From an uncultured Bacillota bacterium (lineage in GTDB: Bacteria; Bacillota_I; Bacilli_A; Culicoidibacterales; ZOR0006), in the NCBI GenBank assembly GCA_945956935.1, contig CAMFJD010000002.1:62001-126000 (forward strand): a DNA stretch of 64,000 nucleotides. The letters are read 5' to 3'. Of the stretch, positions 1 through 64,000 are shown in pieces. Each line of letters opens with the position of its first letter. Within the stretch, counting starts at the first letter, position 1. The position numbers were made by a program, and so were the translations under genes. Below the pieces are notes generated by a model, which worked only from the letters and a program-made list of their open reading frames with translations, had not been told where the DNA came from and searched no databases.

Positions 1-20
1 TTCTATTATGTAAGAACGAA

Positions 21-57
21 ACAACCTTGATGAGCGAAATCTGAGGTTGTTTTTTCT
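21..57 (+). terminator. Intrinsic terminator of an upstream gene
   Basis: A 7-bp stem (ACAACCT at 21-27, AGGTTGT at 44-50) is followed by a T run. It probably ends transcription of a gene left of the window. Confidence 0.75.
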
Positions 58-116
58 CTTTGTGCTTGGAAAAGTAAGGACTGAGCACTTTGGATAATGA
101 AATAAGTAGCATCATG

Positions 117-140
117 TATAATAAAAAAATATGAAGGAGA
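117..140 (+). promoter_or_regulatory. -10 box and RBS of the MATE gene
   Basis: TATAAT at 117-122 is a perfect -10 hexamer. No good -35 lies at the right distance. GAAGGAGA ends at 140, eight bases before the ATG at 149, and fixes that start. Confidence 0.5.
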
Positions 141-148
141 CAAAGTAG

Positions 149-1486
149 ATGTCAAAAGGAAAAGATTTAACAGTTGGAAAAGAGTTGCCAGCGTTATTAC
201 AACTTGCATTACCAATTATGTTGAGTTCGTTATTGCAAATGACGTATAATTTTGTTGATATGATTTTTGTGGGGAAATTGGGAAGCGATGCAATTGCTAG
301 TGTTGGAACTGCCAGTTCATTTGTGAATCTCGGATATGCTATTAATGCATTAGTTGTGATCGGTGCAGGGATTAAAGTGTCACATGCCGTTGGGCAAAAA
401 AATCAACAAGAGATAGGATTTTTCCTACATGCTGCATATAGATTTAATGCTGGACTTGCATTAGTATACGTATTGATATTACTCATTTTTGTTCGTCCAT
501 TCATTAATTTTTTTGATCTGCCAACTGTAGTGAGTCAACAAGCTATGATTTACTTAGCGCTAAGTGCTATTATGTTAATTCCAAGTTTTTTTAACATTTT
601 ATATAGTCGTTTATTTAGTAGTTTTGGTGATAGTAAAACGGCACTAATAGTGAGTACTATTGGTGTAGTAGTCAATATTGTGCTAGATCCTTTATTGATT
701 TTCACATGTAATCTTGGAGTTGCTGGTGCGGCGATAGCTAGTATTTTAGCTAATCTATTGATGACTGCTTTATTTATTTGGTATTCGAGGCAGTGGATAC
801 CAAACGAGATGCGAGGTTTTATTCGTGTGCCTAGAAGGTATTTTCAATCGATTGCTAAACTCGGCTTTCCAATGACAACTCAACGTGTCCTGTTTACGAT
901 TATAGGTATCCTTATGGCGAAGTTAATCGCTTTATATGGAGCAGATGCTGTTGCGGCACAAAAAATTGGCTTGCAAATTGAATCATTAACTTTTATGGTC
1001 ATCGGTGGCTTGAATGCGGCAACTGCAAGTTTTATTGGTCAAAACTTTGGGGCGAAAAAATGGATACGTATAAAAAATGGCTATAAAAATGCTATACGTG
1101 TTGCATTATGTTATACTGCATGTACAATGACAATTTTCTTATTTTTCCCCGAACCAATTGTACGTATTTTTGTAGATACGCCGGAAACAGTCCAGTTATC
1201 TGTTGATTATTTGCGCATCATTGGTTTAACTCAATTGTTTTCAGCAATTGAAATGGTGACTAATGGAGCATTTTCAGGATTAGGTCAAGCAAAGTATCCA
1301 GCAATTATTAGTATTAGTTTTACAGCCATGCGTGTACCAATTGCACTTGCATTGATGCCATTTATAGGTTTGAATGGTGTTTGGTGGAGTTTAGCCATCA
1401 GTAGTGCGCTAAAAGGAATTATTGCATACATCGTATTTAAGCAGAAAGGTATGAAAAAGTATGAAGCAAATTTTAAAACAATGTAG
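149..1486 (+). CDS. MATE family multidrug/cation antiporter
   Basis: This is a 445-residue inner-membrane protein with about twelve hydrophobic segments. The N-terminus reads LPIMLSSLLQMTYNFVDMIFVG, the conserved first helix of MATE (NorM/DinF-like) transporters, and a second, similar half starts near residue 230 (KLGFPMTTQRVLFTI). The length is typical. Members export drugs or metabolites in exchange for Na+ or H+; the substrate cannot be read from sequence. A good RBS precedes the ATG. The 3' end overlaps gshF by 26 bases, so the two are probably translated together, which allows but does not prove a link to thiol or redox metabolism. Confidence 0.93.
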   Translation: MSKGKDLTVGKELPALLQLALPIMLSSLLQMTYNFVDMIFVGKLGSDAIASVGTASSFVNLGYAINALVVIGAGIKVSHAVGQKNQQEIGFFLHAAYRFNAGLALVYVLILLIFVRPFINFFDLPTVVSQQAMIYLALSAIMLIPSFFNILYSRLFSSFGDSKTALIVSTIGVVVNIVLDPLLIFTCNLGVAGAAIASILANLLMTALFIWYSRQWIPNEMRGFIRVPRRYFQSIAKLGFPMTTQRVLFTIIGILMAKLIALYGADAVAAQKIGLQIESLTFMVIGGLNAATASFIGQNFGAKKWIRIKNGYKNAIRVALCYTACTMTIFLFFPEPIVRIFVDTPETVQLSVDYLRIIGLTQLFSAIEMVTNGAFSGLGQAKYPAIISISFTAMRVPIALALMPFIGLNGVWWSLAISSALKGIIAYIVFKQKGMKKYEANFKTM

Positions 1487-3731
1487 TCCATATGAATTAA
1501 GTCAAGGGAATTTTGGCCTTGAACGAGAAGCGCTGCGTGTGAATCGTAATGGTGAAATTGCGCATACGGATCATCCGAGCGTTTTTGGTGATAAATTATC
1601 TCATCCTTATATTACAACTGATTTTGCTGAAAGTCAGGTGGAACTTATCACGCCAACTTTCTCAACACCAGCAAAAGCACATGAGTTTTTAACAGCATTA
1701 TACGATATTGTGGCACTTGAACTAGGAGATGAACTTTTATGGCCACAGTCAATGCCAGCAATTGTCGATGAAACAAAAATTACGGTGGCAACGTATGGTC
1801 CAGATGGTGAAAGTGCGCGACTTTATCGTGAGCATTTGGCGAAGCGTTATGGTGTGAAAAAACAACTGATTTCGGGAATTCATTTTAATTTTTCATTTGC
1901 TGATGAACTATTGCGAAAATGGTATCAATTTAGTGATCATTCGTTAACGTATAGTGATTTTTGTAATCAAGTATATTTAAAGCTTGTTCGACAATATTTA
2001 CGTTATCGATGGTTACTTGTCTATATTTTTGGTGCAACATCAACAGTTCATGAAAGTTATTGTTTAGAATGTGAAAAAGAATCACATTCTGTATCATTGA
2101 GAAATAGTAAATGTGGGTATCAAAATGATGAACCATTATATGCTAATTATGATTCAGTTACTGAATATGTTGCAAGTGTTGAACAATTTATTAGTGATGA
2201 AAAAATTATTTCCTCGAAAGAATTTTATAATCAAATTCGTTTAAAGGCGAAAGATGCAAATGACCCACTTGCATCACTACTAACAGATGGTATTCAGTAT
2301 GTTGAGATGCGCACAATTGACATTAATCCATTTGAAAAAGCGGGTGTTGCTAAAGTTGATTTAGAGTTTTTACAATTTTTTTCTCTGTTTTTATTGACGC
2401 AACCGGATAATATGATAACTGATTGGCAAGAAGAAGCACAGCATAACTATGAAATGACAGCACGATTAGGAAGAATTGAAGACCTTGAATTATTGCGGGA
2501 TGGAAACCATGTCTATTTGCAGGCATGGGGCATTGAATTGTTAGATGAGATGCAACAATTGAATAAAGAGTTAGCTTTACCATTCCAAGAAGTGTTACGT
2601 CATGTGAAACAACGATTCGAAATACCAGAACAAACCTATGCAGGAAGAATTGCAAAACTCGTTGACGAATACGGTTATGTTGATGCACATTTGTTACTTG
2701 CAAAAACGTATGTTCAACAGGCGAAGAATCAAGCATATCGACTACAAGGGTTTGAACATTTAGAGTTATCAACACAAATTTTATTACGTGATGCGATTAA
2801 ATACGGTGTGCAAGTTGAGGTGCTCGATGAAACTGATAATTTTATTGCCTTATCAAAAAATGGACGAACAGAGTATATTCAACAAGCGACAAAAACATCA
2901 TTAGACAGTTATAGTAGCGTACTTGTGATGGAAAATAAAGTTGTGACAAAAAAGATATTGCAACGTGCGAATATTCCAGTACCGTATGGTCAAGTTTTCC
3001 AGAACATTTCCCAAGCTCAAAGTGCATATGAACAATTTGGAAAAGATGGCTTCGTTGTAAAACCAAAATCGACAAATTTTGGTCTAGGGATTTCAATTTT
3101 CACGCAAGGTGGTAGTTTAGCAGATTATACAAAGGCACTTGAAATTGCATTTGCACATGATCATGATGTCATTGTTGAAAACTTTATCGTTGGAAAAGAG
3201 TATCGTTTTTTAATTATTAATCGTGAAGTTGTTGGAGTGTTACATCGTGTACCAGCGAATGTTATTGGAGATGGTGAACGAACAATTCGAGAATTAGTAG
3301 CTATCAAAAATTTAGATCCACTTCGTGGAGTTGGCTATAAAACGCCGTTAGAAAAAATTAAATTAGATGAGAGTGCAAGACTTTTTTTAGCACAACATCA
3401 ACTGAATTTTGATAGTATTCCAGAAAAAGATAGCGTGATATATTTGCGAGAAAATTCAAATATCAGTACCGGTGGCGATAGTGTGGATTATACATCGTTT
3501 ATTCATCCAAGTTATTTTGAGATTGCTCAAAGAGCAGCTGAAGCAGTCGATGTGAATATTTGTGGAGTAGATATGATGATTGAAGATATTCAAAATTTTC
3601 ATAATTCAAGTATGTATGCTATTATCGAATTGAATTTCAATCCGGCTATACACATTCATTGCTTTCCTTATAAAGGTGAAAATCGACAAGTGGGTGAAAA
3701 GATACTGCAGGCACTTGGATTTCTTTCATAA
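1461..3731 (+). CDS. gshF: Bifunctional glutamate-cysteine ligase / glutathione synthetase (GshF)
   Basis: This 756-residue protein makes glutathione in two ATP-dependent steps. Residues 1 to about 480 are the GshA-type ligase (NFGLEREALRVN, ITTDFAESQVELITP, YVEMRTIDINPFE). Residues about 490-756 are an ATP-grasp domain replacing GshB (GFVVKPKSTNFGLGISIF, VENFIVGKEYRFLI, IIELNFNPAIHIHCFP). The length matches GshF of streptococci, enterococci and Listeria (about 750). The start lies inside the MATE gene, with AGAAAGG about 11 bases upstream. A terminator follows directly. GshF is common in Lactobacillales and absent from B. subtilis, so it is a lineage hint. Confidence 0.95.
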   Translation: MKQILKQCSPYELSQGNFGLEREALRVNRNGEIAHTDHPSVFGDKLSHPYITTDFAESQVELITPTFSTPAKAHEFLTALYDIVALELGDELLWPQSMPAIVDETKITVATYGPDGESARLYREHLAKRYGVKKQLISGIHFNFSFADELLRKWYQFSDHSLTYSDFCNQVYLKLVRQYLRYRWLLVYIFGATSTVHESYCLECEKESHSVSLRNSKCGYQNDEPLYANYDSVTEYVASVEQFISDEKIISSKEFYNQIRLKAKDANDPLASLLTDGIQYVEMRTIDINPFEKAGVAKVDLEFLQFFSLFLLTQPDNMITDWQEEAQHNYEMTARLGRIEDLELLRDGNHVYLQAWGIELLDEMQQLNKELALPFQEVLRHVKQRFEIPEQTYAGRIAKLVDEYGYVDAHLLLAKTYVQQAKNQAYRLQGFEHLELSTQILLRDAIKYGVQVEVLDETDNFIALSKNGRTEYIQQATKTSLDSYSSVLVMENKVVTKKILQRANIPVPYGQVFQNISQAQSAYEQFGKDGFVVKPKSTNFGLGISIFTQGGSLADYTKALEIAFAHDHDVIVENFIVGKEYRFLIINREVVGVLHRVPANVIGDGERTIRELVAIKNLDPLRGVGYKTPLEKIKLDESARLFLAQHQLNFDSIPEKDSVIYLRENSNISTGGDSVDYTSFIHPSYFEIAQRAAEAVDVNICGVDMMIEDIQNFHNSSMYAIIELNFNPAIHIHCFPYKGENRQVGEKILQALGFLS

Positions 3732-3757
3732 TCTAAACGATGAAGATATACATTGAC

Positions 3758-3803
3758 AAGTGACTAACACTATTAATTAAGGAGTGTTAAGTCACTTTTT
3801 TTG
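3758..3803 (+). terminator. Terminator after gshF
   Basis: The stem AAGTGACTAACAC (3758-3770) pairs with GTGTTAAGTCACTT (3783-3796) with one bulged base, followed by T7. It closes the MATE-gshF operon. Confidence 0.85.
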
Positions 3804-3827
3804 TTATATATACTGTATATTGACTAC

Positions 3828-3856
3828 TTGCTTGATTGTGAATCAAATTGTACAAT
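3828..3856 (+). promoter_or_regulatory. Sigma-A-like promoter for nudF-xerD
   Basis: TTGCTT at 3828-3833, 17 bases, then TACAAT at 3851-3856. It lies just after the gshF terminator and 22 bases before the nudF ATG. Confidence 0.6.
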
Positions 3857-3878
3857 AAAGAAGAAAGAAGGGAAAAAT

Positions 3879-4424
3879 ATGAAGCACTTAATAGAACAAA
3901 AAAAAACGTCAAGAAAGTATTTTTCGGGACGAGTTGTGAATGTGTACCAAGATACAGTAGTATTGCCGAATGGTAATACAGCAACTCGTGATGTCGTTCG
4001 ACATCCAGGAGGTGTATGTGTGCTAGCAATTACCCCAGAGAAGAAAATTGTTTTAGTACGACAGTATCGTTATCCGTTAGGACAACTCACATTGGAAATT
4101 CCAGCAGGAAAGCTTGACTCAACCGATATAGATCCAATGCAGGCAGCATTACGAGAATTAGCAGAAGAAACACCGTATACAGCGCAAACGTTAGAATGGC
4201 TGTATTCATTTTACCCCACACCTGGTTTTTGTGATGAGAAATTGCATATGTATATTGCACGTGACATTTATCTCAACAGTGAATTAACACCAGATGATGA
4301 TGAGTTCCTCGATGTTGAATACTATAGTGTCGAAGAAGTTCAAACGATGATTGCAAGTGGTGAAATTACAGATGGAAAAACAATTATGGCAATACAGTCA
4401 TACATGTTATCACAGGATTGCTAA
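3879..4424 (+). CDS. nudF: ADP-ribose pyrophosphatase (Nudix hydrolase)
   Basis: The 181-residue protein probably hydrolyses ADP-ribose to AMP and ribose 5-phosphate, removing a by-product of NAD turnover. The Nudix box region reads GKLDSTDIDPMQAALRELAEET, with the catalytic REL.EE core intact. The box is one residue longer than the usual G-x5-E-x7-REUxEE spacing, and the glycine after EET is a proline (EETPY). The start at 3879 is chosen because GAAGGG lies seven bases upstream; an in-frame upstream ATG at 3801 has no RBS. It is followed by xerD after two bases, as nudF is in several Bacilli. Confidence 0.88.
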   Translation: MKHLIEQKKTSRKYFSGRVVNVYQDTVVLPNGNTATRDVVRHPGGVCVLAITPEKKIVLVRQYRYPLGQLTLEIPAGKLDSTDIDPMQAALRELAEETPYTAQTLEWLYSFYPTPGFCDEKLHMYIARDIYLNSELTPDDDEFLDVEYYSVEEVQTMIASGEITDGKTIMAIQSYMLSQDC

Positions 4425-4426
4425 AT

Positions 4427-5350
4427 ATGAGTGATTACACAAAGCTTTATGCCACCTCATTATGGGAACCAGTTGAACTTTTTTTAACGTATAACACAAT
4501 AGAAAAAGGGTTAAGTAAACAAACAATTGCAAGTTATCGGCAAAATTTACGTCAATATGTCATTTCATTATATCAACAGCAGATAACAAGTTGGCCAGAT
4601 GTAACAATTACACATATTTATGTTTTACTTGATGAGCAAATGCAAGCAGGGAAAGCAAAACGTACAATGGCTCAAATGATGACGACATTGAGATTGTTCC
4701 ATAAATTTCTTTTTTTAGAGCAAATTGTTGAAATTAATATAGCGCAACAATTGGAATTACCAAAAGTTTCTAAGCATTTACCGGTACACTTAACTTGGAG
4801 TGAAGTTGAACGATTATTGGCAGTTGATATCACAGAAAAGAATGCTCCAATTGACTTTCGGAATCTTGTTATGTTAGAGGTTATGTATGGTACAGGAATG
4901 CGAGTATCAGAGCTGTTGGCATTAAAATGGGAAGATATTAATATGTTAATGGGTTTTATTCGTTGTATTGGAAAGGGAGATAAAGAGCGATTGTTACCAA
5001 TAAATACATATACAATAGGATTAATTGACGAATATCAGACGTATGCATATCCCCAATTGAATAAAAAGCAAAGTGCATATGTATTTGTGAGTCGACGTGG
5101 AGATGTTTTAACACGACAAGCTTTTTGGAAAATTTTAAAGCAATTGGCAAAAGAAGCAGGTATTACGAAGACGATTTCACCACATACATTACGACACTCG
5201 TTTGCAACGCACTTACTTGAAAATGGAGCAGATTTACGAAGTGTTCAAGCTTTGTTAGGACATACTGATATTTCGACAACACAAATTTATACTCATATTA
5301 CAAATCATCGATTACAAGAAATGTATACAAAACATCACCCGCGAGCATAA
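4427..5350 (+). CDS. xerD: XerD-like site-specific tyrosine recombinase
   Basis: This 307-residue tyrosine recombinase probably resolves chromosome dimers at dif with a XerC partner that is not in the window. The N-terminal SAM-like core-binding domain spans about residues 10-95. The catalytic domain carries the expected set: Arg in GTGMRVSELL, Lys in GKGDKERLL, His-Arg in HTLRHSFATHLL, His in LGHTDISTTQ and nucleophile Tyr in IYTH. ATG 4427 is preferred to TTG 4418 because AGGA at 4414-4417 is nine bases upstream. The nudF-xerD pairing resembles B. subtilis, where xerD (ripX) is near nudF and followed by deoB. Confidence 0.9.
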   Translation: MSDYTKLYATSLWEPVELFLTYNTIEKGLSKQTIASYRQNLRQYVISLYQQQITSWPDVTITHIYVLLDEQMQAGKAKRTMAQMMTTLRLFHKFLFLEQIVEINIAQQLELPKVSKHLPVHLTWSEVERLLAVDITEKNAPIDFRNLVMLEVMYGTGMRVSELLALKWEDINMLMGFIRCIGKGDKERLLPINTYTIGLIDEYQTYAYPQLNKKQSAYVFVSRRGDVLTRQAFWKILKQLAKEAGITKTISPHTLRHSFATHLLENGADLRSVQALLGHTDISTTQIYTHITNHRLQEMYTKHHPRA

Positions 5351-5367
5351 GTAGGTGGTGTTTTTTG
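5330..5367 (+). terminator. Terminator overlapping the xerD 3' end
   Basis: AAACATCACC (5330-5339) pairs with GGTGGTGTTT (5354-5363) with one T-G wobble, followed by T6. The left arm is inside the xerD coding sequence. Confidence 0.75.
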
Positions 5368-5490
5368 ATAGCGGTGTTACTTTTATGTGCGAAATCGAGT
5401 TGTAAAACCAAAAGGAGTTTAATTATCGATTAAAAAAAGTCGAAAACGTTGGAAAATTCAAGTGTGACTAGTCATCAATATAAGAAAACA

Positions 5491-5499
5491 TGGTATAAT
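5491..5499 (+). promoter_or_regulatory. Extended -10 promoter for deoB
   Basis: TGGTATAAT is a TGn-extended -10. There is no convincing -35 at 17 bases. The deoB ATG follows 29 bases later. Confidence 0.6.
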
Positions 5500-5528
5500 A
5501 GATATACATTTTTTTAGAGGTGAGAGCA

Positions 5529-6713
5529 ATGAAGAAGTTCAAACGCGCATTTATTATTGTTTTAGATTCAGCAGGAATTGGTGAATTACCAGATGCAGCA
5601 CAATATGGAGATATTGGAGCGAATACAATTGGTAATATTGCTAAAGCGAAAGGTGGTTTACATTTACCGACGCTTGCATCATTAGGATTAGGAAATATTG
5701 CTCCAATTGAAGGGGTGCCAACGCAGGATGCTGTTCAGGCATATTATACAAAAATGGCTGAATTATCAGTTGGAAAAGACACAATGACAGGTCATTGGGA
5801 GTTTATGGGGTTACATATTACACAACCGTTCCAGGTATTTACCGACACAGGATTTCCACAAGAACTGCTTGATGAATTAAGTGCCCAAACAGGGTATGAA
5901 TTTATCGGTAATTATTCAGCAAGCGGAACAGAAATCTTAGATGATCTCGGTGAAGAACATATGGCGACAAAAAAATTGATCGTCTATACGTCAGCTGATT
6001 CAGTATTACAAATTGCTGCACACGAAGAAATTGTACCAATTGAGGAATTGTGGCGTATTTGTGAAATCGCACGTAAAATTACGTTGAAAGAAGAATGGAA
6101 AGTGGGGCGTATTATTGCACGTCCGTTTATTGGAACTGGAAAAGGCAGCTTCCAACGCACACCAAATCGTCATGATTATGCATTGAAACCATTCGACAAA
6201 ACTGTGATGAATTACTTAGATGAAAGTGGTTATGATGTTATTTCTTTAGGTAAAATTGCTGATATTTATGATAATGAAGGAGTAACACGAGCAATTAAAA
6301 CAAAATCAAATGACGATGGAATGGCAAAAATTGTTGAGATTGCAAAAGAAGAATTCAATGGATTAGCCTATTTAAATCTTGTTGATTTCGATGCTGTGTA
6401 TGGACATCGTCGTAACCCAATTGGGTATGGCGATGCATTAGAAACATTTGACCGACAATTACCGGATTTACTAACGGAATTAACAGACGAAGATATTCTA
6501 TTTATTACTGCTGATCATGGAAATGATCCAACAGCACCAGGAAGTGACCATACACGTGAATACGTACCATTAATTATTTATAGCAAAGCATTTGAAAATC
6601 CAACTGCATTGCCAGTGCGTGAATCATTTGCTGATCTTGGTGCAACAGTTGCAACGTTATTTGATGTGCAGAGCCCAGCAATTGGAACGACTTTTGCCAA
6701 TGAACTTGAATAA
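5529..6713 (+). CDS. deoB: Phosphopentomutase
   Basis: The 394-residue protein interconverts (deoxy)ribose 1-phosphate and 5-phosphate in nucleoside catabolism. It is an alkaline-phosphatase-superfamily enzyme with metal-site motifs [13 protein letters not shown] near the N-terminus, the TMTGHWE segment around residue 85, and [11 protein letters not shown] and [11 protein letters not shown] near the C-terminus. The length matches DeoB (about 390). ATG 5529 follows AGAGGTGAG; an in-frame GTG at 5520 overlaps that RBS and is less likely. No nucleoside phosphorylase follows, so deoB stands outside the usual deo operon here; mtnN and udk elsewhere in the window are other nucleoside salvage genes. 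Confidence 0.95.
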
Positions 6714-6780
6714 TTCTCAAAATCTAGTATGATTAAGGAAGTGCAGTTAACGCAAGAACTTAAACGAGGTGTATCTACTT

Positions 6781-7881
6781 ATGAAAGAAATTGATTTAAA
6801 AATCAATGGTGAAATTAAGCGTTTGACAAATCGAACTTTTAAGTTTGATGAACGAATTGGTGAAGGCTGGTTTTCGGCTGTTTATTTTTTGAAAACACAA
6901 AAAATTGTAGAACAATTTAAAGCAGATAATATTGTGACAATGCAATTTTTTCAACGTCGAAATGCGATTTTATGTGGAATCGATGAAGCAATTGCCCTTA
7001 TTCATACTTTTGCTAAAAATCCAGAAGAATTAGAGATTCATGCATTACATGATGGTGATCAGATTTCACCATTTGAAACTGTTATGACAATTACTGGTCC
7101 ATATCAATATTTTGGATATTTAGAAGGACTTATTGATGGGATTTTAGCCCGTCGTTCCTCTGTTGCAACACATGTTTATGAAGTAGTTAAGTCGGCAGGT
7201 AATAAAGACGTGATTTTTATGGGAGATCGTGATGATCATTACCAACAACAAGCAGGTGATGGTTATGCGGCGTATATTGGTGGCATGACAGCCCAAGCAA
7301 CCCATGCTATGAATGAGTGGTGGGGGAAACAAGGAATGGGAACAATGCCTCATGCTTTAATTCAAATTTTTGATGGTGATATCGTAGCCGCTTGTCATGC
7401 ATATCGTGCAACGTTTCCAGAAGATAATTTAGTTGCATTAGTTGATTATAATAATGATGTTATTGCGGATACATTAAAGGTTGCGAATGAGTTTGGGAAA
7501 GACTTATATGGCGTACGTATTGATACATCAGCAACGATGATTGATAAATATTTTATGCGGCATCCAGAAGTACTTGGTACGTTTGATCCTCGTGGTGTCA
7601 ATCCTGAATTAGTTTTTGCATTGCGAAAAGCATTAGATGATGCTGGACATCAACATGTGAAAATTATTGCAAGTGGTGGGCTGACAACTTCAAAAATTCG
7701 TCGTTTCGAAGAGCAACGAACACCAGTTGATACATATGGTGTTGGTTCTAGTTTATTGAAAGTCAATATTGGCTTCACGGGTGATAATGTCTCACTAAAT
7801 GGTGAAGCACAGGCAAAGGCTGGTCGTGTGTATCGACCAAATCCACGACTTGAGCATGTTGAATACGCGAAAGGAGAATAA
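6781..7881 (+). CDS. Nicotinate phosphoribosyltransferase, short form
   Basis: The 366-residue protein joins nicotinate to PRPP, making nicotinate mononucleotide, the entry step of NAD salvage. Motifs seen include the N-terminal FKFDERIGEGWFSAVYF, ARRSSVATHVYEV, PHALIQIFDGD, YGVRIDTSA and the phosphate-binding KIIASGGLTTSKI. It is shorter than the roughly 480-residue PncB of many Bacilli and resembles the compact NAPRTases of some Bacillota and archaea. The start at 6781 has GAGGTG upstream. It is followed directly by nadE (stop 7881, ATG 7885), so both act in one pathway and one transcript. Confidence 0.9.
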   Translation: MKEIDLKINGEIKRLTNRTFKFDERIGEGWFSAVYFLKTQKIVEQFKADNIVTMQFFQRRNAILCGIDEAIALIHTFAKNPEELEIHALHDGDQISPFETVMTITGPYQYFGYLEGLIDGILARRSSVATHVYEVVKSAGNKDVIFMGDRDDHYQQQAGDGYAAYIGGMTAQATHAMNEWWGKQGMGTMPHALIQIFDGDIVAACHAYRATFPEDNLVALVDYNNDVIADTLKVANEFGKDLYGVRIDTSATMIDKYFMRHPEVLGTFDPRGVNPELVFALRKALDDAGHQHVKIIASGGLTTSKIRRFEEQRTPVDTYGVGSSLLKVNIGFTGDNVSLNGEAQAKAGRVYRPNPRLEHVEYAKGE

Positions 7882-7884
7882 GTG

Positions 7885-8634
7885 ATGGATTTACAAGCAT
7901 ATATTGATTATTTAGTATCATGGTTGCAAGAAACTGTTACAAGAACAGGTGCAAAAGGATTGATTGTTGGTGTAAGTGGTGGAATTGATTCTGCTTTAGT
8001 AGCACATTTGATTAAGCGTGCGTGTCCAACGGCTTCATTAGGTGTTATTCTACCTTGCAACAGTAATCCACAAGATAAAGCGGACGCATTAGCAGTCATT
8101 GAGAGTGCACAACTTGACTTTGTTGAAGTTGATTTATCTGCAACACGAGATACGTTACTTACAACATTATCTACGGTTACACCGACAGATACATCGAATT
8201 GGAATCTTGTTGATGGAAATATGCGTGCGCGATTACGTATGACGACGTTATATGCGTTAGCTCAAAACAATGGTTATCTTGTTGTAGGAACAGATAATGC
8301 TGCTGAATGGCACACTGGATACTTTACCAAATTTGGTGATGGTGGAGTTGATCTTGTACCACTTGTACACTTAACAAAAGGACAGGTACGAGAAGCAGCA
8401 AGCCTTGTTGGTGTTCCTGAACAAGTCATTACGAAAGCACCGACAGCGGGATTATGGGAAGGTCAAACGGATGAAAATGAAATGGGTACAACCTATGATA
8501 TGATTGATGCATATTTACTAGGCCAAACAATCCCAGATCGTGATCGTGAAATTATCGAACGTTTGCATGCTGTATCGGCACATAAACGAACAACTGCTGC
8601 AGCTCCAGCAAATATGATAGGTGAAGATAAATAA
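7885..8634 (+). CDS. nadE: NAD+ synthetase, ammonia-dependent
   Basis: The 249-residue protein amidates nicotinate adenine dinucleotide to NAD+. It has the PP-loop VGVSGGIDSALVAHL near residue 28, the deamido-NAD-binding region MRARLRMTTLYALAQ, and GTDNAAEWHTGYFTKFGDGG. It lacks the N-terminal nitrilase domain, so ammonia rather than glutamine is the donor. ATG 7885 is chosen over GTG 7882 because AAGGAG at 7871-7876 is eight bases away. It is the second gene of the NAPRTase-nadE pair; the middle enzyme NadD is encoded at 57.9 kb. Confidence 0.94.
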   Translation: MDLQAYIDYLVSWLQETVTRTGAKGLIVGVSGGIDSALVAHLIKRACPTASLGVILPCNSNPQDKADALAVIESAQLDFVEVDLSATRDTLLTTLSTVTPTDTSNWNLVDGNMRARLRMTTLYALAQNNGYLVVGTDNAAEWHTGYFTKFGDGGVDLVPLVHLTKGQVREAASLVGVPEQVITKAPTAGLWEGQTDENEMGTTYDMIDAYLLGQTIPDRDREIIERLHAVSAHKRTTAAAPANMIGEDK

Positions 8635-8642
8635 ACCAATAC

Positions 8643-8712
8643 AAGTGATAACACTGTTTCTCCTGGCTACCTTTGTCAAGAAAGGATGAATAGAAACGTT
8701 ATCACTTTTTCA
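8643..8712 (+). terminator. Long hairpin terminator after nadE
   Basis: AAGTGATAAC (8643-8652) pairs with GTTATCACTT (8698-8707). Inside it GTTTCT (8656-8661) pairs with AGAAAC (8692-8697), leaving a 30-base loop. A T run follows. A further outer match, CAATACAAGTG with CACTTGTGTATTG, surrounds it. Confidence 0.65.
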
Positions 8713-8776
8713 CTTGTGTATTGATTGGATAAATTTCAATAAAATTGATTGGCATATGTTCGTTTATACCATTTTT

Positions 8777-8785
8777 TGTTATAAT
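8777..8785 (+). promoter_or_regulatory. Extended -10 promoter for ruvAB-queA
   Basis: TGTTATAAT is a TGn-extended perfect -10, 25 bases before the ruvA ATG. The -35 region is poor. Confidence 0.55.
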
Positions 8786-8810
8786 AAAGCGATAGAAAAG
8801 AGTGAGAATT

Positions 8811-9371
8811 ATGTACGCATCGATAGAAGGTGTGGTTAGTCATGTATTACCTGATCGCATCATAATGAAAAATAATGGGATTGGGTATAATATCATGACA
8901 CCGTATCCGTATGATTTTAATACTGAGACAATAATAGAATTGTTTTTATATACATATGTAAGAGAAGATCAATTTCTTCTATATGGGTTTAAAACATTAG
9001 CTGAAAAGGATTTATTTGTTCGCTGTTTACAAGTAAAAGGAATTGGACCAAAAGCTGCAACTGCAATTCTAGGGTCAACAACAGTCAATCAATTTGCAAC
9101 TGCCGTAACAATGAATGATGTCGCCTTTTTTAAGAAAATACCTGGAATTGGTCCAAAATCAGCACAGCAAATTATTTTGGATTTACAAGGTAAACTTGAT
9201 GGTATTGAAACAACTCAGTCACAAAATATGGAGTTGGAAGAAGCAATGGAAGCATTATTAGCACTTGGCTATTCGTCAAAAGAAACGGAAAAAGTAAAAA
9301 AAGCATTAATAGATGAATCTTCAACAGTAGAAATGTACATAAAAAAAGGATTGCAACTTTTATTAAAATAG
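8811..9371 (+). CDS. ruvA: Holliday junction branch migration protein RuvA
   Basis: The 186-residue protein binds four-way DNA junctions as a tetramer and loads the RuvB motor. It has the N-terminal OB fold (MYASIEGVVSHVLPDRIIM), two helix-hairpin-helix motifs in KGIGPKAATAIL and PGIGPKSAQQIIL, and a C-terminal three-helix domain (EEAMEALLALGYSSKE) that contacts RuvB. The start at 8811 matches the usual family start; GTG 8802 is in frame but lies in the RBS. Fifteen bases separate it from ruvB. No ruvC is present; in this phylum RecU normally cuts the junction. Confidence 0.95.
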   Translation: MYASIEGVVSHVLPDRIIMKNNGIGYNIMTPYPYDFNTETIIELFLYTYVREDQFLLYGFKTLAEKDLFVRCLQVKGIGPKAATAILGSTTVNQFATAVTMNDVAFFKKIPGIGPKSAQQIILDLQGKLDGIETTQSQNMELEEAMEALLALGYSSKETEKVKKALIDESSTVEMYIKKGLQLLLK

Positions 9372-9386
9372 AAAGGAGTGTGAAGT

Positions 9387-10391
9387 ATGGAAGAACGGCT
9401 TGTTGATCAACAACTACAAAGTGATGATCAAGAATTGAGTCTGCGTCCAATGCGATTGAGTCAATATATTGGCCAAGAAAAAGTAAAATCAAATATTCAG
9501 ATTTTTATTGAAGCAGCTAAATTACGTGAGGAAGCATTAGACCATATTTTGCTATATGGTCCACCAGGGTTAGGTAAAACAACACTTTCAACAATTATTG
9601 CTCATGAACTTGGCGTCAATATCAGATATACAAGTGGACCAACACTTGAACGAAGTGGTGATTTAGCAGCTATTTTATCTGCATTAGAACCAGGTGATGT
9701 GTTATTTATTGATGAAATTCATCGAATGCCGCGTACAATTGAGGAAATATTATATCCAGCAATGGAAGATTATTGCCTTGATATTATCGTTGGAAAAGAT
9801 GCATCCGCACGCAATGTTCGGATTGATTTACCGCCATTCACACTTGTTGGTGCAACAACTCGTGCTGGAGATTTATCGGCACCTTTACGCGATCGATTTG
9901 GGGTTATGTCAAGGCTTGAATACTATACGGTTGAAGAATTAACAATGATTGTTGAGCGAACGGCTGTGATTTTTGATATGAGTGTCGATTCACAGGCAGC
10001 AGTAGAAATTGCACGGCGTTCTAGAGGGACACCACGAATTGCTAATCGTATTTTCCGGCGTGTCAGAGACTTTGCACAAGTTTTCGGAAGTGATAGTGTG
10101 ACGTTGGCAATTGCACAAGAAGCATTGGAGCGATTAGAGATTGATGCGTATGGGCTTGATCATGTTGACCATAAATTATTACTCGGTATGATTGAGCGCT
10201 TTCGTGGTGGACCAGTTGGTTTAGAAGCGCTAGCAGCGTCGATTGCAGAAGAAGCCCAAACAATAGAAGATGTGTATGAGCCATTTTTATTGCAAGAAGG
10301 ATTTATCCAACGGACACCACGTGGGCGTGTCGTGACAGAAAAGGCGTATGAACATTTAGGATTAATAATTCCTGAACATATGAAAGAATAG
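9387..10391 (+). CDS. ruvB: Holliday junction helicase RuvB
   Basis: This 334-residue AAA+ ATPase is the motor of branch migration. It shows the N-terminal [17 protein letters not shown], Walker [10 protein letters not shown] (about residue 58), Walker [11 protein letters not shown], sensor 1 VGATTRAG, the arginine-bearing LRDRFG, sensor 2 [10 protein letters not shown], and a winged helix at the C-terminus ([11 protein letters not shown]). The length is normal. AAAGGAGTG precedes the start. It is co-transcribed with ruvA and probably with queA, 17 bases downstream. Confidence 0.97.
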
Positions 10392-10408
10392 AAAGTAGGT
10401 ATAAACTT

Positions 10409-11434
10409 ATGCGTGTTGAAGATTTTGATTTTGTGTTACCGGAGCATTTAATCGCCCAAACACCATTAGCACAGCGATCAAGTTCAAAATTGATGATTGT
10501 AAATAAAACTAATCAAACAATTGTACATGACGTGTTTAGTCATTTAATTGATTACTTACGAGCTGGTGATTGTCTTGTATTGAATGATTCGAAGGTTATT
10601 CCTGCAAGATTACATGGTGTGAAAGATCAAACCGGTGGTCATGTAGAATTGTTATTACTAAAAGAAACTCAGGTTAATCATTGGGAGGCACTTGTGAAAC
10701 CAGCAAAGCGTGTTAAAATTGGTACGCGTATAGTTTTTGGAGCAGGAGAACTCATTGCTGAATGTACACAAGTACTTGCAGATGGTGGACGCGAGTTCAA
10801 AATGGTATATGAAGGGATTTTTTATGAAGTACTTGACCAATTAGGGACTATGCCACTGCCCCCATATATTACTGAGCAACTAGAAGATCGTGATCGCTAT
10901 CAGACAGTGTATGCGAAACATCAAGGTTCAGCAGCTGCACCAACTGCCGGATTACATTTTACACCAGAGTTATTAACAGCATTACAAGCAAAAGGTGTAC
11001 AAATTGTCACTGTGACATTACATGTTGGGCTTGGAACTTTTCGACCAGTTGCCGTCGATACAATTGACGAACATACGATGCATTCAGAATATTATGAAAT
11101 GAGTGCTGAAACAGCTACAATATTAAACGAAGCGAAAGCGAACAAACGGCGTATCATTACAGTTGGAACAACATCAACAAGGACGTTAGAATCAATTATG
11201 AATTTGTATGGCACATTTAAAGCATGTAGTGGTTGGACAGATATTTTCATCTATCCAGGATATACATTCAAAGCAATTGATGGTTTAGTGACAAATTTTC
11301 ATTTGCCAAAATCAACACTCATTATGTTAATTAGTGCTTTTGCAAATCAGCAGTTGATTATGGATGCATATTATGAAGCAATTGAGAATGAGTATCGCTT
11401 TTTTAGTTTTGGGGACTCAATGTTTATTTATTAG
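10409..11434 (+). CDS. queA: S-adenosylmethionine:tRNA ribosyltransferase-isomerase
   Basis: The 341-residue enzyme transfers and isomerises the ribosyl group of SAM onto preQ1 in tRNA, giving epoxyqueuosine. Conserved segments seen are YELPEHLIA-like [25 protein letters not shown], the hallmark [23 protein letters not shown] and [17 protein letters not shown]. The length is normal. It sits between ruvB and tgt, the widespread Bacillota order. Together with tgt and the queT transporter at 21.8 kb it supports queuosine formed from salvaged preQ1. Confidence 0.96.
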
Positions 11435-11543
11435 ACCATGAGTGGCTGAAATTGGTGCTTTAATTGAAATCAACCATCGGTATAAAAAGTAAGCATAGTA
11501 TAGAAATTAAAATTTTATTTGATATATAAAGGAGACAATATAG

Positions 11544-12683
<1,140 letters not shown>

Positions 12684-12721
12684 TATAATCAAACATGTAA
12701 ATAACAACTAGGAGGTTCAGC

Positions 12722-12997
12722 ATGGAACAAATTTTTGCAATTGTTACGACAATTTTTCCGTTAATTTTATTATTTGTCTTAATGTATTTTATGGTTATTC
12801 GTCCTCAAAAGAAAGAGCAATCAAAGCACAAAGCTTTATTAGCTAACTTGAAAAAGGGTGACAAAGTTGTCATGACATCTGGTATTTATGGAACAATTGA
12901 AAGCATTGATGAAACAACAGTCAATGTTTCTGTAGGTAGTGGAATGGGAATTACTTTTGATAAATTAGCAGTTATGCAAGTGCGTGATCAAGCATAA
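12722..12997 (+). CDS. yajC: Preprotein translocase accessory subunit YajC
   Basis: The 91-residue protein has one N-terminal transmembrane helix (residues about 5-24), the conserved VIRPQKKEQSKHKALLANLKKGDKVV segment split over residues 25-50, and a small cytosolic domain (TSGIYGTIESIDE). YajC associates with SecDF and the Sec translocase. Its place behind tgt is the classic tgt-yajC arrangement; secDF is not seen here. AGGAGG gives a strong RBS. Confidence 0.93.
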   Translation: MEQIFAIVTTIFPLILLFVLMYFMVIRPQKKEQSKHKALLANLKKGDKVVMTSGIYGTIESIDETTVNVSVGSGMGITFDKLAVMQVRDQA

Positions 12998-13036
12998 TAC
13001 GTACAATCAAGCGAGAGGCAAAAGTGCCAATGCAGC

Positions 13037-13068
13037 AAAAAGCTAAGCCGGTTGTGCTTAGCTTTTTA
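13037..13068 (+). terminator. Terminator after yajC
   Basis: AAAAAGCTAAGC (13037-13048) pairs with GCTTAGCTTTTT (13056-13067). It ends the ruvA-to-yajC transcription unit. Confidence 0.85.
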
Positions 13069-13086
13069 TCATAAAGGAGAGTTTTT

Positions 13087-13935
13087 ATGAAGAAAATTGC
13101 AATTTTAACGGATACAACAGGAATAATTGATGCTGATGTGAGCAAACATACTGATGTGTATTATATTCCGTTAAATCTCATTTTTGGTGAACAATCATTC
13201 CAAGAGTACTATGAATTGACATCAACAGATTTTTATAAAAAATGTCTAACCGACAACAATCATCCAAAATCAAGTCAACCAGCTGTTGGTTTAATTGAGG
13301 ATAAAATGGTTCAGTTATTAACAGAATATGAATATATCATTTGTCCAGTTTTATCGAGTGAATTGAGTGGAACATATCAATCATTTGTCCATTTAGCTCA
13401 AGAACTTGCACCAGAACGCATATTTGTTATCGACACACGATCACTGACTGCAGGTCTTTGGTTCTTCGTTAATAGGGCGCAACAGTTGATTACTAGCAAC
13501 ACACCAATCTTAGAAATTGTAACAGAACTAGAAGCGATGATTCCTTATGTTGAAGTAATGGTTGCAGTTAAAGAGCTGGATTTTATCCGTAAGGGTGGTC
13601 GAATTTCACATGCAACAGCTTTTTTAGGTAATATGTTACAAATTAAACCTGTTTTATACTTTGTAGCTGGTAAAGTAGAAGTACTTGAAAAAGTACGTAC
13701 AAGTAAGAAAGCAGCTTTAACAATGATGCAACGTTTTTATGATCAGACAACAGTTGATTTTGATGGAATTGTTTTTGTCGGTGATACGAATAATCCAGAA
13801 TTAACACAATTTATTATTGAACACATTCGTATAAACCGTCCAACTGCTAAAATCAAAACACTAATTATTTCAGCAGTTATTGGTGTTCATGGTGGACCAG
13901 GTGCAGTAGGAATGAGTTGGATAAAACCACACTAA
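13087..13935 (+). CDS. DegV family fatty-acid-binding protein
   Basis: The 282-residue protein has the DegV fold: KIAILTDTTGIID at the N-terminus, CPVLSSELSGTYQSF around residue 90, IDTRSLTAG, and VKELDFIRKGGRISHATAFLG around residue 170. Relatives bind a fatty acid and act as FakB, handing it to the FakA kinase for phospholipid synthesis. No fakA is adjacent. The C-terminal HGGPGAVGMSW matches the family. It appears monocistronic, between two terminators; AAAGGAGAG is the RBS. Confidence 0.9.
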   Translation: MKKIAILTDTTGIIDADVSKHTDVYYIPLNLIFGEQSFQEYYELTSTDFYKKCLTDNNHPKSSQPAVGLIEDKMVQLLTEYEYIICPVLSSELSGTYQSFVHLAQELAPERIFVIDTRSLTAGLWFFVNRAQQLITSNTPILEIVTELEAMIPYVEVMVAVKELDFIRKGGRISHATAFLGNMLQIKPVLYFVAGKVEVLEKVRTSKKAALTMMQRFYDQTTVDFDGIVFVGDTNNPELTQFIIEHIRINRPTAKIKTLIISAVIGVHGGPGAVGMSWIKPH

Positions 13936-13976
13936 AAAAACATCAGTAATACATCTGTATTACTGATGTTTTTTTA
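13933..13976. terminator. Bidirectional terminator between degV and dedA
   Basis: ACATCAGTAATACA (13940-13953) and TGTATTACTGATGT (13956-13969) form a perfect 14-bp stem with A and T tracts on the two sides. It serves both convergent genes and overlaps the dedA stop. Confidence 0.9.
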
Positions 13977-14588
13977 TCTATCTAATTTGCGTTGTTTGAT
14001 GAATATTATGAGAACAATGGCTGTAATAATTAAAAGTATTATAAGGACAATTTGTGCGTATAATCCTACTGATTCAGCTACAATATTCCATGCATTGCCC
14101 ATGAACGCACCTAATCCAATAAGAGCAGTGTTCCAAATTATGCTGCCTACTGTTGTATAAAAGATGAAGGGAAGTAGTTTCATTTGTGTAACACCAGCAG
14201 GAATAGAAATGAGACTACGAATGATTGGTATGAATCGTCCGAAAAATACAGCTTTGTTACCAATTTTTTCAAACCACAAAACGGAACGTGTGACATCGGT
14301 CGAACGAAAGCCGAGTGAGGTGAAAAATTTATTTTCAAAAAGTATTTCTAGTTTATTTTGCCGGAAATAGTAACCAATTGTGTAGAGGAGTAGAGCACCT
14401 AATAGTGAACCACAGGTAGCAACAAGAATCATAATTGGAATTGTTAGTTCAGTATAGGTAGTGAGGAACCCTCCAAAAGTCAAAATAATTTCAGAAGGAA
14501 TGGGTGGGAAAATATTTTCAATTGTAATAAGAATAAAAACACCAAAATAACCAAAAGTTTCAATCATATGTAAAATAAAAGTTTCCAT
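13974..14588 (-). CDS. DedA family membrane protein
   Basis: This 204-residue integral membrane protein has four to five hydrophobic segments and the DedA (VTT/SNARE-associated) signatures ENIFPPIPSEIIL near residue 25 and FFGRFIPIIRSLISIPAGV around residue 118. DedA proteins are linked to lipid carrier or phospholipid flipping and to membrane potential; some recycle undecaprenyl phosphate. It is a lone gene facing degV. Its RBS is the modest AGGCGGG about seven bases before the ATG. Confidence 0.9.
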   Translation of the reverse strand: METFILHMIETFGYFGVFILITIENIFPPIPSEIILTFGGFLTTYTELTIPIMILVATCGSLLGALLLYTIGYYFRQNKLEILFENKFFTSLGFRSTDVTRSVLWFEKIGNKAVFFGRFIPIIRSLISIPAGVTQMKLLPFIFYTTVGSIIWNTALIGLGAFMGNAWNIVAESVGLYAQIVLIILLIITAIVLIIFIKQRKLDR

Positions 14589-14765
14589 GTGTAACCCGCC
14601 TATGTTTATAATATACGTATGTTTTAATCATAGATACAGTATAACGGAGTGATTAAAACATTGTCAATAACAATAAAAATTAGAAGCGAAAGGTGTTTTT
14701 TATAGATAATTTAAGTTTTTTTTTGAAAAAAAATTGATATATTTAGAGTGAAAGGAGTGATGGAA

Positions 14766-15095
14766 ATGATTATTACTACTGGCGGAACTGTAGAAGGATA
14801 TGAAATTACTGAATATAAAGGAATTCAATTTGGTGAAGTTATTAGCGGAGTTAATATGTTCAAAGATATCGGAGCTGGTTTTCGTGATATTTTTGGTGGG
14901 CGTTCACAAGGATATGAAAATGAATTAACGCACGCAAGAGAAGAGGCATTGAGAGAATTACAAGAACGTTCAGCAGCGCTTGGGGCGAATGCAGTTATTG
15001 GTGTGAAAATGGATTATGAAACAGTAGGACAAGGTGGAAGTATGTTGATGGTAACGGCCTCTGGTACAGCTGTTGTCATTAAAAAGGTTGGATAA
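14766..15095 (+). CDS. YbjQ/UPF0145 family protein
   Basis: The 109-residue protein matches the YbjQ family: [39 protein letters not shown], then [22 protein letters not shown] and a hydrophobic C-terminal strand. Relatives form pentamers; their role is not settled, though heavy-metal binding has been suggested. ATG 14766 is preferred because AAAGGAG (14751-14757) is eight bases upstream; ATG 14760 would be too close. It is single, with its own terminator. Confidence 0.85.
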
Positions 15096-15114
15096 TAATC
15101 GAACTGCTTAACAT

Positions 15115-15168
15115 AAAAAATAAAAATGATTATCTTTCTAATGATAGGAGATAATCATTTTTATTTTT
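15115..15168 (+). terminator. Terminator after the ybjQ-like gene
   Basis: AAAAATAAAAATGATTATCT (ending 15135) pairs with AGATAATCATTTTTATTTTT (15149-15168), a 20-bp stem with A and T flanks that would work in both directions. Confidence 0.85.
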
Positions 15169-15250
15169 CAGAGAATAGACTAGAATGGTTTACATATTTT
15201 TTGTTAGCTGTAAGGAATGTTAATTTTTTAACGATGTGGTAGCAGATAAC

Positions 15251-15279
15251 TTGGCAAAGTAGGAAAAAGTGCGTATAAT
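15251..15279 (+). promoter_or_regulatory. Strong promoter of the arsR-type gene
   Basis: TTGGCA at 15251-15256, 17 bases, TATAAT at 15274-15279. GTTAA-N4-TTAAC at 15219-15232 just upstream is a possible operator half-palindrome. Confidence 0.8.
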
Positions 15280-15307
15280 GAAGTGAAGGAAAAGAAGGTG
15301 AACTGCG

Positions 15308-15607
15308 ATGAATCAAGCGCAATATTTTAAAGCATTAAGTGAGCCAATTCGTTTACAATTAATTGAATATATTGCAAATGGTCAAAATTGTATTTGTCAC
15401 TTGCAGTGTCAATTCGAAGTTTCACAGCCAACACTATCGCATCATATGAAAATTTTAGTCGATGCAGGTGTGGTCAATGCAGAAAAGATAGGAAAAAATG
15501 TGTATTATACGATTGCACAATCACAACTAACAGAAACAATCGCGTATTTAACACAGCTAGGGAGTCGTGATGTCGAAGTTCGTGATTGTGAGCCATGTGA
15601 AGAATAA
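15308..15607 (+). CDS. ArsR/SmtB family transcriptional regulator
   Basis: This 99-residue winged-helix repressor has the recognition helix region VSQPTLSHHMKILVDAGVV and wing GKNVYYTI. Before the recognition helix lies CICHLQC, which resembles the ELCVCDL motif whose cysteines bind As(III), Cd(II) or other soft metals. The C-terminus adds CEPCE, a possible second thiol pair. No arsenic or metal pump is next to it, so it either controls itself or acts in trans. AAGGTG is the RBS. Metal specificity is inference. Confidence 0.88.
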   Translation: MNQAQYFKALSEPIRLQLIEYIANGQNCICHLQCQFEVSQPTLSHHMKILVDAGVVNAEKIGKNVYYTIAQSQLTETIAYLTQLGSRDVEVRDCEPCEE

Positions 15608-15617
15608 TAAAAAATTT

Positions 15618-15650
15618 TGAAAACTGCCTTTATTTTTTAGGCAGTTTTTT
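15618..15650 (+). terminator. Terminator after the arsR-type gene
   Basis: AAACTGCCT (15621-15629) pairs with AGGCAGTTT (15639-15647), followed by T's. Confidence 0.85.
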
Positions 15651-15676
15651 GTTAAATTGTTAAAATACGATGATAC

Positions 15677-15706
15677 ATGACAGGTGTGAAATAGGTGTGA
15701 TACAAT
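15677..15706 (+). promoter_or_regulatory. Promoter for pepV
   Basis: TGATACAAT (15698-15706) is a TGn-extended -10. ATGACA at 15677-15682 is an 18-base-spaced -35. Confidence 0.55.
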
Positions 15707-15737
15707 AAACATATATGTGAAAATGGAGGGAAAACGT

Positions 15738-17111
15738 ATGGATATGAAACAAAGAATTCATGAACAGGTTGTACAAATACAACCAGAATTGATTGGATCA
15801 ATTCAACATTTTATTGCAATTCCAAGTGTATTAGAGGAACCTACACCTCATGCACCATTTGGTCAACCAATTGCGACAGCATTAGCACAAATGCTCGACC
15901 TATGTGAATCATTTGGTATGAGAACAGTAAATGTTGATGGTTATTATGGCTACGCTGAATATGGTGAAGGTGAAGAACTTATTGGTATTTTAGGTCATTT
16001 AGATGTTGTACCAGTGGGTGAATTGACAGAGTGGGAAACAAATCCATTTGAAGGGGTCATTCGTGATGGGAAATTAATTGGTCGGGGAAGTCAAGATGAT
16101 AAAGGGCCAACACTTGCGGCGTTGTATGCCCTACAAGCTTTACGTGCGAGTGGTATAGTGTTTAACAAACGAATTCGATTTATTTTTGGAACGGATGAAG
16201 AATCATTATGGCGCGACATTGCGAAATATCATGAAAATAATGAAGAAATACCTAAATATGGGTTTACTCCAGATGCAAGCTTTCCGTTAATCCATGCTGA
16301 GAAAGGATTATTGCAAGCAACTATAAAGGTAAAAGAATCAGGCGTACCATTCCAATTTGAATCTGGAGAAGCAATGAATTCTGTACCAGCACGTGCAACG
16401 TATATAGGAAGCAAAGTCGAGTCAATAGGGGAGACGCTCACGAATATGAACCTTGCTTATAGTCTTGACGGAAACAAAATGAGTGTTTACGGAAAAAGTC
16501 GACATGCACAAGTAGCAGATAAAGGAACAAATCCAGCATTACAATTATTACAGGCATTGAAAGTAAATGGGATTACGAGTAAAACAGTGGATTTTCTAGT
16601 TGATGGACTTGGTGATGATGCGAATGGCCGTAACATTATACCTAATTGTTACGATGATGTATCTGGAAAACTCACAGTCAATGTTGGAAAAGTTTCAATT
16701 AATGAAACAGAACAAGTGATTGGCCTAGATATTCGTATTCCAGTCACATATGATAAATTAGAGATTGTTGAACCGCTTCAAGTGCTAGCAGCAAAATATG
16801 GCATGGTATACGAAGAGTATGATTGGCTGGCACCAGTGTATGTACCAGAAGATCATTTTTTAGTGAAAACACTTATGGATGTTTATTCAAATATTACTGG
16901 AGATACAACACATCCACTAACTTCTGGTGGTGCAACATATGCACGTGCACTCGATAATTGTGTAGCATTTGGTATGGTTTTTCCTACTAGTGAAAAGACG
17001 GAACATCAACCGAATGAGTATATTTTATTGGCTGATTTAGAAAAAGCTACATACATTTATGCTTGTGCGATAGCAGCATTATTATCAACAGATAGTGATG
17101 TAGATCTATAG
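15738..17111 (+). CDS. pepV: Dipeptidase PepV (M20 family)
   Basis: The 457-residue zinc dipeptidase cleaves a wide range of dipeptides in the cytosol and feeds the amino acid pool. Motifs seen: metal ligand region GILGHLDVVPVGE (about residue 88), GRGSQDDKGPTLA with bridging Asp, catalytic FGTDEES, and the C-terminal LTSGGATYARAL with the last metal histidine nearby. The length matches lactococcal and lactobacillar PepV. ATG 15738 sits eight bases after GGAGGG; an upstream in-frame start near 15717 covers the RBS and is rejected. Confidence 0.92.
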   Translation: MDMKQRIHEQVVQIQPELIGSIQHFIAIPSVLEEPTPHAPFGQPIATALAQMLDLCESFGMRTVNVDGYYGYAEYGEGEELIGILGHLDVVPVGELTEWETNPFEGVIRDGKLIGRGSQDDKGPTLAALYALQALRASGIVFNKRIRFIFGTDEESLWRDIAKYHENNEEIPKYGFTPDASFPLIHAEKGLLQATIKVKESGVPFQFESGEAMNSVPARATYIGSKVESIGETLTNMNLAYSLDGNKMSVYGKSRHAQVADKGTNPALQLLQALKVNGITSKTVDFLVDGLGDDANGRNIIPNCYDDVSGKLTVNVGKVSINETEQVIGLDIRIPVTYDKLEIVEPLQVLAAKYGMVYEEYDWLAPVYVPEDHFLVKTLMDVYSNITGDTTHPLTSGGATYARALDNCVAFGMVFPTSEKTEHQPNEYILLADLEKATYIYACAIAALLSTDSDVDL

Positions 17112-17126
17112 AATTCTTGAGAACCA

Positions 17127-17486
17127 ATGAAACAACTAAACAAATACCAGCGATTATTGGTTATAGTTAGCTGTTTAATAGGTAGTGTAGCACTAGTGTA
17201 CGCTATTAATCGTGATAGATTTATCAGTGGTCGTATTTTATCATGTAAACAAACAGAAACAAGTGCAACAATTATTGTTCAGTCGGATAATCCAAAACAA
17301 CAGAAATATTCTTTAGCAAGCATTGGAATTGATATATCTACACAGATTTGGAAATTTGGTATGAAACAAGAAATAGTTGATTTAGAAGTTGGACAGTGGG
17401 TTACGGTCTATTTTGTTGGACCAGTGGCTGAATCGTTTCCAGTTCAAACAAACGCAAAATATATCGAAATTAATAAAGATAGGTAA
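17127..17486 (+). CDS. Small membrane-anchored protein of unknown function
   Basis: The 119-residue protein has one N-terminal transmembrane helix (LLVIVSCLIGSVALVYAI, residues about 9-27) and then a roughly 90-residue extracytoplasmic domain predicted to be beta-rich (SGRILSCKQTETSATIIV, EVGQWVTVYFVGPVAE). The domain looks like the small OB-like DUF3221 group, but I am not sure of that match. It begins 15 bases after pepV with a weak RBS, so it is probably read through from pepV. A terminator follows. Confidence 0.65.
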   Translation: MKQLNKYQRLLVIVSCLIGSVALVYAINRDRFISGRILSCKQTETSATIIVQSDNPKQQKYSLASIGIDISTQIWKFGMKQEIVDLEVGQWVTVYFVGPVAESFPVQTNAKYIEINKDR

Positions 17487-17516
17487 AAGCAGTTCATTTA
17501 ACGAACTGCTTTTTAC
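17484..17516. terminator. Terminator between the anchored protein and the CPBP gene
   Basis: AAAAGCAGTTC (17485-17495) pairs with GAACTGCTTTT (17503-17513). A and T tracts on both sides would serve the two convergent genes. Confidence 0.8.
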
Positions 17517-17517
17517 T

Positions 17518-18267
17518 TTATATCATCAAAAATATGATGGAGAATAGGTTGTTGAGCATGTGCAGAAGAATGCTGTACCAAAGGTTAGTGGTTTTCTCAT
17601 ATGTAAAAGTAAGCAATAAGCCAATGATAACGTATGGAGTGATTGTAAATAAAGAAATATCTGTTTTTGTATGAATGAGCGCAAATGTACTAATAGAAAC
17701 GAGGTAAAAGAACCAGATCGGTAAATGGTATGTGGTACATAATTTTTGAAGACAAAAACGGAAAATACATTCTTCAACAAGAGGAGCAATTAAGAGAATA
17801 AGCATCGAAGTGATAAATGGGTATATACTAAATAAAGCGTTTATTCGGAGTTGATTTTGTCCAGGAGATAGTGGCAGAAGTGTGAGAATAAGAAAGCCAC
17901 TGATTTGAAAAAAAAAGAAAATACAGGCGATAATTAAAAATGTATGATTATGGATTGAGACCTGTTTGAATCGAGCCAGAAACGGTCGAATGTCATGGAA
18001 GTATATAACAAATAGAATCAAGAGCATAAGGATGTAGAGGAGTATATTGATAAATAAATTTACTTGAGTGTGGATTGTTTGAATAACAGGGGTGTTGGAA
18101 TTTTCGATAGCAACAATTAAAAGGTGCGATTGTTTTGGAAAAAGTATCCAAAATAGTTGATCAGATATATCAACAAAATAATCATTTTTGAAGAGAAAAA
18201 TTATACTGTAACAAAAAAGTGTTAGTAAAAATTTATATGATGCAATGAATTGAGCAGCTTTTGTCAT
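17518..18267 (-). CDS. CPBP family intramembrane metalloprotease
   Basis: The 249-residue protein is very hydrophobic, with about six membrane segments. It carries the three CPBP (Abi/CAAX protease) motifs: EECIFRFCLQ (EExxxR, about residue 160), FALIHTK (FxxxH) and the C-terminal LLHMLNNLFS (HxxxN-like). Relatives include bacteriocin self-immunity proteins and Rce1-like proteases. ATG 18267 has CGAGGA upstream; the longer TTG start at 18285 has no RBS. It is divergent from the comG operon, 151 bases away, with no sign of a bacteriocin gene nearby. Confidence 0.85.
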   Translation of the reverse strand: MTKAAQFIASYKFLLTLFCYSIIFLFKNDYFVDISDQLFWILFPKQSHLLIVAIENSNTPVIQTIHTQVNLFINILLYILMLLILFVIYFHDIRPFLARFKQVSIHNHTFLIIACIFFFFQISGFLILTLLPLSPGQNQLRINALFSIYPFITSMLILLIAPLVEECIFRFCLQKLCTTYHLPIWFFYLVSISTFALIHTKTDISLFTITPYVIIGLLLTFTYEKTTNLWYSILLHMLNNLFSIIFLMI

Positions 18268-18418
18268 TGTATTTCCTCGATTCAATTGTTATTTGATTCA
18301 CATTATAAGAGTTAAACATGATGTTCACTAGGAAAAATATTCTTAAAAAGATGAAAAAATTTTTTACAACATAAAAATACAAGTAGAGCGCATAATAGAA
18401 TGTAAGGAGGGAAGTCAT

Positions 18419-19369
18419 ATGCAACAATTGTTAACTGACTGTTTACGATATGGTATAACTAAAAAAAGTCGAGATTTACACTTTATTCCTGAATGTGACA
18501 AAGTAGTTATTTCACAAAGATTGATGAGCAATCGATTAGAGATTATTCAAGAGCTATCGCTTGAACAGTATACCCAATTCACACGTTTTTTAAAATTTGA
18601 AGCACAGTTACAATTAGGTACAAAATTGCTGCAATGTGGTCAATTTACCCATTGTTGCGATCACGGTACTTACCATCTACGTTGTTCATTTGTACCAACT
18701 CAACATGGAGAAAGTATTGTAATCCGTTTACTAGATCGAGACACTCAACGTTCATTTCATGAATTAACTCCCTTTCATGCTGATCAACAATCACTTGAAT
18801 CATTAATCGATTATGAAGAAGGATTTATTGTTTTTAGCGGACCAACAGGGGTAGGAAAGACAACAACGTTGTATACGCTCATTCATTCATTACGAAAAAA
18901 TGGAAAAAGTGTCATTTCGATTGAAGAGCCAGTTGAGAAGCAAATTAATGGAGTAACGCAAGTACAAATTCAACCAGATATAGGTATCACCTACACAAGT
19001 GCGTTAGAAACTGCGTTAAGACATGATCCAGATGTGATTGTATTGGCTGAAATTCGAAGTGAACATGTATTACAGATGGCAAAGCGTGCGGCACTTACAG
19101 GTCACTTAGTAATTGCTACTATTCACAGTGGGAGTGTGAAACAATGTTTCGAACGATTGTATGATTTAGGAATACATGAGCGAGAACTGGCACTGATTTT
19201 ACGTTTTATCAGTTCACAGCAATTATATGTATGTAATGAATGCGTGTATGGAATATATGAGTATTTAACGCAATCACAGATTGACGATTGGTTTTCAGGA
19301 AAGAAGGTTGAGTATGAAACATTGGCGTCGAAAAAAGCAGCATTCACGCAAACAGCAAATTTTATATGA
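18419..19369 (+). CDS. comGA: Competence pseudopilus assembly ATPase ComGA
   Basis: This 316-residue secretion ATPase of the GspE/PilB type powers assembly of the transformation pilus on the inner face of the membrane. It has Walker A SGPTGVGKTTTLY (about residue 140), the Asp box ISIEEPVEKQINGVTQVQ, Walker B RHDPDVIVLAEIR and His box ALTGHLVIATIHSG. Like other ComGA proteins it lacks the long N-terminal domain and the tetracysteine zinc site of GspE. A perfect AAGGAGG lies eight bases before the start. It overlaps comGB by 56 bases. No ComK AT-box pair or Com-box was recognised upstream. Confidence 0.93.
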   Translation: MQQLLTDCLRYGITKKSRDLHFIPECDKVVISQRLMSNRLEIIQELSLEQYTQFTRFLKFEAQLQLGTKLLQCGQFTHCCDHGTYHLRCSFVPTQHGESIVIRLLDRDTQRSFHELTPFHADQQSLESLIDYEEGFIVFSGPTGVGKTTTLYTLIHSLRKNGKSVISIEEPVEKQINGVTQVQIQPDIGITYTSALETALRHDPDVIVLAEIRSEHVLQMAKRAALTGHLVIATIHSGSVKQCFERLYDLGIHERELALILRFISSQQLYVCNECVYGIYEYLTQSQIDDWFSGKKVEYETLASKKAAFTQTANFI

Positions 19370-20318
19370 ACGAGAACAGTTAGCGATTTTATTGCAAGGA
19401 ATTGAACAAGGGTATTCGTTAATGGAAAGTCTACAATGTATGAGTGCTTTCGCACCGCCATCACCATGGGAAGAAATGCAACACGCTATCCAAATAGGTG
19501 CTGATTGGGAAGCTTTGTTTGAATTACTCCGTTTTCGTTCATTTACGAAGCAGCTATTATGTTTTGAAAGTGAGTGGCAAGAGATTACTTTGACAGTTCA
19601 AAAAATTATTGTGCTACTTGATTGGGAACTTGAAATTCGAGAGCAACTTGGAAAAACGTTTGCGTATCCTGTAGTTCTCTTACTTATCATGGTGTTTTTT
19701 GCTTGTGTATTTGAATTTGGTCTGTTACCACAACTTGATTTTTTTATTCATGATCAAACGATCTGGCTATTTATTGTACCTAAGATGTTATTTTACTTTC
19801 TAATTATCTGTTCTATTGTATTAGTAACATCGCAATTTTATTTAAAAAATTGTTCATTTCAAAAAAAGAGAAAGATTTTTCAATGGTTTCAAAACAGGAA
19901 GCTCATTCAATTGATTATTTGTTTACGTTTAGCACTTCACTGTCAATTGACTCTAAACCAAGGGCAGCCATTAACAAGTGTATTTACGAAAAATGAACAT
20001 ACATCTGATTTTTTTGGACAACTGCTCAATAGCATGCACTGCGCATTAGCAAATGGTGAACAGTTACAGCAGGTTATGAAAAATCATGGATTTTGTGATG
20101 ATACATGGTTAAGTTTTTTTCAGTGGCAACCGACGAATGCTCAAATTTTAATTGCAAGTGAATTTTACTGGCATCATGGATTCCGCCAACTACAGCAATT
20201 AATTCAAAAATGGTGTCAGATAGGGCAAGTTATTTTTTTTCTGACTATTGGTATTATATTATTACAATTTTATCTGTCATTATTTTTACCTATTTTCGAT
20301 ATGATGTATGATTTTTAA
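19314..20318 (+). CDS. comGB: Competence pseudopilus membrane platform ComGB
   Basis: The 334-residue GspF/PilC-type protein has two cytoplasmic four-helix domains and three membrane segments (around residues 120-145, 155-180 and the last 30 residues). It probably holds the ATPase to the growing pilus. The first domain starts EREQLAILLQGIEQGYSLMESL. ATG 19314 is used because AAGAAGG lies six bases upstream; the long TTG start at 19281 lies inside comGA without RBS. The second domain diverges from typical sequences, which is common in ComGB. Confidence 0.88.
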   Translation: MKHWRRKKQHSRKQQILYEREQLAILLQGIEQGYSLMESLQCMSAFAPPSPWEEMQHAIQIGADWEALFELLRFRSFTKQLLCFESEWQEITLTVQKIIVLLDWELEIREQLGKTFAYPVVLLLIMVFFACVFEFGLLPQLDFFIHDQTIWLFIVPKMLFYFLIICSIVLVTSQFYLKNCSFQKKRKIFQWFQNRKLIQLIICLRLALHCQLTLNQGQPLTSVFTKNEHTSDFFGQLLNSMHCALANGEQLQQVMKNHGFCDDTWLSFFQWQPTNAQILIASEFYWHHGFRQLQQLIQKWCQIGQVIFFLTIGIILLQFYLSLFLPIFDMMYDF

Positions 20319-20335
20319 TATTGGAGGAACTAAAT

Positions 20336-20641
20336 ATGAGAAAACAAAAACAAGCAGGATTTACATTAAGTGAAATGATGGTTGTCATTGCAATCATTGG
20401 AGTGTTATTAATTATTATTTTACCAAATGCTTTACGTGTACTCGATACAGCGAAAGCTGAGGGCTGCTCGGCCTATATAAAAACAGTAGAAACACAGTCG
20501 CAACTATATTTGTTAGATGGACATGATAACTTATCAATTGATGCACTGTACGATAATGGGTATATTCCAGAAAAAACATGTCCAGATGGTCGTATTCTTA
20601 TTGTTGATGCGAATGGTGCAGTATCGGTTGTCGAAGATTGA
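20336..20641 (+). CDS. comGC: Major competence pseudopilin ComGC
   Basis: The 101-residue pilin precursor has a basic leader (MRKQKQAG) and the class III signal GFTLSEMMVVIAIIGVLLII. PilD/ComC would cut after the glycine, leaving phenylalanine 1 and glutamate 5. The mature part is about 93 residues, with two cysteines (EGCSAYIK and EKTCPDG) able to form a disulfide. TTGGAGGAA gives a strong RBS, as suits the most abundant subunit. ComGC polymers form the DNA-capturing filament. Confidence 0.94.
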   Translation: MRKQKQAGFTLSEMMVVIAIIGVLLIIILPNALRVLDTAKAEGCSAYIKTVETQSQLYLLDGHDNLSIDALYDNGYIPEKTCPDGRILIVDANGAVSVVED

Positions 20642-20643
20642 AA

Positions 20644-21099
20644 ATGGCAGGAGGTCAAGATAATCAGGGCTTCACATTAATAGAAATGGTTGTTGCTGTA
20701 ATTATAATAGGCATAATAAGTAGTATTACACCAGTTGTGATGAGTAAATCAGTACAAAATTATGAAATGAATCAATTTATTAATCAGTACCTTGCAGATG
20801 CGATTTTTGCGAAAAATTTTGCTCAATATATGAAAAAATCAGTAATAATAACTATTAATGCTGAGGCTAGAATGTACACTATGTATGATAACTTCACAAA
20901 GCCATTAATAGTACGGACGATACCGAAGTCTATTTGCTTTCCACAAAGAAATTTTGTAGTGAGGTATACTGGAACTGGTGCGATTAGTCAAGGACATACC
21001 TTATATTTTACAAATGAATCTGAGTGTTACATTGGTGCGGAATCAATGGTGAAATTAACAATGCCTGTTGGGAATTCAGTGTATGCAAAATCGAAGTAA
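20644..21099 (+). CDS. comGD: Minor competence pseudopilin ComGD
   Basis: The 151-residue precursor has the prepilin signal QGFTLIEMVVAVIIIGII near residue 10, with glutamate 5 present, followed by a long globular domain. Order and length fit ComGD, a minor pilin. It overlaps the comGC stop region (ATG 20644, three bases after the stop codon) without a clear RBS, so translation is probably coupled. The last 17 bases overlap the next gene. Confidence 0.85.
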   Translation: MAGGQDNQGFTLIEMVVAVIIIGIISSITPVVMSKSVQNYEMNQFINQYLADAIFAKNFAQYMKKSVIITINAEARMYTMYDNFTKPLIVRTIPKSICFPQRNFVVRYTGTGAISQGHTLYFTNESECYIGAESMVKLTMPVGNSVYAKSK

Positions 21100-21283
21100 T
21101 AATGAGCGTGGATTTTTATTGGTTGAGGTTTGTGTGGGTGTATTATTGTTAGTTTTACTTTCTCAAAGTATTTATGTATTTGTATTTTTTTACGGAGAAA
21201 CTTTGAAATTAGAACAGCAAAGTGAGGAAAAATATGAACAGTGGATTCGTGTTGAAAGGTTATCAGAAACAAGAAAATGGTAG
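21083..21283 (+). CDS. comGE: Minor competence pseudopilin, ComGE-like
   Basis: The 66-residue protein has ERGFLLVEVCVGVLLLVLLSQS, a class III prepilin signal with glutamate 5, and a short polar tail. It is shorter than usual ComGE (about 100). Assignment rests on position between comGD and comGF and on the signal. The start at 21083 overlaps comGD; the RBS is weak. Confidence 0.7.
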   Translation: MQNRSNNERGFLLVEVCVGVLLLVLLSQSIYVFVFFYGETLKLEQQSEEKYEQWIRVERLSETRKW

Positions 21284-21674
21284 CATCATGCTAGAATGCC
21301 TAGTTGCACTGTGTTGTTTAACAGTTATTATTGGAGGGACAATACCTCTTTATCAACTTGTGGCTAGGCAAGAGCAAGGTTACACATTGGCACAAATTCA
21401 AACAGTATTACCTATTTTAGTAGATGATCTTCAGGTGATGACGACCTGTGAACAGCGTGGAACCGGCTTATATATGACAAAGGTGAATGAGTATGGTGTT
21501 ATCGTTGATAAGGTTTATTATAAATGGGGAGACAAGCAGCTGATTCGCCAAAAAAATAATGGTTTTGAACGAGTTGCTAGTGGTTTTGATGGTGTATTTC
21601 AAGTGACTGAAACAGATGTGAATATTGAAATTGTGACAACATCAAAAAAATACCAACTGAAGATGAAACGATGA
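21234..21674 (+). CDS. comGF: Minor competence pseudopilin ComGF
   Basis: The 146-residue protein has a hydrophobic segment after NGSIMLECLVALCCLTVIIGG (around residues 20-40), a prepilin-like signal with Ser at +1 and Glu at +5, and a globular domain containing YYKWGDKQLIRQKNNGFERV, which matches the ComGF family. The start ATG 21234 has GTGAGGA upstream and overlaps the previous gene by 50 bases. It is the last gene of the uninterrupted comG run; a promoter for queT follows within 12 bases. Confidence 0.8.
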   Translation: MNSGFVLKGYQKQENGSIMLECLVALCCLTVIIGGTIPLYQLVARQEQGYTLAQIQTVLPILVDDLQVMTTCEQRGTGLYMTKVNEYGVIVDKVYYKWGDKQLIRQKNNGFERVASGFDGVFQVTETDVNIEIVTTSKKYQLKMKR

Positions 21675-21685
21675 AAGATTAATAA

Positions 21686-21714
21686 TTGTCAAAAGTGAGT
21701 GATTTTGATATAAT
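21686..21714 (+). promoter_or_regulatory. Strong promoter of the queT leader
   Basis: TTGTCA (21686-21691), 17 bases, TATAAT (21709-21714) with a TGA extension at 21706. Transcription should start near 21721, right at the first leader hairpin. Confidence 0.8.
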
Positions 21715-21719
21715 ATGAC

Positions 21720-21801
21720 AGCTATCTAAAAAATCATGATAGCCGCGGTATCAGAGAGTATATTAGTTATATACACCCGCGTAATCAAAACTAGAGAGGT
21801 G
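21720..21801 (+). promoter_or_regulatory. Candidate preQ1 riboswitch, atypical architecture
   Basis: The leader of queT folds into GCTATC/GATAGC (21721-21726 with 21738-21743), then CGCGG/CCGCG (21744-21748 with 21777-21781) enclosing GTATAT-TAGTT-ATATAC (21758-21774). The loop TAGTT (21764-21768) can pair with AACTA (21789-21793), right before the GAGAGGTG ribosome binding site, giving an H-type pseudoknot that could hide it. TACACCC before the 3' arm and AAAACTA in the tail match the preQ1-I aptamer of B. subtilis, but the loop is much longer. Class assignment is open; preQ1 response is inferred from the downstream gene. Confidence 0.65.
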
Positions 21802-21811
21802 TTTTTTCAAA

Positions 21812-22291
21812 ATGAACAGTAAAAAAATCGCATTGTATGGAGTAGTAGCAGCATTATATGTTGTACTCACAGTAATTATTGCCCCGTTATCATACGGACC
21901 ATTACAATTTCGTGTCAGCGAAATACTTGTAACACTTATCATGTTTGACTTAGGTTTTTCATGGCCAATATTGATTGGAACGGCACTTGCGAATTTCTTT
22001 TCACCTCTAGGTATGATTGATGTCATTTTTGGCACAGTTGCAACGCTTGTAGCAATTGGATCATATGTAGCGTGTAAAAAAGTATTACCAAGTGATAAGT
22101 TTTGGCAACAAGCTATTTATTTTGTGGTAACTTTTGGAATGGTTGGGATGTTTTTAATCGCAATTGAACTGAATATTGTTGAACAGTTACCATTATTTGA
22201 GACATGGATTACAGTAATGATTGGACAAGTAGCTGTCTTGGTTTTAGGCGTGTTACTGATGAAGAAAATCTATCCGCGATTTGTAAAATAA
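21812..22291 (+). CDS. queT: Queuosine precursor transporter QueT
   Basis: The 159-residue membrane protein has five to six hydrophobic segments and QueT (COG4708) features: AALYVVLTVIIAPLSYGPLQFRVSE near residue 12 and ANFFSPLGMIDVIFGT near residue 70. QueT is the substrate-binding S component of an ECF transporter that imports preQ1. The energising EcfA/EcfT module is not in the window. The leader upstream carries a preQ1-type riboswitch candidate. The gene sits between comGF and a ComGG-like ORF, an unusual place. Confidence 0.9.
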   Translation: MNSKKIALYGVVAALYVVLTVIIAPLSYGPLQFRVSEILVTLIMFDLGFSWPILIGTALANFFSPLGMIDVIFGTVATLVAIGSYVACKKVLPSDKFWQQAIYFVVTFGMVGMFLIAIELNIVEQLPLFETWITVMIGQVAVLVLGVLLMKKIYPRFVK

Positions 22292-22331
22292 ACGCATCGC
22301 AAAGGTATTGATCTAGAAGGAGCAATACGAA

Positions 22332-22526
22332 ATGAAGCAACGAGGATTTATCCTTATCTACTTATTGTTTTTGTTAGTAATGATCTCACAAGCATTACTT
22401 TATACTGTATTTGAATATGAACAATTGAAAAAAAGTCAATATTTTGATCAACAGTTTGAACAATTGCTCGAAAAATCATTTGTAAAGACTAGCAAAAGTA
22501 GTGGAAAATGCTACAATGAAGCTTAG
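22332..22526 (+). CDS. Short prepilin-like protein, possible ComGG
   Basis: The 64-residue protein has RGFILIYLLFLLVMISQALLY at its N-terminus, a prepilin-like hydrophobic helix with tyrosine at +5 where most pilins have glutamate. ComGG proteins often lack that glutamate. It is about half the length of ordinary ComGG. AGAAGGAG lies nine bases before the start, so it looks translated. A terminator overlaps its last codons. If it is ComGG, queT has been inserted into the comG operon. Confidence 0.55.
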   Translation: MKQRGFILIYLLFLLVMISQALLYTVFEYEQLKKSQYFDQQFEQLLEKSFVKTSKSSGKCYNEA

Positions 22527-22546
22527 GTACAACCTAGGCTTTTTTG
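22519..22546 (+). terminator. Terminator after the comG/queT region
   Basis: AAGCTTAGG (22519-22527) pairs with CCTAGGCTT (22533-22541) with one wobble, followed by T5. Confidence 0.85.
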
Positions 22547-22574
22547 TTTGTGACAAAAGACGAGGAGTGAAAGA

Positions 22575-23090
22575 ATGAAAATTTTTTTAATTGGCATGCC
22601 ATATAGTGGGAAGAGTACAGTTGCAAAAATTCTTGCGAAAAGATTGAGGGTATCTTTTATTGATACGGATATGTGGATTGAGCAACAATTAGGTTGTCGT
22701 GTTATCGATATTTTCTCGTTAGAAGGAGAGGGGGCTTTTCGTCAGTATGAAAAGCAATCACTAGAGGCACTACAAGCTGAGACAGCATGTGTTGTTGCAA
22801 CTGGTGGTGGAATTATTACGACACCAGAAAGTAGAAAACTATTACAGAGCCAAGGAGCAGTTATTATTTACTTACATGTGCCATTTTCAATATTAGAAAA
22901 GAGAGCAAATCGAAAACGTGGTCCTATTCGACCAATGTTACAGCAAAATACGTTGCAAACATTATATAATCAACGCCAATCATTATATTCTAGTGTTGCT
23001 ACGTACACAATTGATTGTAAACAAAAAACAATTCGTCAAATTGTTACCGAAATTATAGCAATTATACAACATGACTTGCCAAATCGATAA
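22575..23090 (+). CDS. aroK: Shikimate kinase
   Basis: The 171-residue kinase phosphorylates shikimate in the chorismate pathway. It shows the P-loop IGMPYSGKSTVAKIL, shikimate-binding IDTDMWIEQQLG and EGEGAFRQYE, the conserved VVATGGGIITTPE, and the lid arginine in RKRGPIRPM. The length is standard. The other chorismate gene in the window, aroE, is far away at 56.7 kb, so the pathway is scattered. Many Bacilli also have a shikimate kinase near comG, which fits the position. Confidence 0.93.
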   Translation: MKIFLIGMPYSGKSTVAKILAKRLRVSFIDTDMWIEQQLGCRVIDIFSLEGEGAFRQYEKQSLEALQAETACVVATGGGIITTPESRKLLQSQGAVIIYLHVPFSILEKRANRKRGPIRPMLQQNTLQTLYNQRQSLYSSVATYTIDCKQKTIRQIVTEIIAIIQHDLPNR

Positions 23091-23127
23091 TAATTTTTTA
23101 AAATGGTAAAGATTGGAGTGAAAAAAT

Positions 23128-23904
23128 ATGTTGAATTTATTTAAAAAAATAACACAGGAACCTGTTGATTCGTTCCAAGATCGCTTGAATAAGGATGATA
23201 TTCCTAAGCATGTGGCTATTATTATGGATGGGAATGGTCGTTGGGCAAAACAACGTGGACTCCCAAGAACAGCAGGGCATAAAAAAGGTGTAGGCATAAT
23301 TGAATCTATCGTTGAAGCAGCTGGTCAAACTGGTGTAGAAATGCTGACAGTATATGCATTTTCAACGGAAAATTGGAATCGTCCTGAAGATGAAATTAGT
23401 TATATTATGTCATTGCCTGAGCGTTTTTTTGCATCATTTATGCCAAAAGTTATGGAAGCAAATATGCAGCTACGTTGTATTGGTGATTTGTCACGTTTGA
23501 CACCGAAAGTACAAACTATTATTCAAGATGCAATGGAACAATCAGCAGATAATACCGGTATGATTTTCAACATTGCTGTTAATTATGGCGGTAGACTGGA
23601 ATTAGTTCGTGCAACACAAAAAATTGCTCAAGAGGTAGCAAAAGGTACATTAGCTGTTGAGGAAATTAATGAAGCGATTATCGGGAGTCACTTATATACA
23701 CCAGAATTACCTGATGTAGAATTGCTTATTCGAACAAGTGGGGAAGAACGTGTGAGTAATTTTCTCTTGTGGCAAATTGCTTATGCAGAATTTTATTTTA
23801 CAGATACACTATGGCCAGACTTCACTCCAGATGAATTTCATCGTGCTTTGTATGCATATCAAAATCGTGACCGTCGCAAAGGTGGATTAACACAAAGCAA
23901 GTAA
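23128..23904 (+). CDS. uppS: Undecaprenyl diphosphate synthase
   Basis: The 258-residue cis-prenyltransferase makes the C55 lipid carrier for peptidoglycan and other envelope polymers. It has the catalytic HVAIIMDGNGRWAKQRGLPR segment near residue 28, YAFSTENWNRP around residue 79, and the C-terminal RTSGEERVSNFLLWQIAYAEF. The length is normal. It begins the widely conserved uppS-cdsA-dxr-rseP-proS-polC block, with 17 bases to cdsA. Confidence 0.96.
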   Translation: MLNLFKKITQEPVDSFQDRLNKDDIPKHVAIIMDGNGRWAKQRGLPRTAGHKKGVGIIESIVEAAGQTGVEMLTVYAFSTENWNRPEDEISYIMSLPERFFASFMPKVMEANMQLRCIGDLSRLTPKVQTIIQDAMEQSADNTGMIFNIAVNYGGRLELVRATQKIAQEVAKGTLAVEEINEAIIGSHLYTPELPDVELLIRTSGEERVSNFLLWQIAYAEFYFTDTLWPDFTPDEFHRALYAYQNRDRRKGGLTQSK

Positions 23905-23921
23905 TATGAGGAGGAACAGTC

Positions 23922-24758
23922 ATGATAACACGAATTTTAAGTGCGATTGCTATAATTGGCATCGTTGCTATCGCAATTGTTCTGGACGGATGGTATTTCT
24001 ATAGTTTTTTGATTCTTGCTTTGACAATTGGATTGTATGAACTACTGAGAACACCACAAAAAGTGTTTGCGATTGCCCCAAGTATACAAATAGGTTTAAT
24101 AATTAGTTTTATAGTGCAGGGGATTGTACATATTGCCGCACCGAATTTAACCATTTATTTGTTATTTATCCCATTTTTTAGTATCTTGATATATGGCATG
24201 TTCCAACGTGAAAAATTAAGTGTGGAGCAAATGTCATATATTGTTATGAGTTATATTTATATGCTTATCCCATTAGTAGCTGGTTTGACATTAGCTGATA
24301 CGTCTATTTGGTTTATCGTTTTGGTTGGTTTTATTGCTTCAGGGACAGATACAGGAGCATATTTCACGGGTGTTTTTTTCGGAAAGCATAAGTTGGCGCC
24401 GACAATTAGCCCTAAAAAAACCATTGAAGGAGCAATTGGTGGAAGTTTGGTAGGTTTACTGTTAGCAGTTGTCGTTTTTCCATTGTTACTTCAACAGTTT
24501 GCCCCAGATGTGTGGATGACTTATGCACCATTGTTTGATGGGTGGATGATGCTAGTGACGATTATTTGTGTTTTGTTGTTATCGGCGGCAACACAGTTTG
24601 GTGATTTAGTAGCATCGAGTATTAAACGTGCGTATGAAATTAAAGATTTTGGCACCCTCTTTCCAGGTCATGGTGGTATTATGGATCGGATAGATGGTAT
24701 AATTATTGTGCTCGTATTTTTGACATTATTTGTTGAAATAAGTCATTTTTTCATATAA
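23922..24758 (+). CDS. cdsA: Phosphatidate cytidylyltransferase
   Basis: The 278-residue membrane enzyme makes CDP-diacylglycerol, the branch point of phospholipid synthesis. It has about eight membrane segments and the CdsA signature from SPKKTIEGAIGGSLVG around residue 166 to FPGHGGIMDRIDG near residue 247. The length is normal. AGGAGG precedes the ATG. The terminator and a new promoter after it suggest that dxr onward can be transcribed separately. Confidence 0.95.
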   Translation: MITRILSAIAIIGIVAIAIVLDGWYFYSFLILALTIGLYELLRTPQKVFAIAPSIQIGLIISFIVQGIVHIAAPNLTIYLLFIPFFSILIYGMFQREKLSVEQMSYIVMSYIYMLIPLVAGLTLADTSIWFIVLVGFIASGTDTGAYFTGVFFGKHKLAPTISPKKTIEGAIGGSLVGLLLAVVVFPLLLQQFAPDVWMTYAPLFDGWMMLVTIICVLLLSAATQFGDLVASSIKRAYEIKDFGTLFPGHGGIMDRIDGIIIVLVFLTLFVEISHFFI

Positions 24759-24767
24759 TCATAAGTG

Positions 24768-24810
24768 AGTAGGTTTTGACATGAAAATGTGAAAGAAAAC
24801 CTGCTTTTTT
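24768..24810 (+). terminator. Terminator after cdsA
   Basis: AGTAGGTTTT (24768-24777) pairs with AAAACCTGCT (24796-24805) with one wobble, followed by T5. Confidence 0.75.
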
Positions 24811-24836
24811 CGTGTTGACGTTGAAGGTAACATCTA

Positions 24837-24864
24837 TTGCTTGGGTTAGTAAATATGGTATACT
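24837..24864 (+). promoter_or_regulatory. Promoter for dxr-rseP-proS
   Basis: TTGCTT (24837-24842), 16 bases, TATACT (24859-24864) with a TGG extension. Confidence 0.65.
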
Positions 24865-24900
24865 GAAAAAGAATGTGATTATATAAGAGGAGAGAAGATG

Positions 24901-26058
24901 ATGAAATATATCAGTTTAATTGGTGCAAGTGGTTCAATTGGGCGACAGACACTTGATGTAATAAAGAACCACCCAGAGCTATTTACTTTAGTAGGGGTTG
25001 CTGTGGGGAAAAATATAGCAGTTGTACACGAAATACTAACAATCTTTACACCACAAGTTATGTGTGTACAAGAATGCGAACAAATACCAACACTATCAAA
25101 GCAATATCCACATGTGACATTTGTGAGTGGCGAAAATGGACTGATTCATGTGGCAACATTAGAAGAATCAACAATTTTTGTTAATGCGGTTGTAGGGAGT
25201 GTTGGATTAGCACCTACACTTGCAGCGATTGAAGCGAAAAAAACGATTGCATTAGCTAATAAGGAAACTCTCGTCACTGCTGGACATTTAGTTATGTCAG
25301 CTGCAAAAGAGCATGGGGTTACAATATTACCAATTGATAGTGAACATGCAGCTATACACCAATGTCTACATGGAGAGCGGCAAAAGAATATTGAAAAATT
25401 GATTTTAACTGCTTCAGGTGGAAGTTTTCGAGATCGTACGAGAGCAGAACTTCAAGATGTAAGTGTAACTGAGGCATTAAACCATCCAAACTGGGCAATG
25501 GGAGCGAAAATAACAATTGATTCAGCAACAATGATGAATAAAGGTTTAGAAGTGATTGAAGCACATTGGTTGTTTGATATCGAATATGATGACATTGAAG
25601 TATTAATGCACCGTGAAAGTATTATTCATTCGATGGTAGAGTTTTGTGATACAAGTGTTATGGCTCAACTTGGGACTCCAGATATGCGAATGCCAATTCA
25701 ATACGCACTGACATATCCAGATCGTGCCGTCTTGCACAATGCCAGTAGGTTATCACTTGCGGATATTGGACAACTTCACTTTGCGAAAGCAGATTTTGAA
25801 CGATATCCGTGTTTAGCTCTTGCATACCGTGCTGGTCGTGAAAAAGGAACATTGCCAACTGTTATGAACGCAGCAAATGAAACCGCAGTTTCACTCTTTT
25901 TAGATGGAATGATTTGCTTCTTAGATATTGAACGATTAATCCAAATGGCTATGGATGAGCACGAAACGATTCAACATCCAGATTTGGCAACAATCCAACA
26001 TGTTGATAGAATGACACGTGATCGTGTGCGTGGGTTAGCACAGCATTTAAAAGATTAG
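24901..26058 (+). CDS. dxr: 1-deoxy-D-xylulose 5-phosphate reductoisomerase
   Basis: The 385-residue enzyme makes MEP, the committed step of the non-mevalonate isoprenoid route, with NADPH. It shows the nucleotide-binding [26 protein letters not shown], substrate and metal site [23 protein letters not shown], and [22 protein letters not shown] split over residues 200-222. ATG 24901 is eight bases from GGAG; ATG 24898 is also possible. It implies that the uppS substrate is made by the MEP pathway rather than mevalonate. Confidence 0.95.
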
Positions 26059-26071
26059 GAGGAAAGACAAG

Positions 26072-27391
26072 ATGTCAGTACTACTGAATATTATTATCTT
26101 TGTATTTATTTTAGGACTTATAGTCTTAATTCATGAGTTTGGACATTTTATTTTTGCGAAACGTGCAGGAATTTTGTGTCGTGAATTTGCTATTGGGATG
26201 GGTCCGAAAATTTGGTCTAAAAAAATAGGCGAAACAGCCTATTCCATTCGTTTATTGCCAATTGGTGGATATGTGGCAATGGCTGGTGAAGATGGTGATG
26301 ACATTGGAGTCAACACTGATACTGAAGTCGCTATTGAATTAAATGATTCAGGACAGATTACTCATTTTCATTTAGATGAATATGATGAGCGTGTAGCTAG
26401 CGAACAAGCAATAGTTGTAAAAACAAAAACGCTTGATTTAAGTGGAAATATGAGTTTTACAGGTATAGTCGTGAAGAATTCTACAGATATGCAGGAACAA
26501 ACGCTGACACAGTGGCCAGTAAGTGATTGTGTATATTTAGTTGAAAAGGGTGATGTTTTACAGCTTGCGCCAGAAAATCGTCGCTTTGGTGGGAAAACAC
26601 CTTGGCAGAAGTTTTTAACAATTTTTGCTGGACCAGCTATGAACTTCATTTTAGCTTTATTGCTTTTATTTGCTATTTTTGCTATTGGTGGAACGCCAGT
26701 AAATGACCCAATTCTTGGTGAAATCGTCGCAAGTTCTCCAGCAGAGCGAGCAGGTTTGCAAAAGGGTGATGAAGTAATCCGTTTCGGTGGTGAGAGTGTT
26801 GAAAGTTATCAAGAGATTGCTGAGTTAGCTCAACAAAAACCTGGTGAAATTGTGGAAATTGAGTATGTTCGTGATGGAGAAAATCATGTAGTAGAAGCGA
26901 AAATTGATTCAGTTGATCGAGAAGTAATGAATGAAGATGGTGACGTAGTCACACAAACAGTTGGGCAATTAGGAGTTTATCGTTCAATGAGTCATAATCC
27001 ATTTTTAGTTATTCAAAGTAGTTTTGAGGGACTATATCAAGATGTTATGAGCTTATTTCAGTCACTTAGTATGTTAGTAAGCGGTGCTGCTGGTGTCAGT
27101 GATTTATCAGGTCCGATTGGTATTGCTGTAATGACTTCAAAAGTGACAGAAAGTGCAGGAGTTATGGGATTACTGCGTTGGACAGCTTTTTTAAGTGTAA
27201 ATATTGGGTTTTTAAATTTATTACCATTACCAGCTCTAGATGGTGGACGACTTGTCTTTGTTTTTTATGAGGCAATTACGAAGAAAAAAGCCAATGCAAA
27301 GTTTGAATTTTATTTAAACTTAGTCGGAATTGTGTTATTATTTAGTTTGATTATTTATGTCACATTTAATGACATATTGCGTTTATTGTAA
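26072..27391 (+). CDS. rseP: Site-2 intramembrane zinc metalloprotease RseP/RasP
   Basis: The 439-residue membrane protease cuts anti-sigma factors and remnant signal peptides within the membrane. It has HEFGHFIFAK near residue 21 (zinc histidines and catalytic Glu), GPKIWSKKIGETAYSIRLLPIGG, one PDZ domain (about residues 215-290), and LLPLPALDGGRLVF near residue 385 with the third zinc ligand. The acidic insert after GEDGDD (residues 71-140) is longer than in many homologues. It is 13 bases after dxr. Confidence 0.94.
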   Translation: MSVLLNIIIFVFILGLIVLIHEFGHFIFAKRAGILCREFAIGMGPKIWSKKIGETAYSIRLLPIGGYVAMAGEDGDDIGVNTDTEVAIELNDSGQITHFHLDEYDERVASEQAIVVKTKTLDLSGNMSFTGIVVKNSTDMQEQTLTQWPVSDCVYLVEKGDVLQLAPENRRFGGKTPWQKFLTIFAGPAMNFILALLLLFAIFAIGGTPVNDPILGEIVASSPAERAGLQKGDEVIRFGGESVESYQEIAELAQQKPGEIVEIEYVRDGENHVVEAKIDSVDREVMNEDGDVVTQTVGQLGVYRSMSHNPFLVIQSSFEGLYQDVMSLFQSLSMLVSGAAGVSDLSGPIGIAVMTSKVTESAGVMGLLRWTAFLSVNIGFLNLLPLPALDGGRLVFVFYEAITKKKANAKFEFYLNLVGIVLLFSLIIYVTFNDILRLL

Positions 27392-27417
27392 ATTATTGAA
27401 GAAAGTAGGAAACAAAG

Positions 27418-28659
27418 ATGCGTCAAAGTTTATTGTTTGTCCCAACATTACGGGAAGTGCCAGCAGATGCTGAAACAGTGAGTCATCAATATTTATTACG
27501 TGGAGGATATGTGAAGCAAAATGCAGCAGGGATTTACACATACCTACCTTTAGGTTTACGCGTATTAAAAAATGTTGAGATGATTGTACGTGAAGAGTTA
27601 AATGCGATTGGATGTTCAGAATTATTGATGCCAGCACTACAACCAGCTGAATTATGGCAAGAAAGTGGTCGCTGGGATGATTATGGTGCTGAAATGATGC
27701 GTTTGAAAGATCGTCACGACCGTCAATTTTGCTTAGGTCCGACTCACGAAGAAGTTATTACATCAGTTACACGTGACTATATTAATTCATACAAGAAATT
27801 ACCATTAGCACTCTATCAAATTCAAACGAAATACCGTGATGAGCAACGTCCGCGTTTTGGATTGATGCGTGGTCGTGAATTTGTGATGAAAGATTTGTAT
27901 ACATTCCATGCATCACAAGATAATTTGGATGAGTGGTATGATAAGGTCGCACAAGCATATCAAAACATTTTCACACGTTGTGGTTTAAACTTTCGTAAAG
28001 TAGAGGCAGATAGTGGAGCAATTGGTGGAAGTGAATCAGCAGAATTTATGGTGTTATCAGCAATTGGTGAAGACACAATTATTTATTCTGATACAACAGA
28101 TTTTGCTGCAAATAGTGAAGTGATTGATGTTGCTGAAGGTTCACAATTACCGGATGGTTCAGTTGCGAAACATGCAAAAGGAATCGAAGTAGGGCACATT
28201 TTTAAATTAGGAACGAAGTACTCAGAAGCGATGAATGCGAACTTTTTAGATGAAAATGGGCGAAAACAACCGGTGATTATGGGGTGTTATGGTATTGGTG
28301 TTTCGCGAGTCGTAATGGCAGCAATTGAACAAAACCACGATGAACTAGGTGTTGTGTGGCCGAGCCAATTAGCACCATTTGATGTACATGTTATTCCAGT
28401 TGTTATGAAGCAAACGGCACAAGTTGAAGCTGCCTTGGAAATCTACGAGCAATTGCAACAGGCGGGACTTAACGTTTTATTTGATGATCGTGATGAGCGC
28501 GCAGGTGTGAAATTTTCAGATGCTGATCTTGTTGGAGCACCGTACCGCATTGTTGTAGGGCGTGGAGTTAGCGAAGGACTTGTAGAATTGAAGAACCGTG
28601 CAACAAATGAAGCAGTTGAAGTGACTATTGCTGAAGCAATTACTTTAGTAACAAAATAA
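27418..28659 (+). CDS. proS: Prolyl-tRNA synthetase without editing insertion
   Basis: The 413-residue class II synthetase charges tRNA-Pro. Motif 1 region [17 protein letters not shown], motif 2 [21 protein letters not shown] (split here around residues 138-158) and motif 3 [17 protein letters not shown] are intact, as is the anticodon-binding domain (FDVHVIPV to the end). Bacterial ProRS of this type is usually about 565 residues; the roughly 180-residue INS editing domain between motifs 2 and 3 is reduced to a short linker of about 60 residues. Such forms cannot clear Ala-tRNA-Pro in cis. The reading frame is clean, so this is not a recent deletion artefact. Confidence 0.93.
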
Positions 28660-28677
28660 TCATTACAACATGTGGCG

Positions 28678-28717
28678 AAAGCGTGTAGTAGGAATTTTTC
28701 CATACTACATGCTTTTT
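28678..28717 (+). terminator. Terminator after proS
   Basis: AAAGCGTGTAGTA (from 28678) pairs with TACTACATGCTTT (to 28714) with one wobble; the T run follows. Confidence 0.8.
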
Positions 28718-28745
28718 AGTTATAGAAGTAATTTTAGTCAAGTCA

Positions 28746-28754
28746 TGATATAAT
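28746..28754 (+). promoter_or_regulatory. Extended -10 promoter for polC
   Basis: TGATATAAT is a TGn-extended perfect -10; the -35 is weak. The polC start lies 47 bases on. Confidence 0.55.
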
Positions 28755-28801
28755 AAAACCCACAAAGAACCAAAAAAGAAAGAAAAGAGCGTGATGAACT
28801 G

Positions 28802-31800
28802 GTGAACAATAAACTCGCCATTTTTTTAGAACAATTACAATTATCACATCTGGTCTTGGAAGATGTACAGCTACAACGACTGGTTGTTAATACAAATCAG
28901 CAGCAGTGGCAATTTCATTTGCAAACATGTACACCACTTGCTAGTGATATTTATGTACAACTGATAACAGCTATGCAAGAACGATTTCCGTATGAAAGTG
29001 TATTAATCATCGAACCCCAGACGTACGATATAGCGAATATTTATGAATATTGGCCCCTTGCATGTCAAAAAATTAGCCAATCGGCTGCAATGATTGCAAG
29101 AGCATTACAAGAAGCAACAATTGAAGTATGTGATGAAAATCATTTGAAGGTATCAGTTATTGATGAAGTGACAGTTCAAAAAAGTCAACGTTTTCAGCCT
29201 GTCATTGAGCAATTTTATCAGCAAGTCGGAATGCCACAAGTACTTTCGTTTTTTGTTGATACTCAAAAATTCGCTGTAGTGCAACAAATGCAACAAGAGG
29301 AGTTTAAAATTGAAGCAGTTGCTCCAAAACAAAAAACAGAGGTGCAAACCGGACAACCAAGACGTAAACCGCAATATGGGAAACAGCAATTAAAGGGACA
29401 ATCACAATTGCTGAAAACGATTCAAGAACCGGATGGCTTTACAGTTATTGAAGGTTATGTATTTGATGTAGATGTACGTGAAACGAGAAGCGGTAAAAAA
29501 ATTATGACTGCTAAAATTACGGATTACACTGATTCACTATATTTGAAGGCTTGGTTAAATGAGGGAGAAGAGCCAATCAAAAAAGGGACATGGATTAAAG
29601 CAGGTGGACCGATTGATGTTGATACATTCATGAATCATGAACTTGTCATGATGGTCAAAAGTTTTGAGGTGATTGAAAAACTTGGTCGCCAAGATACAGT
29701 GGAACATAAACGGATTGAGTTTCATGCTCATACACAAATGAGTACACTTGATGGGGTAGTGAGTGCAAAAGATTTAGTGAAACAAGCGATTGCATTTGGA
29801 CATAAAGCGATTGCGATTACGGATCATAATGGTGTGCAGTCGTTTCCAGATGCTTATTATGCTTCTGGAAAAAATAAAAATATTCAAATTTTGTATGGAG
29901 TTGAATTAAATATTGTTAATGACTTTACCCCAATTGTTATGAATGAAAAAACAGGTGAGCTCTCAGCACAAACTTTTGTTGTTTTCGATCTTGAGACAAC
30001 TGGTTTATCAGCAACCTTTGAAAAAATTATTGAAATTGGGGCTGTAAAAGTACATGATGGCCAAATAATTGATAAATTTCAAAGCTTTGCTAATCCTCAC
30101 CAACCACTCTCAGCAAAAACGATGGAATTAACAAATATTAGTGAGCGTGATGTTCAAACTGCACCTGATGTCGAACAAGTTGTTCGTGACTTTAAAACTT
30201 GGTGTGGTGATAGTGTTTTAGTTGCACATAATGCAACGTTTGATGCTAGTTTCCTCAAGGCCGCGTATCGAACATATGATTTAGGACCATTAGAAAATAC
30301 AGTGATTGATACACTTGAGTTATCAAGAAATCTCTATACAGAAATGAAACGTCATGGGTTGAAATTTTTGACTCGTAAATTTGGGGTTGTACTTGATAAT
30401 CATCATCGTGCAATTTACGATGCACAAGCAACGGGTGAAGTATTTTTGTTTATGATGCGTGACTTGAAAACTGCCGGTATCACAAGTATTGAAGCGATTC
30501 ATGAATTAATCGACCCAGCCTTTGCGTATAAAGGGGGAAGACCATACCATGCAGTTGTCTTTGCCAAAAATGAAGCAGGACTTGCAAATTTATTTAAGGT
30601 GGTCTCTTATGCGAATACGACTTACTATCATGCAGGTCCAAGAATTCCAAAAAGTGTGTTTAACCAGTATCGTGAAAATCTGCTTGTGGGGTCGAGTTGT
30701 GATTCAAGTGAGTTATTTAAAACATTATTGATTGGTTCATATGAAGAAGCGAAAGAAGTAGCAACATTTTATGATTATATTGAGGTTCAACCACCTCAAA
30801 ATTATCAACATCTTGTACAAACGGACAATGTTGCGGACAACGAAAGCCTTGAGCAAATTATTAAGTGGCATATTCAAATTGCCGATGAATTAGGAAAACC
30901 ATGCATTGCAAGTGGTGATGTACATCATTTAAATGAAGATGAATGGATGCTACGTGACATTTATGTACAATCACAAGTTGGTGTTCATCCGCTCGCAAGA
31001 CGTGAAATTACACAAATACCAGCGATGTATTTCCGAACAACTCAAGAAATGCTTGATTGTTTTTCGTTTTTAGCACCAGAAGTTCGTCAACGAATTGTCA
31101 TTGATGCACCTAATCAGCTTTTTCAGCAGTTTAGTCCAATTCAAGTAATTAAAGATGAGTTATTTACACCGCATATGGATACAGCAAATGATGATGTACG
31201 GAATATGTCATACGATAAAGCCAAAAGTTTGTATGGTGATGATTTACCGGAATTAATTATTGCGAGACTTGAAAAAGAATTAAAAAGTATTATCGGAAAT
31301 GGTTTTGCTGTGATTTATTTTATCTCACATCAACTTGTAAAAAAATCACTTGATGATGGATACCTTGTTGGTTCACGTGGATCGGTCGGATCGTCATTTG
31401 TGGCGACGATGATGGATATTACAGAAGTAAATCCATTACCACCACACTATCGTTGTCCTAAGTGTAAATATAGTGAGTTTCATGGAGGAGAATACGGCTG
31501 TGGTTATGACATGCCCGATAAAACGTGTCCAAATTGTCAACATGAATTGAGTAAAGATGGGCATGATATTCCCTTTGAAACATTCCTTGGTTTTAAAGGG
31601 GATAAAGTCCCTGATATTGATTTAAACTTCTCAGGTGATTACCAAGCTCAAGCTCATAATTATACAAAAGTATTGTTTGGAGAAGACAAAGTGTATCGTG
31701 CTGGAACAATAGGTACCGTTGCTGAAAAAACGGCATTTGGTTATGTTCGTGGATATGAGAGTGATAAAGGAATGAAATTAAAAGGTGCTGAGATTGATCG

Positions 31801-33037
31801 TCTCGTACAAGGATGTGCTGGTGTGAAACGTACAACTGGTCAGCATCCGGGAGGGATTATTGTTGTCCCTGATTATATGGATATTTTTGATATTACACCA
31901 ATTCAGTATCCGGCGGATGATGTCAATAGCCCTTGGAAAACAACTCATTTTGATTTCCATGCTATTCATGATAACTTATTAAAACTCGATATTCTCGGTC
32001 ATGATGACCCAACTGTTATTCGTATGCTCCAAGATTTAAGTGGTATTGATCCACAGACGATACCAACAGATGATCCAAAAGTATATTCGTTATTTGCAGG
32101 GACAGAGGCATTAGGAGTGACACCGGAACAAATTAATTCAGATGTTGGGACATTTGGAGTACCAGAATTTGGGACGAAATTTGTTCGGCAAATGCTTGTA
32201 GATACAAAACCATCCACTTTTGCTGAGCTCGTTCAAATTTCGGGACTTTCACACGGAACCGATGTATGGTTGAACAATGCTCAGACACTCGTAAACGATA
32301 AAACGTGTACATTAAAAGACGTCATTGGTTGTCGAGATGATATAATGGTATATTTAATGTATGCAGGGTTAGAGCCTTCACGTGCATTTAGTATTATGGA
32401 AGATGTACGTAAAGGAAAAGGATTGACTGAAGAATACGAAGAAGAAATGAAAAATTATAAAGTTCCTGATTGGTATATTTGGTCATGTAAACAAATAAAG
32501 TATATGTTCCCAAAGGCACATGCAACTGCATATGTATTGATGGCAGTACGAATTGCTTGGTTTAAAGTACACTATCCATTGTACTTCTATGCAGCCTATT
32601 TTTCAGTTCGTGCAAGTGATTTTGATATTGAAGCGATGATAAAAGGGAAAAACTTTATTCGTTCGCGAATTGATGAAATTAGTTCTAAAGGACTAGAGGC
32701 GAGTACAAAAGAAAAATCATTGATGACGGTTTTAGAGGTAGCACTAGAAATGTGTGAACGTGGTTATCATTTCAAAAACATTGATATTGAAAAATCAGAT
32801 GCTTATAATTTTATTATCGAAGATGATACATTGATTCCACCATTTAAAACTATTGATGGACTGGGTAATAACGTAGCTGAGGCAATTATTACGGCACGAC
32901 AAGAGCGATCGTTTACTTCCAAAGAAGATCTACAAAGTCGTGGAAAAGTATCGAAAACCTTGATTGCAAAACTGACGACGATGGATGTATTGAAAGGAAT
33001 GCCAGATAGTAATCAAATGATGTTAGACTTGTTCTAA
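28802..33037 (+). CDS. polC: DNA polymerase III alpha subunit, Gram-positive type PolC
   Basis: The 1411-residue replicative polymerase has the PolC layout: N-terminal domains to about 205, OB fold about 205-300, PHP first part (RIEFHAHTQMSTLDG, about 304), inserted DEDDh proofreading exonuclease (VVFDLETTGLSA about 391 to HRAIYDAQATGE about 545), PHP second part, then the polymerase core with zinc knuckle CPKCKY...CPNC near 884-910, catalytic DKVPDIDLNFSGDYQ near 935, and FPKAHATAYVLMAVR near 1235. The GTG start has no strong RBS, and a three-codon ORF (ATG 28794) ends across it. Confidence 0.97.
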   Translation: MNNKLAIFLEQLQLSHLVLEDVQLQRLVVNTNQQQWQFHLQTCTPLASDIYVQLITAMQERFPYESVLIIEPQTYDIANIYEYWPLACQKISQSAAMIARALQEATIEVCDENHLKVSVIDEVTVQKSQRFQPVIEQFYQQVGMPQVLSFFVDTQKFAVVQQMQQEEFKIEAVAPKQKTEVQTGQPRRKPQYGKQQLKGQSQLLKTIQEPDGFTVIEGYVFDVDVRETRSGKKIMTAKITDYTDSLYLKAWLNEGEEPIKKGTWIKAGGPIDVDTFMNHELVMMVKSFEVIEKLGRQDTVEHKRIEFHAHTQMSTLDGVVSAKDLVKQAIAFGHKAIAITDHNGVQSFPDAYYASGKNKNIQILYGVELNIVNDFTPIVMNEKTGELSAQTFVVFDLETTGLSATFEKIIEIGAVKVHDGQIIDKFQSFANPHQPLSAKTMELTNISERDVQTAPDVEQVVRDFKTWCGDSVLVAHNATFDASFLKAAYRTYDLGPLENTVIDTLELSRNLYTEMKRHGLKFLTRKFGVVLDNHHRAIYDAQATGEVFLFMMRDLKTAGITSIEAIHELIDPAFAYKGGRPYHAVVFAKNEAGLANLFKVVSYANTTYYHAGPRIPKSVFNQYRENLLVGSSCDSSELFKTLLIGSYEEAKEVATFYDYIEVQPPQNYQHLVQTDNVADNESLEQIIKWHIQIADELGKPCIASGDVHHLNEDEWMLRDIYVQSQVGVHPLARREITQIPAMYFRTTQEMLDCFSFLAPEVRQRIVIDAPNQLFQQFSPIQVIKDELFTPHMDTANDDVRNMSYDKAKSLYGDDLPELIIARLEKELKSIIGNGFAVIYFISHQLVKKSLDDGYLVGSRGSVGSSFVATMMDITEVNPLPPHYRCPKCKYSEFHGGEYGCGYDMPDKTCPNCQHELSKDGHDIPFETFLGFKGDKVPDIDLNFSGDYQAQAHNYTKVLFGEDKVYRAGTIGTVAEKTAFGYVRGYESDKGMKLKGAEIDRLVQGCAGVKRTTGQHPGGIIVVPDYMDIFDITPIQYPADDVNSPWKTTHFDFHAIHDNLLKLDILGHDDPTVIRMLQDLSGIDPQTIPTDDPKVYSLFAGTEALGVTPEQINSDVGTFGVPEFGTKFVRQMLVDTKPSTFAELVQISGLSHGTDVWLNNAQTLVNDKTCTLKDVIGCRDDIMVYLMYAGLEPSRAFSIMEDVRKGKGLTEEYEEEMKNYKVPDWYIWSCKQIKYMFPKAHATAYVLMAVRIAWFKVHYPLYFYAAYFSVRASDFDIEAMIKGKNFIRSRIDEISSKGLEASTKEKSLMTVLEVALEMCERGYHFKNIDIEKSDAYNFIIEDDTLIPPFKTIDGLGNNVAEAIITARQERSFTSKEDLQSRGKVSKTLIAKLTTMDVLKGMPDSNQMMLDLF

Positions 33038-33117
33038 TAAAAAAGCACGGTTCCTCTGTAAACTGATACATCAAGGACAGTTAGAAAAAACCATAACATA
33101 TTATGAACGAAACAGTT

Positions 33118-33157
33118 AAAAGATGATTTCTGTACTCTGCAGGAGTCATCTTTTTTT
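33118..33157 (+). terminator. Terminator downstream of polC
   Basis: AAAAGATGA (33118-33126) pairs with TCATCTTTT (33146-33154), with an inner CTG/CAG match and seven T's. It lies 80 bases after the polC stop and may end its transcript. Confidence 0.65.
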
Positions 33158-33159
33158 AA

Positions 33160-33590
33160 TTCAACGGTATGGTACTAACGAATATACTTGTCGATTTTCC
33201 CATGATTCGCTGAATCGTCTTTCAACGCATACTCTCAAAATTTTGACTACGGTCTAAATACATCGTGATTTGACGTGAGCCTTTCGCTCGACCACAATAC
33301 TTCATCGCTTTGCGAATGATTTTTTTTGCTTCATCCTGGTTTTGTCGTATTTTTCGAGCTGTTATTGTGGCATCACTAAAATAGCGATAGTATCCTGAAG
33401 GAAACACGCCCGCTCCGAAGAATGCCCACTTAATGTTGTCTGGTCCAGGTAGCTTTTCAATCCTAATAGTTTCTCATCCAACGACTTGATGCTGACTGAA
33501 CGCGATCTGCTCTCCGTATAGCTATATCGAATCTAGCCATTTCAAAAATCATTCGTGTTGGCTTCTATTCTAACTTTTGAGGGATAAAAA
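33160..33590 (-). pseudogene. Decayed ORF of unknown origin
   Basis: On the minus strand the frame from about 33465 to 33222 encodes a protein-like stretch with no start of its own: KLPGPDNIKWAFFGAG, then FPSGYYRYFSDATITARKI, then DEAKKIIRKAMKYCGRAKG. It stops at 33222. Another frame continues with YALKDDSANHGKIDKYIR. Further upstream two other frames carry plausible fragments (MARFDIAIRRADRV and SIKSLDEKLLGLK). This pattern fits a gene broken by several frameshifts. I do not recognise the family. GC is somewhat higher than in neighbours, so it may be a transferred piece. Confidence 0.5.
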
Positions 33591-33647
33591 ATGAATGCAT
33601 TTCGTTTGCACTTACTTTTTTGACATAGTGATTTTTTTATATACAAA

Positions 33648-33698
33648 AAAACCTATAGGATAGGATGTTTGTTTACATTTATCTATCTTATAGGTTTC
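33648..33698. terminator. Strong hairpin, probably bidirectional terminator
   Basis: AAACCTATAGGATAG (33649-33663) pairs with CTATCTTATAGGTTT (33683-33697) with one wobble; A's precede it. It separates the decayed locus from the promoter at 33741. Between 33160 and 33740 I see nothing else supportable. Confidence 0.6.
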
Positions 33699-33740
33699 AG
33701 TTTACTTGGAATCGTGTTTTTTGTTGATGCTGACAGCGAT

Positions 33741-33769
33741 TTGACAAATAATTAGTTTAGGAGTAGAAT
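33741..33769 (+). promoter_or_regulatory. Near-consensus sigma-A promoter
   Basis: TTGACA (33741-33746), exactly 17 bases, TAGAAT (33764-33769). It is one of the best promoter matches in the window and points at the 44-codon ORF at 33794. Confidence 0.8.
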
Positions 33770-33793
33770 GAATCTTGGAAATGAGGTACTCCC

Positions 33794-33928
33794 ATGCAGC
33801 AAGCAAAACCGCAGATAATGCTGATGACTTCTACAACTTTTTGTTGTGGGGTGATCAGTTTTTTTGTGGAAAATGTACGAATAAAAACACAAAAGGTAAA
33901 AGATGTTATGCTGCAAGCGAATAAATAA
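33794..33928 (+). CDS. 44-residue small ORF of unknown function
   Basis: The ORF starts MQQAKPQIMLMTSTTFCC, continues with a short hydrophobic stretch (CGVISFFV) and ends with a basic tail (VRIKTQKVKDVMLQANK). ATGAGGT about eight bases upstream is a fair RBS, and a near-consensus promoter lies 24 bases before the start. Its last 23 bases overlap the 3' end of the minus-strand methyltransferase gene. It could encode a small membrane-associated peptide, or the transcript could act as antisense RNA. I recognise no family. Confidence 0.45.
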   Translation: MQQAKPQIMLMTSTTFCCGVISFFVENVRIKTQKVKDVMLQANK

Positions 33929-34493
33929 GAAAACAATGTCTTGAATTTGTTTGAGAACAACGAATTATTTTTTGTTTTTCAAACGGAGTACAATCATCGA
34001 GGAAGTTTTCATACGTAGTGCTTGGATAATATAAAATAAGTTCGATTTGTCGTATATTTAACCAATAAGAATGTATGATATTCGTGATGACCTGTTGAAA
34101 CGTACGTAGATCAAAAGGATTGAAAAAATAAAAGGTATTCATGTGCTGTTGGATGTCATATGATTGTGCCCATTCACATGAAAATGTGGGGTGAATTATG
34201 AAATGTTTTGCAAAATTATTTTTGTTCTGCTGTGCTGTTGTCAATAAATAACGATCAATTTCAACACCATGATTAGGAATGTTTTTGGCAGCTAGAAAGA
34301 AATTTAAGCGTCCCTTTCCACAGCCGAAATCAATAACATATGCATTTGTTTGAAATTCGAAATGATCGAATAGGAGTTCAAAATCGGTATATGGGGTTGC
34401 CTCATAACGATGGATACTTATATCTGTTGGGAATAGTGCTTGATCTCCATTTGTTTTAATGTGTAAAAATTGTTCCCAGTATTGTTCGTTCAT
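33906..34493 (-). CDS. SAM-dependent methyltransferase, uncharacterised
   Basis: The 195-residue protein has a Rossmann methyltransferase core: motif I VIDFGCGKGRLNFFLA near residue 53, acidic HGVEIDRYLLTTA following, and NTFYFFNPFDLRTFQ near residue 118, where motif IV usually sits. The substrate is unknown. AAAGGATAG is the RBS. It is divergent from the antiporter gene, 52 bases away. Its stop region is overlapped by the small ORF on the other strand. Confidence 0.8.
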   Translation of the reverse strand: MNEQYWEQFLHIKTNGDQALFPTDISIHRYEATPYTDFELLFDHFEFQTNAYVIDFGCGKGRLNFFLAAKNIPNHGVEIDRYLLTTAQQNKNNFAKHFIIHPTFSCEWAQSYDIQQHMNTFYFFNPFDLRTFQQVITNIIHSYWLNIRQIELILYYPSTTYENFLDDCTPFEKQKIIRCSQTNSRHCFLIYSLAA

Positions 34494-34545
34494 GAAACTA
34501 TCCTTTCAAGTAGAAGAGTAAAAGATGAGAGGGGAGAGGTGTTAT

Positions 34546-35751
34546 ATGATGTATATAGTGTTAAGTAGTAGTATCATTTTAATGCTTATTGGTGCATATT
34601 ATTTTGATAAAATTTCTCAATGGTGTAAATTACCAGGTTTGTTAGGCATGATGGTGTTTGGTCTATGTATCGGACCAGCATGCCTTAACATTATACCAGA
34701 AGTTACTTTGAATCAGGCGAGCTTTTTTAAAGATTTAGCTCTTGTGATTGTATTATTTATAGCAGGGCTTGGAATAAGTTGGCAACAAATGCGTCAAATT
34801 GGTCGTCCAGCAGTGTTGTTGAGTAGTATTCCAGCGACAATTGAAGGTTTTACGATTGCCTTTGTCGCCATGTGGTTATTTCATTTTGATTTTATTCAAG
34901 GTGCAATTTTAGGATTTATTATTGCAGCTGTAAGTCCTGCGGTTTTAATTCCAGCAATGGTCGATTTAGTTAGACGTAAAATAGGCACGAATAAATCGAT
35001 ACCACAAATGTTACTTGTTGGTGCATCAGCTGATGATACAATTGCAATTACTTTATTTACGATGTTTTTAACGATGTATACACAGCGTGCGAGCGGTGGA
35101 ACTACCGATGTTATTCAACAGCTACTACAAATACCGATTATGTTAATTGTGACAATCAGTACTGCCTTTTTAGCAGCAAAATTACTACATCCAATACTGA
35201 AGCGAATGCATAATCCAATCCTACTTGTTGCTGTATCTTTTACAGTTGCATATGGGATGAGGGTATTTGAAACTGTCACACATGAGCCACTGTTTAATTC
35301 ATTATTAGCCATTATGATGTTAGGGTTCTTTTTGCGTTTTGATTTTGAAGCAAAAGCTATCGTTATTCAAACACAGATGCAACAGTTGTGGAAATATGGG
35401 AAAGGATTATTATTTGTTTTTGTCGGTGCAGCAATTGACCCATTTCTTGTGGGAGATTTTTTTGTCAATGGAACAATTATGTTGATTATTTCGTTGACAA
35501 TGCGTTCAATTGGTGTTTTTATAGCCTTAATTGGTACGAATTTGACTTGGCAAGAACGATCGTTTTGTGCAATCGCTTATTTGCCGAAGGCGACAGTTCA
35601 ATCAGCAAAGGCGGGTGTTCCGCTTCAATATGGAGTTGCTGGTGGGGAGCAAATGCAAGCTATAGCAATTTTAAGTGTATTATTAACAGCACCGATTGGT
35701 GCAATTGGTATCAATTACTTGGCTCCAAAAATATTAATGAAAGAAGAATAG
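34546..35751 (+). CDS. Cation:proton antiporter (CPA family)
   Basis: The 401-residue membrane protein has about 12 hydrophobic segments and reads as a Na+/H+ or K+/H+ exchanger: LPGLLGMMVFGLCIGPACLN in the second helix, AGLGISWQQM near residue 80, AAVSPAVLIPAM near 133, and VGASADDTIAITLF near 160 with two aspartates at the usual ion site. There are no C-terminal RCK/TrkA domains. ATG 34546 follows GGGGAGAGG; ATG 34549 is equally possible. No obvious partner gene. Confidence 0.87.
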   Translation: MMYIVLSSSIILMLIGAYYFDKISQWCKLPGLLGMMVFGLCIGPACLNIIPEVTLNQASFFKDLALVIVLFIAGLGISWQQMRQIGRPAVLLSSIPATIEGFTIAFVAMWLFHFDFIQGAILGFIIAAVSPAVLIPAMVDLVRRKIGTNKSIPQMLLVGASADDTIAITLFTMFLTMYTQRASGGTTDVIQQLLQIPIMLIVTISTAFLAAKLLHPILKRMHNPILLVAVSFTVAYGMRVFETVTHEPLFNSLLAIMMLGFFLRFDFEAKAIVIQTQMQQLWKYGKGLLFVFVGAAIDPFLVGDFFVNGTIMLIISLTMRSIGVFIALIGTNLTWQERSFCAIAYLPKATVQSAKAGVPLQYGVAGGEQMQAIAILSVLLTAPIGAIGINYLAPKILMKEE

Positions 35752-35858
35752 CGGATACACCGTTGAAATATTTGCTTGTTTTTTGTTTGTAGTAGCCACT
35801 TATTTATGTTGTGATTGTAGCACCAAGATACGCAGGTTTTTAATGTGTTGCTACCTAT

Positions 35859-35938
35859 GAAAATTTGAAAACGACAACAGTTACCATAATACCTCACTTT
35901 GGGTGCATGATGGACTCCTCTGCTTATTTCAAATTTTC
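35859..35938. repeat. 12-bp inverted repeat, 56-base spacer
   Basis: GAAAATTTGAAA (35859-35870) and TTTCAAATTTTC (35927-35938) face each other in the 232-base gap between the antiporter and the SDR gene. They could form a large hairpin ending either convergent transcript. No coding signal is seen in the gap. Confidence 0.4.
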
Positions 35939-35983
35939 GTTTTTATTTTCATTACTTTTATAGATGAAATCGGTGTTAGACAT

Positions 35984-36745
35984 TTATATTCTCGTGATGG
36001 TTTTGGCTACTTTAGCAAGCAAGTGACGTGGAAGTATTTTAGTTGCTCCAATAATTAATTTGTTAATGGTTCCTGGAATGATTATATGTTTTCCTTTCAT
36101 AAATTGATGATAGGCAATTGATACGACAACAGATGATTTCATTGGTCGTGCAAACATTTTTGTTTTTTCGACATGAGCTACTTTGGCAAAATTTGTTTTA
36201 GTTGCTCCGGGTGCTAATATGCTAATTTGAATAGGCGTGTTAGCATATTCTTCACAGAGTGCTTGTGAGAAAGAGAGTACAAATGCTTTAGTTGCATAGT
36301 AAATAGCCATTTTTGGTCCTGGTAAATAAGCAGCAACAGAAGCAACATTTAAAATTTTACCTGCTTGCTTATTCTCCATATCACCAAGACATAAATAAGT
36401 TAATTCGACCAGTGAAGTCATATTTACTTGCATCATAGCAAGTTGTTGTTGTAAGTCTAGTGTATGAAAATCCCCGAGCAGCCCAAATCCAGCGTTATTT
36501 ATTAAAATATCAATTGTAAGACCTCTTTGCTTTACTTTCTCATATAGTTGAGCAGCAGCATGTGGTATTTGTAAATCTTGAATGATAATTGTATAACTTT
36601 CAGGATTGTAATATTGAGTCAATTGCTGCATTTGTTCATAGCTTCTAGCAGTGAGAATGACATGATAACCATCGGAAATAAAATGTGGGATGAAGTCAGC
36701 GCCAAGTCCACTTGAGGCACCAGTAATAAGTACAGTCTGATTCAT
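35984..36745 (-). CDS. Short-chain dehydrogenase/reductase
   Basis: The 253-residue classical SDR has the cofactor motif TGASSGLG at residue 8, ILINNAGFG near 85, catalytic Ser in NVASVAAYL and YYATK (YxxxK) near 150. Arg after VILTA (TARSYEQ) suggests NADPH. Substrate unknown; the C-terminal IIPGTINKLIIGATKILPRHL resembles YqjQ/DltE-like reductases. It lies after a terminator and has its own AAAGGA RBS. Confidence 0.87.
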   Translation of the reverse strand: MNQTVLITGASSGLGADFIPHFISDGYHVILTARSYEQMQQLTQYYNPESYTIIIQDLQIPHAAAQLYEKVKQRGLTIDILINNAGFGLLGDFHTLDLQQQLAMMQVNMTSLVELTYLCLGDMENKQAGKILNVASVAAYLPGPKMAIYYATKAFVLSFSQALCEEYANTPIQISILAPGATKTNFAKVAHVEKTKMFARPMKSSVVVSIAYHQFMKGKHIIIPGTINKLIIGATKILPRHLLAKVAKTITRI

Positions 36746-36790
36746 AGTGTGAGTTTCCTTTCTAGAATAAATACGTCACGAATGGTCTAG

Positions 36791-36835
36791 TTAATAAAAA
36801 CAAACACAATTTGCTCTTGTGTTTGTTTTTATTAA
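36791..36835. terminator. Bidirectional terminator between the arsC-like and SDR genes
   Basis: Two 19-base arms (36791-36809 and 36817-36835) are perfect reverse complements, with a seven-base loop and A/T-rich ends. It ends the minus-strand unit running ADH-acyP-arsC. Confidence 0.88.
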
Positions 36836-36849
36836 CATATAAAACTGTG

Positions 36850-37206
36850 TTAGCTGTGCAGTGTTTTTTCCCAAATATCAACTTTAAAGCCGATGAGTAC
36901 TGTGCTTTTTTGAACAAGCAATGGACGTTTAATCAGCATACCATCAGAGGATAGTAATTCAAGTTGCTCCGCTTCAGATAGTGAGGGTAATACTGTTTTT
37001 AAATTCAGTTCACGATATTTCATCCCACTAGTATTAAAAAGTTTTTTTAATGGTACATGTGAGTTTTGCCAAATCTCGCCTAATTCAGCAGGAGTTGGCG
37101 GTTGTTCGTGTATAAGTATAGGTGTGTATGGAATATTCTGTGCATCAAGCCATTTTTTTGCTTTTTGGCATGTGCTACATTTTGGATAATAATAAAAAGT
37201 GTACAT
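36850..37206 (-). CDS. ArsC/Spx family thioredoxin-fold protein
   Basis: The 118-residue protein has CSTCQKAKKWL near residue 10 (CxxC, as in Spx and many Bacillota ArsC-like proteins), a cis-proline region SDGMLIKRPLLV near residue 87 with the ArsC-type arginine, and normal length. True Spx has an RNA-polymerase-binding surface that I cannot confirm; the glutaredoxin-dependent arsenate reductase reading is equally open. It is last in a minus-strand run behind acyP. RBS AAAGGATAG. Confidence 0.82.
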   Translation of the reverse strand: MYTFYYYPKCSTCQKAKKWLDAQNIPYTPILIHEQPPTPAELGEIWQNSHVPLKKLFNTSGMKYRELNLKTVLPSLSEAEQLELLSSDGMLIKRPLLVQKSTVLIGFKVDIWEKTLHS

Positions 37207-37266
37207 AGAAACTATCCTTTCATTTTTAAATAATATACTATAATTACTCTATCATATTTTCAAAAA

Positions 37267-37533
37267 TCAATAAAATGAAAAGCGTTGGTAGTATTTAGGG
37301 GCTTCATTAGAACTGACTAAGTGATCAACTCGTGAAAAGCCATTACCGATTTTGAGCCGATGGATAAAAGCATCGAGGTTAGCATCCGGACCTTCAATCC
37401 AAATTTCAACAGAACCATTATCCAAGTTTTTGGCAAAACCAGTGAGCCCTAATTCATTTGCAAGAGATACACAATAAATACGTAATCCTACTCCTTGAAC
37501 AGACCCAGATACATGTAATAAACGAGCTTTCAT
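37267..37533 (-). CDS. acyP: Acylphosphatase
   Basis: The 88-residue enzyme hydrolyses acyl phosphates. It has the phosphate loop GSVQGVGLRIY with catalytic Arg near residue 18 and GFAKNLDNGSVEIWIEG with catalytic Asn near residue 36. The length is standard. AAGGAGG gives a strong RBS. It follows the alcohol dehydrogenase gene by 32 bases, so the two are probably co-transcribed; clearing acetyl phosphate would fit fermentative metabolism but is inference. Confidence 0.92.
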   Translation of the reverse strand: MKARLLHVSGSVQGVGLRIYCVSLANELGLTGFAKNLDNGSVEIWIEGPDANLDAFIHRLKIGNGFSRVDHLVSSNEAPKYYQRFSFY

Positions 37534-37565
37534 AATAAAATTCCTCCTTATAGTTACAAGTTATA

Positions 37566-38753
37566 TTAAGCAAGTGATTGGAAAATAATTTTTAAAGCAT
37601 TGGAATCTAATTGTTGGAAATTTCCAATAGTTGATCGACCTAGTAGTGTTTTTTCAATAAGTTCTTCCATTTTAGGAGTGATATCAATTGATATATCTTG
37701 CATCGTGCTTGGAGCACCTAAACTCGCCCAAAATTCCCGTAAAGCATGGACACCTGCAAGAGCTGTTTCTAATGTTGTATGTTGTGGTGTTACTTGAAAT
37801 ACTTCAACGGCCATTTTAGCAATTAGTGGGGCGTTTTTCATTGGATCTGCATGAAGAACATAATCAAACCAATGCGGAAAAACAATGGCTAACCCAGCAC
37901 CATGTGGAATATCAAAGCAAGCAGACAGTGCGTGCTCAATTTGATGTGATGCCCAGTCACCTGTTGAGCCAATTCGTAATACGCCGTTGAGTGCATATGT
38001 GCCACAAATCATGAGTGTTTCACGGGCAGAATAGTTTGTTAAATCTTTCATGACTAAAGGAGCAGTTTGAATCACTTGTCGCAATGTAGCTTCAATTAAG
38101 GCTTCTTGATATGGATTTGAGACTGCATCAGGATGTGCACGGAAATATTGTTCAAATAAATGGCTCATAATATCGACAATTCCATAAAGTGTATGATTGC
38201 TCGGGACGCTAATTGTATTGCTTGGATCAAGCAAAGCAAAAACTGGTAGTGCAAGCGGTGATCCCCAACCACGTTTTTCTTGTGTTGTCCAATTTGTAAT
38301 GACTGATCCACTATTTGTTTCAGAACCCGTTGCAGCAAGGGTTAAAATGACACCGATTGGAATGGCTGAAGTTGGGGTGTGCTTCCCTAAAACAATATCC
38401 CAAGCATTGTGAGGATAATCAATACCGACAGCAATAAGTTTGGCTGCATCGATAACACTACCACCGCCAATGGCAAGTACAAAATCACACATCTGTTCGC
38501 GTGCGCATGTGATAGCCGCATTGACTGTTTCGACTCGTGGATTCGGTTGGATACCTTGAAATGGTGTGAATTGAATATGAGCGGCTTCTAGTGTTTGTGT
38601 AACTAATTGATAGAGTCCATTTTTGTGAATACTGCCGCCCCCATAAACAAGTAATACATGCTGTTTATCTTTTAACAGTGTTGATAGATGATTTTTTACA
38701 ACACCGGCACCAAAAATTAATTGAGTTGGTAATGATAACTGAAAATTTTCCAT
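37566..38753 (-). CDS. Iron-containing alcohol dehydrogenase
   Basis: This 395-residue group III alcohol dehydrogenase resembles butanol dehydrogenases (YugJ/YugK, BdhA). It has the NAD(P)-binding LAIGGGSVIDAAKLIAVG near residue 95, TLAATGSETNSGSVI, and metal ligands in YGIVDIMSHLFEQYF (Asp, His) and SHQIEHALSACFDIPHGAG (two His). It probably reduces aldehydes to alcohols to recycle NAD(P)H in fermentation. AAGGGGG is the RBS. It is divergent from the exonuclease gene. Confidence 0.93.
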   Translation of the reverse strand: MENFQLSLPTQLIFGAGVVKNHLSTLLKDKQHVLLVYGGGSIHKNGLYQLVTQTLEAAHIQFTPFQGIQPNPRVETVNAAITCAREQMCDFVLAIGGGSVIDAAKLIAVGIDYPHNAWDIVLGKHTPTSAIPIGVILTLAATGSETNSGSVITNWTTQEKRGWGSPLALPVFALLDPSNTISVPSNHTLYGIVDIMSHLFEQYFRAHPDAVSNPYQEALIEATLRQVIQTAPLVMKDLTNYSARETLMICGTYALNGVLRIGSTGDWASHQIEHALSACFDIPHGAGLAIVFPHWFDYVLHADPMKNAPLIAKMAVEVFQVTPQHTTLETALAGVHALREFWASLGAPSTMQDISIDITPKMEELIEKTLLGRSTIGNFQQLDSNALKIIFQSLA

Positions 38754-38812
38754 AGAATAAATCCCCCTTTTTACTTTTGATTACAACAAGTATACTGTAT
38801 TTTCAATAAATG

Positions 38813-38821
38813 TGATAGAAT
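38813..38821 (+). promoter_or_regulatory. Extended -10 for the exonuclease-recD2 pair
   Basis: TGATAGAAT is a TGn-extended -10 with a poor -35. TATACT at 38788-38796 region read on the minus strand may serve the dehydrogenase. Confidence 0.4.
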
Positions 38822-38874
38822 GAAACAATAATTAGATGGATTTTTTGTAAAAAAAAAGAAAGTGAGGAAAAGAT

Positions 38875-39399
38875 ATGCAAAAAATAACAGTATTTGATTT
38901 TGAAACGACAGGATTTAAACAAAATCGTGCTGTCTCACTAGGGGTCATTGTATATGAAGATGGTCAGAAAATAGTTGAAATTTATCAATTATTCAATCCA
39001 GGTGTAAGTATTGAACCGGGTGCGCAACGTATCCACGGAATTAGTTCTGCTGACGTAGCTTCCAAGCCAACATTTGCTGAAATGTGGCCGTTATTACGAC
39101 CATATTTTGAACAAAGCTTAGTTGTTGCACATAATGCGAAATTCGATTTGCGTGTCTTAGCAAACGAATGTAAGGCATACAATTTAACTTGTCAACCATT
39201 ACAGATATTTTGTACATTAACATACGCGAAAGAACACGTGAAAACACCGAGCAATAAGCATAAACTTGAAGTGCTAGCAGAATATTATGACATTGACTTA
39301 AGACATGCGCACAATGCATTAGATGATAGTCGAGCAACGGGTGAGTTATTATTTAAAATGGTAACAACACCGATTACACCAGAGATTTGGACAATATAA
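38875..39399 (+). CDS. DnaQ-like DEDDh 3'-5' exonuclease
   Basis: The 174-residue protein has the three exonuclease motifs: Exo I FDFETTGF at residue 7, Exo II VVAHNAKFDLRVL near 83, and Exo III HAHNALDDSRATGELL near 140 (DEDDh type). It resembles stand-alone epsilon-like exonucleases of Bacillota. It precedes recD2 by 27 bases, so repair or recombination use is likely. PolC already carries its own proofreading domain, so this is an extra exonuclease. Confidence 0.88.
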   Translation: MQKITVFDFETTGFKQNRAVSLGVIVYEDGQKIVEIYQLFNPGVSIEPGAQRIHGISSADVASKPTFAEMWPLLRPYFEQSLVVAHNAKFDLRVLANECKAYNLTCQPLQIFCTLTYAKEHVKTPSNKHKLEVLAEYYDIDLRHAHNALDDSRATGELLFKMVTTPITPEIWTI

Positions 39400-39426
39400 C
39401 TTAGTCAGTAAAGTGAGGGAATATAC

Positions 39427-41790
39427 GTGGAAACATGGGTCGAAGGAACAGTTGAACATATTCGGTTTTCGAACGAAGAAAATGGCTATCAAATCGTTAT
39501 TGTTCATATTGAACAAACAAGTGAATCACTTAAACAATTCAATCAAAAAGATATAGCTATTGTTGGAGCATTTCCATTGACGTTAAAACAAAACCAACAG
39601 TATCGTTGGCACGGTTCAATTGTTCAAAACCCAACGTATGGTGAACAATTCAGTGCGAATGAAGTGTCAAAAGTACAAAGACAAACGAGAGATGCACTTA
39701 TTCAGTATTTATCGAGTGAACTATTTAAAGGAATTGGAAAAAAAACCGCCGAGCAGCTTGTGGAATGTCTCGGCGAAAATCTGGTCACAGAAGTGTTACT
39801 GAATATTGAATTATTGGATGATTTACCGATTAAAGGTTGGAATGCGAAAAAAGCAGAACAATTTTATGATCAACTTGTTGAACATTCTGGGAGTGAACAA
39901 GTGATTGTATTTTTGACAGAACATGGGTTGTCGATTCGTCAAGCACAAAGTGTGTATCGTATTTTAGGTATGGAAGCAATTGGGATAGTACGAACAAATC
40001 CATATGTTTTAATTGAAAAAGTACCACGGATTGGATTTAAAATTGCTGATCGTATTGCTTTTTCACTTGGATTTGAACCACTTGATCAACGCCGGTTATT
40101 GGCAGCAATTCAAGCAACAATTCAGGAGTTTTGTCAACAAAATGGTCATACATACGTAATCCGAACAGAAATTTTTTCTGAAGTGATTCGATTACTACAA
40201 TTGCCAACAAATGTAACAGCCGCGATTGAAAGTGAATTAACGACATTAGTTCACCAACAAAAATTGATTCAACTCGATGAAAATGAGTATGTATTACCGC
40301 TATTTATGCAAACAGAGCAAAAAATTGCAGACTATCTCCTACAATTGAATAAAAGATTAATTGCAACGCCACCAGAGAATGATGTTGAGCGCTATGTTCA
40401 TCAATGTGAACAACGATTAGGAATAACATATGCAAGCCAGCAAAAACAAGCTATTTTACAAGCATTGCAAGTGCCAGTTAGTATTTTGACTGGTGGGCCT
40501 GGAACGGGAAAAACAACAGTTATACAAGGTATGATTGATGCAATGTGCCATAGTTACCAAATTGATTCGAATATTGATAATTATGAAAAAGCGAGTGAAT
40601 TTCCGATTGTATTGCTGGCACCAACAGGAAAAGCGGCTAAACGGATGAAATCGGCAACAGGATATGAAGCAATGACGATACATCGCTTTTTGCGATATGA
40701 TTTACATAGTAATACGTTTCATTTTAACGATGAAAATCCATTGGATATGATTGAGTTTGTTATCATTGATGAAACGTCAATGTTAGATATCTGGGTGTTG
40801 CATTCTTTGTTGAAAGCACTTCCTAATTTACAACATCTTGTTTTCGTTGGCGATAGTGATCAGCTCCCATCAGTAGGTGCCGGGAATGTATTACACGATT
40901 TAATTGCAAGTGAACAATTTGCAACACATCAATTACAAACGATTTTCCGTCAAGCAGATGGTTCGAAAATTATTGATTTGGCGCAAGCAGTTCGTGAAGG
41001 TCATGTGACCCCACAATTTTTTACGAAGGCAAATGATTACACATTCATTCAAAGTCCAAGTGCACAGTTGCCAGATGTTATCGGTAAAATTATGAAAAAT
41101 GCAATTGATAAAGGATATGATCTTTTAGATGTACAGGTATTAGCACCAATGTATAAAGGTTCTGTGGGGATTATTGCGTTAAATACGTATTTGCAACAAT
41201 TGTTAAATCCGGAATCTGATTTTAAAAAAGAGCATCAGTTTGGTACAATGACATTTCGTGAAGGTGATAAAGTGCTGCAATTGAAAAACTTGCCTGATTT
41301 GAATATTTATAATGGCGATGTGGCAATTATTGAATCAATTGTGGTGCTAAAAGGAAAAGACCCCTACTTTATTTTAAATGTAGATGGAGAGAACATTGAT
41401 TATCCAAGTGAGCATTTTGATAAATTACAATTAGCGTATTGTATCTCAGTACATAAATCACAAGGGAGTGAATTTCCTATTGTTCTGATGCCAATGAGTC
41501 AATCATATCATATGATGTTATATCGTAAACTGTTGTATACAGGAATGACACGGGCAAAGAAATCGTTGATTCTTTGTGGAGATGAGCAAGCACTCACACA
41601 AGCAGTGTATCAGCAAAGCGAGCGATCGCGGCGAACACTATTGAAAGAATTACTTGTGCATCAATCGGAAAAAGCGAAGCAAGTGAAAGAACAAGTGGGT
41701 TATGAATTGACCGAATTAGGTGAGTATGATATGGAAGGAGTAAGTCCCTTTGACTTTATGGAACAGCCGATTTTGGGACCGATGTTATAG
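39427..41790 (+). CDS. recD2: ATP-dependent 5'-3' DNA helicase RecD2
   Basis: The 787-residue SF1B helicase has an N-terminal OB-like domain (WVEGTVEHIRFSNEENGYQI), helix-hairpin-helix region (GIGKKTAEQLVECLGE near 105), Walker A TGGPGTGKTTVI near 353, motif II VIIDETSMLDIW near 445, motif III FVGDSDQLPSVGAGNVL near 473, and motifs V-VI SVHKSQGSEFPIV and YTGMTRAKKSL near 678-712. RecD2 occurs in bacteria without RecBC and helps mismatch repair and fork restart. GTG start, with GTGAGGGA upstream. Confidence 0.94.
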   Translation: METWVEGTVEHIRFSNEENGYQIVIVHIEQTSESLKQFNQKDIAIVGAFPLTLKQNQQYRWHGSIVQNPTYGEQFSANEVSKVQRQTRDALIQYLSSELFKGIGKKTAEQLVECLGENLVTEVLLNIELLDDLPIKGWNAKKAEQFYDQLVEHSGSEQVIVFLTEHGLSIRQAQSVYRILGMEAIGIVRTNPYVLIEKVPRIGFKIADRIAFSLGFEPLDQRRLLAAIQATIQEFCQQNGHTYVIRTEIFSEVIRLLQLPTNVTAAIESELTTLVHQQKLIQLDENEYVLPLFMQTEQKIADYLLQLNKRLIATPPENDVERYVHQCEQRLGITYASQQKQAILQALQVPVSILTGGPGTGKTTVIQGMIDAMCHSYQIDSNIDNYEKASEFPIVLLAPTGKAAKRMKSATGYEAMTIHRFLRYDLHSNTFHFNDENPLDMIEFVIIDETSMLDIWVLHSLLKALPNLQHLVFVGDSDQLPSVGAGNVLHDLIASEQFATHQLQTIFRQADGSKIIDLAQAVREGHVTPQFFTKANDYTFIQSPSAQLPDVIGKIMKNAIDKGYDLLDVQVLAPMYKGSVGIIALNTYLQQLLNPESDFKKEHQFGTMTFREGDKVLQLKNLPDLNIYNGDVAIIESIVVLKGKDPYFILNVDGENIDYPSEHFDKLQLAYCISVHKSQGSEFPIVLMPMSQSYHMMLYRKLLYTGMTRAKKSLILCGDEQALTQAVYQQSERSRRTLLKELLVHQSEKAKQVKEQVGYELTELGEYDMEGVSPFDFMEQPILGPML

Positions 41791-41894
41791 TTTGCCAAAA
41801 TAGAAAGATTCAGTTTTTTGTTTGAACAAAAAAGCGAACCTAACCCCTTCTATAGCGATGAGAATCGTTTAGGAGGGGTTAGGTTCGCATAATT

Positions 41895-42296
41895 TTATTG
41901 TCCTTGGTCTTCAATGTATTTTTTTATAATGTCAATTGTTGCACCACCTGTCGATAAAATAAGATAACTGTTACTCCAGAAATACGGCTTCCAATAATAT
42001 GGCGCTAATTGTTCTGAAAATTCTTTACGAATGAGTCGACTGCTAACTGTTTTTAAATTATTCACCAATTTAGACAGCTGTACTTGCGGCGGTGCATCAA
42101 ATAACACGTGGAGGTGGTCTTCATCTGTATTGATTTCAACAAGTTGGCAGCCCCACCGCTCTTCGAGGATTTCGGTAAAAATGGCGATAAGCCGTTTTTT
42201 TATTGCTTCGTCAATCACTTTATGGCGGTATTTTGTAACTACAACTAAGTGATATGAAAGTCTATAATAGCTATGTCGATTCTTATTATAATGCAT
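41895..42296 (-). CDS. tnpA: IS200/IS605 Y1-type single-strand transposase TnpA
   Basis: The 133-residue HUH transposase cuts and rejoins single-stranded DNA. It starts YRLSYHLVVVTKYRHKVI, with the metal-binding HLHVLFDAPP (HUH) near residue 61, SSRLIRKEF, and catalytic Tyr in IIKKYIEDQ near residue 127. Frame and length are intact, so it may still be active. The left-end hairpin 41834-41888 followed by T6 on the minus strand would also terminate it. Confidence 0.93.
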   Translation of the reverse strand: MHYNKNRHSYYRLSYHLVVVTKYRHKVIDEAIKKRLIAIFTEILEERWGCQLVEINTDEDHLHVLFDAPPQVQLSKLVNNLKTVSSRLIRKEFSEQLAPYYWKPYFWSNSYLILSTGGATIDIIKKYIEDQGQ

Positions 42297-42383
42297 AAAA
42301 ATTCACACTCCATTCATTTACAACTAAATGTAACCATGTTAAAATTGTAACACAAATTACTTCAAAGTGGGAGGTGGGATTTT

Positions 42384-43721
42384 ATGAAAATTATGCAATC
42401 ATATCAAGCAGAAATTCAATCCGCAAATAAACAGTTCGATGCAACGATTCAAATCTATCGCAAAGCGTTGATGTATCTTATTTCAGTTATTTCAAATAAA
42501 TGGGATGCGCTTGCTGAGTTGACTGCAAAACAACGCATCAATACAGCTGAAAAATATATCCATTAAACAAAAGCAAATCCGGAACCAAAATATGATTTCG
42601 ATACCAAGTTTTATAAATTTCCATCCTATTTACGCAGAAGTGCTATCAGCGATGCAATTGGCATTGTTTCTTCTTTTCGAAGTGATTTAGCGAATTATGA
42701 ACAAGAGCGATACAATGCCATTTCAAGCGGGAAACGTTTTAAAAAGCAACCACCACGGTTGCCATTGAAGCACTTCAAGCATCCTGCTTTATACAAAGGC
42801 AACATGTTCAATAAATATGAGGGTCCAATGATGCTTGTCAAAATCTTTAAACACAATGATTGGGTATGGGCTGACGTCAAATTAAAGCAAACTGATTTTA
42901 ATTACCTGTCAAAACAAACAGGTGTGGAATCATCACCGACACTGGTAAAAAAAGGATGAAAATACTTTCTGCAATTTTCATACGAACAATCAATTCAATT
43001 AAACAAAACGAACTTGGCAGAACAGACAATCTTAGTGATTGATTTAGGCATTAATCATTCAGCTGTTTGTAGCGTCATAAAAGCAGACGGCACTATCACT
43101 AGTCGATATTTCATTAATCAACCAGTAGAAAAAGACCGGATGCATACGTTAATTAAACGGCTACGCAACAAACAGTCACAAAGTGGTAAAAAGGCGCCCA
43201 TGCCTAAAATTTGGGCGAAAATCAATGGCTATAACACACAAATCGTCAATGATACAGGCACCCAAATTAGTAAGGTCATTGAGGCTCACAATGTCGATTG
43301 TCTTGTTTTCGAATAATTTAGACTTCAAAGGTGGCAAACGTCAACGCCAGACAGCGCATAAGCTCTTAATGTGGCGTTATCGCACCATTCAAGCGAAGTT
43401 AATGACAAAAGCGCATGCGCTTCGTTGTCGCTATGTCTTTGTGAATGCAGGTCACACTTCAAAGTTAGCCTTCGATGGAAGCGGCGAAGTAGAATGCAAC
43501 AAAAAAATGCCAGTCTTTGTGTATTTAAGACTGGCAAACACTACAACTGTGATTTAAATGCGTCCTATAACATTGGCGCACGGTATTTTATTAAGGAATA
43601 CGCAAAATCCATGTCTGCGAAGGCATAGTCTCAAGTCGTGGCAAAAGTCCCATTACTTGAGCGAAGAACTCAATGCACTTTGTCTACTTATAGAGCGTTG
43701 TACGAGGTGGCGACAGCATAA
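42384..43721 (+). pseudogene. tnpB: Degenerate RNA-guided nuclease TnpB
   Basis: The reading frame is recognisably TnpB but broken by at least five lesions: in-frame stops at 42564 (where relatives have Lys in IHKTKANP), 42957 and 43626, a one-base insertion near 43314 and a compensating slip in the A7 tract near 43500. RuvC residues survive in the fragments: Asp in VIDLGINHSAV, Glu in CLVFE and Asp in YNCDLNASYNI. The C-terminus KVPLLERRTQCTLS reaches the stop at 43719. GGGAGGTGGG is the RBS. The product cannot be full length, though tnpA is whole. Confidence 0.9.
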
Positions 43722-43788
43722 TCATGCCGTCTTATGGATTTGGTTACATTTTCACCACTTTATTCATCTGTGTTCAGTAGAAGAGAAG

Positions 43789-43849
43789 TCTATTTCAGTC
43801 AAATGAAATAGAAGCCCCTTCCAGAATGCCTCATGGCATTTGGGAGGGG
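43789..43849 (+). ncRNA. Right-end hairpins, likely omega-RNA scaffold region
   Basis: TCTATTTCA/TGAAATAGA (43789-43797 with 43804-43812) is followed by CCCCTTCC/GGGAGGGG (43815-43822 with 43842-43849). In IS605 elements the guide RNA of TnpB overlaps the tnpB 3' end and the right end, with the guide taken from the flanking DNA just after it. Assignment is by position and structure only. Confidence 0.45.
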
Positions 43850-43960
43850 AGGGTGCACTGGCTTTTTATTCTTTCTACCAATTTCGAATCACAAAAGTAG
43901 CACCTTAAGATGAAAAAACCAAAAAACGCAGTGAATGATATCGCATGGATTGGTAAATTA

Positions 43961-43969
43961 TGATAAAAT
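43961..43969 (+). promoter_or_regulatory. Possible extended -10 for alaS
   Basis: TGATAAAAT, 43 bases before the alaS ATG; no clear -35 and no T-box leader seen. The 43851-43960 stretch shows nothing else. Confidence 0.35.
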
Positions 43970-44011
43970 AAGAAAGATTTCAAAGATTATTTATAGGAGC
44001 TGAAACAAAAT

Positions 44012-46645
44012 ATGAAAAAATTAACGAGTTCACAAATTCGTCGTATGTATTTAGATTTCTTTGCATCGAAAGGACACATGATTGAGCCAAGTGCATCACT
44101 TGTCCCACATGAAGATCCAACGTTGTTATGGATTAATAGTGGTGTTGCGGCCCTGAAAAAATATTTTGATGGAAGTGAAGTGCCAAATTCACCACGTATT
44201 ACGAATGCACAAAAATCAATTCGTACAAATGATATTGAAAATGTTGGTTTGACAGCACGACACCATACATTTTTTGAAATGTTAGGAAACTTCTCAATTG
44301 GTGATTATTTCCGTGAAGATGCCGTTCGTTGGGCATGGGAATTATTAACAAGCCCAGAATGGTACGCTTTTGATAAAGAATTGCTGTATGTAACAATTCA
44401 CCCAGCTGATGAACAAACATATGCACTTTGGATTGAACTAGGTGTTGATCCAAGTCATATCGTACGTTTAGAAGATAATTTTTGGGAAATTGGTGAAGGA
44501 CCTTGTGGACCAAATACAGAAATTTTTTATGATCGTGGTGCTGAATATGATTTAGATACACCAGAAGAAGAAATGTATCCAGGTGGAGAAAATGAACGTT
44601 ACCTTGAAGTATGGAATGTTGTATTTTCACAATTTAATTCAACAATAGGTCTTGATCGCTCAGAATACCCAGAGTTACCAGCAAAAAATATTGATACCGG
44701 TATGGGTCTTGAACGTATGGCATCGATTATTCAAGATGTACCAACAAATTATGATACAGATTTATTTATGCCGATTATTCATCAGGTAGAAGTGTTAAGC
44801 GGACAAAAATATCGTGTAGATGTAACACATGATATTGCGTTTAAAATTATTGCCGATCACATTCGTACAGTCACATTTGCAGTAGCAGATGGAGCATTAC
44901 CATCAAATGAAGGACGTGGATACATTTTACGTCGTCTTATCCGTCGTGCTGTACGTTGGGCCAAAAAACTAGGGTTAGAAAAACCATTTATGGCACAATT
45001 AGTCCCAACAGTTGCACAAGTAATGGAAGACTTCTATCCATACATTAATGAACATATTGATTTTGTTCAAAAAGTTATTACAAATGAAGAAGAGCGTTTC
45101 TTAGAAACGTTAAATGAAGGCTTGGCAATTTTAGCAACATTTGTTGAAAAATCAACTAAAAATACAATCAATGGAACAGATGCATTTAAATTATATGATA
45201 CATATGGATTTCCAATTGAATTAACACAAGAATATGCTGCTGATCATGGATTTACTGTTGACATCGAAGGTTTTGAAGCGGCTATGGAGGCGCAACGTAC
45301 ACGTGCACGTAATGCTCGCGAAGAAATGGATTCAATGCAATCACAAAATCCGGTACTACGTAATTTTACAACACCAACAGTGTTTGTTGGATATGATACA
45401 TTAATAACTGAAGGAAAAGTTACGTTATTACTTCAAAATGGTGAAACAGTGAACCACTTACGAGCGGGTGAGAATGGACAAGTAATTTTATCGCAAACAA
45501 GCTTCTATGCTGAAAGCGGCGGACAAATTGGAGATACAGGAACGTTAACAAATGGGACTGTTCAAGTAAAAGTAGTAGATACGAAAAAAGCTCCAAACGG
45601 GCAAGCTTTACATACGGTCGAAGTTATTGATGGAACATTAGAGGTAGATGAAGTTGTTCAAGTAACTGTTACGACAGAGCTTCGTTTAGCGACAGTGAAG
45701 AACCACACTGCAACACATCTTTTACATAAAGCATTAAAAGAAGTGCTTGGGAGTCATGTTAATCAAGCTGGATCATTAGTGAAAGCAGACATGTTACGTT
45801 TTGACTTCACACATATTGCTGCGGTGACAACAGAAGAATTAGCATTAGTTGAGCAAAAAGTGAATGAAGCAATTTGGCAGGCATTGCCAATGGAAATTTC
45901 AGAAATGAACATTGCACAAGCAAAAGAAGCTGGAGCGATGGCATTATTTGGTGAAAAGTACGGGGATGTTGTTCGTGTCGTGAAAGCTGGAACGTATTCA
46001 ATTGAATTGTGTGGGGGATGTCACGTACACAATACAGCAGAAATCGGAATGTTTAAACTTGTATCTGAATCAGGAATTGGTTCGGGAGTACGCCGTATTG
46101 AAGCTGTGACAGGGAAAGGTGCATATCTTTACACACAAGCGCAAGCACAAAAGTTGCAAGCAGTTGCACAACTTGTTAAAGTAAATAATGTAGAGCAAGT
46201 AGAACAACGTGTGCAACAAGTGTTATTGGATGCTAAAGAAACAGGACGTGAATTGGAAGCGCTAAAATCGAAATTTGCACAAGCAGAAGCAGGACAATTA
46301 ATGGATCAAGTTCAGACTGTTGGTGAATTTGAAGTGTTGGCAGTGAAAATTACGGGGTTAGATATGAGTGAATTACGTGATCTTGTCGATCAATTTAAAC
46401 AACAATTGACAACTGGAGTTGTTGTGTTATTATCAGATTATGATGGCCGTGTAAACATTTGTGCTGGAGCAACGAAACAAGCGGTTGCAAAAGGCGCACA
46501 TGCAGGACAGCTTATCAAAGAGGTTGCAACGATGTGTGGTGGAAAAGGTGGCGGACGCCCTGATATGGCACAAGCTGGTGCTAAAGATGCCCAATCAATT
46601 GATGCTGCTATTTCATTTGTACACACGTATGTTAGTGGCCTATAA
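44012..46645 (+). CDS. alaS: Alanyl-tRNA synthetase
   Basis: The 877-residue enzyme charges tRNA-Ala and edits Ser/Gly. The catalytic core opens [17 protein letters not shown], with motif 2 region [20 protein letters not shown] near 80-100 and [16 protein letters not shown] near 165. The editing domain has [11 protein letters not shown] near 565 and [13 protein letters not shown] near 668, the zinc site. The C-terminal DHHA1 domain ([14 protein letters not shown]) is complete. It starts the conserved alaS-ireB-ruvX block. Confidence 0.97.
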
Positions 46646-46673
46646 TTAGACGAAAGAACGAAGGTGAAAAATC

Positions 46674-46922
46674 ATGAGTATTGATTTAACGCAAAAATAT
46701 AATTTTGATGAATTACGTAGCCAAGAAGTTCGTTATATTTTAGAACAAGTGTTCGCTGCTTTGAAAGACAAAGGGTATAATCCTGTCAATCAGGTGGTAG
46801 GGTATTTATTATCTGGAGATCCTGCCTACATTCCTAGACATCAAGATGCACGTAATTTAATCCGTAAGTTAAACCGTGACGAAATTATCGAAGAGTTATT
46901 GAAAAATTACTTAGGAGAATAA
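46674..46922 (+). CDS. ireB: IreB family regulatory phosphoprotein
   Basis: The 82-residue protein matches IreB (YrzL, DUF965): [56 protein letters not shown]. In Enterococcus faecalis IreB is phosphorylated by the Ser/Thr kinase IreK and influences cephalosporin resistance. The conserved N-terminal threonine (DLTQKY) is present. It is between alaS and ruvX as usual; one base separates it from ruvX. Confidence 0.93.
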
Positions 46923-46923
46923 G

Positions 46924-47337
46924 ATGCGAGTTTTAGGATTAGATGTAGGAACGAAAACAGTTGGTGTTGCTGTAAGTGATGTAATGGGCTGGACAGCACA
47001 AGGAGTTGAAACAGTACGCTTTCGTAGTGAAGATTACGAAGCAGCTATCGCAGCTGTTATGACGCATATTGTCCAGCTACAACCTGAACGCATTGTTATC
47101 GGTATGCCCAAAAATATGAATGGGACTATTGGACATGCAGGTGAGCGAACACAAATATTTGCTGATTTACTAGGTAAGCAGACGAATTTGCCAATTGTAT
47201 TTTGGGATGAACGTTTGTCATCAATACAGGCTGAACGCATGTTAATTGAAGCTGATTTATCACGGAAAAAACGAAAACAAGTAATTGATAAAATGGCAGC
47301 AGTTGTTATTTTAAAAAGTTACTTAGATAGTCTCTAG
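46924..47337 (+). CDS. ruvX: RuvX/YqgF Holliday junction resolvase-like protein
   Basis: The 137-residue RNase H-fold protein has VLGLDVGTKTVGVAVSD at the N-terminus with the first catalytic Asp, IVIGMPKNMNGTIG near 61, FWDERLSSIQAERML near 97, and DKMAAVVILKSYLD at the end. YqgF is essential in several bacteria and linked to 16S rRNA end processing as well as junction cleavage. It overlaps nothing and is 12 bases before the DUF1292 gene. Confidence 0.94.
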   Translation: MRVLGLDVGTKTVGVAVSDVMGWTAQGVETVRFRSEDYEAAIAAVMTHIVQLQPERIVIGMPKNMNGTIGHAGERTQIFADLLGKQTNLPIVFWDERLSSIQAERMLIEADLSRKKRKQVIDKMAAVVILKSYLDSL

Positions 47338-47349
47338 GAGGATCATAGA

Positions 47350-47904
47350 ATGGAAAAAGAATTGTTAACAATTATTGATGAAAATGGAACAGAAGTATTA
47401 TGTGAGGTGCTTTTTACATTTGATTCAGCAGACTTTGGAAAAAGCTATGTTATTTACTATCCTTTTGGTGTTGAAGAAGATGAAGATGGGAATCTACCAT
47501 TGTACGCGGCAAGTTTTGATCCAGAAGTAGGGACAGATGGGAAACTATTACCCGTTTCAACAGATGAAGAATGGGACATGATTGAAGAGTTAGTAGCGAC
47601 ATTTTTAGAAGAAGAGGAAAATGAAGATGTTACTGATGAAGAACGTGCTATGATGGATGAAAATGTTGATGTTGAAGCACTTTTAACACCTGAACGTGAA
47701 GAGGAAATTGAAGAAGCAATTTCGGCCGAAGCGATTGCTCAAGAGTTAGCAACATTAAAGGCAGAATTTGATGAGGCAGTAGAGCAAACAATCGAAGAAG
47801 CACCACAATCAATGACTGCGGATGAAGCAGTCGAACAATTAAAACAATTAAAAGTTGAATTTGATGAGCTCGTGTCACAAGCAATTGAAAATTTACTAAA
47901 ATAA
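47350..47904 (+). CDS. DUF1292 (YrzB-like) protein with acidic repeat extension
   Basis: Residues 1-95 of this 184-residue protein form a DUF1292 domain (TIIDENGTEVLCEVLFTFDS, SYVIYYPFGVEED). The extra 90 residues are very acidic and contain two related helices: LATLKAEFDEAVEQTIEEA and LKQLKVEFDELVSQAIENL. Ordinary YrzB is about 90 residues. The function of the family is unknown. A second, normal-sized copy follows at once, so this pair comes from tandem duplication with later extension, in my reading. Confidence 0.85.
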   Translation: MEKELLTIIDENGTEVLCEVLFTFDSADFGKSYVIYYPFGVEEDEDGNLPLYAASFDPEVGTDGKLLPVSTDEEWDMIEELVATFLEEEENEDVTDEERAMMDENVDVEALLTPEREEEIEEAISAEAIAQELATLKAEFDEAVEQTIEEAPQSMTADEAVEQLKQLKVEFDELVSQAIENLLK

Positions 47905-47927
47905 ATGACTGGAGGAATAACAGACGT

Positions 47928-48215
47928 ATGGATGAACGAATTTTAATCGTAACTGATGAAAATGGCCAAGAAATTGAATGTGAGATTTTGATGACATTTG
48001 AAGCGAAAGAGTATGGATCACATTATGTTGTGTATTATCCAATCGATGCTGATGAAGATGAAGAAGAAATTTTAATGGTTGCGACATACAATCCAGAAGA
48101 TGGAATGGATGGAGCTTTAGATCCAATCGATCCAACAACAGTACACCCTGCTGAATTAGCAATGATTGAAGATCGTATTAACGATTATCTCGATAGTTTA
48201 GATGAAGAAGAATAA
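47928..48215 (+). CDS. DUF1292 (YrzB-like) protein, short copy
   Basis: The 95-residue acidic protein has the DUF1292 pattern ILIVTDENGQEIECEILMTFE and HYVVYYPIDADEDEEE. Its size and place right before mltG match B. subtilis yrzB. It overlaps mltG by 14 bases, so translation is probably coupled. TGGAGGAA is the RBS. Function unknown. Confidence 0.87.
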   Translation: MDERILIVTDENGQEIECEILMTFEAKEYGSHYVVYYPIDADEDEEEILMVATYNPEDGMDGALDPIDPTTVHPAELAMIEDRINDYLDSLDEEE

Positions 48216-49251
48216 AATTATAGCGAGTATAGTAGCGACAGTTTTTGTCGCTATTGCGCTTGTTGCAACAACTGTTTTTTTTATCTTTGGACCAATCTCT
48301 TTATTTAACTCAACACAAAAACGTTATATTGTAAGCGAAGAAACAACAATTGAAGCTGTTGCTGTTGAATTAGAAACGATGGGGATTATTCGGAGTAGTG
48401 ATGGTTTGAAGTTATGGTCACAATTTACAAAGCGAACGACTATACCAGAGGGTATCTATGTATTTACAACACAAATGCCAATTTTTGAAATCGGTGATAT
48501 TTTGACAGATGGTCGTGATTCAAATGAACGCGTGTTAACATTCGTGGAAGGTGCGACTATTCCTGAGGTGGCTATGCAAATTGCTGCGGTCCTTGACATG
48601 CAGCCAGAAGATGTGTTATCGCAGGTAGATGATAAGGAATGGTTGAAAACACTTGTGTCTGAATATTGGTTTTTATCAGACCAAATATTTGCAGAAGGGA
48701 TTAAACATCCGTTGGAAGGATATTTGGCAGCAAATACATATTTTGTGCAAGTAGATAGTAGCGTACAAAGTGTTATTACACGTTTGTTGGATCAAACTGG
48801 GATAATTCTTGAACCGTATAAATCGCAAATTGAAAAATTTCCACTCTCTTTGCATGAAGTGCTAACATTGGCATCAATTGTCGAACGTGAGGCAAGTGAA
48901 TTTGCAGATCGTCAAATGGTTACAGGTGTATTTATGAATCGTTTAGATGAACAAATGACACTTGGGAGTGATGTAACAGTAGCGTATGCTGTTGGTAAAG
49001 TTGCACTTAATTTTACAATTGCTGAGTTGCAGACGGAATCACCGTACAATACATATGTTATTACTGGCCTGCCAATTGGACCAGTTGGGAACCCAAGTGC
49101 AATGGCAATTGAATCGGTACTTGACTATAAAGAAAACGAATATTTGTATTTTTTAGCAGATGTGTGTAGTGATGGTACTGTGTATTATGCGAAAACATAC
49201 GAAGAGCATTTAGCATTACGAACACAATATTTAGGGTGTATTGATGAATAA
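48202..49251 (+). CDS. mltG: Endolytic murein transglycosylase MltG
   Basis: The 349-residue membrane-anchored enzyme cuts nascent glycan strands. It has one N-terminal transmembrane helix (IIASIVATVFVAIALVATTVFFI), a LysM-like domain (YIVSEETTIEAVAVELETMGII), and the YceG core with catalytic Glu in LASIVEREASEF near residue 231 and YNTYVITGLPIGPVGNPS near 278. It belongs with elongasome peptidoglycan synthesis. The start overlaps the preceding gene by 14 bases. Confidence 0.94.
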   Translation: MKKNKIIASIVATVFVAIALVATTVFFIFGPISLFNSTQKRYIVSEETTIEAVAVELETMGIIRSSDGLKLWSQFTKRTTIPEGIYVFTTQMPIFEIGDILTDGRDSNERVLTFVEGATIPEVAMQIAAVLDMQPEDVLSQVDDKEWLKTLVSEYWFLSDQIFAEGIKHPLEGYLAANTYFVQVDSSVQSVITRLLDQTGIILEPYKSQIEKFPLSLHEVLTLASIVEREASEFADRQMVTGVFMNRLDEQMTLGSDVTVAYAVGKVALNFTIAELQTESPYNTYVITGLPIGPVGNPSAMAIESVLDYKENEYLYFLADVCSDGTVYYAKTYEEHLALRTQYLGCIDE

Positions 49252-49277
49252 GCTGTCTATTTATAGGCGGCTTTTTT
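49250..49277 (+). terminator. Terminator after mltG
   Basis: AAGCTGTCTA (49250-49259) pairs with TAGGCGGCTT (49264-49273) using two G-U pairs, followed by T's. Confidence 0.75.
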
Positions 49278-49358
49278 ACATATATCGATGACTCAGAATG
49301 TCAAAACAGATGAGATATTTGCAAACGTTTAGATGTTTTTAAAAAAACAGTAAAATGA

Positions 49359-49387
49359 TTGACTTTAAATGTAAAAGGAAGTATCAT
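49359..49387 (+). promoter_or_regulatory. Promoter for trmR-trhP1-trhP2-udk
   Basis: TTGACT (49359-49364), 17 bases, TATCAT (49382-49387). A second TTGACA at 49390 has a weaker partner. Confidence 0.6.
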
Positions 49388-49432
49388 ACTTGACAGTATG
49401 GAAAATGAATTTCTAGAAGTACGAGAAGATAT

Positions 49433-49456
49433 GGCGCCTTGTGGCGCCTTTGCTTT
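49433..49456 (+). terminator. GGCGCC hairpin in the trmR leader
   Basis: GGCGCC-TTGT-GGCGCC (49433-49448) is followed by TTTGCTTTT. It lies between the promoter and the trmR start, so it would act as a leader terminator or attenuator. Confidence 0.5.
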
Positions 49457-49482
49457 TAAGTAATATTGAAAGGAAGACAATA

Positions 49483-50094
49483 ATGAAGACTTATATAGAC
49501 GTTATTGCACATATGGAACAATATGCAATTGACAATCAAGTGCCAATTATTGACTCAGAAAGTTTGACGTTTTTAATTCAAACCTTAAAACAACACGAAG
49601 TGACATCTATTTTAGAAATAGGCTCAGCGATTGGCTATTCGGCTATTCAAATGGCTGTACAATTAGATGCAACCGTTGTGAGCGTCGAGCGTGATATTGA
49701 GCGATTTGAACAAGCGCAACAAAATGTTGCAGCAGCGAAACTGACAAATAGAGTACATCTGCATTTACACGATGCATTAGAGTGGGATTTTGAAGCTGAC
49801 TATGCTGAAAAACAATTTGATGCACTGTTTATTGATGCCGCAAAGGGAAAAAATTTACAAATGTTTGAAAAATTTGCTCCGTATGCTAAAAAAGTAATTA
49901 TTACGGATAATGTTTTATATCACGGATTGGTTGAAACAACAGAACGTATTCGTAACCGTCGTACGCGTCAAATGATCAATAAAATTCGCCAATATAATGA
50001 ATGGATTTTAAATCACCCAGAATATGACTCGCACCTTGAACGAGTAGGTGATGGATTAATTATTACAGTAAGAAAGGGTGAGACCCATGTTTAA
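49483..50094 (+). CDS. trmR: tRNA 5-hydroxyuridine methyltransferase TrmR
   Basis: The 203-residue class I methyltransferase of the O-methyltransferase 3 family has SILEIGSAIGYSAIQMA (SAM motif I, about residue 46), VVSVERD, and FDALFIDAAKGKNLQMFE with the metal aspartate, then ITDNVLYHG. In B. subtilis TrmR (YrrM) methylates ho5U34 of tRNA to mo5U. ATG 49483 is chosen from AAAGGAAG six bases upstream. It overlaps trhP1 by eight bases. Confidence 0.9.
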   Translation: MKTYIDVIAHMEQYAIDNQVPIIDSESLTFLIQTLKQHEVTSILEIGSAIGYSAIQMAVQLDATVVSVERDIERFEQAQQNVAAAKLTNRVHLHLHDALEWDFEADYAEKQFDALFIDAAKGKNLQMFEKFAPYAKKVIITDNVLYHGLVETTERIRNRRTRQMINKIRQYNEWILNHPEYDSHLERVGDGLIITVRKGETHV

Positions 50095-51013
50095 ACCAGA
50101 ATTAGTTGTGACACCAATTGATGTGTCACATGCACAGTATTTACTTGAAAATGGTGCAGATGCGATTGTAGTCGGAGAGCAACGCTATGGGCTTCGATTA
50201 GCAGGACAGTTTACTGCTGCAGATATTCAGCAACTCTGTCATTTTGCACACGAACGACACAAAAGGGTATATGTCTCAATGACAGCAATTTTTCACAATG
50301 AACACTTAGAAAGCGTGTATGGATATTTACAGCAATTACAACAAATAAATCCAGATGGTATTATATTTGGTGATCCTAGTGTTTTGATGTTTGCAAAAGA
50401 ACTTGAATTGACAATTCCGCTTCAATGGTCGACGGAAACACTAGGGACTAATTGGTACAGTGTCAATTACTGGGGACGAAAGGGAGCAAATAGAGCAGTT
50501 TTAGCGAAAGAAATTACTCTAGATTCAGTATTAGAAATGCAAGAAGTTGCACAGATTGAATTAGAGATTCAAATTCATGGTGCACTTTGTATGTTTCAAT
50601 CACGTCGTACTTTATTGGAGAACTATTTTCAATACTTAGAGCGTCAAGAAGCTGAACATTTAAAACAGCAAGAGCGTTTACTATTAGTTGATGATGAGCG
50701 TGAAAGTAAGTACCCAATTTTTGAAGATTATCATGGAACACACATCTTAAGCGCAGGTGATGTTTGTATGATTGATGAACTCGAAAGTTTTATTGATGCA
50801 AAAATACCGGCATTGAAAATAGAAGGTTTAGGAAAAAGTATTACCTATATTAACACTGTAACAGCATTATACGCTCAGGCAATTGAATTGTATCAAAATG
50901 ACTCACAAGCATACAAAGTAAAAAAACGTGAATTTATTCAACAAATCGAACAAATTCAACCAAATTATCGCCCATTAAATAAAGGCTTTTTCTTCAAGCC
51001 TACGGTGTACTAG
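50087..51013 (+). CDS. trhP1: U32 family tRNA hydroxylation protein TrhP1
   Basis: The 308-residue peptidase-U32-like protein starts ELVVTPIDVSHAQYLLENGADAIVVG and has HGALCMFQSRRTLLENYF, where its partner carries the cysteine cluster, and ALKIEGLGKSITYINTV. In B. subtilis TrhP1 (YrrN) and TrhP2 (YrrO) are needed for prephenate-dependent 5-hydroxylation of wobble uridine. The order trmR-trhP1-trhP2-udk is the same here, which is the main reason for the name. ATG 50087 follows AAAGGGTGAG. Confidence 0.88.
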   Translation: MFKPELVVTPIDVSHAQYLLENGADAIVVGEQRYGLRLAGQFTAADIQQLCHFAHERHKRVYVSMTAIFHNEHLESVYGYLQQLQQINPDGIIFGDPSVLMFAKELELTIPLQWSTETLGTNWYSVNYWGRKGANRAVLAKEITLDSVLEMQEVAQIELEIQIHGALCMFQSRRTLLENYFQYLERQEAEHLKQQERLLLVDDERESKYPIFEDYHGTHILSAGDVCMIDELESFIDAKIPALKIEGLGKSITYINTVTALYAQAIELYQNDSQAYKVKKREFIQQIEQIQPNYRPLNKGFFFKPTVY

Positions 51014-51023
51014 GAGGGATATT

Positions 51024-52289
51024 ATGGCAAAACGTGAAGTATCAAAAATCATTAATGGCAAACGTGTCATTGTGAAAAAGCCAGAGCTCTTAGCCCCGGC
51101 AGGAAATTTAGAAAAATTAAAAGTAGCAGTTATGTATGGCGCAGATGCTGTGTTCATCGGTGGGCAAGAGTTTAGCTTACGTTCAAATGCAGGGAATTTT
51201 ACGATTACTGACATTGCCGAAGGTGTTGCATTTGCCAAACAGTATGGAGCATGTATCTATGTGACAACAAATATTTTTTGTCATAATGAAAATATGGATG
51301 GACTTACTGAGTATTTACAGTCGTTAGAATCAGTAGGTGTACGTGGTATTATCGTTGCTGACCCATATATTATTGAAACATGTCAACAAATTGCTCCTAA
51401 ATTAGAAGTACACCTGAGTACACAACAATCATTGATTAACTATAAAGCAGCTCAATTTTGGCAAGAGCAAGGATTGGAGCGCTTGGTACTTGCTCGTGAA
51501 GCGACAAAACAAGAAATTGCAGATATTATTGCGAACGTTGATACAGAAATAGAAGTTTTTGTTCATGGAGCAATGTGTATTGCATATTCAGGACGCTGTA
51601 CATTATCAAATCACATGACAGCGCGCGATTCAAATCGTGGTGGTTGCTGCCAAAGCTGTCGATGGGAATACGATCTTGTTCAAGAGCAAACAGATGGTTC
51701 ATTAATATCTTTAACAACGGAAGGTGAAGCACAGTTTGCAATGAGCCCCAAAGACTTAAGTTTAATTACTTCAATTCCAGAGATGATAGAATTGGGTGTC
51801 GATAGCTTAAAAGTGGAAGGACGTATGAAGTCAATTCATTATGTAGCAACTGTTGTGAGTGTGTATCGAAAAGTAATTGATCGGTATTGCGCTGATCCAG
51901 ATAATTTCACCATTACACCAGATTTTATTGCAGAACTTGAAAAGTGTGCAAATCGTGAAACAGCACCGGCCTTTTTCGAAGGAATTCCTTCATATAAAGA
52001 ACAATTGTTCGACCATCGTGATGAGCACCCTACTAAGGAATTTATTGGTGTTGTACAAAGTTATGATCCAACAACAAAAATTGCGATTATCCAGCAACGA
52101 AATTATTTTAAACCTGGTGATGAAATTGAATTTTTCGGACCGAATATTGATAATGTGACAATGACAGTTGAATATATTCATGATGAAGAAGGTAATGAAT
52201 TAGATGCGGCTAGACATCCATTACAAATTATTCAATTGAAAGTTCCACACCACGTGAATCCAAATGATATGATGCGAAAGGTACGATAA
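51024..52289 (+). CDS. trhP2: U32 family tRNA hydroxylation protein TrhP2
   Basis: The 421-residue U32 protein has the family signature KPELLAPAGNLEKLKVAVMYG, EVFVHGAMCIAYSGRC near residue 180 and GGCCQSCRWEYDL near 205; these cysteines are likely iron-sulfur ligands, as in RlhA-type relatives. A C-terminal beta domain (FIGVVQSYDPTTKIAIIQQRN) completes it. It works with TrhP1 and TrmR on wobble uridine modification. AGGAGGG is the RBS. Confidence 0.92.
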   Translation: MAKREVSKIINGKRVIVKKPELLAPAGNLEKLKVAVMYGADAVFIGGQEFSLRSNAGNFTITDIAEGVAFAKQYGACIYVTTNIFCHNENMDGLTEYLQSLESVGVRGIIVADPYIIETCQQIAPKLEVHLSTQQSLINYKAAQFWQEQGLERLVLAREATKQEIADIIANVDTEIEVFVHGAMCIAYSGRCTLSNHMTARDSNRGGCCQSCRWEYDLVQEQTDGSLISLTTEGEAQFAMSPKDLSLITSIPEMIELGVDSLKVEGRMKSIHYVATVVSVYRKVIDRYCADPDNFTITPDFIAELEKCANRETAPAFFEGIPSYKEQLFDHRDEHPTKEFIGVVQSYDPTTKIAIIQQRNYFKPGDEIEFFGPNIDNVTMTVEYIHDEEGNELDAARHPLQIIQLKVPHHVNPNDMMRKVR

Positions 52290-52292
52290 ATA

Positions 52293-52931
52293 ATGAATAA
52301 TCAACATATTACACCGGTAATTATTGGAATCGCTGGCGGTTCAGCGTCAGGTAAAACAACAGTAGCGGATAAAATTATTGAAAATTTTGGCCACACATCA
52401 TCAGTGACGTTAATTCGTCATGATGATTATTATAATGATCAAAGTGCATTAACAATGGAAGAACGTATGCAAACTAATTATGATCATCCACTGTCATTAG
52501 ATAATGCATTACTCGCGAATCATTTGCAGTTATTATTGGCAGGTGAAACAATTGCAAAACCAATTTATGAGCTTAAAGAACATACACGTAGTAGTGAAAC
52601 GGAAGTTATGCATCCAACGCAAATAATAATTTTAGAAGGGATTTTAGTATTGGAAGATGAACGATTACGTGATTTGATGGATATTAAGATTTTTGTAGAT
52701 ACAGATGCAGATATTCGCTTTATTCGTCGTTTAAAACGTGACATTGCTGAACGCGGTCGTACATTTGAATCAGTTGTTGATCAGTATTTAGGAACAGTTC
52801 GTCCAATGCATAACCAATTTGTTGAACCTTCAAAACGTTTTGCGGATATTATTTTACCAGAAGGTGGAAGTAATTTTGTTGCAATTGATTTAATTAGTAC
52901 AAAAATTCAAAGCATTTTGGATCAAAAATAA
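52293..52931 (+). CDS. udk: Uridine kinase
   Basis: The 212-residue kinase phosphorylates uridine and cytidine in pyrimidine salvage. It has Walker [31 protein letters not shown] with the catalytic Asp, [19 protein letters not shown], and [16 protein letters not shown], the lid. The length is standard. It begins three bases after trhP2, as in B. subtilis. A separate promoter for greA follows. Confidence 0.95.
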
Positions 52932-52950
52932 TAAAAAGATTAGAATATAT

Positions 52951-52979
52951 TTGAAAAAAGATACGATATAGTGTAAACT
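52951..52979 (+). promoter_or_regulatory. Promoter of the greA leader
   Basis: TTGAAA (52951-52956), 17 bases, TAAACT (52974-52979). Transcription would start near 52986, before the hairpin at 53009. Confidence 0.55.
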
Positions 52980-53008
52980 ATTGAACTATAGCGCAAGAGC
53001 GTGCAAAA

Positions 53009-53036
53009 TGAAAAGGGTTTCTTTGAACTCTTTTTT
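53009..53036 (+). terminator. Terminator-like hairpin in the greA leader
   Basis: AAAAGGGTT (53011-53019) pairs with AACTCTTTT (53026-53034) with one wobble and a T run. It ends udk read-through and would also stop most transcripts from the promoter at 52951. Confidence 0.65.
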
Positions 53037-53075
53037 ACGCTTTAACTATTGATAATATTTAGAGGTGAAGAAACC

Positions 53076-53546
53076 ATGCAAGAGAAAAAATATCAGATGA
53101 CTGCAGAGGGGAAATTGCAGTTAGAACAAGAATTAGAATATACTATCCAAACGAAACGTCCTGAAGTGATTGAAAAATTACAAGTTGCACGTTCGTTTGG
53201 TGATTTGTCAGAGAATTCAGAGTATGATGCTGCTAAAGATGAACAAGCACAAGTAGAGGCACGTATTTTACAACTAGAGAATATGTTACGCAATGCTGAA
53301 ATAGTCGAAAAAACATCGAATGATGTTGTTGGCTTTGGGTCAACAGTTGAGTTTGTTGAGGTTGGTGAGACGGATATTGAAGAAGTAACAATAGTTGGAA
53401 GTGCTGAAGCGGATCCACTAGATGGGAAAATTTCAAATGATTCACCAATGGCGGTAGCATTAATTGGAAAAACAATTGGTGATGTTGTAGAGGTAGCGTT
53501 ACCAAATGGTGCAACATTAACAATTGAAATTAAAACAATAAAGTAG
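53076..53546 (+). CDS. greA: Transcription elongation factor GreA
   Basis: The 156-residue factor rescues backtracked RNA polymerase. It has the N-terminal coiled coil with tip [16 protein letters not shown] (catalytic acids) and the C-terminal FKBP-like domain ([26 protein letters not shown]). ATG 53076 follows GAGGTGAAG; the longer in-frame start at 53049 covers the RBS. It lies 13 bases before mtnN. Two signals upstream suggest leader-level control. Confidence 0.96.
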
Positions 53547-53559
53547 TGGGGATTAACAA

Positions 53560-54258
53560 ATGAACCAAATGCGAATTGCAATTATTGCAGCTATGGAAGA
53601 AGAAGTACAAGTGTTACGAGCACAAATTATGAATTGCACAACAGAAATAATCGCAGGCTTTGAGTTTTATCTTGGAGAGCTTGCAGGAAAAGATATTGTG
53701 TTGTTACGTAGTGGTATTGGGAAAGTAAATGCTGCTGTTTCAACAACATTGTTACTAAATCATTTTCAAGTAAGTGCAGTTATCAATACTGGGAGTGCAG
53801 GAGGTGTTGATCAGTCGTTATCAGTTGGTGATATTATTATCGCTGAAAAAACAACATATCATGATGTTGATGCGACACATTTCGGTTATGTATATGGGCA
53901 AGTTCCACAGATGCCGGAAAGCTATTTGAGTGATGTAAAGTTAATCCAAGCAGCGCATAATGCTTTATCAACAACTTCTTTTCATGCCGTAACAGGTATT
54001 ATTGGTACAGGTGATTCGTTTATTGGACGAATAGATCAAATTGAAATGATTCAATCAAAACAAAATTATTTAAGTGCCATCGAGATGGAAGCTTGTGCAA
54101 TTGCACAAGTATGTCATATTTTCCAACAACCGTTAGTTATTGTTCGATCAATAAGTGATGTTGCTGGAAAAGAGTCAAATATTTCATTTGATCAATTTTT
54201 ACCAATTGCAGTTGAGCAGTCTTCGACGATGATTATGCATATGTTACCATTACTATAA
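53560..54258 (+). CDS. mtnN: 5'-methylthioadenosine/S-adenosylhomocysteine nucleosidase
   Basis: The 232-residue nucleosidase recycles MTA and SAH, by-products of SAM use by enzymes such as TrmR, YqeM and QueA. It has IIAAMEEEVQVLRAQ at the start, VINTGSAGGVDQSLSVGDIIIA near 78, IGTGDSFIG near 148, AIEMEACAIAQVCH near 170 and catalytic Asp in RSISDVAGKE near 195. The length is normal. GTGGGG is the RBS. Confidence 0.95.
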   Translation: MNQMRIAIIAAMEEEVQVLRAQIMNCTTEIIAGFEFYLGELAGKDIVLLRSGIGKVNAAVSTTLLLNHFQVSAVINTGSAGGVDQSLSVGDIIIAEKTTYHDVDATHFGYVYGQVPQMPESYLSDVKLIQAAHNALSTTSFHAVTGIIGTGDSFIGRIDQIEMIQSKQNYLSAIEMEACAIAQVCHIFQQPLVIVRSISDVAGKESNISFDQFLPIAVEQSSTMIMHMLPLL

Positions 54259-54266
54259 TATTGGAC

Positions 54267-54310
54267 AAAAACAAACAAAAAGTGGGGAAACCACTTTTTG
54301 TTTGTTTTGA
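54267..54310. terminator. Terminator after mtnN
   Basis: AAAACAAACAAAAAGTGG and CCACTTTTTGTTTGTTTT (54291-54308) form an 18-bp perfect stem with a short loop. It ends the greA-mtnN unit. Confidence 0.9.
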
Positions 54311-54364
54311 TTTGTTTTTTTTGTTAAAATGAATGTGAACAAATGAATGAAGGTGTGATTGAAG

Positions 54365-55042
54365 GTGAGGAAATTAGGAATTCTATTCACAATACTTATT
54401 TATTGCCTCTATTTCCAAATACCAGTGAATGCGGTAGAATCAGAGACAGCACTCACTTGTGTCGAGGTGGGATTTGTTGTTGAGAATAATACTCGTTTTG
54501 GTATAAGAAATCGCTGTGAACAGCGTATTTATATAAACATATATCAAAATGATGTGCTCGTAAATCAAGAGTTTCTTGATGAAAATCAGTGGTTTCCAGT
54601 TGCTTATGAAGCACGAGCGGATTTATTTGCCAGTAAAGCAGAATTTGATAGTGGGACTGTAACACGGAATATAACAGCATCTCAAGATATATATTGTCAA
54701 GCAGTACCTCAAGGACAAGTTGTTGAACAGTGTGCTACATATGTAGCAACGAGCCATGAACTCGAAAGTCAGCTAGAAACAGATACTTTGCAGGAATCAA
54801 CGACAAATCAACTTGAGACAAACCAAGTAAGCTCATCGGAAACAAGTGATGTTTCAACGCAAATGTCAATAGTCGGTCAGAGACTGACACAATTCTTAGA
54901 GAGTCCAATGTTAGTAGCAAGTACTATTTTTATTGGAGTAGGTGTAACACTTGTAAGTATTGTGCTTTTGATTGTGAAAAGTAGAAAACCAAAAAGTATT
55001 TATATTCAATCAGGTCGACGGAGAAAATATCGAAAAAAATAA
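54365..55042 (+). CDS. Uncharacterised surface protein with signal peptide and C-terminal anchor
   Basis: The 225-residue protein has a signal peptide (ILFTILIYCLYFQIPVNA), a roughly 90-residue extracellular domain with five cysteines (LTCVEVGF, NRCEQRI, IYCQAV, EQCATYV), a Ser/Thr/Glu-rich linker (about 125-165), a transmembrane helix (LVASTIFIGVGVTLVSIVLLIV) and a basic cytoplasmic tail (RRRKYRKK). There is no LPxTG motif. I do not recognise the family. GTG 54365 is nine bases from AAGGTG; TTG 54359 is possible. It is flanked by terminators, so it is monocistronic. Confidence 0.7.
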   Translation: MRKLGILFTILIYCLYFQIPVNAVESETALTCVEVGFVVENNTRFGIRNRCEQRIYINIYQNDVLVNQEFLDENQWFPVAYEARADLFASKAEFDSGTVTRNITASQDIYCQAVPQGQVVEQCATYVATSHELESQLETDTLQESTTNQLETNQVSSSETSDVSTQMSIVGQRLTQFLESPMLVASTIFIGVGVTLVSIVLLIVKSRKPKSIYIQSGRRRKYRKK

Positions 55043-55063
55043 GTAGCAGCTGCTACTTTTTTT
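55041..55063 (+). terminator. Terminator after the surface protein gene
   Basis: The 18-base palindrome AAGTAGCAGCTGCTACTT (55041-55058) with T7 begins inside the stop codon. Confidence 0.8.
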
Positions 55064-55082
55064 GATGAGGAGATAGAAAAGA

Positions 55083-55574
55083 ATGTTGAAGCAGTTTAAG
55101 GCAGATACAGAGTATATGTATTATAGTGAATTAACGGTCGCTAGGTTAAAAAAACAAGGAATCACAATGATTTTCAGTGATCTTGATAATACATTAGTGG
55201 CTGATGGTGCAATTGAAGCTCCAAAGCAGTTAGTGGAGTGGTTAACTGAGTTATCCGAAAACAATATTAAAATTATTATTGTTTCAAATAATAAAAGTGA
55301 AAAACGTGTAAAAGAATTTGCTCAACCGCTCGGTTTAGAGTATTATTATAAGGCAGGCAAACCAAATCCACGTATTTACCAAACAATTTTAGAAAAACAT
55401 AACCAGTTACCTGAGGAAACACTCATGCTCGGTGATCGATTGACAACAGATATTTATGGTGGAAATAAAATGGGTATGTACACCGTTTTAGTGAATCCAA
55501 TTGATGCTAATGAACCAATGGGTATCCGTTTCATGCGTGGAGTAGAATGGTTCCTAAAAATAATGGTGAAATAG
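55083..55574 (+). CDS. yqeG: YqeG family HAD IIIA phosphatase
   Basis: The 163-residue HAD protein has motif I FSDLDNTLVADG near residue 31, motif II IVSNNKSEKRV near 67, and motif III/IV GKPNPRIY and MLGDRLTTDIYGGN near 114. Relatives dephosphorylate sugar phosphates or phosphatidylglycerophosphate; the true substrate is unclear. It heads the yqeG-yqeH-aroE-yhbY cluster, as in B. subtilis. GAGGAGA is the RBS. Confidence 0.93.
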   Translation: MLKQFKADTEYMYYSELTVARLKKQGITMIFSDLDNTLVADGAIEAPKQLVEWLTELSENNIKIIIVSNNKSEKRVKEFAQPLGLEYYYKAGKPNPRIYQTILEKHNQLPEETLMLGDRLTTDIYGGNKMGMYTVLVNPIDANEPMGIRFMRGVEWFLKIMVK

Positions 55575-55610
55575 TTAATTATAAGCCCAAAGAAAGAAGA
55601 GGACAAAAAA

Positions 55611-56711
55611 ATGGATGATTTACGTTGTATCGGCTGTGGTGCAGTTATTCAAAGTGAAGACCAGACTTTAGCCGGTTTTGTACCAGCAAAAGTATTAGCA
55701 AGTTCAAAAGATGAAGCAGTCATTTGCCGACGGTGTTTTCGTATTAAACACTATAACGAATTAAATGATGTTGAATTAAATGATGATGATTTCTTACGTT
55801 TATTACACGGTATCGGTGATCGTGACGCATTAGTAGTTATGGTTGTAGATATTTTTGATTTCAACGGAAGTTGGATTAATGGTATTAATCGATTTGTAAA
55901 TGGGAATCCCGTGCTATTAGTTGGAAATAAAGTTGATGTGTTACCACATTCGTTAAAACAAAGCAAATTAAAACATTGGATGCAAAAGGAAGCACGTGCT
56001 ATGGGGCTTGTACCAGTTGATGTCGCTTTAATGAGCGCAAGTAAAGGTAATGGTATTGATGAAGTGACAGATTTAATTCATGAATATCGTGAAGGTCGAA
56101 ATGTCTATGTGATTGGTTGTACGAATGTAGGAAAATCGACGTTTATCAATGCTTTATTAAAACGTTTTGCGAATGAAACAAAAGATATTGTTACTGTTTC
56201 AAATTATCCAGGAACAACATTAGATATTATTGAAATTCCGTTTGATGAAACGTCGGCAATTATTGACACACCAGGTGTAATTAATCGCGATCAAATGGCT
56301 CATCATGTCGATCGTGATGCATTAATGCTGATTAGTCCCAAAAAAGAGATTAAAGCAAAGACATATCAGTTACATCAAGAACAGACGCTTTTCTTAGGTG
56401 GTCTTGCTCGTGTTGATTATCGCGTTGGCGGTAAGAATAACTTTACTGTATATATGGCAAATGATGTCAATATTCATCGTACAAAACTTTCACGTGCAGA
56501 TGAATTATTTGAACAACATGCAGGAGAACTATTACAACCTGTAGCAAAAAGTCGCTTAATGCGTCATGAATTTCATTTGCGTGCAAATGAAAAAGTAGAT
56601 TTAGTCATTTCAGGGCTTGGTTGGGTTACAGTATTACCGATGACAAAAATTACTGTAGCATTACATGCACCGATAGGTGTTGCAGTATTTGTACGTGAGG
56701 CATTGATCTAA
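55611..56711 (+). CDS. yqeH: Circularly permuted GTPase YqeH
   Basis: The 366-residue GTPase takes part in 30S ribosome assembly. A treble-clef zinc finger (CIGCG and CRRCFRIKHYNE) comes first, then permuted GTPase motifs in the order G4 LVGNKVDVL (about 102), G5 SASKG, G1 GCTNVGKSTFIN (about 170) and G3 DTPGVIN (about 218). The C-terminal domain may bind RNA. Its stop overlaps the aroE start by one base. Confidence 0.95.
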   Translation: MDDLRCIGCGAVIQSEDQTLAGFVPAKVLASSKDEAVICRRCFRIKHYNELNDVELNDDDFLRLLHGIGDRDALVVMVVDIFDFNGSWINGINRFVNGNPVLLVGNKVDVLPHSLKQSKLKHWMQKEARAMGLVPVDVALMSASKGNGIDEVTDLIHEYREGRNVYVIGCTNVGKSTFINALLKRFANETKDIVTVSNYPGTTLDIIEIPFDETSAIIDTPGVINRDQMAHHVDRDALMLISPKKEIKAKTYQLHQEQTLFLGGLARVDYRVGGKNNFTVYMANDVNIHRTKLSRADELFEQHAGELLQPVAKSRLMRHEFHLRANEKVDLVISGLGWVTVLPMTKITVALHAPIGVAVFVREALI

Positions 56712-57478
56712 TGAAGCAATTTGCTTTATTTGGGTATCAAATTCAATATTCACTTTCGCCAATAATTCATAAAAAAATTATGGAATATCTAGGTGTAGAA
56801 GGGACGTATGAAATTGTTGATCAAAAACAATTCATGCGTATCGATTGCCAACAATTTTCTGGTTGTAATGTTACAATTCCCCATAAAGCAAAGGGGATTG
56901 AATTAGCTACAGAATTAGATGAACACGTCCAGGTCATTCAGGCAGCGAATACACTCGTCTGTAAAGGGGAACAGATTGTTGCTTATAATACGGATTGGCT
57001 AGGGTTTTTACGTTCAATTAATCAAAGTGACTGGCGCAACAAACGGATTTTAATTATAGGAGCTGGTGGTGCTGCTCGGGCAGTTTACTATGGACTGCAA
57101 CAATTACAGACAAAAATTACTGTAGCGAATCGTACACTTGATAATTGTCACTTTGTCGGAACTGCTGATCGAGTGATTAGTTTACTACAGGCAGAAATAG
57201 AAGTTGCGGCATATGATTATGTTGTTCAGGCGACGAATCAAGATTTTGATTGGCTAAAACAGGCACAGTATTATTATGATTTACGGTATACAGTAGATAC
57301 ATGTGATCAAAATGGATTGGCAATGCTTATCCATCAAGCTATTTTAGCACAAGAATATTTTTGGGATTGCGAAATTGCTGAATATCAGCAATTAGCAATC
57401 CAAATTCAAGAGGAGATAAAAAATGAACTTAACAGGAAAACAAAATCGTTTTTTACGTGCGAAGGCACAAACAATTAA
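56711..57478 (+). CDS. aroE: Shikimate dehydrogenase
   Basis: The 255-residue enzyme reduces 3-dehydroshikimate with NADPH. It has FGYQIQYSLSPIIHKKIM at the start, NVTIPHKAKG with catalytic Lys near 60, NTDWLGFLRS with catalytic Asp near 95, and GAGGAARAVYYGLQ near 117. It is slightly shorter than usual, with a degenerate NADP-specificity loop (TVANRTLDN). Its last 56 bases overlap yhbY. It sits in the yqeH-aroE-yhbY order. Confidence 0.93.
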   Translation: MKQFALFGYQIQYSLSPIIHKKIMEYLGVEGTYEIVDQKQFMRIDCQQFSGCNVTIPHKAKGIELATELDEHVQVIQAANTLVCKGEQIVAYNTDWLGFLRSINQSDWRNKRILIIGAGGAARAVYYGLQQLQTKITVANRTLDNCHFVGTADRVISLLQAEIEVAAYDYVVQATNQDFDWLKQAQYYYDLRYTVDTCDQNGLAMLIHQAILAQEYFWDCEIAEYQQLAIQIQEEIKNELNRKTKSFFTCEGTNN

Positions 57479-57722
57479 ACCAATATTCCAAATTGGAAAA
57501 GATGGAATTACTCCAAATATGGTACATACTATCGGTGATGCTCTAGAAGCACACGAATTAATTAAAGTAAGTATTTTACAGAATTTCAGCGGAACAAAGC
57601 AAGAAGCGGCGCAAGAGTTAGCTGAGCAAACACATGCTGCACTCGTTCAACTAATTGGAAAAACAATCGTTCTATACCGTCCATCAGCGACAAAACCAAC
57701 GATCCAACTGCCAAAAAAATAA
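57423..57722 (+). CDS. yhbY: CRM-domain ribosome assembly RNA-binding protein YhbY
   Basis: The 99-residue protein has a CRS1-YhbY domain: LTGKQNRFLRAKAQTIKPIFQIGKDG with the GxxG-like QIGKDGI loop, and ELIKVSILQNFSGTKQEAAQ. It binds rRNA and helps 50S assembly; B. subtilis YqeI is the match. Its start lies 56 bases inside aroE, with GAGGAG upstream. A terminator follows. Confidence 0.94.
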   Translation: MNLTGKQNRFLRAKAQTIKPIFQIGKDGITPNMVHTIGDALEAHELIKVSILQNFSGTKQEAAQELAEQTHAALVQLIGKTIVLYRPSATKPTIQLPKK

Positions 57723-57731
57723 ACTGAACTG

Positions 57732-57771
57732 ACGCTTGTTTTACCTTATATGGTTGAAACAAGCTTTTTTC
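57732..57771 (+). terminator. Terminator after yhbY
   Basis: GCTTGTTT (57734-57741) pairs with AAACAAGC (57757-57764), followed by T6. Confidence 0.8.
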
Positions 57772-57878
57772 ACAATTTTTACTTGCTAGCGAACTACATT
57801 TGAACATAATCTAGAGTTTTTTCTGGTAAGGGAATTGTTAGATCGACTCAGTATATATGATAGAAAGGAGCAACAGAA

Positions 57879-59003
57879 ATGAAGAGTATTATTTCGAAAG
57901 CACCGATGAAAATAGGAATATTAGGTGGAACTTTTGATCCGATTCATACAACGCATGTGTCTATGGCAAAACATGCGAAACAACAATTAAATCTTGATCA
58001 AGTCTGGTTTATTCCAGTAAATGTGCCACCACATAAATATCGTGAGCAGTTAACGAGTAGTGAACACCGTTTGGCAATGTTGAGACTCGCATTGGCAGAT
58101 GAACCAACATTTTTGATTCAAGATTTAGAATTACAGCGTAAAACCGTTTCTTACACATATGAAACGATTCAACAATTACGTGACCAATATCCGAATACAG
58201 AATTTTATTTTTTAATTGGTGCTGATAACGTTGAGGGCCTTAGTCGTTGGAAAGAACTAGAATATTTGTTATCTGAAGTACATTTTGTTGCTTTTAAGCG
58301 AACTGGTCACACGATTGAGAGTAAGTATCCTATTATATTACTGGATTGGGAAGAACAAGTGATGAGTTCAACTGCTGCACGTCAACTAGGTGGGTATCAG
58401 TACCTTGATGAACGTGTTGTACGTTACATGCTTGAGCATCGATTATATGGATTAACAGCTATTCATATGCTTGTGGCAAAAAATATGCCATATAAACGTT
58501 TCATACATACAATGGGTGTTGTTGAGACTGCAATTACTTTAGCAAGGCAACATGGTCTAAATGAACTACAATGCCATGCTGCTGCCTTACTACATGATTA
58601 TGCAAAAGCGATGCCCAAATACCAGTTACAAGTAATGATGGAACAGTATTTTCCCAATGAACCATTTATTCCTCAAGTGGCACATGCATTTGTAGGTTCG
58701 CATATAATTCAGACTGAATTGCTGGTGACTGATACAGTGGTGATCGATGCTGTGAAATACCATACGACAGGTCATCCAAATATGGATGAGATAGCTATGT
58801 GTATTTTTGTCGCTGATTATATTGAACCAAATCGGAACTTTGCTGGTGTAGAACAAGCAAGAGAACTCGCCAAAACTGACATTAAATTAGCAGCGTATTA
58901 TGCAGTTGTAAAGACTAATAACCATTTGCGAAATCAAGGATTAACTATTCATCATGATTCGCAAGCACTTGAAGAAATGCTAGAAAAAGCTATAAGAAAA
59001 TAG
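57879..59003 (+). CDS. nadD: NadD-YqeK fusion: nicotinate-mononucleotide adenylyltransferase and HD hydrolase
   Basis: The 374-residue protein joins two enzymes usually made separately. Residues 1 to about 195 are NadD, with GILGGTFDPIHTTH near 12, NVPPHK near 49, YFLIGADNVEGLSRW near 110 and SSTAAR near 168; it adenylates nicotinate mononucleotide. Residues about 200-374 are YqeK, an HD-domain Ap4A hydrolase, with FIHTMGVVETA, AALLHDYAKAMP and AVKYHTTGHPNM. The frame is continuous with no RBS between the halves. Mycoplasmas have the same fusion. AAAGGAG is the RBS. Confidence 0.92.
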   Translation: MKSIISKAPMKIGILGGTFDPIHTTHVSMAKHAKQQLNLDQVWFIPVNVPPHKYREQLTSSEHRLAMLRLALADEPTFLIQDLELQRKTVSYTYETIQQLRDQYPNTEFYFLIGADNVEGLSRWKELEYLLSEVHFVAFKRTGHTIESKYPIILLDWEEQVMSSTAARQLGGYQYLDERVVRYMLEHRLYGLTAIHMLVAKNMPYKRFIHTMGVVETAITLARQHGLNELQCHAAALLHDYAKAMPKYQLQVMMEQYFPNEPFIPQVAHAFVGSHIIQTELLVTDTVVIDAVKYHTTGHPNMDEIAMCIFVADYIEPNRNFAGVEQARELAKTDIKLAAYYAVVKTNNHLRNQGLTIHHDSQALEEMLEKAIRK

Positions 59004-59016
59004 AGGAGGAGAATAC

Positions 59017-59757
59017 ATGATTAGTTATGGACAATTTGCAACTTTTTATGATGAATTAATGAGTGATGTTCCTTATGATAAATGGGTAGCATTTATTCTA
59101 TCTCAATTGCAAAAAAATAACACATCACAAGGAACGTATGTAGATCTTGGTTGTGGGACAGGAAGTGCGACGATTTCGTTAGCACAACATTTTGAGCAAA
59201 CAGTAGGCGTGGATCTATCTATCGAAATGTTAACGATTGCACAAGAAAAAGCTACTATGTCAAATCAGCACATTCAATGGATTGAATCTGATATGGTTGA
59301 AATGACTTTTGCTGAAAAAAGTGTAGATTGCATTTCGATTTTATGTGATTCGCTGAATTATGTTACAGATATCGTAGATGTTAAAACAACGATACAAAAC
59401 TGTTATAGTGCATTAAAACCAGGAGGACTCCTTGTATTTGATGTACATACAATTGAAAAGATCATGACGCTATTCAGCGATTTTAGTGAAAATTATTTTG
59501 GCGAAAATTTTTGCTATATATGGAATAGTTTTGTACTTGCGGAAGGTGAAGTGGAGCATGAACTAACATTTTTTGTTGAAAATGAAATAGGTTTGTATCA
59601 ACGTTTTGATGAATTACATCACCAAAAAACATTTTCAAAAGATATATATCAAATGCTTTTAGAGGAGATAGGCTTTGAAAAAATAGACATAATAGACAAT
59701 TCAACCATTTCAGGAGATGAAAACAACATGAGATGCTTTTATTTATGTTGGAAATAG
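59017..59757 (+). CDS. YqeM-like SAM-dependent methyltransferase
   Basis: The 246-residue methyltransferase has SAM motif I TYVDLGCGTGSATISLA near residue 41, VGVDLSIEMLTIA, and CDSLNYVTD near 110. The start ISYGQFATFYDELM is typical of YqeM, which follows the nadD-yqeK-rsfS genes in Bacillota. Substrate unknown. Here it comes straight after nadD-yqeK, without rsfS. AGAGGAGG is the RBS. Confidence 0.88.
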   Translation: MISYGQFATFYDELMSDVPYDKWVAFILSQLQKNNTSQGTYVDLGCGTGSATISLAQHFEQTVGVDLSIEMLTIAQEKATMSNQHIQWIESDMVEMTFAEKSVDCISILCDSLNYVTDIVDVKTTIQNCYSALKPGGLLVFDVHTIEKIMTLFSDFSENYFGENFCYIWNSFVLAEGEVEHELTFFVENEIGLYQRFDELHHQKTFSKDIYQMLLEEIGFEKIDIIDNSTISGDENNMRCFYLCWK

Positions 59758-59797
59758 ATTGAAGAAAGAAAAGAAATAAAAAATATAACGTTTTCAA

Positions 59798-59826
59798 TTG
59801 CAAAATGATTTGAAAATAGCTAGAAT
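59798..59826 (+). promoter_or_regulatory. Promoter of the PTS permease gene
   Basis: TTGCAA (59798-59803), 17 bases, TAGAAT (59821-59826). A weak half cre-like CGTTTTCA lies at 59789-59796 just upstream. Confidence 0.65.
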
Positions 59827-59867
59827 AAGAAGTGCATTTGAAACAAAAAGTGGAAGGAGTTTTTACA

Positions 59868-61496
59868 ATGCAAAAAGAAAATTCAATCTTTGGAGTATTG
59901 CAACGTGTTGGACGTTCGTTCATGTTACCGATTGCAATCTTACCAGTAGCTGGTCTCTTTTTAGGGATTGGTGGTTCGTTCACGAACACAACGTTAATTG
60001 AAGCGTACGGGTGGACGTCAGTATTAGGACCTGGAACAGGTTTAAATACATTTTTAACAATTGTAAGTTCAGCAGGGGATGTAATCTTCGGTAACTTACC
60101 ATTGATATTCGCAATTGCAATCGCATTAGGAATGGCAAAAGCAGAAAAAGCAACGGCAGCTTTATCTGGGGCAATTGCTTTCTTAGTAATGCAAGCAACG
60201 ATTTCAGCAACTTTATTAACAACTGGACAAATTTCTGTTGTTGATGGTGCAATTGTAACTGATTTAGCGGCTGGGGCAACTAAAATGGTTCTTGGATTAC
60301 CATCATTAGAGTTAGGTGTATTTGGTGGTATGATCATCGGGATCATGGTTTCAGTATTACACAACAAATTCTATAAAATTGAATTGCCATCGGCATTGTC
60401 ATTCTTTGGTGGAACGCGTTTCATTCCAATTATTTCAGCAATTTTTGCTGTAGGTGTTGGTTTAATTATGACATTTGTATGGCCATTTATTTTCAGTGGA
60501 ATTACAGCAATTGGAAACTTCGTAGAAGTATCAGGATACCTTGGAACATTTGTATACGGGTACATTGAACGTGCTTTAATCCCATTTGGATTACACCATG
60601 TATTCTACTTACCATTCTGGCAAACAGCTGTAGGTGGATCAATGGAAGTTGCAGGAACAGTTGTATACGGAGCACAAAATATTTTCTTTGCTCAGTTAGC
60701 TGATCCAACAACAACTCAATTCTCATCTGAAGCAACACGCTTTATGGCTGGTAAATTCCCATTCATGATGTTTGGTCTTCCAGCAGCAGCGTATGCTATG
60801 TATGTAACTGCTCGTCCTGAAAATAAAGAAGATGTAAAAGGATTATTATTCTCAGCAGCGTTGACGTCATTCTTAACAGGGATTACAGAACCACTTGAGT
60901 TTACGTTCTTATTCTTAGCACCAGCACTTTACTACGGAGTTCACTCAGTATTAGCCGGACTATCATTCATGTTAATGCACATATTAAATGTTGGTGTTGG
61001 TATGACATTCTCTGGAGGATTACTTGACTTCGTATTATATGGAGTGCTTCCAGGTGCTGAAGCAACAAGTTACTACTGGATCGTAGTTGTTGGTGCTGTT
61101 TATGCAGTATTATACTTCTTCTTATTCCGTTTCTTCATCTTGAAGTTTGATTTAAAAACTCCTGGTCGCGAAGAAGCCGGAGAAGAAGCAAAATTATACA
61201 CTCGTGCAGATATGAATGCTGCTAAAGGTGAAGCTAAATCAACAGCTGGATCAGGTGATGAGTTATCAGCAACAATTGTAGCTGGTCTTGGTGGAAAAGA
61301 AAATATTTCTGACCTTGATAGCTGTGCAACACGTTTGCGTGTAACAGTAAAAGATGCTACAAAAGTTGATGATAAAATGTTAAAAGGTACTGGAGCTGCA
61401 GGACTTGTAAAAAGCGGAAACGGTGTACAAGTAATCTACGGACCACGTGTATCAGTTATCAAGTCAAATATTGAAGAATATCTAGGAATGGAATAA
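59868..61496 (+). CDS. PTS EIICB permease, glucose/N-acetylglucosamine type
   Basis: The 542-residue permease imports and phosphorylates a hexose. The EIIC domain fills residues 1-430, with about ten hydrophobic segments and the GITEPLEFTFLFLAP signature near 345 holding the sugar-binding Glu. After a linker the EIIB domain carries DLDSCATRLRVTV near 485, whose Cys takes the phosphate. No EIIA domain is fused or adjacent, so EIIA must come from elsewhere. Codon choice (many GCA, TTC, CGT) suggests high expression. ATG 59868 follows GGAAGGAG. Confidence 0.92.
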   Translation: MQKENSIFGVLQRVGRSFMLPIAILPVAGLFLGIGGSFTNTTLIEAYGWTSVLGPGTGLNTFLTIVSSAGDVIFGNLPLIFAIAIALGMAKAEKATAALSGAIAFLVMQATISATLLTTGQISVVDGAIVTDLAAGATKMVLGLPSLELGVFGGMIIGIMVSVLHNKFYKIELPSALSFFGGTRFIPIISAIFAVGVGLIMTFVWPFIFSGITAIGNFVEVSGYLGTFVYGYIERALIPFGLHHVFYLPFWQTAVGGSMEVAGTVVYGAQNIFFAQLADPTTTQFSSEATRFMAGKFPFMMFGLPAAAYAMYVTARPENKEDVKGLLFSAALTSFLTGITEPLEFTFLFLAPALYYGVHSVLAGLSFMLMHILNVGVGMTFSGGLLDFVLYGVLPGAEATSYYWIVVVGAVYAVLYFFLFRFFILKFDLKTPGREEAGEEAKLYTRADMNAAKGEAKSTAGSGDELSATIVAGLGGKENISDLDSCATRLRVTVKDATKVDDKMLKGTGAAGLVKSGNGVQVIYGPRVSVIKSNIEEYLGME

Positions 61497-61503
61497 TTCT
61501 TCA

Positions 61504-61531
61504 AGCCCTCACGTTTGTGGGGGTTTTTTTA
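61504..61531 (+). terminator. Terminator after the PTS gene
   Basis: CCCTCAC (61506-61512) pairs with GTGGGGG (61517-61523) with one wobble, followed by seven T's. Confidence 0.85.
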
Positions 61532-61635
61532 TTAAGGGGTAAAGTTGTGATAAACAACTAGTTTTTTATGTAAACCCTTGTTATAATGAAAAGTATATTT
61601 GTACATGTAACAAGTCCTAAGTGGGGGGATAATTG

Positions 61636-61839
61636 ATGAGTAAGAGAATTTTGATGACTGTTTTTGGAATAATCATTGGAAATAGTCTCATCAGTATATC
61701 TGCAATTCGATTGTTGATGACACTATGGACGATGACAAATAATTCAGAAATCCTTCTGTTTTTTATCATTTGGCTTGCTTGTATGTGTGCGGAAGGGATT
61801 TTCTGGCTGAATTGGCAGTCACTGAAAGGGGATAATTAG
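61636..61839 (+). CDS. Small two-helix membrane protein, unknown
   Basis: The 67-residue protein has two hydrophobic helices (ILMTVFGIIIGNSLISISAI and ILLFFIIWLACMCAEGIFWL) and almost no loops. GTGGGGGG precedes the ATG. It ends one base before the pepP start codon, so the two are probably one transcript. I do not recognise a family. Confidence 0.6.
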   Translation: MSKRILMTVFGIIIGNSLISISAIRLLMTLWTMTNNSEILLFFIIWLACMCAEGIFWLNWQSLKGDN

Positions 61840-61840
61840 T

Positions 61841-63082
61841 ATGGTACAACAACATTATGTAGGAAGAAGAGCACAATATTTTGAACAAATACAAATGGAA
61901 AGCGTAACAATTCTTTTTGCTGGGGAAGCACCGTATAAGAGTGCCGATGAACAATACAAGTTCACACCAAATCGGAATTTTTATTATTTAACAGGAATTG
62001 ACGCACCGAAACTTATTTTTATGGGAATAAAAACGGATTCAAAAATAGAGGAATATATTTTTATTGAGCGTGAAAATCCACAACTTGCTCGTTGGATTGG
62101 AGCAACAGTGACGGCAGAAGAAGTCACTCAAAAAAGTGGCATCCAAACAACGTACTATCTCGATGAATTTACAAGTGTTTTAAGTCGAGTATTCGATCGT
62201 CGCAAATTTAAAATTTGTTATCTCGATCTTGAGAGACAGCAATGGGGTGGAAGTGAGAGTGTTGCGTTAGTATTTGCTCAACAATTACAAAAACAATATC
62301 CTGCTGTCAAGATTGAAAATGCCTGGGAAATGATTGCGAAACTTCGAATGGTAAAATCAGATGCAGAAATCGATGAAATTCGTAAGGCGATTTCAGTGAC
62401 TAAGCAAGGTATTGAGGTAATGGTACGGGCATTATTACCTGGTAAAACCGAAAACGAGATTGAGGCATACTTTGATTTTACATTAAAGCAAGCAGGTGTG
62501 AGTGATTTTGCGTTTCCAACTATTTGTGCAACTGGTAAAAATGCTACGATTTTACATTATAATAAAAATAATGATCAACTAGGAAGAGAAGATTTGATTT
62601 TATTTGACCTTGGTGCACAAGTGAATTATTATAATGCAGATATTTCACGGACATTTCCGGTAAATGGTAAATTTACAAAACGACAACAAATGATTTATGA
62701 AATTGTTTTATCAGCTATGAAGGCAGTAGAACAAGCAACGAAACCAGGAGTAACCTTACAAGCATTGAATGATGTTGCAATTGAGGTGCTTGCAAATGGT
62801 TGTTTGAATATTGGATTGATAGATAATATAGAGCAAATTCATGATTATTATATTCATTCAATTGGTCACCATCTTGGACTAGACACACATGATGTTGCTT
62901 TGCAGCATGTACCACTTGAAGCCGGGATGGTTATTACGAATGAACCAGGTCTCTATATCGAAGAGGAAGGGATTGGTATTCGCATTGAAGATGATTTGCT
63001 TGTTACCGCAAATGGTTGTGAAAATCTTTCAAAGGATATTATAAAAACAGTAACAGATATTGAGGCATTTTTTAAAAAATAA
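61841..63082 (+). CDS. pepP: Xaa-Pro aminopeptidase (M24B)
   Basis: The 413-residue enzyme removes an N-terminal residue before proline. Residues 1-150 form the AMP_N domain (FTPNRNFYYLTGIDAP). The pita-bread core has metal ligands in LFDLGAQVNYYNADISRTF (two Asp, about 258-270), IGHHLGLDTHD (His near 344), TNEPGLYIEEEG (Glu) and IRIEDDLLV (Glu). With PepV it suggests active peptide use. AAGGGG is the RBS. An IS3-like element begins about 20 bases after its stop. Confidence 0.93.
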   Translation: MVQQHYVGRRAQYFEQIQMESVTILFAGEAPYKSADEQYKFTPNRNFYYLTGIDAPKLIFMGIKTDSKIEEYIFIERENPQLARWIGATVTAEEVTQKSGIQTTYYLDEFTSVLSRVFDRRKFKICYLDLERQQWGGSESVALVFAQQLQKQYPAVKIENAWEMIAKLRMVKSDAEIDEIRKAISVTKQGIEVMVRALLPGKTENEIEAYFDFTLKQAGVSDFAFPTICATGKNATILHYNKNNDQLGREDLILFDLGAQVNYYNADISRTFPVNGKFTKRQQMIYEIVLSAMKAVEQATKPGVTLQALNDVAIEVLANGCLNIGLIDNIEQIHDYYIHSIGHHLGLDTHDVALQHVPLEAGMVITNEPGLYIEEEGIGIRIEDDLLVTANGCENLSKDIIKTVTDIEAFFKK

Positions 63083-63147
63083 GAATGTAAAAAAGCTGAG
63101 TTGCGGTGCACCCCATTATTTGGACACAAATGATGGGGTGCTTTTGT

Positions 63148-63654
63148 ATGGCAAAATTAACAAGAGAACAACGAATTGAAATGTATACACAATATAAGTT
63201 TGGAAAATCAACGAGTCAAATAGCGCTAGAATATCAAATAAATAACAGTAATGTTAAATATTTAATGAAATTACTGTATAAGCATGGAATTGATATTTTG
63301 AATAATAACTCAAAAACATACTATGATAAAGAATTGAAAAAGCAAATTATTGATGAAGTATTGATTGAAAGAAAAACACTCTATGGAACAGCGATTACAT
63401 ATGATTTAGCCAGTCCTGGCATGTTATCTAACTGGATAAAGCAGTATAAAAGGGATGGATATGTTATAGTGGAGAAAAGAAAAGGGAGACCACCTACTAT
63501 GAAAAAACCAACAAAGAAATACGAAGACATGACAGATGCAGAAAAAATTAAATATTTAGAGAACAAAAATTTATATTTAGAATTGGAAGTTGATTATTTA
63601 AAAAAGTTGGATGCCGTCATTCAGAAACGAAACCCACAATCGCCGAAAAAGTAG
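63148..63654 (+). CDS. IS3-family OrfA
   Basis: The 168-residue DNA-binding protein has an N-terminal helix-turn-helix (LTREQRIEMYTQYKFGKSTSQIA), a second HTH-like region and a leucine-rich coiled coil (YLENKNLYLELEVDYLKKLDA). It is long for OrfA and resembles IS150-group proteins. The start ATG 63148 fits the family start. The slippery A AAA AAG at 63600-63606 lies in its 3' part. Confidence 0.85.
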   Translation: MAKLTREQRIEMYTQYKFGKSTSQIALEYQINNSNVKYLMKLLYKHGIDILNNNSKTYYDKELKKQIIDEVLIERKTLYGTAITYDLASPGMLSNWIKQYKRDGYVIVEKRKGRPPTMKKPTKKYEDMTDAEKIKYLENKNLYLELEVDYLKKLDAVIQKRNPQSPKK

Positions 63655-64000
63655 CGATTGGAGCTGAATTACGGCAGAAATATCCAGTATTGATGGTGCT
63701 GAGAGTGATTCAAATAAGCAAATCAACGTTTTACTATCAACTGAAACGAACAATAAGTGAAGAAGCAAAAAAACTGAACGAAACAATCAAAGCTATTTTT
63801 GTTGAAAATAAAAGCTGTTACGGATATCGTCGGATCACGCTTGAGTTGAAAAATCGTGGCTTTCTAGTCAATCATAAACGCGTGAAACGCATCATGAGTG
63901 AACTCAAATTATATGGGAAACAACCGAAATCAAAGAAATGCTATAGTTCATACAGAGGTGATTTCAATGGAACATATAAAAATCAATTATTGAAGAAAGT
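63600..64000 (+). CDS. IS3-family OrfB transposase, partial, by -1 frameshift
   Basis: In the -1 frame relative to orfA the reading continues TIAEKVAIGAELRQKYPVL, then STFYYQL, then CYGYRRITLELKNRGFLVNH and HKRVKRIMSEL, the HTH_21 region of OrfB. The DDE catalytic residues lie past the window end. A AAA AAG at 63600-63606 in zero frame is the standard slip site producing the OrfAB fusion. Confidence 0.8.

Follow-up and report, generated by a model that had tools for sequence, protein, structure and literature searches.

The queT Locus and Its Leader

The window analyzed here (64,000 nt from an uncultured Bacillota bacterium of the order Culicoidibacterales) carries on its forward strand a gene for a 159-residue protein (21812–22291) that a domain search assigned to QueT (PF06177, 112.7 bits, E = 2.3e-32), an importer of the queuosine precursor preQ1, as correctly identified in the earlier note. 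The queT leader is flanked by a comGF-like ORF upstream and by queT downstream. The gene apparently lies, with a promoter of its own, within a comG (DNA-uptake pilus) operon (18419–22526) whose comGF-like and comGG-like ORFs flank it; a similar pilin-like ORF is also located downstream of queT in G001, the sole other genome of the genus in the comparison set. The promoter (21686–21714, + strand) consists of a −35 element TTGTCA (21686–21691), a 17-nt spacer, and a −10 element TATAAT (21709–21714) preceded by TG. With 11 of 12 consensus matches it is a good promoter but not the perfect one of the earlier note, and G001 has a counterpart in the same place (TTGTTT-17-TATAAT). Farther along the window, a fluoride riboswitch is present at 33768–33840 (+ strand, 42.3 bits, over the Rfam gathering score).

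The leader, likewise on the + strand, begins with a 5′ terminal hairpin, GCUAUC/GAUAGC (21721–21743; DNA strands GCTATC at 21721–21726 and GATAGC at 21738–21743), that directly abuts P1, a stem of 5 bp formed by CGCGG (21744–21748) and CCGCG (21777–21781) and closed by a G–C pair. The loop of P1 opens with UAUCAG (21749–21754), which corresponds in position to UAUCC(U)AG or UACUAG in short-loop relatives of the class and is read here as L1 plus a putative P2 5′ strand (UCAG, 21751–21754). It continues with a hairpin inserted in L2, GUAUAU-UAGUU-AUAUAC (21758–21774), and ends on AC (21775–21776) directly 5′ of the second P1 strand, predicted to provide a gatekeeper A and a ligand-reading C. Beyond P1 follow a 9-nt, A-rich L3 (UAAUCAAAA, 21782–21790) and CUAGA (21791–21795), the likely P2 3′ strand, which adjoins the ribosome binding site; the Shine–Dalgarno core GAGGUG (21796–21801), the same in G001, is 10 nt 5′ of the AUG (21812). 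All sequence elements named in the earlier note, including GCTATC/GATAGC, CGCGG/CCGCG, GTATAT-TAGTT-ATATAC, and AACTA (21789–21793), lie where it had placed them. Folding of the leader is only modestly above that of shuffled controls (z −1.6). No intrinsic terminator was found in the leader, so regulation, if any, is expected at translation.

Two further genes of queuosine biosynthesis, queA (10409–11434) and tgt (11544–12683), are present in the window, both scoring well over NCBIfam cut-offs, and the TGT is the bacterial equivalog, which uses preQ1. Matches to QueC reach only 20–25 bits in ORFs of 404–523 aa, which are best read as other ATP pyrophosphatases rather than a convincing QueC, and YhhQ is absent from the genome. 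Given TGT and QueA with neither a convincing QueC nor a YhhQ, this salvage-only genome must take up its preQ1, and no Q-precursor importer other than QueT was recognized in it. Feedback of preQ1 on queT translation would be the expected logic; queT of L. monocytogenes is under just such preQ1-I control (PMC12519234). G001 (L241) additionally encodes the Q-precursor importer YhhQ (PF02592, 146 bits), and no such riboswitch leader was found in front of that gene.

Conservation in the Sister Genome

The queT of G001 is 68% identical to that of the window, and its leader reads CCGCGGUAUCAG-CGA-GUGC-AGAA-GCAC-ACCCGCGUAAUCAAAACUAGAGAGGUG. The two leader cores, with the inner hairpin excluded, are identical at 44 of 45 positions; third codon positions of queT agree at 67 of 158 (42%). 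Judged from this comparison, the leader is real and conserved. The inner hairpin is GUAUAU-UAGUU-AUAUAC in the window and GUGC-AGAA-GCAC in G001, with two shared stem pairs changed on both sides and unrelated loops. Similarly, the 5′ hairpin keeps its structure and not its sequence, GCTATC/GATAGC being replaced by TTGTCACAG/CTGTGACAA (RNA UUGUCACAG/CUGUGACAA). On the strength of these replacements both hairpins are more than chance. The comparison indicates that the unpaired nucleotides around P1 carry conserved information, with the inner hairpin kept as a stem only. The core, P1 and P2 included, is the same in both genomes, so that P2 is without covariation within this two-sequence variant, and the minimum-energy nested fold of the G001 leader does not contain P1. 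The three stems of the earlier note thus survive in different ways: the 5′ and inner hairpins by changed sequence, and P1, invariant in the pair, by covariation across the class. The TAGTT/AACTA pairing is not conserved.

Genome Mining for Related Leaders

Standard models are silent at this locus. RF00522, RF01054, and RF02680 gave no match at E ≤ 10 over 21500–22000 (501 nt), no plausible match to any Rfam family was obtained over the same interval at that threshold, and an Rfam search of the whole window matched no preQ1 model. Across four genomes of the order, RF00522 returned noise only (12–19 bits), none of it at the queT leader. The earlier note had looked both to these models and to covariation in homologous leaders; the former recognize nothing, while P1 does covary in relatives from the class.

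Those relatives were retrieved with custom covariance models. Applied to 395 class genomes, a model built from the two genus members (R1) retrieved, beyond the genus, two yhhQ leaders (G262 and G180) of the form CGCAG-UUCGAAACCAUC-CUGCG-UAAUCAAAACUAGGAGG. These share with the window the 13-nt tail UAAUCAAAACUAG, including the L3 that is also found in G001 and the CUAG that follows it, and score 28.1 and 26.7 bits with RF00522, under its cut-off of 39. The yhhQ leaders L022 and L023 carry a tail identical to that of the window. QueT is encoded in 170 of the 395 genomes, and about two-thirds of the approximately 110 queT leaders inspected display a short-loop preQ1-I-like pseudoknot directly upstream of the gene. 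A second model (R2), built from sequence sets including these leaders and run over 392 genomes, hit 55 of them; in 28 loci that were inspected, nearly all matches lay upstream of queT, yhhQ, or queC. When RF00522 was applied to 19 short-loop loci, four passed the gathering score and five more reached 28–35 bits, which identifies this family as preQ1-I. In this clade RF00522 does not suffice as a test, as it misses or under-scores many short-loop relatives. Among those unreported by it at E ≤ 0.5 are preQ1-I-like pseudoknots of queT leaders with UA..UAG or UUCCUUG loops (L093, L047, L160, L161, L170, L176, L082, L058, and L059).

Across 67 relatives, four of the five P1 pairs show changes in both strands, whereas the closing G–C pair never varies. 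In the P1 alignment, 97.9% of cells are paired and 90 are changed on both sides, compared with 25.5 after shuffling and at most 16 after sliding, figures that the model-fitted alignment biases in this direction. Loops in the class sample measure 10 to about 18 nt, and the added hairpin occurs in the two genus members only, whose loops reach 28 nt (window) and 23 nt (G001).

The same 67 short-loop leaders, none from the genus of the window, served as a leave-this-genus-out model (R3) that was searched unfiltered; its members had been found upstream of queT, yhhQ, and queC, and its alignment was model-guided, a first MAFFT alignment without the window having shifted P1. In the window, the queT leader ranked top (20.2 bits, E 0.038; runner-up 15.9), as it did at the G001 queT locus (20.9 bits, E 0.0015). 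The window site was again top in its whole 1.84-Mb genome at an E of 1.1, which is not significant genome-wide and by itself suggestive only; what makes the match convincing is its exact position at queT. Without the hairpin, the loop reduces to the 11-nt UAUCAG(A/C)GAAC, to be compared with UACUAGAGCAC in L093 (8 of 11 identical) and UAUCCUAGGAAAC in L174. The inserted hairpin probably hides the queT leader from RF00522, the standard detection model.

Two genomes of the same order (G002 and G003) encode queT without a recognizable element, and the queT leader of G003 (L011, 1250–1500) contains another long structured region, ACUGUG...CACAGU, that matches none of the preQ1 models used. Two queT leaders of family f19 (L126 and L130) display a palindromic 10-nt loop (UAGCGGCUAC / UAGCAGCUAC) in a P1-like stem with a tail of UAAUCAAAAUAAGG or UUAACUAAAAUAAGG, and are possibly another preQ1-I variant. 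A DNA search of plasmids and a protein search of genome contigs gave no close leader. Among viral contigs, the pattern GGTATCAGNGAGTN{2,30}ACACC matched 48 times, with AAAAC[TA] downstream in six cases and the remaining structure in none, and the pattern CGCGTAATCAAAACTAG gave zero matches. A hand-made descriptor produced long-loop chance matches in about one-fifth of leaders and was not counted on its own as evidence for the window.

The Pseudoknot Partner of the Tail

Two segments of the P1 loop could pair with the tail. The earlier note had drawn a 5-bp pseudoknot between the hairpin loop TAGTT and AACTA, which, were it functional, would define a different preQ1 RNA architecture with UAGUU contacting AACUA beside the ribosome binding site. 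The five pairs are indeed perfect in the window, and as an isolated duplex UAGUU/AACUA (−1.4 kcal/mol) is stronger than UCAG/CUAGA (about 0 kcal/mol). The pairing is not conserved, however: the G001 hairpin has the loop AGAA, which cannot pair with AACUA even though the tail is the same, and the hairpin loop was rejected as pseudoknot partner on this ground. On sequence grounds it is probably fortuitous, and the assignment appears wrong or at best private to the window genome. Moreover, UCAG in the first part of the loop is conserved in both genomes, and relatives in the class pair that region with the tail, so that the alternative architecture is largely refuted and now very unlikely.

In the P2 register suggested by the class, the CUAGA tail would instead have UCAG as its conserved partner. 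This pairing is possible in both genus members, whose sequences are the same here. Class-wide, loop–tail complementarity amounts to 376.5, against 350.7 ± 11.2 in swapped pairings, and was higher than in 1968 of 2000 trials (32 of 2000 were as high). P2 of the Bsu and Tte RNAs, whose structures are solved, is equally weak as an isolated duplex.

Comparison with Known preQ1 Riboswitches

Taken together, the queT leader is very probably a translational-off, type II-like preQ1-I riboswitch with a hairpin embedded in L2, an assignment grounded in the observed positions of its elements, their conservation, the covariation of P1, the kept stems, and the gene context. The type II layout used for comparison is that of PMC11625349 and PMC10622847, and the type II signature is an A then a C before the P1 3′ strand, acting as gatekeeper and specificity nucleotides, respectively (PMC11625349). 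Both genus members have AC, not UC, at this point. With type II preQ1-I RNAs (RF00522; Tte, Bsu), the leader further has in common a predicted H-type pseudoknot layout, the 5-bp P1 closed by G–C, an L1 of three nucleotides (UAU here), the 9-nt A-rich L3 followed by the CUAGA tail next to GAGGUG, a putative short P2 reaching the Shine–Dalgarno sequence, and a Q-precursor gene downstream, queT being of the biosynthesis or transport type expected. The inner G of the P2 5′ strand CAG would pair with the first C of the tail in the manner of G11–C30 in Tte. The L3 of Tte is UUAACAAAA.

The variant departs from type II in a hairpin of 17 nt (window) or 12 nt (G001) in L2, between MGA and AC, and hence in a loop well beyond the 10–12 nt or so of the solved RNAs. 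It differs as well in the bulged A of the P2 3′ strand CUAGA and in going unrecognized by RF00522. The short-loop leaders of queT, yhhQ, and queC in the class (e.g., L022, L093, L047, and L170) share its P1, an L1 beginning UA, its L3, and its tail, but their loops of 10–18 nt have no added hairpin. In Bsu, L2 is dynamic, largely solvent-exposed, and variable in length (PMC10639078), which fits an insertion there. In the papers covered by a literature search, a hairpin insertion in L2 of preQ1-I is not described.

Of the two possibilities that the earlier note had raised, a divergent preQ1-I is supported by the matching P1, AC signature, A-rich L3, and CUA tail, by recovery of the site with the leave-genus-out model, and by its position upstream of queT. 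Positing a different preQ1 subclass is unnecessary, the core being that of a type II preQ1-I RNA to which a single hairpin has been added. preQ1-II (RF01054) likewise controls queT translation and has a 5′ hairpin (P1) and a pseudoknot in which an additional hairpin (P4) is embedded; this additional hairpin, though, lies between P2 and the Shine–Dalgarno strand, its pocket and consensus are different, and its model finds no match here. preQ1-III (RF02680) is also a queT leader with extra hairpins, yet is about 100 nt long, with two pseudoknots and a pocket at a distance from the ribosome binding site, and its model too is unmatched.

A separate ligand specificity was also considered, in which a preQ1-I fold senses another Q-related compound (queuine, preQ0, or a Q nucleoside) and the hairpin forms part of an altered pocket. 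The missing Rfam match, the adjacency of the hairpin to the ligand-reading AC, and a conserved MGA that separates P2 from the hairpin and has no counterpart of known role would fit such a class. Nevertheless, none of the pocket-type features of type II preQ1-I is missing and the TGT is of the preQ1-using bacterial type, leaving this reading little probability. A 5′ UTR that senses no ligand and merely bears stabilizing hairpins, compatible with the 5′ terminal hairpin typical of mRNA-stabilizing ends and with the modest folding signal, is hardly credible when the most conserved nucleotides (44 of 45) are the unpaired L1, L3, and tail and these have matches in preQ1-I elements that precede Q genes in other places.

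Proposed Mechanism and Implications

In the type II-like preQ1-I riboswitch favored here, P1 (CGCGG/CCGCG) and the short P2, in whose presumed register UCAG pairs with CUAGA and leaves one A bulged, would form an H-type pseudoknot. preQ1, the presumptive ligand, would be recognized through the C in the AC that precedes the P1 3′ strand, and the A-rich L3 would sit in the minor groove of P1. The ligand-stabilized P2, lying directly against the GAGGUG Shine–Dalgarno sequence, would block ribosome loading, and imported preQ1 would thereby shut down its own importer, QueT; control is accordingly presumed to run in the off direction. L2, a solvent-exposed and variable loop in known preQ1-I RNAs, appears to have taken up a hairpin immediately 5′ to the conserved AC. 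Since the stem alone of this hairpin is conserved and not its loop sequence, it most likely serves as a spacer, or else as a folding or kinetic aid, pointing away from the pocket. More tentatively, and with the balance somewhat against it, the hairpin may be a functional third stem, of independent origin from P4 of preQ1-II, that tunes docking kinetics or ligand selectivity.

preQ1-I is a model small riboswitch whose covariance model rests on a short, fixed loop. Current annotation would be overlooking preQ1-I elements of this class, among them many with short loops that fall under the Rfam cut-off. An extra helix next to the ligand site would reveal to what extent the preQ1-I fold can be enlarged and would provide a natural place for grafting sensors. 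If the hairpin does act as a third stem, the smallest known riboswitch class would both tolerate and use an embedded helix near its pocket.
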